From a virus, in IMG/VR virus record IMGVR_UViG_3300028268_000004, positions 1 through 33,120 of that record: a stretch of DNA of 33,120 nucleotides. The stretch is one strand, 5' to 3'. The notes below the pieces were generated by a model. The model saw only the letters and a program-made list of their open reading frames with translations, ran no database searches and had not been told where the DNA came from. Position numbers and translations under genes: made by a program. This document shows positions 1-33,120 of the stretch, in pieces (the first letter of the stretch is position 1; each line of letters starts with the position of its first letter).

Positions 1-612
1 ATCCGGGCCAGTGGGGGAGATTTAGGGGGGAAGCGAGACCATCATCAGGGGGTTTCCCTAGCTGGCCCGCTGAAGTATCTCCCACTCTTGACACTCATTT
101 TGGAGATAAACAAGGACCGGAAGACCAGCACATAAATGGAGGGGGGGGTCTCTTTGTGCCTCACTTCTCACTATGCGAAAGCGGGAGATCCGACAACGGA
201 CAACTACCTCGTCACTGGGAGTTCCTTTGACCCGTTTATGGTTGAGCAAAATTCCCAAGTAACTCTTCCGAAACTTCCTACTCTACGCGCCCAAAGTACA
301 CCGAACTATGGAGTCTGCTTGGGGATAGACCCAGAAATAAATGTCAGAGAAGAAATAATGGGGACTCTAGCTTCTGCTCATAAATCAGGGACAGGAACCC
401 AACCAGTAGTCCAAATTCCAGTAGGAGTTCGTCGTCTTACACCGAGGGAGTGTGAAAGGTTACAAGGATTTCCAGACGACTACACGAAGATCGGGGATAA
501 GACCCCAGATGGGCCAAGATATAAATCTCTAGGAAATTCGATGGCCGTTCCAGTAATGCGATGGATTGGAGAAAGAATTCAGATGGTGGAAGACTTGAAA
601 AATATGGTATAA
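1..612 (+). pseudogene. C5-cytosine DNA methyltransferase, C-terminal part, reading frame broken
   Basis: This is the C-terminal part of a Dcm-type cytosine-5 DNA methyltransferase; the 5' end lies outside the window. Bases 3 to about 150 read in frame 3 as a typical variable region ending in EDQHINGGGGLFVP. The conserved C-terminus reads in frame 1, with motif IX (RRLTPRECERLQGFPDDYT) and motif X (RYKSLGNSMAVPVMRWIG). Frame 1 has a TAA at 133-135 and frame 3 stops near 230, so one indel between about 138 and 165 is needed to join them. A run of eight G at 141-148 is the obvious place; removing one G restores one frame. The ATG at 136 is therefore probably not a true start. The break could be an assembly error, a phase-variable tract, programmed frameshifting or real inactivation. 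The target-recognition region would be just upstream of the break. Confidence 0.8.
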
Positions 613-626
613 TCCAGAAAATGGAC
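612..626. promoter_or_regulatory. Dispersed palindromic operator-like site 1
   Basis: ATCCAGAAAATGGAC matches the reverse complement of the consensus GTCCATTTTCTGGAC with one change at the outer base. It overlaps the last base of the methyltransferase stop codon and ends 11 bp before the TTG start of the radical SAM gene, directly against its AAGGAGG ribosome site. Confidence 0.8.
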
Positions 627-637
627 AAGGAGGGAGT

Positions 638-1606
638 TTGAACAACATAGTAAAACTTGAAGACATTGGGTTCTACACCCTGTCCGACAAGAGATGTGCA
701 GGAGCGTCAGAAAACTCCGATCTCCAGCGGTGTGAACTGATCCTCACTGGGCGGTGCAATTTTAAATGCCCCTACTGCCGACGAGTTGGAGGATCTGACC
801 TAAATTTTGATCTCGCCAAACGAACCGTGATTTGGTGGTGTGCTGAAGGATTGAAGAATATCAGATTCTCGGGTGGAGAACCCACACTATACAATGGCCT
901 TGTGGATTTGGTTAAGTTGGCCTATACAAACGGAGTTGAGCATATCGCCGTATCTACGAACGGGTCTTCGTCTAGAGCAATGTATGACCATCTACTTCTA
1001 GCAGGAGTAAATGACTTTAGCATCTCTCTGGACGCCTGTTGCTCTGTGGACGGAGATCGAATGGCTGGGATCTCAGGTTCATGGGACCATGTAACTGAAA
1101 ATATCCGATATTTGTCCCACCAGACATACGTTACGGTCGGAGTGGTCCTTACCGATTACAATTACCGAGAATTGGATGGGATCATTCGTTTTGCGGATAG
1201 TTTGGGTGTTTCAGACATCCGAATAATTCCCGCAGCTCAAGAAGGCAATCGTCTCCGAGAAGTAGTTGTGTCGGAGGACTTGCTCCAAAAATATCCAATT
1301 CTTGCATATCGCATTAAGAATATTTGGGAAGGAAAAGCAGTTCGCGGATTACAGGAAATCGACTCAAAAAAGTGCGGGTTGGTGCTAGACGATATGGCGA
1401 TTTGTCAGAACCAGCACTACCCGTGTATTATTTACATGCGGGAGGGTGGGAGTCCGATTGGAAAAGTTGGTCCTAACATGAGACAGGAACGTAAAGATTG
1501 GTTCTTGCGTCATGATACCCACAAAGATACGATCTGCGGGAATAATTGCTTGGATGTATGCGTGGACTATAACAACAAGTATCGTAGTTTTCATGGTACA
1601 GAGTAG
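638..1606 (+). CDS. Radical SAM protein
   Basis: Radical SAM enzymes use a [4Fe-4S] cluster to split S-adenosylmethionine and start radical chemistry. The cluster motif CxxxCxxC is at C40, C44 and C47 (GRCNFKCPYC), and the SAM-binding GGEP motif is near residue 80. Further cysteines at about 246, 256 and 263 and at about 300, 304 and 308 (CGNNCLDVC) suggest an auxiliary Fe-S site, as in MoaA or SPASM-type members. The 322-residue length fits the family. The start is TTG at 638, chosen because AAGGAGG lies just upstream; an operator-like palindrome sits immediately before it. The gene is followed after 15 bp by rtcB, so the two are probably co-translated. Substrate unknown: modification of RNA, a nucleotide or a peptide are all possible. 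Confidence 0.88.
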   Translation: MNNIVKLEDIGFYTLSDKRCAGASENSDLQRCELILTGRCNFKCPYCRRVGGSDLNFDLAKRTVIWWCAEGLKNIRFSGGEPTLYNGLVDLVKLAYTNGVEHIAVSTNGSSSRAMYDHLLLAGVNDFSISLDACCSVDGDRMAGISGSWDHVTENIRYLSHQTYVTVGVVLTDYNYRELDGIIRFADSLGVSDIRIIPAAQEGNRLREVVVSEDLLQKYPILAYRIKNIWEGKAVRGLQEIDSKKCGLVLDDMAICQNQHYPCIIYMREGGSPIGKVGPNMRQERKDWFLRHDTHKDTICGNNCLDVCVDYNNKYRSFHGTE

Positions 1607-1621
1607 AAAAAGGAGTAACAG

Positions 1622-2803
1622 ATGCAAGTTCTATCTGACAAAGTAACTGTTTTTGGCACAATAGACGAAAACGCCGTAAAACAAATACTTCGGACCTCCG
1701 AAAACGAAAGCGTTGTAAGAGCTTCCATTTGTGCGGACGGACATGTTGGTTACGGAGTGCCGATTGGCGGAGTTGTCGCTTATCGAGATTCTATTAGCCC
1801 AACTGGAGTTGGTTACGACATCGGATGTGGAAATCTAGCCGTCCGTTTAGACATTCCCGGATCAGAACTCCGAACCAACATTAAGAAAATAATGGATGAT
1901 ATTTGGAGCACAATCAGTTTCGGAATCGGACAGAAGAACAACGAGACAGTAGATTCTGAACTGTTTGAATCGGACTCCTGGAAACTTCCCGCTATTGCTC
2001 CTTTGAAGGAAATGGCTCGTCAGCAGCTTGGCACGGTGGGGAGCGGAAATCACTACGTTGATTTGTTTACCGATGAACTGGATCGCGTTTGGGTTGGGGT
2101 TCACTTTGGGTCGCGCGGACTGGGGCACAAGACAGCTACCTACTTCCTGAAAGCCGCAGGAGCAAAGGATGGGATGGATGTAGAACCTTGCGTACTTCCT
2201 GTAGATAGCGAACTCGGATCAGACTATTTGGTCGGAATGAAATTGTCTGGGGAGTACGCTTATATCGGTCGCAATTGGGTGTGTAATCGGGTCGCCAATA
2301 TTCTCGGAGCGACTGCTCTAGAAGAAGTTCACAACCACCACAACTTCGCTTGGAGAGAAAACCACGGCGGAGAAGACCTCTGGGTAGTTCGTAAAGGATC
2401 GACTCCTGCTTTCCCTGGTCAAAAGGGTTTTGTCGGTGGTACAATGGGAGAGAAGTCGGTGATTTTGGAAGGTGTTGAAAACGAAAACGCCAAGTATTCG
2501 TTGTACTCTACTGTCCATGGAGCAGGTCGTGCTATGGGGCGCGCGGAAGCGAAGGGTACTTTTGATCGAAAGACTGGAGCAGTAAAGAGAGTCGGAAAGG
2601 TCGCCCCCGAGATGATGAAATCCTGGGTTGACAAATCTGGGATTGAACTTCGAGGAGCAGGTTTGGATGAATCTCCAGACTGCTATAAACGACTTCCTGA
2701 AGTTTTAGAAGCGTGTGGAGATTCGATCAAGATTCTGCATACCTTAACTCCTGTGGGTGTTGCAATGGCGGGAGCAAATGAATACGATCCGTTTAAAGAC
2801 TGA
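1622..2803 (+). CDS. rtcB: RtcB-family RNA ligase
   Basis: RtcB joins RNA ends carrying 2',3'-cyclic phosphate or 3'-phosphate to 5'-OH ends, using GTP and Mn2+. Metal and nucleotide motifs are all visible: DGHVGYGVPIGG (residues 39-50), YDIGCG (65-70, Cys69), GSGNHY (140-145), GVHFGSRGLGH (159-169), HHNFAWREN (239-247), RKGSTPAFPG (257-266) and STVHGAGR (296-303), where His299 is expected to carry the GMP. At 393 residues it is slightly shorter than E. coli RtcB (about 408) and looks intact. The start ATG follows AAAGGAG. In a phage, an RtcB can repair RNAs such as tRNAs cut by host anticodon nucleases; that role is inference here. It sits 15 bp after the radical SAM gene. Confidence 0.95.
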   Translation: MQVLSDKVTVFGTIDENAVKQILRTSENESVVRASICADGHVGYGVPIGGVVAYRDSISPTGVGYDIGCGNLAVRLDIPGSELRTNIKKIMDDIWSTISFGIGQKNNETVDSELFESDSWKLPAIAPLKEMARQQLGTVGSGNHYVDLFTDELDRVWVGVHFGSRGLGHKTATYFLKAAGAKDGMDVEPCVLPVDSELGSDYLVGMKLSGEYAYIGRNWVCNRVANILGATALEEVHNHHNFAWRENHGGEDLWVVRKGSTPAFPGQKGFVGGTMGEKSVILEGVENENAKYSLYSTVHGAGRAMGRAEAKGTFDRKTGAVKRVGKVAPEMMKSWVDKSGIELRGAGLDESPDCYKRLPEVLEACGDSIKILHTLTPVGVAMAGANEYDPFKD

Positions 2804-2816
2804 TCATGGAGAGAAC

Positions 2817-3173
2817 ATGAAGTTAAAAGCAGGGAGTAAAGTAAAATTCTTGTCAGAGAAAAGACCCTACACTGTGCAGGCTTCTGATGAGCGATACGCA
2901 GTCTGTACAAAACCATTCAATCCACAGCACACGGTTCTCTACGCCATCATTGACTTCGAGGAAAATGTGCGTGGGCCGGAAAACCTTATATTTGGCCTGG
3001 GTGCAGAAACGCGGAAGCAGTGCGAAGACATACTGGATCGTCTAAATGGTCGTCTTGATTCGGGATCTCGTGAATTGATAGGTACCGAGCTAGAACGGCA
3101 CATTTGCATAAACCAGACAGAGGTATCACACCGCAACCGAATTGAACTTGACATTGAGAAAATAATTGACTAA
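2817..3173 (+). CDS. Conserved phage protein of unknown function
   Basis: A 118-residue protein. I chose ATG 2817 because GGAGAG precedes it; an in-frame ATG at 2757 would run 47 bp into rtcB and lacks a good ribosome site. The sequence opens with a short beta-rich segment (KLKAGSKVKF) and contains PFNPQHTVLYAIIDFEENVRGPENLIFG, a pattern I recall in small phage proteins of unknown function. It has two cysteines, no transmembrane segment and no catalytic motif I can name. It ends just before a long (39-bp) gap holding an operator-like palindrome, so it may be the last gene of the radical SAM-rtcB transcript. Confidence 0.8.
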   Translation: MKLKAGSKVKFLSEKRPYTVQASDERYAVCTKPFNPQHTVLYAIIDFEENVRGPENLIFGLGAETRKQCEDILDRLNGRLDSGSRELIGTELERHICINQTEVSHRNRIELDIEKIID

Positions 3174-3185
3174 CCTTTGTAGGTA

Positions 3186-3200
3186 GTCCATTTTCTGGAC
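3186..3200. promoter_or_regulatory. Dispersed palindromic operator-like site 2 (exact consensus)
   Basis: GTCCATTTTCTGGAC, an exact copy. It sits in the 39-bp gap between two genes and ends 12 bp before the GTG start at 3213, abutting AAAGGAGG. Arms GTCCA and TGGAC are separated by TTTTC. Confidence 0.85.
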
Positions 3201-3212
3201 AAAGGAGGGTGA

Positions 3213-3419
3213 GTGGCAAACTACGTAGCAACAGTAGAAATTGAATTTGATGACGAAGACTTGAAGGATATGTATGGGGATTCATGGAACCGAGCGGATG
3301 TTCATGACATTCTTTTCGGAGAACTACAGAATTTTACCCTCGGAAGTCCCTGGATTAAGCAGATCACACGAAACGGAAGAAATACTATCACTAACTTGGA
3401 TGAATTGGAGGAAAGATGA
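3213..3419 (+). CDS. Small acidic hypothetical protein
   Basis: A 68-residue protein starting with GTG at 3213 behind AAAGGAGG. It begins with a likely beta strand (YVATVEIEF) followed by an acidic helical stretch (DDEDLKDMYGDSW) and ends highly charged (LDELEER). No known family recognised. Its stop overlaps the next start (ATGA), indicating translational coupling. It is the first gene after operator-like site 2. Confidence 0.75.
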   Translation: MANYVATVEIEFDDEDLKDMYGDSWNRADVHDILFGELQNFTLGSPWIKQITRNGRNTITNLDELEER

Positions 3420-3832
3420 GCGACGGAATCACTGACGGGTATAGAGACGCACAGGAACCGGAATTCGAAGTTCCCGCGATAAAGTGCTTCGAGAAGGGTG
3501 AAAGGATGAACTGGCAACAGAAAGCATTAGCTTTGCATTCTTTGTCGGGAACTTTCAACTTTAGTCTACATCTTCGGGAAGATGGGACTTGGTTTGTCAA
3601 CTTAACCGGCATAGAAAGGAAAGAGGGTCGTTGCTTATCGTCTGGGTGTCAAGTTGCGAAAACTCCAGAACAGGCAATTGAGGGATGCTGGGCGTGGGCT
3701 ACGGAGTCTGGTTACTACTTAGTGAAGGGTGCTTCTTCAGATGATCGTAGGGCCTTCAAATGGAACGGATTTATGTGGGAAGAGATTGAGGAGGAAAACA
3801 GTGAAATACCAAAACCTAGTAGACGCCCTTAA
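3416..3832 (+). CDS. Hypothetical protein, Trp-rich
   Basis: A 138-residue ORF from an ATG that overlaps the previous stop (ATGA). A second in-frame ATG at 3506 (MNWQQKALALHSLSG) has its own GAAAGG ribosome site and would give a 108-residue product; the N-terminal 30 residues look less protein-like, so this internal start is a real alternative. The body has many aromatic residues (DGTWFVNL, GCWAWATESGYYLV, WNGFMWEEIE) suggesting a compact beta-rich fold. I recognise no family. Confidence 0.7.
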   Translation: MSDGITDGYRDAQEPEFEVPAIKCFEKGERMNWQQKALALHSLSGTFNFSLHLREDGTWFVNLTGIERKEGRCLSSGCQVAKTPEQAIEGCWAWATESGYYLVKGASSDDRRAFKWNGFMWEEIEEENSEIPKPSRRP

Positions 3833-4016
3833 TGAGGCCAATATTTTCATAGAAAAGGGAAGCTGCTTACTTAATCTTACAAACGAGGTTGGAATGAACA
3901 ATCTAGAAACCGTAGTCCAAGGATCATTGTCTGCTTCGGTTCGACGGTCTTCTCTTGAACTCACCAAGGCCCTATCAAAACTGAGAAAATCTGATTGGTC
4001 GGAGGAGGAAAAGTGA
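3801..4016 (+). CDS. Small helical hypothetical protein
   Basis: A 71-residue protein read from GTG 3801, which follows GAGGAGG; an upstream in-frame ATG at 3729 lies deep in the preceding gene and is unlikely. The sequence (YQNLVDALNEANIFIEKG... SSLELTKALSKLRKSDWSEEEK) is predicted helical and charged. Its stop overlaps the next GTG start (GTGA). No family recognised. Confidence 0.7.
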   Translation: MKYQNLVDALNEANIFIEKGSCLLNLTNEVGMNNLETVVQGSLSASVRRSSLELTKALSKLRKSDWSEEEK

Positions 4017-4192
4017 GACAAACCCAGTTCTCAGTTAAAAATAATGAGAAGTTTATCAATGATGTCATAAACCAAGACCTTCTAGACTGTGCGGTTGTTT
4101 GGATCTCAGACAACTTTGTTCCAGAAGATGTATTTGACAAAAAAGTTTTGGAAGACTGGGCTTTTGAAAATGGATTCAGAAAGTTTGAATAG
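4013..4192 (+). CDS. Small hypothetical protein
   Basis: A 59-residue protein from GTG 4013, preceded by GGAGGAGG and overlapping the previous stop as GTGA. It contains VVWISDNFVPEDVFDKKVLEDWAFENGF, a helical acidic sequence of the kind seen in many small phage genes of unknown role. It lies directly upstream of the primase-helicase and may be translationally coupled to it. Confidence 0.7.
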   Translation: MRQTQFSVKNNEKFINDVINQDLLDCAVVWISDNFVPEDVFDKKVLEDWAFENGFRKFE

Positions 4193-4202
4193 GAGAAGTG
4201 GG

Positions 4203-6065
4203 TTGACTGAAGACATTGATGCGCTGAAATCAGATCCAGGAGTTCTTCGGATTTACGGTAAATATGTTAAGGGACTAAAGAAGGCTGGGAATTTGTATAC
4301 GGGATGCTGCCCGCTACACGCCGATTCTTCCCCTTCATTTTCCGTGTATCCGAATATGACTTGGACCTGCTTCTCGGGGTGCGGCACGGGAAACATAATG
4401 CAGTTAGTCCAGAAAATGGAATCTTGTGACTTCAAAACAGCGGTTGAGAAAGTAAAACAAGAACTCGGGGGATGGTCTGAATCAAAGGCTCGTGTTGAGA
4501 GCACTTTCAAACCAGTTATTGAAAAGAAAAACTACCGTACTATTTCTTTAGACCAATGGAAGAAACTAGAAGATGGTCTCGCAAATTCCAAGGAAGCACA
4601 GGACTTTCTTCTGAACGAACGCGGGATTAAACTTGCAACAGCACAGCGGTTAAGACTTGGATTTGCACAAAATATTGGAAATTTGGCAGGACCAGAGGGG
4701 AAGGATATTGCAGACAAGGGTTGGATCGCCTTTCCGTGTATTGACGGAGACAAGGTAGTTTCCATCAAGTACAGGAGCATACAGAGGAAGAAGCCCGGCG
4801 GGTTTGCCCGTCAACCTGGAATGGCTACCGCAATGTTCAACATGGAATCTATCGATCCTTTCGAACCCATATATGTGGCAGAAGGCGAGATGGATAGCCT
4901 CGTATTGGAGCAGGCTGGATTCCATGCTGTCAGTGTACCTTCCGCTGGGGTAAAACTCACCCCCGAGATGAAAGACAAGCTGATGCAAGCTAGTTATGTT
5001 GTGCTAGCCGGAGATACCGACGCGACAGGTTCCGGGTACATGAACAAGCTCTGGAAGGAACTCCAAGAGCGTACCTACATGTTGACTTGGATCGAGGGAA
5101 TGAAGGACGCAAATCAGACCTTCTTAGAATTTGCATCTCGTGACTTGACAACTTTTAAGAAGACAGTTGAGGAGCTGACTAGTAAGGCCAAGAGTCAACC
5201 GATGCCTTCTATATACTCTCTACAAGAAACTCTGCTGAACGGAGAACAGACCATTCTGTCGGAGCACCCCGACCGGCTCCGGTTTCCTTGGGTTTCTGTG
5301 GACTCTATGGTGAATATTCTTCCAGGGGATGTGCTTGGAATTGGTGCTACCAACACCGGCATGGCGAAAACAACTCTAGTAGTTCAGCTTACGATGTACA
5401 ATGCTAGGAAATTTGGTCGGTGCGTATTGAACTACCAGACAGAGATGCGCCCCGAAGAAATTGCAACGATGGCCGCTGCCCAGATTCTTAGGAAGGATCG
5501 AAATTTTCTCACGATAGAAGATAAAAAACAGGCGGCGGAGGACTTGGAGGGTGTAGAATATTATGTAGGATGTGATCCACTGCTTACAGACATCAACGCC
5601 GTTCTTGACTTGTTGGAGGTGGCTATTAAGAGACTTTCTCCGTATTGTGTGGTCTTGGATCATTTCCACCATCTAACAACGGGGATGGATAATGAGACTA
5701 AAGTCCAGTCAGCAGCTATGACTAGAATTAAGCAGATTGCCCAGACATATAATGTGGTTTTCATCAATGTGGGACAACCTAGAAAAGCCACACAGCAGAC
5801 TAAAGGAAAGCAGATACACATCACCGATTTTAAGGGATCCGGAGCGTGGGGGGATGCGTCTAATGCAGTAATCGCTATTCATAGGGATCTTAACAAATCC
5901 GAAGACCCGACCACAACCAAAGGAGTATATGAGGACAAGTCTCTAATTAAACTATTGAAAGGTAGGTCAATGGGAACGGGGGCATCCGCCACGTACCTGA
6001 CCTTTTTCGGGGAATTTGCTAGCTTCGAGAGCATTGAGAACAACTACGAGGAGGAAACAGAATGA
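4203..6065 (+). CDS. Primase-helicase (T7 gp4 / DnaG-DnaB-like)
   Basis: A bifunctional replication protein that would unwind DNA and make primers at the phage fork. The TTG start at 4203 follows AGGAG; a longer in-frame ORF begins at 4089 inside the previous gene. A CHC2-type zinc ribbon uses C35/C36, H39, C56 and C60. The TOPRIM core follows with EGEMDSL (about residue 227) and GDTDATG (about 270). The RecA-like helicase domain has a Walker A region GATNTGMAKTT at about 381-391, Walker B VVLDH near 484, and FKGSGAWGDASNAVIAIHRD near 545, matching the DnaB motif 4 region. The 620-residue length fits T7 gp4-like proteins. The Walker A loop is unusual: the glycine normally before lysine is alanine. 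An operator-like sequence (4407-4421) lies inside the zinc-ribbon coding region. Confidence 0.93.
   Translation: MTEDIDALKSDPGVLRIYGKYVKGLKKAGNLYTGCCPLHADSSPSFSVYPNMTWTCFSGCGTGNIMQLVQKMESCDFKTAVEKVKQELGGWSESKARVESTFKPVIEKKNYRTISLDQWKKLEDGLANSKEAQDFLLNERGIKLATAQRLRLGFAQNIGNLAGPEGKDIADKGWIAFPCIDGDKVVSIKYRSIQRKKPGGFARQPGMATAMFNMESIDPFEPIYVAEGEMDSLVLEQAGFHAVSVPSAGVKLTPEMKDKLMQASYVVLAGDTDATGSGYMNKLWKELQERTYMLTWIEGMKDANQTFLEFASRDLTTFKKTVEELTSKAKSQPMPSIYSLQETLLNGEQTILSEHPDRLRFPWVSVDSMVNILPGDVLGIGATNTGMAKTTLVVQLTMYNARKFGRCVLNYQTEMRPEEIATMAAAQILRKDRNFLTIEDKKQAAEDLEGVEYYVGCDPLLTDINAVLDLLEVAIKRLSPYCVVLDHFHHLTTGMDNETKVQSAAMTRIKQIAQTYNVVFINVGQPRKATQQTKGKQIHITDFKGSGAWGDASNAVIAIHRDLNKSEDPTTTKGVYEDKSLIKLLKGRSMGTGASATYLTFFGEFASFESIENNYEEETE
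4407..4421. promoter_or_regulatory. Operator-like site inside the primase gene
   Basis: GTCCAGAAAATGGAA, one mismatch from the reverse-complement consensus, but buried in coding sequence (VQKMES) 200 bp after the start. It may be functional like an intragenic stoperator, or partly a coincidence of a common zinc-ribbon sequence. Confidence 0.4.
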
Positions 6066-6313
6066 GTGTTCCAGATAAAATTCAAGTGGTATATGATTGG
6101 GGAGATTGGGGTATGGGGATTTGTCATTCCATTATCTCCGAAGATGCAGACCCAAACCACCGGCACGACCTAGATGTTCTTTTAGCGGAGGTTCCGTCTA
6201 TGCAGCCGTATTGTATGGGGGAGTCTTCTAAAAATATAGAATATGCCAAAAGCCGCAAGGAGTTTGCGGGAGAACTCGTCAAGCGATACAATGCGTATAA
6301 GGAGACAAAGTGA
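6062..6313 (+). CDS. Hypothetical protein
   Basis: An 83-residue protein overlapping the primase-helicase stop (ATGA) and preceded by GAGGAGG. It contains VVYDWGDWGMGICHSIISEDADPNHRHDLDVLLAEVP and a helical C-terminus (KSRKEFAGELVKRYNAYKETK). No known domain recognised. Position between helicase and clamp suggests a replication-linked role, but that is only context. Confidence 0.75.
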   Translation: MSVPDKIQVVYDWGDWGMGICHSIISEDADPNHRHDLDVLLAEVPSMQPYCMGESSKNIEYAKSRKEFAGELVKRYNAYKETK

Positions 6314-7377
6314 ACATCCTAGCAACAGAACTTAAACATCAACTAAAGAAACTTTCGCCCGTCAAGACGGAGCAGTTTATCATCGGCCCCCACGGGGTGT
6401 CCGCACAGGATTCAGACGTGTGGGCGGTGGTAGAAAGTCCATTATCCGGACTAGGGGATCCCTTCAGTCTCAACGGTAAAAAGTTCAGTCAAGTTCTTAA
6501 TCGGATGAGTGGGCAGGTCACCGTTGATCGGGAAGACAAGAAGATTACCATCCGTTCGGCTAAGGCAAAGGTTGATCTAGAGATTGCCAACGTCAAGAGC
6601 CAGACGATCCCAGATCCGCCAGAAAAAACTATGAGTTTTTCTTGCAAGGAATTTAAATCTGCTGTTTCCACCGCCGTTTCTTCTGCTTCCACCAACAAGA
6701 GCGCAGACTTTGGAGGCGTGATTCAAGTTCGAACCCTTCCTCTAGGTCTCGAAGAAGAATCCCCTTCTGGGTATCAGGTAATAGGAACCGACGGAAATGT
6801 TCTTACCGTAGTTCTGGAGATGGCAGCAGAGCCGTATGAGACTAAATTTCTCTTAAATTTTACCGCAGCTTCGGTTGTTCAATCTCTGGATGAAGATATC
6901 ATTTTTGGAGAGACAAACACCAGCCTCCAGTTCCAGTCGGGAGGAGTCAGAGTTTTCGCATCAAAGCCAAATCAGACCTACCCAGAGTTTGGGAAACTTT
7001 TGAAAGAAGAGCCAAAGATTCTACTATCCCTAAAACCTGGGGAGTGGGTGTCGGCTTTACATACCATAGAACCTCTTATTGATACAGAGATAGACAGCGG
7101 AGGAGTGACGGGAAAGTTCAAGGAAGGAACGGTTACTTGGACCGCAGGAGGAATCGGATCTCTGGCCTCTGATGAGGCTACCTATGAACAGATTTCTCCA
7201 GATCCCATTTTTGATCCAAAGGAATTTACTCTTCGGATCAACGAAAAATATCTGTCTGGATTTCTTTCAAAAGCTGGAGATTCGGCAATCTTAAAACTCA
7301 CGGATACGAACAAGCCGGTTCAGATGGAGTCTGGGAATATTACAGTTTTGGTGATGCTAATGAAGGGAAGCAAATGA
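6310..7377 (+). CDS. Sliding clamp (DNA polymerase III beta-like)
   Basis: The beta clamp encircles DNA and tethers the polymerase. The 355-residue length is close to the usual ~366, and three repeating clamp subdomains can be traced: an N-terminal unit with LNGKKFSQVLNRM and VTVDREDKKITIRSAKAKVDL, a middle unit with FKSAVSTAVSSAS and YQVIGTDGNVLTVV, and a C-terminal unit. The end, PVQMESGNITVLVMLMKG, matches the DnaN signature near the peptide-binding cleft. The start is GTG overlapping the previous stop. A phage-encoded bacterial-type clamp implies a polymerase able to use it, either the host's or one encoded outside this window. A weak operator-like site is at 6437-6451. Confidence 0.85.
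   Translation: MNILATELKHQLKKLSPVKTEQFIIGPHGVSAQDSDVWAVVESPLSGLGDPFSLNGKKFSQVLNRMSGQVTVDREDKKITIRSAKAKVDLEIANVKSQTIPDPPEKTMSFSCKEFKSAVSTAVSSASTNKSADFGGVIQVRTLPLGLEEESPSGYQVIGTDGNVLTVVLEMAAEPYETKFLLNFTAASVVQSLDEDIIFGETNTSLQFQSGGVRVFASKPNQTYPEFGKLLKEEPKILLSLKPGEWVSALHTIEPLIDTEIDSGGVTGKFKEGTVTWTAGGIGSLASDEATYEQISPDPIFDPKEFTLRINEKYLSGFLSKAGDSAILKLTDTNKPVQMESGNITVLVMLMKGSK
6437..6451. promoter_or_regulatory. Weak operator-like site inside the clamp gene
   Basis: GTCCATTATCCGGAC, two mismatches from the consensus with both outer arms kept. It reads as SPLSGL in the clamp, similar to the SPFSGQ peptide made by exact sites elsewhere. It could be a weak intragenic site or chance. Confidence 0.3.
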
Positions 7378-7601
7378 TGGAATACGGTAAATTTAAACCA
7401 TTGGATGATATCCTCACTGATATTATACATCATATCCGTTTGGGACACTATGATGACAGAGAAGCTAGACAAAGAATTAAATTCTGGTTTGGGGAAGACC
7501 CACGAGAGGTGGAGTGCCAATGTTGGGGTTTAAATCCTATGTTGTACATGACCAATCCCCGGAGATGCCCCATATGCAAAAGGGAGGTACCATACAAATG
7601 A
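7374..7601 (+). CDS. Small zinc-ribbon-like protein
   Basis: A 75-residue protein whose start overlaps the clamp stop (ATGATG). The N-terminal half is helical (LDDILTDIIHHIRLGHYDDREARQRI) and the C-terminal half carries CQCW...CPIC, a probable four-cysteine zinc site at residues 48-70. Such short zinc ribbons in phages often bind nucleic acid or protein partners; the exact role is unknown. Its stop overlaps the next start (ATGA). Confidence 0.78.
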   Translation: MMEYGKFKPLDDILTDIIHHIRLGHYDDREARQRIKFWFGEDPREVECQCWGLNPMLYMTNPRRCPICKREVPYK

Positions 7602-8311
7602 CCCACGAAATCTACCTTCCTCCTCTGAACAAAGACAACGCTGTGCAGTTGGGGTCCGAAATTGACACCTTGCTGGACCAGATCACCTCTCACGAGCTTA
7701 GGCTAGCCAGTAGCTATGCCCGTCTCGGGGGGCTGCTTCGTGAGGTAAAAAACCAGCAATACTGGATGGTTTATGGGTATGACCGATTTTCTTCCTACCT
7801 TAGCTTTATTTGTGAAAAAATAGGTAGACAAAGGAGTCAGGTTTATGCTATATTAACTGTAGCTGAAACATTGCTTCCTTTGGTTTCCGAAGAGCAGTTA
7901 GAGTCTGTAGGGATTTCCAAGGCCCACGAACTTCGGAGATTGGTAAAACAAGGCGGAAATATTAACTCGGAGGTTCTTGACGACCGGAATCAAACCGAAG
8001 ACACCCTGGGAACTGTCCAGTTAATGGACTACGCGTCTCGCCCAAATGTGACGGCGGCTATGCTGCGGGTCAAAGTAAACGAACTTTTACACTGCCACGA
8101 AGGACCGTCAGGAAATTGGATCGATCTGGGAGGGTTTTATACAGATCCCGAAGAAAGAAAAGAACTAGAGGTGTTTTGGAACATAGGACGAAAGATTTTA
8201 GGTCTGACCAACGAGCAGGCAGACCACATCTGGAAGAAGGAAGTAATGATGGCAGCGGTTCGGGAAGCTACGTCAACATGGCAGGGAGAAATAGGAAACG
8301 CCAGTGCCTAA
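7598..8311 (+). CDS. ParB/KorB-like DNA-binding protein
   Basis: A 237-residue protein read from ATG 7598, which overlaps the preceding stop and follows GGGAGG; an in-frame ATG at 7514 lies inside the previous gene. Residues about 35-120 (ARLGGLLREVKNQQYWMVYGYDRFSSYLSFICEKIGRQRSQVYAILTVAETL...GISKAHELRRLVKQG) resemble the helical DNA-binding region of ParB/KorB-like and DUF3102-like mobile-element proteins, with a likely helix-turn-helix near 70-88. The C-terminal half is helical with no recognised motif. It could be a replication or transcription regulator, and is one candidate for the protein that binds the dispersed palindrome; nothing in the sequence proves this. Confidence 0.65.
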   Translation: MTHEIYLPPLNKDNAVQLGSEIDTLLDQITSHELRLASSYARLGGLLREVKNQQYWMVYGYDRFSSYLSFICEKIGRQRSQVYAILTVAETLLPLVSEEQLESVGISKAHELRRLVKQGGNINSEVLDDRNQTEDTLGTVQLMDYASRPNVTAAMLRVKVNELLHCHEGPSGNWIDLGGFYTDPEERKELEVFWNIGRKILGLTNEQADHIWKKEVMMAAVREATSTWQGEIGNASA

Positions 8312-8693
8312 AAAATCTAAAATGGTCCACGTTTCCCTAGGGGAGGATGGTAGAGCTACCCATATTTTCAAAGGAAAGAACTGGTTAAACTGCAACGGGG
8401 AAATGCTTTTGATAGATAGGGGCAAGGCCGTTGGACAGATTCGTCAGCAGGTTTTTGAACGATGTTCCGTGGAGGGTTCCTCCGATTGGCACGAATGTGA
8501 AAGGTGCGGAAGGACTATTACTTGGGAGACCATGGAGATGCACGAGACACTCCCCAAAGGATCAGGCGGGGAGGTCTCACTTGAAAACTGTGAGGCACTG
8601 TGCCACCAGTGTCATCAAGGAGCAGAAGATTCCGCTCACGGGAATCGGCGTTGGCATTCAGCAAAAATATCGTCCGAAGAAGGACTCGAATGA
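8304..8693 (+). CDS. HNH endonuclease
   Basis: A 129-residue protein starting with GTG 8304 and overlapping the preceding gene by 8 bp. It carries a zinc-finger HNH core: CERC (C65, C68), MEMHE (H80), LEN (N95), CHQC (C100, C103), with later His residues at H112 and H118. HNH proteins cut or nick DNA; in phages they work in packaging, homing or recombination. Its place inside a tight replication operon, with ATGA overlap to the next gene, argues against a recently inserted homing gene. The N-terminal 60 residues are not recognised. Confidence 0.8.
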   Translation: MPKKSKMVHVSLGEDGRATHIFKGKNWLNCNGEMLLIDRGKAVGQIRQQVFERCSVEGSSDWHECERCGRTITWETMEMHETLPKGSGGEVSLENCEALCHQCHQGAEDSAHGNRRWHSAKISSEEGLE

Positions 8694-9178
8694 TCGACAT
8701 TCTTAAATACGATCCCGTAATCAAAGATGTGATGTTTAAACTTCACGTAAACAGTCATGAAAAAGAAGACATAACCCAGGAATGTTATGTGGCCTTACTG
8801 GAGAAACAATCACACTTGGAAAAAGGTATTGAACTGGGAGATGATTTGAATTACGCAGCCACTATCTGCCGATCAAAAATCCTGGATATCTTCCGAGAAC
8901 AAAAAACAGACATCAAAACATATTCTTTATTCTCACACGGAAATTACAACAAGGCTTCCCAAATCAGTGAGTTGATGACGGATAGTATTACGGAAGAACA
9001 GCTACAGGACGCCATACTGGATCTTCCAGACAGAACCAGAGAGGCAGTCTGGGAACAGTTCATAAAAGGTAACCCACGTAAAACTGTTGCTGTGACTTTA
9101 GGAGTATCGGAGAGTACGGTCCAGCGCGAGTGCCAAAAAGGAATCAAGATGTTAAAGAAGAAGTTTGAGGTGGAGTAA
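8690..9178 (+). CDS. Sigma-70 family RNA polymerase sigma factor
   Basis: A 162-residue protein read from ATG 8690 (ATGA overlap); an in-frame ATG at 8600 falls inside the HNH gene. Residues about 20-75 (EKEDITQECYVALLEK...NYAATICRSKILDIFREQK) match sigma region 2, which contacts core polymerase and the -10 element. Residues about 105-158 (LPDRTREAVWEQFIKGNPRKTVAVTLGVSESTVQRECQKGIKMLKKKF) match the region 4 helix-turn-helix. The size is that of ECF or phage sigma factors. It probably redirects host RNA polymerase to phage promoters, for example the leftward virion block; its promoters were not identified. Confidence 0.85.
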   Translation: MIDILKYDPVIKDVMFKLHVNSHEKEDITQECYVALLEKQSHLEKGIELGDDLNYAATICRSKILDIFREQKTDIKTYSLFSHGNYNKASQISELMTDSITEEQLQDAILDLPDRTREAVWEQFIKGNPRKTVAVTLGVSESTVQRECQKGIKMLKKKFEVE

Positions 9179-9489
9179 TGGGAGTTCAAACACAAATTAC
9201 GATTACTTGTGATTATCCTGAATGTAAAGGTGGACAAAACGGTCCCAGTGTAGTATCATGGGATAAGACAAATACAGATGCTGGCAGAATTCCCCCTCCA
9301 CCAGAAGCTCAGTATCTAGTGACTCTTACCCACAACGGGGGAACAAAGTCTTTTTGTGGGCAACTACACGCGGCAATGTATTTTCTACCTCCGGGATACG
9401 AGATTACCCAGAAGAGGGTTGTCCCCTTCCCGGAGAAACCTGGGTGGGAAGATCGTCCAGAAAATGGAAAAGGAGGACAAGATGAGTAG
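9178..9489 (+). CDS. Hypothetical cysteine-containing protein
   Basis: A 103-residue protein that starts at the sigma-factor stop (TAATG). It has CDYPEC near residue 11 and a later SFCGQLHAAMYFLPPGYE, which together may form a zinc site. The C-terminus is Gly/Glu-rich and is encoded partly by an operator-like palindrome (9455-9469), so the tail of the protein may be shaped by the DNA site rather than by function. No family recognised. Confidence 0.72.
   Translation: MGVQTQITITCDYPECKGGQNGPSVVSWDKTNTDAGRIPPPPEAQYLVTLTHNGGTKSFCGQLHAAMYFLPPGYEITQKRVVPFPEKPGWEDRPENGKGGQDE
9455..9469. promoter_or_regulatory. Dispersed palindromic operator-like site 3
   Basis: GTCCAGAAAATGGAA, one mismatch from the reverse-complement consensus. 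It ends 12 bp before the ATG at 9482 and runs into its AAAGGAGG ribosome site, the same geometry as sites 1 and 2, although here the site lies in the tail of the previous gene. Confidence 0.75.
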
Positions 9490-9643
9490 CTTTTGGAGAG
9501 AAATTTGTGAAACTATAGGACAGTTTGGATCTATTTTTGCTATTGTTTTGTCGTGGACAAAATGGCATCTATTTTGGTGGGCAGTTCTTCACGGTAGTTT
9601 CGGGTGGCTTTACGTTATCTATTACTTTGCCAAGGGGTACTAA
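9482..9643 (+). CDS. Small membrane protein
   Basis: A 53-residue protein from ATG 9482 behind AAAGGAGG. Most of it is hydrophobic and aromatic (FGSIFAIVLSWTKWHLFWWAVLHGSFGWLYVIYYFA), enough for one or two membrane segments. It overlaps the next gene (TAATG). Small size and a SleB-like neighbour make a holin-like role possible, but many phages carry small membrane peptides with other roles, such as host takeover or exclusion. Confidence 0.72.
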   Translation: MSSFWREICETIGQFGSIFAIVLSWTKWHLFWWAVLHGSFGWLYVIYYFAKGY

Positions 9644-10005
9644 TGACCACTTCTGATTTTATAAAATCGCAGATCGCATTAGCCTGCTGGCGGGCGGCGA
9701 GGGACGAGCTCCACCACGTTATGCTGTCCGTGTGTATGGTGTTTCTGAATCGATCCCAAGCCTCCGGTAAAGATCTCTACGAAGAAGTAACAGAGTATCT
9801 TGAGGAAAATACGTCAGGATTTCCAGACACCCGTGATCCTCAATTTCAGCAACTACTCAACAAACTTGACACAGTAACTTCGGGACTAGTTAGGGATGGG
9901 ACCGACGGTGCTCTGTGGTTCGTTCCTAAAGCGAAACTTGAGACAGTTATGTCTCCAAACATGCAGATTACCACTACCCGAGGGCAGATGGTGTTTCTGC
10001 GATAG
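9643..10005 (+). CDS. SleB/CwlJ-like protein, possibly catalytically degenerate
   Basis: A 120-residue protein from ATG 9643 (TAATG overlap); an in-frame ATG at 9604 is less likely. ALACWRAARDELHHVMLSVCMVFLNRSQA resembles the first helix and strand of SleB/CwlJ-type peptidoglycan hydrolases (xYGEARGE...AxVILNR), and DGTDGALWFVPKAK resembles their D-T-G-G-A-YF segment. In that alignment the catalytic glutamate of GEARGE falls on alanine (RAARDE), so it may not be an active enzyme. No signal peptide. It could be an endolysin paired with the upstream membrane peptide or a non-catalytic relative; the match is by eye. Confidence 0.5.
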   Translation: MTTSDFIKSQIALACWRAARDELHHVMLSVCMVFLNRSQASGKDLYEEVTEYLEENTSGFPDTRDPQFQQLLNKLDTVTSGLVRDGTDGALWFVPKAKLETVMSPNMQITTTRGQMVFLR

Positions 10006-10016
10006 GAGAGGAAAGG

Positions 10017-10223
10017 GTATCTAACTCTACAACCAAAATTCGTACTTACAGCATTATCGGAAGAGTCATAATTGATGTTTCTGTTGATCGTAACGCTGAG
10101 TCTTGGGAATCTGCATTAGAACAAGCGGTAAATCTTAATCCTAATGATTTTGTTATAGCAAACGGAGATATCCTTGATTGCCAACCTGTTCGGATTTTGT
10201 CTATCAATACTGATTTAGACTAG
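10017..10223 (+). CDS. Small protein with no canonical start codon
   Basis: An open frame of 68 codons ends at TAG 10221-10223, and the next gene's ribosome site follows at once. It reads TKIRTYSIIGRVIIDVSVDRNAESWESALEQAVNLNPNDFVIANGDILDCQPVRIL, a convincing beta-alpha-beta pattern that I associate with small phage proteins. AGGAG at 10004-10008 is positioned for initiation at 10017, where the codon is GTA, not GTG. No ATG, GTG or TTG lies in frame near the 5' end. Either a rare start codon is used, or a base is wrong in the assembly, or the gene has decayed. Confidence 0.6.
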   Translation, partial: VSNSTTKIRTYSIIGRVIIDVSVDRNAESWESALEQAVNLNPNDFVIANGDILDCQPVRILSINTDLD

Positions 10224-10233
10224 GAGGTGTACT

Positions 10234-10398
10234 ATGCCGATTTTCACCTACAGTTGTCCATTTTGTGGAAAGAAATTTGAGAAGCTAGTTAAGCAGCGAG
10301 ACGACCCACCATTTTGCCCGGATTGCGGAAAGCCAACTATTCAGGTTTGGAGCACACCGAGTCCGGCGCAATGGCGGTGTCCGAGGAGTACATTATAA
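10234..10398 (+). CDS. FmdB-like zinc ribbon protein
   Basis: A 54-residue protein from ATG 10234 after AGGAGGTG. It begins MPIFTYSCPFCGKKFEKL and continues PPFCPDCGKPTIQVWSTPSP, a CxxC...CxxC zinc ribbon of the FmdB/CxxC_CXXC_SSSS type, common in phages and bacteria and of unknown molecular role (possibly regulatory). Its stop overlaps the rusA start (TAATG). Confidence 0.85.
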   Translation: MPIFTYSCPFCGKKFEKLVKQRDDPPFCPDCGKPTIQVWSTPSPAQWRCPRSTL

Positions 10399-10850
10399 TG
10401 GGTAAGATTCTTACTTTTACCGCTTTTGGAACGCCCCATCCCCAAGGTTCGTCAAAAGCCTTTGTCCGTGGAGGACGCGCCTATGTAACAAGCGCAAATC
10501 CAAAGATGAAGCCATACAGACACACCTTGACTCAAGTAGCATTGGGCGCTGTGGAGCAAAGCGGAAATTCTCTACCCCTATTTCCGAGACCAGAAGCTGT
10601 GAATATTTCTGTTGTGTGGACGTTATCAAAACCGAAGAGTACCCCAAAGAAAGTAGTTTACCCAACTAAAAAGCCAGATGCGGATAAGTTACTTCGGGCA
10701 GTTCTAGATTCTCTTACGGGGGTAGCTTACGAAGATGATTCGCAGGTAGTCAGGGTTTCTGCTCAGAAAGAGTATGGGTCACCCGAAAAGACAGAAGTAA
10801 CAGTAACAAGTATTGAAGAAGCAAGTCCATTTTCTGGACAGGAGAAGTGA
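10398..10850 (+). CDS. rusA: RusA-like Holliday junction resolvase
   Basis: RusA cuts Holliday junctions and branched DNA, helping recombination and resolution before packaging. The 150-residue reading starts at ATG 10398 (TAATG overlap). An N-terminal strand (TFTAFGTPHPQGSSKAFVRGGRAYV) is followed by the signature KKPDADKLLRAVLDSLTG...YEDDSQVVRVSAQKEYG, giving acidic residues D94, D96, D104 and D113/D114 that match the RusA metal site. It is about 30 residues longer than E. coli RusA. Its C-terminal residues SPFSGQ are encoded by an exact operator-like palindrome. Confidence 0.88.
   Translation: MGKILTFTAFGTPHPQGSSKAFVRGGRAYVTSANPKMKPYRHTLTQVALGAVEQSGNSLPLFPRPEAVNISVVWTLSKPKSTPKKVVYPTKKPDADKLLRAVLDSLTGVAYEDDSQVVRVSAQKEYGSPEKTEVTVTSIEEASPFSGQEK
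10825..10839. promoter_or_regulatory. Dispersed palindromic operator-like site 4 (exact consensus)
   Basis: GTCCATTTTCTGGAC, exact copy, in the last codons of rusA (SPFSGQ) and ending 10 bp before the ATG at 10850, next to AGGAG. Confidence 0.82.
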
Positions 10851-10999
10851 TGACGCAAAATATTTCAGAACACTCTACGCCTCGTAGATGCTCCGTTTGT
10901 CAACAACCGGCAAAGTTCTGGGTTTTCAAGAAGGCAAAAACCGGAGAAGATGACCTCTCTTCTCGACAACCACGTTGTGAATTTCACAAGGAAAATTAA
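10850..10999 (+). CDS. Very small zinc-site protein
   Basis: A 49-residue protein (MTQNISEHSTPRRCSVCQQP...) whose ATG overlaps the rusA stop (TGATG) behind AGGAG. It has CSVC early and CEFH near the end, a possible CxxC/CxxH zinc site. It ends immediately before the next ATG. No family recognised; likely real because of its position, ribosome site and coding-like composition. Confidence 0.7.
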   Translation: MTQNISEHSTPRRCSVCQQPAKFWVFKKAKTGEDDLSSRQPRCEFHKEN

Positions 11000-11362
11000 A
11001 TGAGTCATTCGTCTCGAATACAACACCACGTAGTAGTTGACATTCTTGCTTCGGTAGCAGGAGGATCCGCTGTTGTTGGTGTTGTTCAAAAATCTTTGGT
11101 AGCAGGAGTTATCTCCATATTGGCCCTAGTTGGTTTGTGGATGCTGGACAGGTGCAACATAGAGGAAGAAGAACCAGTAGACAACGTTAAGGAAGAGAAA
11201 ATGAAACTTCTAGATTTAGCAGTAGCAAATCTCCGAGAAATAGCTTCGCGAGAGAGACAGAAGACAGTATCACCAGAAGATGCAGCGGCCTACACCAAGG
11301 GGCTAGACGACGGGGCAGCAACGTTGGCGGAGTATATCTTGTCTGAGTTGAAGGAGGAGTAG
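11000..11362 (+). CDS. Hypothetical membrane protein
   Basis: A 120-residue protein starting directly after the preceding stop. The first 50 residues are hydrophobic (VVVDILASVAGGSAVVGVV...LVAGVISILALVGLWML), consistent with one or two membrane spans, followed by a charged helical tail (EEEEPVDNVKEEKMKLLDLAVANLREIASRERQ). An in-frame ATG at 11201 with GGAAGAG could give a soluble tail-only product. No family recognised; a membrane-anchored phage protein is as far as the sequence goes. Confidence 0.7.
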   Translation: MSHSSRIQHHVVVDILASVAGGSAVVGVVQKSLVAGVISILALVGLWMLDRCNIEEEEPVDNVKEEKMKLLDLAVANLREIASRERQKTVSPEDAAAYTKGLDDGAATLAEYILSELKEE

Positions 11363-11748
11363 TGACAGAATTTCGCATGAATCGATTGGCTAATTGCCAG
11401 AACAGGTGGCAAGGAAAGTACAAGCGGGTGCTCTGCGTGTGCTCGGCTGGTCTTTTACGGGCGGCCACCGCTGCTTATGTCCTGTCCCAAGAACCATATA
11501 ACTTCAACACACGTGCTGTTGGGGTTGCTAGGGAATTTGCCTTAATTCCCATCGACGAAGTTCACTTGGATTGGGCCGATGAAATTGTCGTAATGACACA
11601 AGATCAGGCCGAGAAGGTCCGGGAAATGCAAGAAGAAGGAGACGATACCCCAATCATCGTCTTAGACATACCGGATAACTACGCATACCGAGACCCCGAA
11701 TTAATTCGACTCATCAAAGACGCCTATACCGGAGCTACCGGAATCTAA
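11362..11748 (+). CDS. Low-molecular-weight tyrosine phosphatase-like protein
   Basis: A 128-residue protein from a GTG that overlaps the preceding stop, behind AAGGAGGAG. VLCVCSAGLLRAAT holds the CX5R phosphate loop (C27 to R33) at the end of the first strand, as in low-molecular-weight protein tyrosine phosphatases. WADEIVVMTQDQAEKV and LDIPDNYAYRDPELIRLIKDA match the rest of that fold, including a candidate general acid Asp in IPDNYAYRDP. The serine/threonine usual after the P-loop arginine is replaced by alanine. It could remove phosphate or act on arsenate- or nucleotide-related substrates. Confidence 0.72.
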   Translation: MTEFRMNRLANCQNRWQGKYKRVLCVCSAGLLRAATAAYVLSQEPYNFNTRAVGVAREFALIPIDEVHLDWADEIVVMTQDQAEKVREMQEEGDDTPIIVLDIPDNYAYRDPELIRLIKDAYTGATGI

Positions 11749-11760
11749 GGAGAACGTTTA

Positions 11761-12903
11761 ATGCCAACACCCTCAGTCCCAGAAAAGATCAAGCAACAAA
11801 TCAGAGACGCCCATACTTACGATCCAGACGAATCTATCCGGTCTCTGGCTAGACAGTTTGGGCTGCACCACAAAACCGTGGGGCGTATTCTGAAGAACGA
11901 ATCTACTTCCTATCCGAAAACAGAAGTAACGAAAGTCCATCACGAAGCAATCCGTAAGCTGCTAAAGAAGAGTCCACTGTCTACGGAAGAGATAGCCAAC
12001 GCCTTAGACTGTAGCCCCAAGAGAGTAGAAGAAGCTATCACGGAGATGAAATCCCGAGGTTCCCTACTTTTAACAACGGTAAATGGTCTTTATGACCTCG
12101 GCGATAGCGTTCTTCTAGAACCAGGGAAAAGTGAAGTCAAGGGAGGAAAAGGAGATTGGACACATAGTTTCGGATTTACTACCGATAACCACTTGTGTAA
12201 TCGTAACTCTCGTCTAGATGTCTTGAACGCAGCTTATGACCACTTTGAGAAGGAAGGTATCACCGTTGCCTATAATGCGGGAAACTGGGTAGACGGAGAA
12301 GCTCGTTTTAATAAAACAGAGCTTTTAACCGCCCCCGGAATGGACCACCAGCTTGACTACATGATTGACAACTTCCCCCAAAAGAAAGGAATTGAAACTC
12401 ATTACATCGCTGGTGACGATCACGAAGGATGGTACCAGCAGAGAGAAGGAATTGAAGTTGGAAGGTACCTACAAATGAGAGCGGAAGATCAAGGGAGATA
12501 CGACCTGAAGTATCTTGGATATGGTGAGGCTGACGTAAAGCTATCATATGGATCAGGTTTAGCGGTTATGCGCGTTGTCCACCCCGGAGGAGGATCGGCT
12601 TATGCTATCTCCTATACTGACCAGAAACGAGTGGAGTCCTACCAGGGAGGGGAGAAGCCACAGATCGAACTTGTTGGTCACTACCACAAGTTTAATCACG
12701 GTTACCCCCGTGAAGTTCACACGGTCCAGGGAGGGTGTACTTGCGACCAGAGTATATTCATGCGAAAGAAGCGTCTGCAAGCCCACGTCGGGTATTCTAT
12801 AATTAAGATTAAGCAGAATGATCTTGGCATTGTAACCCGATTCTCAGTAGAATGGTTTCCATTTTTTGATAGGGGATACTACGAGAAAAGGTTCGTGGGG
12901 TAG
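11761..12903 (+). CDS. HTH-metallophosphoesterase fusion protein
   Basis: A 380-residue protein with an N-terminal DNA-binding part and a C-terminal calcineurin-like phosphoesterase. The first HTH is at about 24-46 (SIRSLARQFGLHHKTVGRIL) and a second winged-helix-like unit at about 62-113 (LSTEEIANALDCSPKRVEEAI). Metal-site motifs follow: TDNH (D142, H144), GNWVDG (N175, D178), GDDHE (D220, H221, E222), VVHPGG (H274) and GHYH (H307, H309). Compared with the canonical GDxVD and GNHE, the Asp and Asn are exchanged between the two motifs. The start follows AAGGAG. A nuclease or phosphodiesterase aimed at specific DNA is plausible; substrate unknown. It is the longest DNA-binding candidate in the rightward block. 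Confidence 0.82.
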   Translation: MPTPSVPEKIKQQIRDAHTYDPDESIRSLARQFGLHHKTVGRILKNESTSYPKTEVTKVHHEAIRKLLKKSPLSTEEIANALDCSPKRVEEAITEMKSRGSLLLTTVNGLYDLGDSVLLEPGKSEVKGGKGDWTHSFGFTTDNHLCNRNSRLDVLNAAYDHFEKEGITVAYNAGNWVDGEARFNKTELLTAPGMDHQLDYMIDNFPQKKGIETHYIAGDDHEGWYQQREGIEVGRYLQMRAEDQGRYDLKYLGYGEADVKLSYGSGLAVMRVVHPGGGSAYAISYTDQKRVESYQGGEKPQIELVGHYHKFNHGYPREVHTVQGGCTCDQSIFMRKKRLQAHVGYSIIKIKQNDLGIVTRFSVEWFPFFDRGYYEKRFVG

Positions 12904-12922
12904 AAAGTGAAAGAGGAGAATC

Positions 12923-13072
12923 ATGCCTAAGTATAGTGTAAGTGTCTATTGGGAAGGTGAAGTAGAAGCAGAAGACGAGGGAGATGCTTTGATTCAGGCT
13001 TCTACGGATTTTGATTTTATTGAGGAAGCCCGAGCAGAAGAACAGTCTGACTACGAAGACGAGGAGAACTAA
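12923..13072 (+). CDS. Very small acidic protein
   Basis: A 49-residue protein from ATG 12923 after AGAGGAG (MPKYSVSVYWEGEVEAEDEGDALIQASTDFDF...DYEDEEN). A short beta hairpin is followed by a helix and a strongly acidic tail. The start pattern resembles the small protein at 10017 and other phage peptides with an 'EGDAL' helix. Its stop overlaps the next ATG (TAATG). The acidic tail could mimic nucleic acid, which is speculation. Confidence 0.7.
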   Translation: MPKYSVSVYWEGEVEAEDEGDALIQASTDFDFIEEARAEEQSDYEDEEN

Positions 13073-13440
13073 TGAGCGCATTTTCTGACAAAGTTGACGA
13101 GATGGCCTCACTTGTAAAAGCCAAGAATATAGCCTATGGTAACTCTTTCGGTACGGCGGGAGAAGCCCTAAAGATTCTCTACCCAGACGGAATTAAGACT
13201 GACCAGTACCCTGATGCTCTTTTAGTAGCAAGAATCTGGGATAAGCTAAAACGGATTGCTACGGATAATGATCCTTTCGGAGAGTCTCCTTTTGTAGACG
13301 TTGCGGGGTATGCTATTTGCGGAGCTACTCTAAAGATAGAATGTAAGGGTATTGCCGAGGCTATTAGTGGACCTATCCACAATTCAGTTCCGTACGCAAA
13401 GACAGCAGAAGAACGTTTGTATGGTATTTATGAGAGATGA
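13072..13440 (+). CDS. DUF1599/Nmad1-like protein
   Basis: A 122-residue protein from an ATG overlapping the preceding stop, after GAGGAG. AKNIAYGNSFGTAGEALKILYPDGIKTDQYPDALLVARIWDKLKRIATDNDPFGESPFVDVAGYAICG resembles the DUF1599 / nucleotide-modification-associated domain 1 family, helical proteins found in phages alongside DNA-base modification genes. The family role is not settled, and my assignment is by eye. It is the last rightward gene; the palindrome and terminator follow. Confidence 0.6.
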   Translation: MSAFSDKVDEMASLVKAKNIAYGNSFGTAGEALKILYPDGIKTDQYPDALLVARIWDKLKRIATDNDPFGESPFVDVAGYAICGATLKIECKGIAEAISGPIHNSVPYAKTAEERLYGIYER

Positions 13441-13467
13441 AGAGTTACTGGACGACTTAAAAAGGTA

Positions 13468-13482
13468 GTCCATTTTCTGGAC
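13468..13482. promoter_or_regulatory. Dispersed palindromic operator-like site 5 (exact consensus)
   Basis: GTCCATTTTCTGGAC, exact copy, preceded by GGTA like site 2. No start codon follows on either strand: it lies after the last rightward gene and 6 bp before the central terminator hairpin. This placement is unlike a simple promoter operator and recalls stoperators. Confidence 0.82.
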
Positions 13483-13488
13483 GAACAA

Positions 13489-13521
13489 AATCCCCTCTTA
13501 GAGATGATCTAGGAGGGGATT
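13489..13521. terminator. Hairpin terminator between convergent operons
   Basis: AATCCCCTCTTAGA pairs with TCTAGGAGGGGATT (one G-U pair) around the loop GATGA, giving a stem of about 14 bp. On the minus strand the stem runs into TTTTGTT, a U tract suited to ending the leftward virion transcript; on the plus strand the trailing sequence is less U-rich (TCGTGTCTTACTTACTTTTT). It lies exactly between the ends of the two gene blocks. Confidence 0.85.
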
Positions 13522-13531
13522 CGTGTCTTAC

Positions 13532-14317
13532 TTACTTTTTGGATGGTTTCTTTTTAGGAGAGGTATCTTGTGATTTTCCTCCCATCAACGGATCTGCGGG
13601 CAAAACTCCCAGACCGAGTGTGTCATATGATGGAAGTCCAGGGGAGAATGATTTAGGTTCAATGGATACTGGTTTCTGTGCTCCCAGAAGTTCGAGAACA
13701 GGATTTCGTTTCAGATTTTCTTTGTCGCTGGGCATGTTCGCCAGTTGCCTGATAAACGGGTGATAGGCTTGCTGGAGTCTATACATTTCCCGTTCTTCCT
13801 TGGGAGTGATTTTTCCTTGATACGCTTTATTCAAGTAGAAATCGTGACGGACTTTGTAGTCCTTCACCATTTCCGCTTGCTGCTCGTAGTTAAAGTCGGA
13901 TATGGTTTTCCGCTGTCTCTGGGCGGCTTCGAGACCTTCTATCCCTCCATAATCATATGCTTTCCGAGATTGAAGAACAACAGGAGTTGCCGGAGAAATA
14001 TCTTTGTTCCGAGTTTCCTGGAAGGTGTGGGTAAGTTCGTGGTTTAGAACTGGGGGACCGTATGATTTTGGGTCTAATACCTTAACTTTGTACGGATTAT
14101 CCGAATCAACCTCTGCTGTGGAGTTTCTCTCCTGCTGGGTTCGAGGTGCAGTGACTACCTGTTGGACTTTGCTCATATCTAGGTTCTGTTGGAGAAAAGC
14201 GGGAACCTGCGAGTAATCTTTATCCAGTTGGTAGCCGTCCGGGGGTTTTACATCTATCTTGTACCCAGAAGGAGGGGACGGATTTTGTCCGTTTAATGGA
14301 CTAGAAGGACTAGCCAT
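13532..14317 (-). CDS. HExxH zinc-metallopeptidase-like protein
   Basis: A 261-residue protein, the last gene of the leftward block, overlapping its upstream neighbour by 8 bp with GGGAGAG before ATG 14317. NHELTHTFQ (about residues 92-100) holds an HExxH zinc motif, and YEQQAEMVKDY about 50 residues later offers a third glutamate ligand, like DUF4157-type zincins. The flanks are Pro-rich and the tail is Lys-rich (SPKKKPSKK). It could process virion proteins, digest cell wall peptides or act as an injected protease. Its N-terminal SPLNGQ is coded by an operator-like palindrome. Confidence 0.65.
   Translation of the reverse strand: MASPSSPLNGQNPSPPSGYKIDVKPPDGYQLDKDYSQVPAFLQQNLDMSKVQQVVTAPRTQQERNSTAEVDSDNPYKVKVLDPKSYGPPVLNHELTHTFQETRNKDISPATPVVLQSRKAYDYGGIEGLEAAQRQRKTISDFNYEQQAEMVKDYKVRHDFYLNKAYQGKITPKEEREMYRLQQAYHPFIRQLANMPSDKENLKRNPVLELLGAQKPVSIEPKSFSPGLPSYDTLGLGVLPADPLMGGKSQDTSPKKKPSKK
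14287..14301. promoter_or_regulatory. Dispersed palindromic operator-like site 6 (TTTAA type)
   Basis: GTCCGTTTAATGGAC, with the central TTTTC replaced by TTTAA and one arm base changed. It lies just inside the start of the HExxH gene (codons for SPLNGQ), 16 bp after its ATG in the minus-strand sense. Confidence 0.6.
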
Positions 14318-17300
14318 TTATAGGCTCTCCCGTCTGGTGGTCAAACCAGTCCGTCCCATTATTTGACCCAACCTTGTGCCCAGTTTGTGGATGTGTCGCG
14401 GTATACAAGTAGGCAACCTCATTTTTTACTGGTTCTGGGATTACCGGAGAAGTCGGAGGAGGTGCGTACGATACTTGGTTTCCTCCGGGGTGCATCATGT
14501 TCAGAATCCTCTGCAAAGTTGGGTCTTGCGATCTTTCCTGCGGGGTCATAGACTTCATAGCTTTAGAGGTGTACTTCTTCATCACCTGTTGGGTCAGGGG
14601 AAGAAGAGCGGTTTTCTCTGAGGGATTCATTTGTTCCATTAATTGGAGATACTCGGTGGCGGGCAGACGCGAAGCCCTTGTATACAGGGAAGCCATCGTG
14701 CTGTCCATCCCCTTCGTATGTTGAAGGTTCTGTTGCATTCTCTTCATTTCGGACTCTTTTAGCTGCCCAGTATTGTAGGTTAGCTTGACCACATCGGGCC
14801 AAGACACTTCTCCAGCACGGACCTGATCCTCAAGATTGATAATCATTCTGTGTCGGGCCTGCTGACTTGGATCTACAAGCCCATCTTCGGAGTGGGATGC
14901 CGCCAAATCTGCCGCCATTTTTCCAGCGGGGGTTTGGAAAGTTCTCGCAGTTCCACCTATCGCCTTCCAGACTTGAGCCGGGGACCCAACTTCGGGACCG
15001 GATCCAGATACCATCTGTCCAATTGATTGTGCGGGGATCGGGGCCATGTTACGGAAAACATCAACCCACAAATCCTGTGGAGACAGCTTTCTGCCATACT
15101 GATCCCTTCCTGAGACCAACTCTTGTCCTGTACGAATAGTCGGGTTTAGGCGACCCGTCAAAAACTGTACGGGATCTGAAGCGGCGTGGAGAAGATCAGT
15201 AGGAAGAATACGGATAGAGAAAACCGTCTCCTTGCCTTCCTTATTTTTGACTGCAAGACCAAATGGGGCTTCATAATGGGCGTTTCCCGTGCCTACCAAA
15301 TTCAGAACACGGGCGATTCCCCACATGCTCATGGCCATCTTGGCTACTTGCTCGCGCCCTAGACCACCTTCATCCTTGTTGAACAAACGGGCACCAGAAC
15401 GCATTTCGGCTTCAAGCCAATCGGGGGCGAGTAAGAGCAATCGACCCCAGTCCTGAGTGGTAGCTGACCGGCCCATCTGTCTCCAATTGATCCCACCGAA
15501 AGTGTCGTTTGTGTGCGAAGCTGCTGCTCTAGCTACGTGATCTACCGACCAATCAGGGTGCGCTTCTTGATACCGATGGTACATTAGCTCCATTGCCCTA
15601 GCTTTCAGGGAAGGAATATACCTTTGGAATAAGAAATTCTCATAAAACTGCATCGAGTTCCCGATGGTTTTTCCAACACCCGGAATTTTTTGAAGTAACC
15701 CGCCGTCCGAAGATAGCCCCTCGCTTTTTCCAGCACTGTGCTCCTGTAGAGACTTGAAGTCAACACCTAGGGTTCCTCCTTGCTCAACACATTTTTTCAG
15801 AATTGTGTCGCTATTTGGATTGGAGGGGTCAATTTTCTCTCCCGACAAAATGTTTGGTCCATCTCCATGAACGGCGTCTTTCAGCGCTCCAATAGGGTTT
15901 ACCCCAACCATAATTCCGCGCAGAGCCTCTTGGACCATGTGGAAAGGAGACAAAGACAGAAGAGTCTTCTTCATCTTGGTTCCCGCCCCAAGCAATGCTT
16001 TCCCTACTGGGTTTCTGGCCAAATCAGATTCAGCGAGGCCGAGACGGTTCTTCAGATATTCTGCATATTCGGGGTGAACACGGATATCCGAGTTTACCAG
16101 GACACTATGCCCCGCCGAATCGTTAGTAGCAAAATTCCACCCACGCATCGCTGAGTTGTTGATAGTGATATAGTCTTGCGGGTCCCAAGCATATTTCTTT
16201 TCGAGAGAGGAGTTGAAGTCTTTTAGACCGGAATAGTCTCCTCTGGCCTGCATGTCCTTTAGGGCAGCAATTTGCTTACGAAGGATGTTGTTTCCTTCAG
16301 GGTCATATTTGGCCTCTTGTTTTCCCGCTTGGTCTTCTAGTTTTTCGATAGACGAAGCGATGTTTTGAGGGTAGACACGAGGGGTAATGTCTCTCAAACT
16401 TCCCTCGTCAAGGAATCTTTCCAAGTCTCCCGTTTTCTGGAGATGTTCAATAACTGGTTTTGCGACAGTGATAAGATTTACTTGGTCGGGACGGATAAAA
16501 GTGGTTGGGTCTTCTCCGTTGGCCCCCGCCACAACCTTTCCCGAGCCGGACAGAACAACCGCAGGTCTTCCGTCAGATCCACGAACAAAGTTATCTCTGA
16601 GGGAGTGAACTAGTTGTTTGTTGGCTGCTGCTTTCAAAAGAGAAGCACGATCCTGAGCAGTAATCTCAACTGGGTCCAATTTCATTTGGGTAGGAGATTT
16701 CAACAACCCAGTCAGGGTAGAATCATACACGCGCTGTTTGGCTTGAGACACACGAGTAGTAAATCGCCCAGATTTGGAATCCGCAGCGACAACCCTACCC
16801 GATGGGTTTTCGTTTTCCCAAGTCCTGTGGAAGTGACCATCAATGTAGTTTGTTAGGAGTCCGTTTCCTGACCCAATTTCGTAATTTCTGTCCTCTTGCT
16901 CTGCCAAGTATTTTGCGGCGTTGACTACATTTTCAGGGACGGTTCCGTTTCCTACTGCGTCGTAAGATCGGATGACTCTATCTTTATACTCTTGAGGTTT
17001 GTCTTTGAATTTATTATCCTTTATCATCTCCTCAAGATTTTCTGGAAGTCCATTTTCAGGACCACCTTCTGGTACCTTGACATCTTCTCCGTTCGCGGCC
17101 CTCAGTACCGCCGCATATTTCTTCGCCAACTCGGGATTAGTTCCTAATTGCCTCTGAGCAATGACCATTGCCAATTCGTCCGCTTTTTTGGCAGCGACTT
17201 CGGGAGTATCTCCTAAAATAGGACGAACAGGTTCGTGGCCGAGAATCTTCCTAGCTTCTTTGGCAACTTCTATCGCGTGTTGTTCGGCTACTGCGTGTTG

Positions 17301-18530
17301 CGCTTCCCTTTCGCGATTAGTTCTATCCAGAGCCAAAAACTCATCATTGGGCCTGAACTTGTCGGTGGATAGTAGGGGTTTGAATAATTCTCCTGCGGAA
17401 GAAAGAGCATGTCCCGCTCCTGCTACTCCCAGCCCGGCACCAGCTAGGGCCTCGGTACCATATTCCAAAGCATGGTCATAGTCTCCTTCTTTCAAGGCAT
17501 CAAGAAAGCGAGGAGACATCGAAGCGGCGGATTCAAATTGTTGCAGGGTGAATCCGGCGTTGAGAATTGTGTTGGCGGTTCTGGATGCTCTCAGCGCGGC
17601 GGCTACGGGGAGATCGGGAACCGCGCTCCGGATAACATGAAACGCCCCTCTCTCCATGGCGTTTCCACCGAGAAGGTCCGCTTCAGTGAGACCGTTCTTG
17701 TAAAGTAGGTCTTGGGCTGTTTTCCACTGGTCTACGTTTGCTCCAGATTCTCTAACCGCGTCTTCAACAGGACTGAAACTTTTCTTAGCCTCCGCAACTG
17801 TTTTCCCAGCATCTGCGAGTTTAGACAGTTCTTCGTCTGAGAATCCGCCGTTGGCTGAAGCCAAAACCGAACGTTCTTCGGGCGCAAGTTCTCCCGCCTC
17901 CAGAGATTTAATCTGAGGGCGGGTTAAGCCAGATTTGGATAAAAGGTTCTGTACTTCTTTGGATCCGAGTTCGGCGTCTCTATTAAGCGGGGACACGACG
18001 GCCCTAGCCCTATTCAGAAGAGACAGATCGTGCCCCCCTGCTTCCAGAGCTTGGTTGATGTAGGGTTCAATAGGTTTTGCGTCCTTGATCGCCTGTAGGG
18101 CCGCTGTGGACGCTTTTGTAGCATTGGCAATTTCTTCTGCGGATAGTCCTGCTTCTTTGAGGGTGGTGGCTCCCGCCGATTCCAAAAGTCCCCCACCGCC
18201 GAAGGTCGCGGCTGTTAGGGCCAGCGAAAGTGGACTTGTCAATCCTCCAACAATGTGCTCTACACCACGTTCGAAACCTCCCGCGCCAGGACGGTCTTCA
18301 GGAAGTCCAAACAAACTTTCCGTGATAGGAGTGTTGGCAAAATCCCACGCACGTTTGTACCAGGGTTGACTTGAGTCCTGGTAAACGTGCTGAGAGGGTT
18401 GTCCAGAAAATGGACTACTGGACTTTCCTCCCCCCAGCATATCAAGAATATCCCCTCCCCCAGACGAAACGGGAGGAGGGGCCGAAGTTTGAGTATTTGA
18501 CTTATTTCCTAGTAGATCGAGGATGTCCAT
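14310..18530 (-). CDS. Giant internal virion protein-like protein (polyvalent type)
   Basis: A 1406-residue protein from ATG 18530 with AGGAA upstream. It starts with repeated short motifs (MDILDLLG, DILDMLGGG) set in Gly/Ser/Pro linkers, followed by long Ala-rich helical regions. Near residues 1005-1045, NDTFGGINWRQMGRSATTQDWGRLLLLAPDWLEAEMRSGARLF recalls the C-terminal LPD-type domain of large polyvalent phage proteins. The C-terminus ends with a small domain (YLYTATHPQTGHKVGSNNGTDWFDHQTGEPI). Proteins of this size at the end of podovirus virion operons are usually ejected into the host with DNA, like T7 gp16; that role is inferred. I see no lytic-transglycosylase motif. An exact operator-like site encodes SPFSGQ near its N-terminus. 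Confidence 0.75.
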   Translation of the reverse strand: MDILDLLGNKSNTQTSAPPPVSSGGGDILDMLGGGKSSSPFSGQPSQHVYQDSSQPWYKRAWDFANTPITESLFGLPEDRPGAGGFERGVEHIVGGLTSPLSLALTAATFGGGGLLESAGATTLKEAGLSAEEIANATKASTAALQAIKDAKPIEPYINQALEAGGHDLSLLNRARAVVSPLNRDAELGSKEVQNLLSKSGLTRPQIKSLEAGELAPEERSVLASANGGFSDEELSKLADAGKTVAEAKKSFSPVEDAVRESGANVDQWKTAQDLLYKNGLTEADLLGGNAMERGAFHVIRSAVPDLPVAAALRASRTANTILNAGFTLQQFESAASMSPRFLDALKEGDYDHALEYGTEALAGAGLGVAGAGHALSSAGELFKPLLSTDKFRPNDEFLALDRTNREREAQHAVAEQHAIEVAKEARKILGHEPVRPILGDTPEVAAKKADELAMVIAQRQLGTNPELAKKYAAVLRAANGEDVKVPEGGPENGLPENLEEMIKDNKFKDKPQEYKDRVIRSYDAVGNGTVPENVVNAAKYLAEQEDRNYEIGSGNGLLTNYIDGHFHRTWENENPSGRVVAADSKSGRFTTRVSQAKQRVYDSTLTGLLKSPTQMKLDPVEITAQDRASLLKAAANKQLVHSLRDNFVRGSDGRPAVVLSGSGKVVAGANGEDPTTFIRPDQVNLITVAKPVIEHLQKTGDLERFLDEGSLRDITPRVYPQNIASSIEKLEDQAGKQEAKYDPEGNNILRKQIAALKDMQARGDYSGLKDFNSSLEKKYAWDPQDYITINNSAMRGWNFATNDSAGHSVLVNSDIRVHPEYAEYLKNRLGLAESDLARNPVGKALLGAGTKMKKTLLSLSPFHMVQEALRGIMVGVNPIGALKDAVHGDGPNILSGEKIDPSNPNSDTILKKCVEQGGTLGVDFKSLQEHSAGKSEGLSSDGGLLQKIPGVGKTIGNSMQFYENFLFQRYIPSLKARAMELMYHRYQEAHPDWSVDHVARAAASHTNDTFGGINWRQMGRSATTQDWGRLLLLAPDWLEAEMRSGARLFNKDEGGLGREQVAKMAMSMWGIARVLNLVGTGNAHYEAPFGLAVKNKEGKETVFSIRILPTDLLHAASDPVQFLTGRLNPTIRTGQELVSGRDQYGRKLSPQDLWVDVFRNMAPIPAQSIGQMVSGSGPEVGSPAQVWKAIGGTARTFQTPAGKMAADLAASHSEDGLVDPSQQARHRMIINLEDQVRAGEVSWPDVVKLTYNTGQLKESEMKRMQQNLQHTKGMDSTMASLYTRASRLPATEYLQLMEQMNPSEKTALLPLTQQVMKKYTSKAMKSMTPQERSQDPTLQRILNMMHPGGNQVSYAPPPTSPVIPEPVKNEVAYLYTATHPQTGHKVGSNNGTDWFDHQTGEPING
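17048..17062. promoter_or_regulatory. Operator-like site inside the giant virion gene
   Basis: GTCCATTTTCAGGAC, one mismatch from consensus, buried in coding sequence about 1.5 kb after the start. Possible intragenic stoperator, or chance. Confidence 0.4.
18401..18415. promoter_or_regulatory. Dispersed palindromic operator-like site 7 (exact consensus)
   Basis: GTCCAGAAAATGGAC on the plus strand; the minus (coding) strand reads the exact consensus. It lies about 115 bp inside the giant virion gene, in a Gly/Ser/Pro linker where it encodes SPFSGQ, so the protein tolerates it. Confidence 0.75.
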
Positions 18531-18566
18531 TATTTCCTAGCCTGATATGCTGTCTAATGTAGATTT

Positions 18567-20297
18567 TTACCGAAAAGTAACGGCGTTTGTACCCTGAAGG
18601 ATAGACTTGGAAGCGGACGGTTCACTCCACCAAGCGGCAGATTGGGCCTTCTTTACTTGTTTGGTGGCATCTTTTTCTTCTTGGCGTTGTTTCTCCGTCA
18701 CCGGAGAAAGTTCTTTGTCCGCTTCTGTGAGAGCTTTAAGCGCCGCAATTTTATCCGCAGGAGTAAGGGGATTTCCTCCCATAGAAGTTGCACTATTGAG
18801 AATAGATAGTTGCTCCGAAAGAGGTTTTTGAGATACCAATAAAGTTTGAACAGCAGAGGACGCAGAAGGGGACAGACCCCGAGAATATTTCTCTGCAATC
18901 TGGGCGACTGGGTTGGCGCTGGTGGATGAGCCTTGAGCAGAACGCCCCATCCCCGCCATTGCTCTCGTTCCGAGACTCGTAATACTTTGGATTTGTGTCA
19001 AAAGTTCTCCCGCCTTTTGCTGAGAAGATGGATCTGACGTATCTGCCACGACGCGAGAATATGTTTGGGTTAAAGCTGGTACCATTTTCTGCATAGATTC
19101 AGCGATGATAACTCTAGACGATGGAGAAAGAGCATCGAAGTTTCCGTTGTTCTTGTTCAGTTCTTGTAAGGCTTTGTTGAAGGACACCTCTTGAGATTTT
19201 CCAAGGTTATCGTCCGAAATTTCTTGACGAATTCTGGAGGTCTCAGTGAGGTACCTAGATCTTTCTGCGCTGTCTTTAGATATCTCCCCCTGAATCTTTT
19301 TCACATTCAAGTCTTGGATCTGACGTCCAAGATTATCCGCCCTCACCCTGTCTGCGTCTTGTTTTACTTGAACATATTGTTGGGAAGTAAGTTGTTTTCC
19401 ATCTTTTAGAATAGATCCATATTCTGGAAATCTATCAAACACTCCGTCTTTGGACCACTGATCGTAGGTAGCTTTTGGGACGGTAATTTTTCCTTTAGGG
19501 TCGAAAGCCGTATAGACCCCCTCATATGTGGGTTTTCCGTTGGCGTCTGCTCCTAGCTTGGTCCCCGTAAGTTCCCAATCAAGAGAACTAGCCCCCGGAT
19601 GATCTTTGATATACTGTTCATGATCTGTTTCAGAGAGTCCAGCGACGACTGGTTCTAGACCAGCATCAACGTACGGTTTAATCTGATTCTTTCCAGCTTC
19701 GGCCAGTTTTTGATGGAGGTCAAAACTCTGTCCTTGCATGGCTTGGTTTATGCGTAGGGTCTCTGTATTGGCTTGGGCAATCTGGGCCTTTCGGACTTGT
19801 TCTTCCGTATCCGCAGACTGCTGTTCTCTTTGTTCTTTATTAGCAGTAAGTTGGTTCTGCCACTGCTGCTGGGCGTCTTGCTTTGCTTGCTGTCCCTGTT
19901 GTTGTTGATTTTGCAGACCGGCTTTAGCCCCGGGCGCGAATCCCCCCATAAATCCTCCGTATGGATTTTGGTTGTGGGCTTCTTCTCCTGCGGCTCCTCC
20001 CATAATAGCACCAGCCAGAATGCTCCTAAACAACTGTCCAGGTTTATTTTGAACCTGTATACCGTTTAGCGTTTGCTGGTACTGAGTAGACGTTCCCATC
20101 AAGGACTGCAAAGCACGATGCCACCCGCTCTGCGGGGGAGTTGTGTTTTGAGCAGGAGTGTTAAAGTTCTGAGTTTGTTGCTGCGGTATTTGAAGGTTGG
20201 AGGTATCTTGAGTCTGTGTTTGTGGATCTGGAGAAGGAGTCGCGTTAACTTGTACGGATTGGACTTCGGGATTCGGCATTAGATTTGATGTGGCCAT
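18567..20297 (-). CDS. Gln-rich coiled-coil virion protein (probable internal/ejection protein)
   Basis: A 576-residue protein that starts at a TAATG overlap. The first 60 residues are Gln/Thr/Pro-rich and disordered. A Gly/Ala hydrophobic stretch follows (FRSILAGAIMGGAAGEEA...GGFMGGFAPGAKAG), then very Gln-rich helical sequence (about 128-190) and more coiled coil near 310-370. The arrangement (low-complexity N-terminus, membrane-active-looking Gly/Ala segment, long helices) fits podovirus internal virion proteins ejected ahead of the DNA, such as T7 gp15-type. No sequence family recognised with certainty. Confidence 0.65.
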   Translation of the reverse strand: MATSNLMPNPEVQSVQVNATPSPDPQTQTQDTSNLQIPQQQTQNFNTPAQNTTPPQSGWHRALQSLMGTSTQYQQTLNGIQVQNKPGQLFRSILAGAIMGGAAGEEAHNQNPYGGFMGGFAPGAKAGLQNQQQQGQQAKQDAQQQWQNQLTANKEQREQQSADTEEQVRKAQIAQANTETLRINQAMQGQSFDLHQKLAEAGKNQIKPYVDAGLEPVVAGLSETDHEQYIKDHPGASSLDWELTGTKLGADANGKPTYEGVYTAFDPKGKITVPKATYDQWSKDGVFDRFPEYGSILKDGKQLTSQQYVQVKQDADRVRADNLGRQIQDLNVKKIQGEISKDSAERSRYLTETSRIRQEISDDNLGKSQEVSFNKALQELNKNNGNFDALSPSSRVIIAESMQKMVPALTQTYSRVVADTSDPSSQQKAGELLTQIQSITSLGTRAMAGMGRSAQGSSTSANPVAQIAEKYSRGLSPSASSAVQTLLVSQKPLSEQLSILNSATSMGGNPLTPADKIAALKALTEADKELSPVTEKQRQEEKDATKQVKKAQSAAWWSEPSASKSILQGTNAVTFR

Positions 20298-20689
20298 TAT
20301 TTATCCTCCAGAAAAAACGACAGCGGGGTCGTCCGGGAAATGGAATCATTTTTTAGTGCGCGTTTGAGAAATTTTACCACTTGCTGTTGGCCCCCAATTT
20401 CCGAGACTCCAAACACGCGTAAAATGTTTTCTAGCTTATCGTTGGAGTCAATTCCAGCACGGGACTCTCCCTTGATCTTAATTTCCAGATCAAATAAACA
20501 GGCGCGAATTCCGGCTAGGGCGGAGGCGAACACTCTGTGCCCCTCCGGGTCTATTACGTTCTTTCCTGGTTTTGAAAAACTCTGCACAAGAAGAGGGTTC
20601 CGAATTTGGTAGGAAAGAGAGTCGGGATTGTTCCAACCCTTGATGCTGGCGATTGCGTCCAAAAGTGCTTCTAGTTTATTTACTGGCAT
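20297..20689 (-). CDS. Virion-operon hypothetical protein
   Basis: A 130-residue protein in the virion operon, sharing TAATG with the next gene. It opens MPVNKLEALLDAIASIKGWNNPDSLSYQIRNPLLV and has a mixed helical body (GHRVFASALAGIRACLFDLEIKIKG, LENILRVFGVS). I recall similar short proteins near internal virion genes in prophages but cannot name a family. A minor structural or assembly role is likely from context. Confidence 0.7.
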   Translation of the reverse strand: MPVNKLEALLDAIASIKGWNNPDSLSYQIRNPLLVQSFSKPGKNVIDPEGHRVFASALAGIRACLFDLEIKIKGESRAGIDSNDKLENILRVFGVSEIGGQQQVVKFLKRALKNDSISRTTPLSFFLEDK

Positions 20690-20691
20690 TT

Positions 20692-21453
20692 TTATCCCTC
20701 ATCCCCCGAACTTCCACCGCCCCATTTTTTTCCTAATCCGGACCCAAGACCACTAGCATAAGATGACGCCGCACCACCCAACACTCCACCTATCGTACCC
20801 CAAGCGCTTCCTTCCGAATTTTCTTTGTTTACGGTACTTGCGGAGCCAAAGGCAGATTCCCCAGCTTGGTTGGCGGCGTTGGCATACCCAGACGGGTTGT
20901 ACGTGCTGGCAACATTCTGTTCTTGTCCTACAGCGTTAAAGTAATTCTGTCTTCCTTGCTGGTATCCCTGCTGGGTGATATTTAGCTGTTGGTTAGACTC
21001 AGTAGAAGCGGCGGAGTTGGCTAATTGAGCGTTTGTTTGTGCTTTTACGCCTGAACCTACAAAAGTATCTCCCCCACCTTGTGCGGCTTGTGATTCTCCT
21101 GTAGCTTGCTTTGCACTCTTATACGCACTAGCCGTTCCGGCGGTTGATTGGGTACGCATGGCCGCGTCCTCCGCATTTGAGAACCCATACTGTCCAACAC
21201 CTTTGTTAACGATTGGGGACAAAGATTTATCAAGAGCATTTAGAATATTACTCTGTTTGGTGAATTGTGTCTTGTAGTCGTTTTGCAGAGTATTATAATA
21301 AGAAGATTGTTGCTGAGCTATGTTTTTCTCAGAATCACTAGCCCCCTTGCAGAGAGCAGCCCTTCCGGTCCAGAAAATGGATTTATCGTATACCCGAATA
21401 TACCTATACTGCCTGTCGCTCCATACGAATTCCGATTTTAAGCAAACGTTCAT
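20692..21453 (-). CDS. Small internal virion-like protein
   Basis: A 253-residue ORF starting at ATG 21453, which overlaps the previous stop and follows AGAGGG. The first 35 residues (KSEFVWSDRQYRYIRVYDKSIFW) do not resemble the rest and span an operator-like palindrome, so translation might start later, though no good internal start is visible. The rest (SSYYNTLQNDYKTQFTKQSNILNALDKSLSPIVNKGVGQYGFSNAEDAAMRTQSTAG...GGVLGGAASSYASGLGSG) is an Ala/Gln/Ser-rich helical protein ending in a Gly/Ala membrane-like segment, much like small internal virion proteins I associate with Acidobacteriota prophages. Confidence 0.68.
   Translation of the reverse strand: MNVCLKSEFVWSDRQYRYIRVYDKSIFWTGRAALCKGASDSEKNIAQQQSSYYNTLQNDYKTQFTKQSNILNALDKSLSPIVNKGVGQYGFSNAEDAAMRTQSTAGTASAYKSAKQATGESQAAQGGGDTFVGSGVKAQTNAQLANSAASTESNQQLNITQQGYQQGRQNYFNAVGQEQNVASTYNPSGYANAANQAGESAFGSASTVNKENSEGSAWGTIGGVLGGAASSYASGLGSGLGKKWGGGSSGDEG
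21368..21382. promoter_or_regulatory. Dispersed palindromic operator-like site 8
   Basis: GTCCAGAAAATGGAT on the plus strand, one mismatch. In the minus-strand sense it lies 71 bp after ATG 21453, in the odd N-terminal extension of the small internal virion gene, just before a GGAAGGG sequence. Confidence 0.68.
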
Positions 21454-21858
21454 TTAGCCCTCTAAGTCAGAAACTTTGATTCTATAGATCTTGTACGGCA
21501 GTTCTTCGAACACATGCTTCGTTGTCATTCGGTTGGTGCCTTCTTCAGTCCCCAAATAGTAAATCTCGTTGACACCCTTAATATGAGCCTGAGTAACTGT
21601 TTCTTGAAACAACTCTTTCATTGCGTTTGCCGTCTGTAGTTTTGTGTTTCCCGGGCGACCAGCATAAGAGTCCATCATGAAGACTTGCTGAACAGGCTGA
21701 TAGGCCATAACTCCTGTTTTGTCGTATGCACATAGCACCATCGTGGACGGGGTTTTTGCCACTTGGGGGTCGAATCCATTATCTGGATTTTCAAGGGACC
21801 AATCAAGAAAACGGCGCTCATCGCCGGGTTTTGCGGGGCGAACAAAAACTAAGGACAT
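21454..21858 (-). CDS. GNAT acetyltransferase-like protein
   Basis: A 134-residue protein (TAATG start overlap). FVRPAKPGDERRFLDWSLEN, VLCAYDKTGVMAYQPVQQVFMMDSYAGRP, KELFQETVTQAHIKGVNEIYYLGTEE and HVFEELPYKIYRIKVSDL follow the strand-helix order of GNAT N-acetyltransferases, ending with the usual aromatic strand. The acetyl-CoA-binding loop (Q/RxxGxG/A) is not clear. GNAT-like proteins commonly sit in podovirus virion operons with unknown substrate. A weak operator-like sequence (ATCCATTATCTGGAT, 21774-21788) lies inside the gene. Confidence 0.62.
   Translation of the reverse strand: MSLVFVRPAKPGDERRFLDWSLENPDNGFDPQVAKTPSTMVLCAYDKTGVMAYQPVQQVFMMDSYAGRPGNTKLQTANAMKELFQETVTQAHIKGVNEIYYLGTEEGTNRMTTKHVFEELPYKIYRIKVSDLEG
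21774..21788. promoter_or_regulatory. Weak operator-like site inside the GNAT-like gene
   Basis: ATCCATTATCTGGAT keeps perfect symmetry of the arms but differs from the consensus at the two outermost bases and one central base. The same outer A/T pair occurs at the site at 28447. Confidence 0.3.
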
Positions 21859-22193
21859 TATGGCACCCTCGTGAGAAGCACATTGATGCTATCGTTTAAA
21901 CGATTGAGTCCGTCCCGAAGATCCTCGCGCAATCCATCAATATCCCCGTGCATTCCGGAATGAAGGTCAGATAGCTTGCTGTTCACGGACTCCAGTTCTA
22001 TTTGTAGGTGGGGTAAATGATTTGTCATGATTGTTTTAAGGTCAGCACGGGTTTCTTCCACGCCTTCCCCAAATCCAATTATTCGTTTGGCGACAAACCA
22101 AGCACGGTAAAAGAAGGTTGCTAGCGCAGACCATCCGATGAGTTCCTGCCAATGTTCTGAGGCCCACTCCATAGGGTTCCAAGGTAATTGCAT
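21858..22193 (-). CDS. Membrane protein with coiled coil, holin-like candidate
   Basis: A 111-residue protein. An N-terminal amphipathic segment leads to one probable transmembrane helix (LIGWSALATFFYRAWFVAKRII, residues about 18-39), then a long coiled coil (VEETRADLKTIMTNHLPHLQIELESVNSKLSDLHSGM...LREDLRDGLNRLNDSINVLL). The layout is similar to XhlA-type holin-associated proteins or to a membrane-tethered virion or lysis factor. It is the first gene after a 79-bp AT-rich gap and has AAAGGA upstream, so it may start its own transcript. Confidence 0.65.
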   Translation of the reverse strand: MQLPWNPMEWASEHWQELIGWSALATFFYRAWFVAKRIIGFGEGVEETRADLKTIMTNHLPHLQIELESVNSKLSDLHSGMHGDIDGLREDLRDGLNRLNDSINVLLTRVP

Positions 22194-22272
22194 GTCTGTC
22201 CTTTGTGTTTGATAATCGAAAACAACTTATTTGAAACCTTAAAATTAATAAACAACAAACGGAGTCGCTTGT
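22194..22272 (-). promoter_or_regulatory. AT-rich intergenic gap, possible leftward promoter
   Basis: This 79-bp gap is one of the longest in the tightly packed leftward block and is markedly AT-rich (for example TTGTTGTTTATTAATTTTAAGG on the minus strand). It is a reasonable place for a promoter driving the membrane protein and the internal virion genes, but I see no convincing -35/-10 pair and no copy of the palindrome. Confidence 0.25.
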
Positions 22273-23688
22273 CTAGACCCAAGCAGAAACTAAAACTTCC
22301 AAATTTGTATAAGTCCAGGTATAAGTAGTAGAGGCATTGTGTATAACAACAGCTATTCCTCCCACATCGGTTCTGTAAAGTACGGCCAAAGATACAAGGG
22401 CAGAACTTCCTGTAGGAAGATTACTGTTTGCTCCTACAAAATTAGCACACAGGGGGGTAGTTGCCGTTACTCCCGCTATGCCGCTTGTGCCAAAACCAAT
22501 ACTACCCTGCGGGGCTAAAGTTCCCGACCCCAAAGTAAAAGTCGTGGACGAGGGGAAACCCCCGCCGGACGCCGCTACTGTCTGGTTTGGCCAACTTCCG
22601 CTGATAGTAACATTTGATCCAGGAACTAGAGAAGGTGTGGAGACTCCTGTCCCCCCATTAGTTACAGATACTGGAGTACTCAGAGATAAAGTTACATTAC
22701 CACTAGTTCCCCCGCCGGATAACCCGGTCCCTGCTGTTACCCCTGTTATGGTTCCTGATCCTCCACCAGAGGAGTTCACGGTTACGATCCCTATCCCCGA
22801 GGAAGGACTGATAGTTACATTTGTTCCAGCTACTATCTGGTTTACGGTGTTTCCTCCGGTCTGTGCCGAAGGAAGTACAGTAGACGGGGCAAAAACAGCA
22901 GCGAGACTTACACTTCCAGGGGCTGTTGCGAAAGTAACCGTCCAGTTTCCGGACAAATAGCTCAGCGTGTAGTCATAAGATGACCCATCCATCTGGAATA
23001 AGCCGTTTGCAAAAACGTCTACATACCCTGTGCTCGGGGCTCCTCCAGATATGTTGAAAACGGTAGTGCTTCCTGTTTGGGCGACTAAAGAATACGCCTG
23101 CCTTCCGCTGTTTACGGAGGGATCGAAAACCGCGATAACTGGGGTAACCGGGGCCGAAGCAAAAACTACAGAGTAGGATCCATTGGTTATGTCTAGATAA
23201 TAACCAGTCGTTCCGGGATATTGGAACTTTCCATTCCCGTCGTAGATGTCAACGTACGTTCCCTCGGGTAAGGAAGATGGGAACGTAAAAACTGTCGAGG
23301 ACGAAGCGGTCAGAGTATACTGAATTCGATTGTCGTTTGGTGAGGAGAAGGCAACTCTGATTTTTGCTCCCGAAGTAGGAGCGGTGTTTAACGAAAGAAC
23401 ATTCCCCGATAGTGAGAAAGTAGAGGTAAGCAGTATCTTACCGTTAATAAAAACATCGGCGTAAGAAACACTGAGACTAGACGACACTCCATCTATTGTA
23501 AAATTCTGGGTAGTTCCGTCTGCTGCTGGACTCACCGTGTAGGCTTTTCTGGTAGAACCATCTGTTGTGGATAGACCAAGAGTTATTTTTCCTCCGAGAG
23601 ACACCGTGCCCCCTCCAGTTAGCGGAGACGAGGTATTGATCGTCAGAGACTGCCCAGAAGATGTCGGAGTTGGGTAAATTTGTCCCAT
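22273..23688 (-). CDS. Tail fibre/spike-like protein with three tandem repeats
   Basis: A 471-residue protein (TAATG start). It begins with SSPLTGGGTVSLGGKITLGLS, a pattern frequent in phage tail fibres. Three related units of about 68 residues follow, at about 49-116, 124-191 and 198-267, each with AY/QYT(L/V)...F.I...YVD(V/I)..NG..Q/L...Y...V.F..AP....I.VA/F. The later part has GTITGVTAGTGLSGGGTSGNVTLSLSTPVSVTNGGTGVS, a classic fibre linker, and a beta-rich end domain of about 80 residues that may bind the receptor. No chaperone or hydrolase domain seen. Confidence 0.78.
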   Translation of the reverse strand: MGQIYPTPTSSGQSLTINTSSPLTGGGTVSLGGKITLGLSTTDGSTRKAYTVSPAADGTTQNFTIDGVSSSLSVSYADVFINGKILLTSTFSLSGNVLSLNTAPTSGAKIRVAFSSPNDNRIQYTLTASSSTVFTFPSSLPEGTYVDIYDGNGKFQYPGTTGYYLDITNGSYSVVFASAPVTPVIAVFDPSVNSGRQAYSLVAQTGSTTVFNISGGAPSTGYVDVFANGLFQMDGSSYDYTLSYLSGNWTVTFATAPGSVSLAAVFAPSTVLPSAQTGGNTVNQIVAGTNVTISPSSGIGIVTVNSSGGGSGTITGVTAGTGLSGGGTSGNVTLSLSTPVSVTNGGTGVSTPSLVPGSNVTISGSWPNQTVAASGGGFPSSTTFTLGSGTLAPQGSIGFGTSGIAGVTATTPLCANFVGANSNLPTGSSALVSLAVLYRTDVGGIAVVIHNASTTYTWTYTNLEVLVSAWV

Positions 23689-24413
23689 TACACTTCTCCC
23701 ATAGGAAGATAGAAAAGAGATACGGTAATCGGCGAGGAGGATGCCGTAAGATTTGTAACAGTCACATAAATAGTGGAAGAAATTGGATCGTCGCCGTTAA
23801 ACCCCGTGGGGGCGGGAGAGCAAATCCACGGAGACTCCGTTGCTAAAGCCAAATTGAAGTCCCCAATGATCCCATTCTCTGATCCGATAGAAACAGGAGT
23901 TGATGCCGCCCTACCTTGGTCCAGAGTTTGAAAAGAATAGGTACTATACAATTCGACTCTCGCTGGAGAACTCACAGTTACTTTGTACAAAATAAATAAC
24001 GGGGACATCTGAACAGTCGTGATAAAAGGAACATTCTGGCTAATAGCGGGGGTAGTAAACCCAGTATTTGTTGGTAGAATGTTTGAAGTACTGGTTGACG
24101 AACTAGAACCAGAACTCGTTCCTGAACTCCCTCCGCTCCCCTGAACAACAGTAGTTGTTGAGTTTCCAGAAGATGTTTCGGAGAACAAAGGGAGAGAGGC
24201 CAAAAATCGGGACTGGGGGGTTTTCCCGTTCTGGTTATAAGTAGAAAGAGAGTCTGGAGATATGGATACGGGGGGAACGGGGCAACGAGTGTACCCCGTG
24301 TCCGAGCTTGAAGAGGAGGATACCGTGGTTTGTTGCTGGGACTGGGTAGTCTCAACTCTCCTCAAACCTAGTTGCTCTACTGATTTTGAGGTAACCTCTG
24401 CCAACGTCGGCAT
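23688..24413 (-). CDS. Ser/Thr-rich virion surface protein
   Basis: A 241-residue protein. I chose ATG 24413 because it overlaps the nozzle gene stop (TAATG) and follows GGAGGAG; an in-frame ATG at 24485 would add 24 poor residues. The N-terminus is helical (LAEVTSKSVEQLGLRRVETT), followed by long Ser/Thr/Gly linkers (SSGTSSGSSSSTSTS) and a beta-rich C-terminal domain (SPLFILYKVTVSSPARVELYSTYSFQTLD...DDPISSTIYVTVTNLTASSSPITVSLFYLP). It probably forms a tail appendage or connects the nozzle and fibre; no family recognised. Confidence 0.68.
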   Translation of the reverse strand: MPTLAEVTSKSVEQLGLRRVETTQSQQQTTVSSSSSSDTGYTRCPVPPVSISPDSLSTYNQNGKTPQSRFLASLPLFSETSSGNSTTTVVQGSGGSSGTSSGSSSSTSTSNILPTNTGFTTPAISQNVPFITTVQMSPLFILYKVTVSSPARVELYSTYSFQTLDQGRAASTPVSIGSENGIIGDFNLALATESPWICSPAPTGFNGDDPISSTIYVTVTNLTASSSPITVSLFYLPMGEV

Positions 24414-27400
24414 TACAACTCCTCCGCATATCCACCATATAGCGTCATGGTTAAAAGTTCGTTGGCGTAGTTCTCGGCGGGCCAAGAAAATTTAATCTGA
24501 AGATGTCGGCATATGGCTGGTTGCTGGGTTTCGGAGAAGTAGAACCTATCTCCGTAGATAGTAGAGCTTGCTGGAAGCTGCGTAGGATCTGGATTGGGGT
24601 TAGAAATGGTCTCGAAGGTACCAGAGATTTCCTCTACCAAAACCCCTACTGTCGGGTGAGAGCCTACCGCTGTGCTGTCGAGCGTGACAAAAACTAACTC
24701 GGCTAATTGACCGGGATGAGCCAATACGATGCTTCCTATTGTTCCAAAAGCAGTGTAGGCAGTTCCATTATCTGTGTAAACCGAATAGTCTCTTTGGAGG
24801 ATCGGACCAGAAGAAGTAGGTCCCAGAAGAAGTTTTGTAACCCCGGGAGATACTTCTATGGACTGTACAGCCTTGCACCCACCTTGAATAGTTGCAAAGG
24901 GAGACCAAGTTTGTCCAGTTTCTGGACTTGGAGTGGTCATGAGTCTGTACCACCCCGTCGAGCCATCAGATACATATATAGCTTGGTCCCTAGATCCACT
25001 TACATGCCAAGTTACATAGGCAGTAGAAGGATCCCATGCTTGAAGTTTATCCCCGATTGGGTTTCCTAGCTGGGTTACCCCGGAATGCGGATTCAGTTCG
25101 ACAAACTGATTATCCGCAGACAAGAGATATATGAGAGTTCCGTTTAAGGACAAGGCGTTATAGGAAAGAAGTCCTAATCCAAGAACATAAGGAATTGGAA
25201 ACAAAGGGCTGGCGGACGTTGCTTTTCCTGCGATTAAGTAAACATCCGAAACAGTAAATACCAAAGCTCCAATGCTGGTAGGAACGATTCTCTTAACGAG
25301 AGAAGGAAACGTAAAGGAGTTATCAGGTGGCCACCCTTCGTTTCCGTTTCCCACAGGAGCATCGGGGCCAGAACTCCAGTATACCACATTTCCGACACTT
25401 CCGAACAATCGGCTTAGGTGGTATGTAAAATTAATCATCCCCTGCGAACCCGTTCCTACGTCCCCTGGAGGAGTGTTTTCTTCACTTAAAGCTGGAGAGA
25501 TGAGAAAGTTGAGGTCGGCATCTACGGTGGTATCTGTATAGCCGTTTGCTAAATATTCTGAGAGGGGAAGAGTATAGACGGTATTTTGGTTGTAAGTTGA
25601 CGGAATTAGATAGTATGTTCCTCCTCCGTCTTTGGTTCTGAATATAGCGACGTAATCTGCTTGGGGATCTATAGCAGACGAGGTTTGGAGACCCCCCGAT
25701 ATGGATACACTAGAGGCCCCCACAAAACTTCCAGTAATGGTGGTAACTGGACCGGCATTAGAAACCGTATCAGTGAGAGTGTTAACCAACGCAATACAGT
25801 ATTGCCACCCTCCCGCCGAAGTTTTCAAGTTTCCCGCTGCGGTTGTGGACGCTTTCCCCTTATTTATCCAAATTAAATTAGGATTATCAGAAGTAATCCC
25901 GTTCAAAGTTTTTGTAAATGTGGGAGCATTGTTGCTCGTTGTTCCCGACTCGAAGGGGAGTTCAGAATACCCGCTGCTGTCAATAATTCCTGACGAGCTG
26001 TTTGTGATGTAGTATGTTTTTGTGGTCCAAGAAAAATCGGAAACGTTGCCGATGTTGGCCCATACTAACTGCCCAGAGGTTTCCGTCGCAAGAGCGTATC
26101 CCGGAGTGTAAGCTGTGCTAAAATCTGGCCATGTTGGGGCAGACGGCCCACTTGTCCTAGTCGTTGATATCGTTCCTGGAACTGGGTTTATTCCGTTTAC
26201 TTTAACTACAAGACGTTGGGAACTGTGATACCAGTAAGCGTAATCGATTTCAATAGGATACGTACCGGCATCGGGGCAGTTGACCACGAAGTCTTCTGTT
26301 TGGGCATCACCGTTAATAGTGTTGTTGTTGCCACCGATTACTTTGTAACCCATCACCGCTGTAACTGTGTTTTTGTACGGGTCATTTGTCGGACCACTTA
26401 CGTAAGTAGCCGCATTACCAATTCCCCATATCATTCCATCTTTATGGGTTATGGATATTGTATAGTCCCCAGCTTCTGGTATTTCTAAGTTAGCCATAAC
26501 CACCATATCATAATTATTCCGGTATGACGGAAATGGAGTCGTTCTCCCTGTTATGGTCCCAGAAGAATTAAGAGTAGCCCACTGCAAGGGACCTGCTGTT
26601 TGGTCCGAACCGGACCCGTCTGGATAGTTGAATATAAGACTGTTTCCAGTAGCTGAGGCCGTGGCACTTCCGGTGGACAAAGGGTATGTTTGAGCGAAAG
26701 CTCCTGTGTTGTTGGCACATGACCACAGATAAGCAGTGACGTTTCCAGAAATTTGGGCCGCAGCGAAATCCTCAAGCTGAAATACGCAAGGAACTCCCCC
26801 TGTCGGGGTTGCTGTAATAAGGGCCCCATTCGTATAGGACGTGTTAGGCTGCCATGTGGTCGTATTTGGGGTAGATGGGTTCCATAATCCTACCTTAGAG
26901 ACGGTCCACACAACAGTTCCATCTGGGGTAGTAGCCCCCAGGGTTGTTGCCCATGTGGGGTGGTTTCCAGATCCATAGTACCCACTTTTTCCACCAGTTG
27001 TGACCTTCTGGAGATTTCCATTGTCGTCTATAATCGCATCAAGAGTAGAATAGTAAGTAGTGTCCGCCCAGGATTGTGAGTTTGTGTTTACTTTTACTGT
27101 TAGAGCTTCTTGGGTAGGCCCTACGATCCCAAAATTCTCAAGAGGCGAACCTCGATTGGTCCACAGACATACATTATCCGTCGTGGTACCCATGACAGAG
27201 GTATTCCATGTTGGTTGGGTAGAACCAGAATAAGGAGTCCCTCCCTCAACGACATAGCAAGTTCCGGTGTCTGCGGTGTTTGCGTAATTATTATATACGA
27301 ATGAAGCCGTAACCTGATTTCCTGAAACAGTGCTTATCGTAATTAGTTGGTTTTTGGGGTCATAATCATTGAGAAATGTGGCATGAACAAGATTTTGAAA

Positions 27401-28072
27401 ATTGATGTTCAGTCCAGATGTTAGATAGTTCGTAACAGTACGGTCAAACGTAACGGTAAGAACATTTGATGATATCTGGATATAAGTAACAGGGATCACG
27501 CATTGGGTAAGTTGCTGAAGATTACCGTTCGGGTCGATAATGAATGTTTCCATTCCGTCTACGGTATATTTATTAGAAGCCAGCCACCCTACTGGATTTT
27601 GAATCCATTTCTTTAGATCAACGCCATTTCCAAAATACAGGTTATTGGCGACGTACTGCATGTATGTCTGCCCCGCTCCCGCAGATTTAGACCATACTGC
27701 AATTTTGCTGCTGGGGCCAGTGGCATCATAAAGCGTGGACGCTGTGTCCGCCATTACTTTGATGGTTTCAGTGTTTGTATTAAATAGGCGAAACTCGTAA
27801 AAGGCGTCAATGGCTGAAAAAGTGGAGGTATTATATTGAGAATTTCCCGGACGACGGATAGGTGTCAGCTTTTGGCTGATCTCGATGTTCGACCCATCCC
27901 AGAAACAGTCATTTCTCGCTCCAATATACCGAGCTTCTTGGCGGGTTACTGGACCTTCGCGGAGAGGACTACGATTGGTGTACAAACCCGAGGTCCACGA
28001 CGCGTTCCACAAGCCGGTGTATCTGGTTTGTTTGGCAGGAGACCCACCGTTAAGTTGGAACTGATTTGCCAC
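24413..28072 (-). CDS. Tail nozzle-like protein with PA14-like and repeat modules
   Basis: A 1219-residue protein from GTG 28072 (TAGTG overlap with the cupin stop). The start (QTRYTGLWNASWTSGLYTNRSPLREGPVTRQEARYIGARNDCFWDGSNIEISQKLTPIRRPG) follows the pattern of podovirus nozzle / tail tubular protein B. A strand-rich beta-propeller-like core is expected at the ends. Inserted are several repeat modules with the ending 'P.W...TT.DG.V.WT..G' at about 280-306, 370-395, 645-676 and 710-740, and a PA14-like carbohydrate-binding segment at about 510-630 (EIPEAGDYTISITHKDGMIWGI...CPDAGTYPIEIDYAYWYHSSQRLVVKVNG). These suggest an enlarged, glycan-binding nozzle. Confidence 0.75.
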   Translation of the reverse strand: MANQFQLNGGSPAKQTRYTGLWNASWTSGLYTNRSPLREGPVTRQEARYIGARNDCFWDGSNIEISQKLTPIRRPGNSQYNTSTFSAIDAFYEFRLFNTNTETIKVMADTASTLYDATGPSSKIAVWSKSAGAGQTYMQYVANNLYFGNGVDLKKWIQNPVGWLASNKYTVDGMETFIIDPNGNLQQLTQCVIPVTYIQISSNVLTVTFDRTVTNYLTSGLNINFQNLVHATFLNDYDPKNQLITISTVSGNQVTASFVYNNYANTADTGTCYVVEGGTPYSGSTQPTWNTSVMGTTTDNVCLWTNRGSPLENFGIVGPTQEALTVKVNTNSQSWADTTYYSTLDAIIDDNGNLQKVTTGGKSGYYGSGNHPTWATTLGATTPDGTVVWTVSKVGLWNPSTPNTTTWQPNTSYTNGALITATPTGGVPCVFQLEDFAAAQISGNVTAYLWSCANNTGAFAQTYPLSTGSATASATGNSLIFNYPDGSGSDQTAGPLQWATLNSSGTITGRTTPFPSYRNNYDMVVMANLEIPEAGDYTISITHKDGMIWGIGNAATYVSGPTNDPYKNTVTAVMGYKVIGGNNNTINGDAQTEDFVVNCPDAGTYPIEIDYAYWYHSSQRLVVKVNGINPVPGTISTTRTSGPSAPTWPDFSTAYTPGYALATETSGQLVWANIGNVSDFSWTTKTYYITNSSSGIIDSSGYSELPFESGTTSNNAPTFTKTLNGITSDNPNLIWINKGKASTTAAGNLKTSAGGWQYCIALVNTLTDTVSNAGPVTTITGSFVGASSVSISGGLQTSSAIDPQADYVAIFRTKDGGGTYYLIPSTYNQNTVYTLPLSEYLANGYTDTTVDADLNFLISPALSEENTPPGDVGTGSQGMINFTYHLSRLFGSVGNVVYWSSGPDAPVGNGNEGWPPDNSFTFPSLVKRIVPTSIGALVFTVSDVYLIAGKATSASPLFPIPYVLGLGLLSYNALSLNGTLIYLLSADNQFVELNPHSGVTQLGNPIGDKLQAWDPSTAYVTWHVSGSRDQAIYVSDGSTGWYRLMTTPSPETGQTWSPFATIQGGCKAVQSIEVSPGVTKLLLGPTSSGPILQRDYSVYTDNGTAYTAFGTIGSIVLAHPGQLAELVFVTLDSTAVGSHPTVGVLVEEISGTFETISNPNPDPTQLPASSTIYGDRFYFSETQQPAICRHLQIKFSWPAENYANELLTMTLYGGYAEEL
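24913..24927. promoter_or_regulatory. Operator-like site inside the nozzle gene
   Basis: GTCCAGTTTCTGGAC, one central mismatch and intact arms, deep inside the nozzle coding region (PETGQTW). Function uncertain. Confidence 0.35.
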
Positions 28073-28452
28073 TATTTTTCTGCTTCCTCTGCTTCTTTTT
28101 TAGTCTTCTTAGTTTCTTTATCAGGATGTTCTGGTGGGGCGTATATGGTATATAATTTCAAGGTAGAGGTTTTGGATTTGTTGATAACGTTGTGGAGAGA
28201 TCCTCCTGGAACCACGACAGCATCTCCGTCTTTCGCAATAAACACATCGTCCTCGTTGATGACGAATATTGCAGTACCCTGCTCTACTCGGAAAAACTGG
28301 TCGGCTTTGTGAGTTTCTTCGCCAATTTCTTCCCCGGGTTTTAAAGACATAAGCACCAACTGCAACTTCCCAGTAAATAATACTTTTCTAAAGTTGGAAT
28401 TGTCTCGGGTCTTGTCTTCGATATTTCCGTAGAAAGGTTTCATTTTATCCAT
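28072..28452 (-). CDS. Cupin-fold protein
   Basis: A protein of about 126 residues. The single cupin barrel is clear: LVLMSLKPGEEIGEETHKADQFFRVEQGTAIFVI (motif 1, with E, H and a later E/Q as metal ligands) and GDAVVVPGGSLHNVINKS (motif 2 with P-G and H). A charged Lys/Glu tail follows. The start is uncertain: ATG 28452 lies inside an operator-like palindrome, ATG 28443 is next, and ATG 28485 lies within the upstream gene with AGGA before it. I prefer 28452 because the conserved domain begins there. Cupins bind metals and sugars; in a virion operon this could be a surface or assembly protein, or a nucleotide-sugar modifier. Confidence 0.78.
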   Translation of the reverse strand: MDKMKPFYGNIEDKTRDNSNFRKVLFTGKLQLVLMSLKPGEEIGEETHKADQFFRVEQGTAIFVINEDDVFIAKDGDAVVVPGGSLHNVINKSKTSTLKLYTIYAPPEHPDKETKKTKKEAEEAEK

Positions 28453-28461
28453 TTTCTGGAT
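28447..28461. promoter_or_regulatory. Dispersed palindromic operator-like site 9
   Basis: ATCCATTTTCTGGAT, two changes from consensus, but they are paired (outer G to A and outer C to T), so dyad symmetry is kept. On the minus strand it contains the probable ATG of the cupin gene. Confidence 0.65.
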
Positions 28462-28471
28462 ACTACTGTGG

Positions 28472-29575
28472 CTAGTTTCCACCATATCCTGGGAACAAAA
28501 GAGCAGGTCCGTAGGGGTTAGCAGCTCCGATTCCGCTCCAGCCAAAAGGTTGCTGGGTTCCTCCCATTATGCTAGAGGTCGGGTACAGGCAGAAATCCTC
28601 GGCTTGCCTATCCCCCGCCTTGAGTGCTTTTACGAGTGTTTCTTCCCACTCCGCATAAATTCTTTCAGCGTCTGGGTGACTGTTCTCCCTTTTAAGAGCG
28701 GCCCGAACCCCAGCCCGGAAAAGATACATCATATAATCGGGTATTGGGGAAAGAAGGGAACGGAGGCTTTCTATTTTCGGTGGGCAGGATTGGTACTGAA
28801 CCACCACCCACCAGCACAGTCCGTTTAGGGCGGGAAGAGGGCTTAGACGAAGAGCATAGGCGTCTGGGTCGGCCACGGTCCAAACGACAGTTCCATCCTG
28901 TACTAAATCGCCCGGGGTGGCGTTTGCTGGAGCGTAGGGTTCCGCAGAACCAGAAGTCCCGTAGGGAGAGTTTACTGGGAGAGGAATGGTTGTTCCTGTG
29001 TATCCAGGGGACTCAATGTTTAGCCCTAGTTGTGTGGAGTCAATATAGAGAATGTTACCGTTTTGGTCTCTGAATTGCTGAATAGGAGAACGAGGGAGCT
29101 GAGCTACCCCGTATCCACACCCATACGGAGTGTTTGCTTGCCAGATTCCCATTGACGCTAAACTGTTTTGGATGTAGGATACATTAAAAGGGACGGTCTG
29201 AGCGGAGGTCCAAGTCAAGTCCCTCACGGTTTCTAAACTACGAATAGGCTTCGGGGCACCATTTGAGTTGGATGTAGAGTTATTGATATCTACGACCCAA
29301 CCGTTTTCCAGCCACCCAATATCACTAATTGTGGTACAGTAATCCTGTTGAAGACTTACGGTAAGAAACTGGGGAATAATGTGACGATTCCATTTCCACG
29401 GCATATCCTCGGCCAGAACCCGGCTCATTATTTCATCACATACAGTTAGAAGGGGCTCTTCCGAGTATCCAGAGGCTCCTCCCAAAATATTGTAAAATTC
29501 TGGATTGGATTTGAGTTGCTTGGCGAGTTGTTGAACCGTTTGAGTGGTGGATTGATTACCGGGTAGAACAGGCAT
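28472..29575 (-). CDS. Neck/adaptor protein 2 (paralogue of 30114-30824)
   Basis: A 367-residue virion protein from ATG 29575 with GGAG upstream. It shares a core with the 236-residue protein upstream: WKWNR (residues about 60-64), then a strand, QDY...ISDIGWLENGWVVDIN, a helix/strand region, a later IPDYMMYLFRAGVRAALKRENSHPDAERIYAEWEETLVKAL helix, matching WRWNR, DYKVSIPDFGWLEKG and VPDYLSFIYNEGFDAKSYEYANDPRF there. An inserted segment (residues about 165-240) includes DGTVVWTV, the module also found in the nozzle. By position between capsid-side genes and nozzle, and by being duplicated, it is probably a ring-forming adaptor (tail tubular protein A-like), though no family name is certain. 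Confidence 0.65.
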   Translation of the reverse strand: MPVLPGNQSTTQTVQQLAKQLKSNPEFYNILGGASGYSEEPLLTVCDEIMSRVLAEDMPWKWNRHIIPQFLTVSLQQDYCTTISDIGWLENGWVVDINNSTSNSNGAPKPIRSLETVRDLTWTSAQTVPFNVSYIQNSLASMGIWQANTPYGCGYGVAQLPRSPIQQFRDQNGNILYIDSTQLGLNIESPGYTGTTIPLPVNSPYGTSGSAEPYAPANATPGDLVQDGTVVWTVADPDAYALRLSPLPALNGLCWWVVVQYQSCPPKIESLRSLLSPIPDYMMYLFRAGVRAALKRENSHPDAERIYAEWEETLVKALKAGDRQAEDFCLYPTSSIMGGTQQPFGWSGIGAANPYGPALLFPGYGGN

Positions 29576-29584
29576 GTAAACTCC

Positions 29585-29599
29585 GTCCAGAAAATGGAC
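29585..29599. promoter_or_regulatory. Dispersed palindromic operator-like site 10 (exact consensus)
   Basis: Reads GTCCAGAAAATGGAC on the plus strand, exact consensus on the coding minus strand. It overlaps the upstream gene's stop by one base and is 9 bp before ATG 29575, with GGAG immediately after it. Confidence 0.82.
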
Positions 29600-30114
29600 T
29601 AGTAGGTGGTTGCTATAATATCAAAAGTAGCCCCAGCCGTGGTGGGGTGAGTAATAGTTATACTCCCCGTGGATTTTGAGGATACATATGTGGAGGAAAA
29701 CATGGTGGATGCAGCCAGATTTGTGGGTTGAAGAAAAACATGACTAGAAGAGATAACTCCGACAAGACTCACCGAATCGGATGCATTGGCGGTGGTAGTG
29801 AAAGATCCTACAACTGGTCCATTTTGGGAAATGTTATCCAAAACAGTTGTTCCACCATTTGGATATGATATAGATTCGGTTACACAGTAGTTTAACGGAA
29901 GATAATAACCGTAGGATCCCGTGTTATCTGCTACAACTAAGGATCCCGAAATAGGGATACTTAATTGGGGGTCGGAGTAAATATTAGCCTGAGCCCCTGA
30001 AGAAGTCTCCGTTACATAAATATAAGCCAGCGGGACCGCCTGCAAATTGATACTTCCAGGCATAAGAGCTGTAACATTAGATAGTCTGTGCCACCCTGTA
30101 GTAGTTGTTCCCAC
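29599..30114 (-). CDS. Beta-rich virion protein
   Basis: A 171-residue protein from GTG 30114 (TAGTG overlap). Sequence is Ser/Thr/Gly-rich with regular hydrophobic strands (QAVPLAYIYVTETSSGAQANIYSDPQLSIPISGSLVVADNTGSYGYYLPLNYCVTESISYPNGGTTVLDNI), ending SKSTGSITITHPTTAGATFDIIATTY. It looks like a small beta-sandwich head-fibre, decoration or collar protein. It sits between the two paralogous adaptors. No family recognised. Confidence 0.65.
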   Translation of the reverse strand: MGTTTTGWHRLSNVTALMPGSINLQAVPLAYIYVTETSSGAQANIYSDPQLSIPISGSLVVADNTGSYGYYLPLNYCVTESISYPNGGTTVLDNISQNGPVVGSFTTTANASDSVSLVGVISSSHVFLQPTNLAASTMFSSTYVSSKSTGSITITHPTTAGATFDIIATTY

Positions 30115-30824
30115 TATGCCCTCCCTGCTTGTACTGCCTGTGTTTGCCTAATAGTGTTTAGTTTAGCTTCTAACCAAATATTTTTCTGGGATTCCGATAA
30201 ACCTTCTGCGTTGGCGGACAAGTCCTGCATAAACAGTTGCATAGCTGCGCTAAAACGTGGGTCATTGGCATACTCATACGACTTAGCGTCAAATCCCTCA
30301 TTGTAAATAAAACTCAGATAGTCTGGAACTGGAGCCCAAGTTTGTGTAGGAGCAGTGAACAGTGACGCAGATTTTTGGTACTCAATTACAATGTTGTAGA
30401 CTTTATCCGGGGCGGGAAACAAGCGAAAGGTTATGTTGCCAGCTCCGTCATCATATTGTGCAGCTATCGTTGTGGGTTCGTTAGGGTTGGTATCTTCTGC
30501 CTTGATAAGTTCTACTTTCAGCTCAAAAGAACGGTACCCTTCAGGGTCATATCCCGTTCCTTTTTCCAGCCACCCAAAATCTGGAATCGATACTTTATAG
30601 TCAGAAGTTCCAATTTCTGTGGTGAAAGTAGGGTTGGCAGGGGAGTCACCGGAAGCTCTGTTCCACCTCCAAGCAAACGGAGGAGCCAACATGAATTGTT
30701 TGACCCAATCCGCATTCGAGAAAGCAGGATCATTGGCCGTATTAGAGGCGAAGATCAACGGGGACAGACGAATCATCTGCTGGCTTCGATTGATCGTTCT
30801 CTGTAATTGAATTGTGGAAGCCAT
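30114..30824 (-). CDS. Neck/adaptor protein 1
   Basis: A 236-residue virion protein, mostly helical ends around a beta core. The start TIQLQRTINRSQQMIRLSPLIFASNTANDPAFSNADWVKQFML leads to AWRWNRASG, DYKVSIPDFGWLEKGTGYD, a pair of strands (NITFRLFPAPDKVYNIVIEYQKSA) and the helix VPDYLSFIYNEGFDAKSYEYANDPRFSAAMQLFMQDLSANAEG. The same landmarks appear in the 367-residue protein downstream, so the two are paralogues. Likely a head-to-tail connector component; the assignment rests on position and architecture. Confidence 0.65.
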   Translation of the reverse strand: MASTIQLQRTINRSQQMIRLSPLIFASNTANDPAFSNADWVKQFMLAPPFAWRWNRASGDSPANPTFTTEIGTSDYKVSIPDFGWLEKGTGYDPEGYRSFELKVELIKAEDTNPNEPTTIAAQYDDGAGNITFRLFPAPDKVYNIVIEYQKSASLFTAPTQTWAPVPDYLSFIYNEGFDAKSYEYANDPRFSAAMQLFMQDLSANAEGLSESQKNIWLEAKLNTIRQTQAVQAGRA

Positions 30825-30825
30825 T

Positions 30826-31227
30826 TTACCTCGGAGGGATTATGTCTTCAGGAAGGTTCTTCATGAAAACCATGGTTATTTTCTGTGTCTGGGTCTCCAA
30901 CAAGTTCATAAATAAATCAGAGGTAGATGGCGACAAAAAAGGCACAACATATTCATGGAAAGGATCTAGGAATATGTGGGTCATTTCGTGAACTACGCTA
31001 GTAACAAGCCATTGAATATCCTTTTTACTAAAATCTTCTTTGGCCTGCTTGTAAAAATGTATGGTAGCTGTTAGGTAGGTAGAGTCAATCGAAGTTTCTG
31101 CGTAAGAATCGCCCTTTATGTCTTTATGAAACTCCACCAAAATGTTCCATCCAGCTAGGTTAAAGTAATCAGATAACTTTTCAATGAAACTGGTTATCCA
31201 GCTTTCGAAGGTTATGGATTTCTTCAT
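30826..31227 (-). CDS. HExxH zincin-like protein
   Basis: A 133-residue protein with WLVTSVVHEMTHIFLDPFHEYVV (about residues 69-91), a helix carrying HEMTH. The preceding strand pattern (WNILVEFHKDIKGDSYAETSIDSTYLTATIHFYKQAKEDF) is typical of small phage metallopeptidase-like proteins (SprT/WLM-like order: strand, strand, HExxH helix). A third ligand is not certain; H88 or E89 nearby are candidates. In a virion operon it may cut a structural protein or a host cell surface protein. It is one of two HExxH proteins in this block. Confidence 0.65.
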   Translation of the reverse strand: MKKSITFESWITSFIEKLSDYFNLAGWNILVEFHKDIKGDSYAETSIDSTYLTATIHFYKQAKEDFSKKDIQWLVTSVVHEMTHIFLDPFHEYVVPFLSPSTSDLFMNLLETQTQKITMVFMKNLPEDIIPPR

Positions 31228-31231
31228 GTGG

Positions 31232-31840
31232 CTACTCGATATCGTGCAGATAAGATTGTTCTCTTGCTTCCACCGGATTCATTACGTTTCTGTGACCAGC
31301 TTGCGACAGCTTATTAAAGCTGGGCTTCTTGCGCCACTGTGCGTAATCAGGATCTTCGGGTCTAAATATTCTCTGGCAAACAGAGCAAATCCCGATATCT
31401 ACTCCGATATCGTTGCGGTGCCAACCAATGGATGTTCGTCCTGCAATATCCCTTTGTTCTGACAATTCGCTACACCCAGCAATATGATCGCATAGACTCT
31501 GCGTGTACTCTACGTTTGCTTTCTTGCGAAGATCAAGTTCTTTTTCGTTCTTCTGGAACAGCTCGTCGTTCTTTTCCTGAGCGATTTCTTTCTTAGTCTT
31601 CAGGCGCTCGCGAGGCTTGGTTGTCTCGATGATTGCGTCAGCCAAAGCGTGGTTGGCTTCGTTCTGATTCTTCTGCATTTCCGCGATAGCTTGTTGTGAA
31701 GCCAGCAACTGCTGCTGCATAGAAGCAATCAGGGAAAGCAAAGTATCTTGGGTAATCGGGGGAAGCGCTGTAGCTTCAGAAGCAGCGGGTTCCTTTTTCT
31801 CGGTCTTCTCGGGAAGGGGCTGAAGGGCTTTGAGTGTCAT
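31232..31840 (-). CDS. Virion-operon protein with coiled coil and zinc-like site
   Basis: A 202-residue protein from ATG 31840 after AAGGAGATA. The N-terminal half is helical and Gln/Glu/Lys-rich (LIASMQQQLLASQQAIAEMQKNQNEANHALADAIIE...KEIAQEKNDELFQKNEKELDLRKKANVEY). The C-terminal part has CDHIAGC ... TSIGWH ... CSVCQ and later H residues, a plausible zinc site. I recall similar short proteins near phage capsid and scaffold regions but cannot name the family. It could be an assembly or scaffold-related factor. Confidence 0.65.
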   Translation of the reverse strand: MTLKALQPLPEKTEKKEPAASEATALPPITQDTLLSLIASMQQQLLASQQAIAEMQKNQNEANHALADAIIETTKPRERLKTKKEIAQEKNDELFQKNEKELDLRKKANVEYTQSLCDHIAGCSELSEQRDIAGRTSIGWHRNDIGVDIGICSVCQRIFRPEDPDYAQWRKKPSFNKLSQAGHRNVMNPVEAREQSYLHDIE

Positions 31841-31875
31841 TCTATCTCCTTGGCAAATCCTGCCAAACGGGTTTT

Positions 31876-31890
31876 GTCCATTTAATGGAA
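31876..31890. promoter_or_regulatory. Dispersed palindromic operator-like site 11 (TTTAA type)
   Basis: GTCCATTTAATGGAA with symmetric core TCCATTTAATGGA. It lies in the 50-bp gap between two leftward genes, 35 bp upstream of ATG 31840. Confidence 0.65.
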
Positions 31891-32571
31891 TTAAGCTATT
31901 TTCTTAGCGTTTAGATGGTTGTGGATTCTTTTGTACCACAGAGAGTTTGTTCCCCCAGACGGGTAGCCAAACTCTTGATTACATTGCTTTTCTGTAATGA
32001 TGTTGTTTTCTACAAACCGGAGAAGAGCGGATCTCCAACCCATCTGGGTACAGCGCTGCAAAACGTCTCGGTCGTTGAATTCGTATTCAGAGTATTCAGG
32101 CATTCTCCCGAGAGTTACGTAACCCATATATTTAAAACTCTGCCCGGACCATTCTGATTTATTGATTCCAGATGTTGCGTACAGAGCAAGATCGGTAACA
32201 ATTCCACCTTGGGTGACATAAAGCTGCGGGTAGATGTGGAGGAGTTTTGATAGGAACAAGGAGCAGTCCAGATATCGCCCAGGTCGGGTTTCGCGGAGGA
32301 TGTCCTGATCTGGGTGGCGTTGGCGGCGGGTACCTTCTGAGTTATAATTCATTTCCCGCATCCGAGCAGTGTGTTCCGCTAAGCTGAGTTTGGGGGAGGC
32401 TTTGCACAGGGGACACATTGGGTCATAGCCGGTAGATCGGGAGGAGTCCTTATCGTAGAACTCCCAGCGCAAGAGTCTCCTGCAACCGCAACATTCCTGT
32501 CCCTTTACGTCATTTGACACGCCCGCTTCATAATCTACAACATCAAAATCGGATTGTAGGGTGTCTGACAT
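31891..32571 (-). CDS. Hypothetical protein with treble-clef-like zinc site
   Basis: A 226-residue protein (TAATG start overlap). ECCGCRRLLRWEFYDKDSSRSTGYDPMCPLCK (about residues 26-57) is a four-cysteine zinc site similar to those of endonuclease VII-like or HNH-like treble clefs, but the catalytic histidines are not evident. The remainder is helical and aromatic (YLDCSLFLSKLLHIYPQLYV, GWRSALLRFVENNIITEKQCNQEFGYPSGGTNSLWYKRIHNHL). Its place in the virion block could mean a packaging or head-linked role; function unknown. Confidence 0.65.
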   Translation of the reverse strand: MSDTLQSDFDVVDYEAGVSNDVKGQECCGCRRLLRWEFYDKDSSRSTGYDPMCPLCKASPKLSLAEHTARMREMNYNSEGTRRQRHPDQDILRETRPGRYLDCSLFLSKLLHIYPQLYVTQGGIVTDLALYATSGINKSEWSGQSFKYMGYVTLGRMPEYSEYEFNDRDVLQRCTQMGWRSALLRFVENNIITEKQCNQEFGYPSGGTNSLWYKRIHNHLNAKKIA

Positions 32572-32834
32572 TACTTAGGCACCCACAACTTTGGCTGTTG
32601 ATTAGGATCAGGAAAGGCTTCGTTCAACTTTTCTTCGATAGTCTTGACTACTGATTCTGCAAGTTGATTATCAATGACATCGTCGGCCGTAACTGAGATT
32701 TCTCTCTCTAGGGTAATCTTTCCGTCTTCGTGTTTCACAACTGCTGCGATCACGTATCCAATCACGTTGTAAAATTTAGCGGAAATTGTGGGTGATTTAT
32801 CTTCGGGGTTCCAAACACTAATAGAAACTGACAT
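32571..32834 (-). CDS. Hypothetical protein
   Basis: An 87-residue protein from ATG 32834 after GAGGAG. Strand-rich start (SVSISVWNPEDKSPTISAKFYNVIGYVIAAVVKHEDGKITLEREISV) and a helical C-terminal half (DDVIDNQLAESVVKTIEEKLNEAF). No family recognised. It follows an operator-like site by 11 bp. Confidence 0.72.
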   Translation of the reverse strand: MSVSISVWNPEDKSPTISAKFYNVIGYVIAAVVKHEDGKITLEREISVTADDVIDNQLAESVVKTIEEKLNEAFPDPNQQPKLWVPK

Positions 32835-32952
32835 CTGACTCCTCAGTCCATTTAACGGACAAAATGCGGATGTTCTCGATATCCGAGTAGCAAACGACTC
32901 GCTCGACCCCGAGACCCCTGTTCCGGCTCTGTACCTTATGATATAGAGGCAT
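32818..32952 (-). CDS. Possible very small gene
   Basis: A 44-codon open frame in the otherwise 155-bp gap (MPLYHKVQSRNRGLGVERVVCYSDIENIRILSVKWTEESDVSFY). The amino-acid mix looks protein-like and phage gaps this size are unusual, but the ribosome site (GGGTTGG) is weak, the frame covers an operator-like palindrome, and it overlaps the next gene by 17 bp. It could be an accident. Confidence 0.3.
   Translation of the reverse strand: MPLYHKVQSRNRGLGVERVVCYSDIENIRILSVKWTEESDVSFY
32846..32860. promoter_or_regulatory. Dispersed palindromic operator-like site 12 (TTTAA type)
   Basis: GTCCATTTAACGGAC, with the TTTAA centre. It ends 11 bp before ATG 32834 (minus-strand sense) and adjoins TGAGGAG, the same geometry as sites 1-4 and 10. 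Confidence 0.65.
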
Positions 32953-32989
32953 CCAACCCGGTTTTGTCGAGACCGGAAACTCGTTGAGA

Positions 32990-33120
32990 TTAGATCTTTT
33001 CGATTGTGAGTTCGCGTGGAGTAAACGTGCTGGCCGCCGCTGCTCCAAGAGTCAGAGTAGCGGAGAAAGCCAAGGAAGCGGCCGTTACGCCCGTAAATAC
33101 AAACTTGGTAGGAGTGACGT
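32990..33120 (-). CDS. C-terminal end of a leftward virion gene (partial)
   Basis: The window edge cuts this gene: the last 42 residues are visible (VTPTKFVFTGVTAASLAFSATLTLGAAAASTFTPRELTIEKI then stop TAA). The hydrophobic Ala/Thr-rich pattern and position at the head of the virion operon fit a structural protein such as a capsid or head protein, but too little is present to identify it. Confidence 0.6.
   Translation of the reverse strand, partial: VTPTKFVFTGVTAASLAFSATLTLGAAAASTFTPRELTIEKI

Follow-up and report, generated by a model that had tools for sequence, protein, structure and literature searches.

A radical SAM gene next to rtcB in a probable phage genome fragment: non-random but facultative pairing with an RNA ligase, and a small partner protein

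RtcB ligases join RNA ends carrying a 2',3'-cyclic phosphate to 5'-OH ends, the products left by metal-independent ribonucleases. That RtcB works in phages as an RNA-repair enzyme, mending tRNA cleaved by the host, has been proposed already (PMC7824862), and the combination of RNA repair with a marking methylase has been described as well (PMC4411300). The rtcB half of the locus analyzed here is therefore known biology, its product being an ordinary phage enzyme. The gene lying ahead of it encodes a radical SAM protein (rSAM). Radical SAM is unmentioned in the text of the survey of phage RtcBs and jumbo phages (PMC7824862), and a literature search on RtcB plus radical SAM in phages retrieved no paper; neither the rSAM-RtcB link nor the small rSAM partner reported below was found described in the literature searched.

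The stretch of DNA analyzed (the window) is the whole IMG/VR virus record IMGVR_UViG_3300028268_000004, 33,120 b in length, which features no end repeats and is probably a fragment of a phage genome. The rSAM gene spans positions 638-1606 (322 aa; TTG start, AAGGAGG just upstream), rtcB positions 1622-2803 (393 aa; ATG start, AAGGAG upstream). Both reside on the plus strand and are separated by 15 bp (1607-1621), an arrangement reported in the preliminary description and confirmed by the open reading frames and by Pfam and PHROG matches. Both genes recur, 100% identical, in another contig (L002, 6.4 kb), which speaks against an artefact of assembly. An ORF of 118 aa (2817..3173, plus strand), 13 bp downstream of rtcB and probably part of the same transcription unit, matches PHROG 14402, a family with no assigned function, and has no Pfam match. 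Upstream of rSAM, a C5-cytosine methylase is represented in the 136-612 interval by its C-terminal part only (profile positions 269-323 of 324); the gene appears to be cut short or divided close to the end of the contig. Neither Rfam families nor tRNA genes were found within the window.

A 14-bp operator-like element, TCCAGAAAATGGAC, featuring palindromic arms (TCCA/TGGA), is located at 613..626, 12 bp ahead of the rSAM start codon. Copies are spread genome-wide on both strands: six are exact (613-626, 3186-3199, 10825-10838, 13468-13481, 18402-18415 and 29586-29599), seven more have one mismatch, and sites with up to three mismatches total 30 in the window, against 4.1 expected. Some are positioned 11-14 bp ahead of start codons, others within genes. 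The excess of near-matches marks TCCAGAAAATGGAC as a genome-wide element, which looks like a phage-wide operator; the operator-like site noticed earlier in front of the two genes is thus there, but is not specific to the pair.

The window RtcB is a full-length predicted RNA ligase, in which metal-binding and GMP-acceptor residues are intact. The match to Pfam RtcB (PF01139; E 2.6e-64, 218.5 bits vs. a cut-off of 27) covers residues 22-381 of the protein and positions 2-424 of the 426 of the model; the protein also matches PHROG 1075, 'tRNA splicing ligase' (E 5e-74). The catalytic positions D66 and C69 (DIGCG), N143-H144, H161, H240 and H299 (HGAGR), the latter being the position of the GMP-acceptor histidine, are all present, as seen in alignment with RtcB chains of known structure from Pyrococcus horikoshii, and show no variation across 11 phage RtcBs. 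These residues, along with the earlier description of phage RtcB (PMC7824862), support the role in RNA repair initially suggested for the protein. Related RtcBs are encoded in 649 GenBank phage records. The nearest named relatives are found in Tunturiibacter phage Tunturi_5 (70% identity), Sinorhizobium phage AP-16-3 (55%) and Microcystis phage Mwe-JY26 (53%), none of which has a gene of this rSAM family, either adjoining rtcB or elsewhere on the genome. The record L153 (IMGVR_UViG_3300010233_000224) has structural proteins (32-47%) and RtcB (68%) in common with the window, and carries no rSAM of the window's family. A different protein, encoded about 2.3 kb past rtcB in this record, features the cysteine motif SRGCPAYTPACGVC, and could be another rSAM type.

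The rSAM protein matches Pfam Radical_SAM (PF04055; E 1e-16, 61.9 bits vs. a cut-off of 29.5). The CxxxCxxC motif (C40, C44 and C47) is kept in 92/92 homologues. Exactly four cysteines in the C-terminal region (C246, C263, C300 and C304, arranged as C-x10-G-x5-C ... C-x3-C) are also invariant in 92/92 homologues, cellular outgroup included; C308 is kept in 88/92, and C135, located in a low-confidence loop, in 85/92. The presence of extra cysteine clusters, inferred from the single sequence, is thus borne out by the family. Since four invariant C-terminal cysteines are what one twitch-type auxiliary 4Fe-4S cluster needs, C246, C263, C300 and C304, plus C308, probably bind one such cluster. No Pfam match to SPASM was found in the protein, nor any known RNA-binding domain. 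The AlphaFold2 model (pLDDT 89) is nearest by Foldseek to BlsE (E 5e-13, TM 0.66), followed by DesII, SkfB, SuiB, PqqE, viperin and MoaA, enzymes working on nucleoside sugars, nucleotides or peptides, none on RNA. Named functions (MoaA, viperin, QueE, other equivalogs) were sought by family or PDB match, none scoring above cut-off: the best NCBIfam match is MoaA (TIGR02666; 80.7 vs. 284 bits), and viperin scores 35 vs. 180. As scores are far below all curated cut-offs, the substrate is not transferable by homology.

Homologues were collected from IMG/VR by using both the window protein and alignment A1. The family includes 94 distinct IMG/VR records, most at 50-66% identity, and is found almost only in viral contigs. 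Only three close relatives occur in GenBank phage records, all from uncultured phages, one in a record of 485 kb and two in records sharing a size of 735 kb. A search of roughly 85,000 genomes of bacteria and archaea yielded only six close matches; genes matching phage replication families occur among their neighbours, and these matches may therefore be viral DNA in bins. Distant full-length cellular relatives (L073:4125-6702 and L074:4866-7150; about 27% identity) share the same four C-terminal cysteines. In both genomes, the only two in which the association was seen, a PHP-type phosphoesterase directly follows the rSAM relative, its best match being 3',5'-nucleoside bisphosphate phosphatase / RNase RNM.

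RtcB was found on 19 of the 94 rSAM records, about 80% showing none, though the records are often fragments. Linkage was assessed on 85 rSAM records (7.67 Mb), near-duplicates and the window's own copy being removed, against two expectations, one derived from pooled density, the other from random placement (permutation) within each record. RtcB lies within 1 kb of rSAM in 6/85 records, vs. 0.37 expected from pooled density (p 3e-6) and 1.8 from permutation (p 0.002), and within 6 kb in 11/85, vs. 2.0-4.6 expected (p at most 1e-4); these placement tests leave room for hot spots of accessory genes shared by the two as the source of the linkage. The first 50 rSAM records, with RtcB on 8, had given a near-negative result (p 0.03 within 6 kb, no signal at 3 kb), overturned when the sample was enlarged by the addition of 44 records. 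The two genes are adjacent in L036, L252, L268, L280, L281 and L287, RtcB being upstream of rSAM in L280 and L281, downstream in the other four. Linked RtcBs are mostly 24-50% identical to one another, and placing the 12 RtcB carriers on the rSAM tree takes 12 changes. Divergent ligases, both gene orders and the number of changes indicate that the pairing arose many times.

Other families were monitored near rSAM in the same genomes. RlaP (6 vs. 3 expected, p 0.06) and PhoH (2 vs. 1 expected, not significant) served as controls; RNA_ligase (PF09414) shows mild enrichment (9 vs. 4 expected, p 0.007-0.03). A general RNA-repair island does not fit these loci: RlaP, Rnl1 and Rnl2 are common on rSAM genomes, their clustering with rSAM being weak or absent. 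An obligate rSAM-RtcB system does not fit either, given the 19/94 figure above and the finding of rSAM on none of 50 records bearing close relatives of the window RtcB, numbers which speak against the fixed unit envisaged in the preliminary description, where homologous radical SAM genes mostly lacking rtcB had been named as a refutation. The neighbourhood survey proposed there gave a split outcome, the linkage to RtcBs of different lineages being repeated and significant, but most rSAMs having no RtcB. The pairing is non-random but facultative, and supports a functional relation between the two proteins.

A protein of about 85 aa is a tighter partner of the rSAM family than RtcB. According to a profile search, it adjoins rSAM in 34/99 loci, on either side and mostly less than 30 bp away (L232:4715-4984, L049:5738-6004, L304:5953-6243 and about 31 other loci). 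All the profile matches found in 80 whole records (27/27) lie within 3.5 kb of rSAM; no match was found in 103 loci lacking rSAM, nor in GenBank phages when a single-sequence query was used. The protein is fused to the rSAM C-terminus in ORFs of 414 and 411 aa (L015:1845-3086, L017:6004-7245 and L028:6004-7236), L015/L017 and L028 being two lineages on different branches of the rSAM tree. The protein has no sequence match in Pfam, PHROG, NCBIfam or PDB, and no PDB fold match (best E 0.48); it is predicted to form a compact, globular alpha/beta domain (pLDDT 96). Conserved residues include F10, W15, R56, K58, W74, H76, E81 and F82, no cysteine being strictly conserved. Six of the 12 RtcB-linked loci (L045, L049, L252, L268, L280 and L304) encode it. 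The protein is absent from the window, and for this reason had escaped notice when the window alone was inspected.

Other rSAM neighbours are very diverse, and include PP2C, glycosyltransferase, PhoH, NAD synthase, methylase and GGDEF proteins. By blastp and phmmer clustering, the latter partly confounded by out-of-frame ORFs, the only conserved neighbour besides the ~85-aa protein is a mini-GGDEF protein found at seven loci (L022:2632-3051, L024:6975-7382, L027:1886-2395, L045:7263-7670, L049:6959-7378 and two further ones), most of them belonging to a single clade of the rSAM tree. These stand-alone GGDEF domains (about 136-140 aa) are phage-borne minimal diguanylate-cyclase-like proteins. 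The rSAM gene resides inside arrays of 20 and 23 tRNA genes in L004 and L008, respectively. In L003, a 96-kb phage record, a PP2C-type phosphatase and then a ClpB-like AAA+ protein are encoded directly downstream of rSAM (6951-8897). One ORF (L006:3417-5792), which groups with phage proteins resembling RNA ligases, contains an internal LAGLIDADG endonuclease domain (PF03161) that is probably an intein.

The reading that we tentatively place first, as possible rather than probable, is that of a shared pathway, RtcB taking care of phage RNA repair, rSAM being an optional, probably RNA-modifying accessory. The two genes would be co-transcribed as an early phage operon dealing with damaged RNA. 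Metal-independent nucleases of the host defence would cut RNA, most likely tRNA, leaving 2',3'-cyclic-phosphate and 5'-OH ends, and RtcB, if active as predicted, would reseal them. As an accessory of the same response, rSAM would employ a SAM-cleaving 4Fe-4S cluster and one auxiliary cluster, and would most likely add a radical-derived modification to RNA, for instance where the cut was made or close to it; the mended RNA may in this way resist re-cleavage, according to the logic of the Hen1 methylase, though by another chemistry. Elsewhere, in many phages, rSAM would act with, or fused to, the ~85-aa subunit and without a phage RtcB, and the host RtcB or another ligase may serve. Pointing to RNA repair are the linkage to RtcB, the mild one to PF09414, and the rSAM genes set in tRNA arrays (L004 and L008). 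Against a shared pathway counts that the best-linked partner of rSAM is the ~85-aa protein, and not an RNA enzyme, as do the many rSAM records with no RtcB, the close relatives of the window RtcB with no rSAM, the solved folds nearest to rSAM, whose substrates are other than RNA, and the finding of no known RNA-binding domain in rSAM. A wider proposal, according to which virus-restricted rSAMs, often with the 85-aa subunit, form a new RNA-modifying class of phage RNA repair, appears doubtful: tRNA or rRNA ends would be marked or remodelled for the mended RNA to escape host ribonucleases, and pairing with RtcB would have occurred repeatedly and independently.

The two genes may also be independent neighbours, a hypothesis to be taken seriously although it too falls short of being probable, and ranks after the shared pathway. 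An ordinary RtcB repair gene and an unrelated rSAM gene would both settle in early or accessory regions, and turn out adjacent at times. This accounts for the diversity of the other rSAM neighbours, for the many rSAM records without RtcB, for the close relatives of the window RtcB lacking rSAM, and for L153, in which window-like structural genes and RtcB coexist with no such rSAM on the record. Less easily accommodated is the enrichment of RtcB beside rSAM, spanning many independent RtcB lineages and both gene orders, whereas neither RlaP nor PhoH shows clear enrichment in these genomes.

Two further hypotheses look at rSAM apart from RNA repair. The protein could be a maturase-like enzyme modifying a protein or peptide, with the 85-aa protein as dedicated partner or substrate, RtcB linkage being secondary and the window copy having lost the partner or using another. 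The occurrence of the 85-aa protein next to rSAM in a third of the loci, its fusion in two lineages, its confinement to the surroundings of rSAM, and peptide maturases (SkfB, SuiB and PqqE) among the Foldseek neighbours are in line with this. Yet about two thirds of rSAM loci, window included, lack the 85-aa protein, which moreover is a confidently folded globular domain with no strictly conserved cysteine, resembles no known recognition domain, and, when fused, suggests a subunit and not a released substrate; a maturase is on the whole unlikely. Still less likely, and in our view improbable, is that the substrate of rSAM is a nucleotide or sugar nucleotide, turned into a precursor of a DNA base or into some small molecule with no bearing on RNA repair. 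Folds (BlsE, DesII, viperin, MoaA), the best sequence profile (MoaA) and the PHP protein adjoining the L073 and L074 relatives would all suit such an activity, but the profile scores allow no transfer of substrate, scans of the window revealed no other DNA-hypermodification genes, and RtcB linkage is left unexplained.

Phage RNA ligases are known already, and the rSAM family provides a testable candidate for the means by which mended RNA escapes a second cleavage. A family present in 94 viral records, a new small partner and a non-random linkage to RtcB may bear on radical chemistry on RNA; even if the RNA idea fails, rSAM and the 85-aa protein make up a widespread, unassigned phage enzyme system.

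The C-terminal cysteines of rSAM resemble the four-cysteine twitch domain of SPASM/twitch maturases (SkfB, PqqE, SuiB), but the family differs from these in the lack of a Pfam SPASM match, in cysteine spacing, and in having a novel 85-aa globular protein as partner. BlsE, DesII, MoaA and viperin share with rSAM the radical SAM core and the overall fold (Foldseek TM about 0.5-0.66), the window protein being only 12-20% identical to them, below all curated cut-offs, and distinct in both the N-terminal motif (IGFYTLSD-R) and the C-terminal cysteine pattern. Pnkp/Rnl1 of phage T4 is comparable by function, as a phage counter to anticodon cleavage, a parallel drawn in the preliminary description. 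RtcB however seals cyclic-phosphate ends directly, and no Pnkp/Rnl1 match was found among 20 window proteins scanned with Pfam, in a record that is probably a fragment. The bacterial Pnkp1-Rnl-Hen1 complex (PMC4411300) is close in the proposed logic, a ligase joined to an enzyme marking the mended RNA; the window differs in having a ligase of another family, neither kinase-phosphatase nor Hen1 methylase, and rSAM as the putative RNA-modifying enzyme. With phage RtcB ligases (PF01139; PHROG 1075; PMC7824862) the window protein shares full length and all the catalytic residues, the difference being the rSAM gene placed ahead of rtcB in the putative operon.
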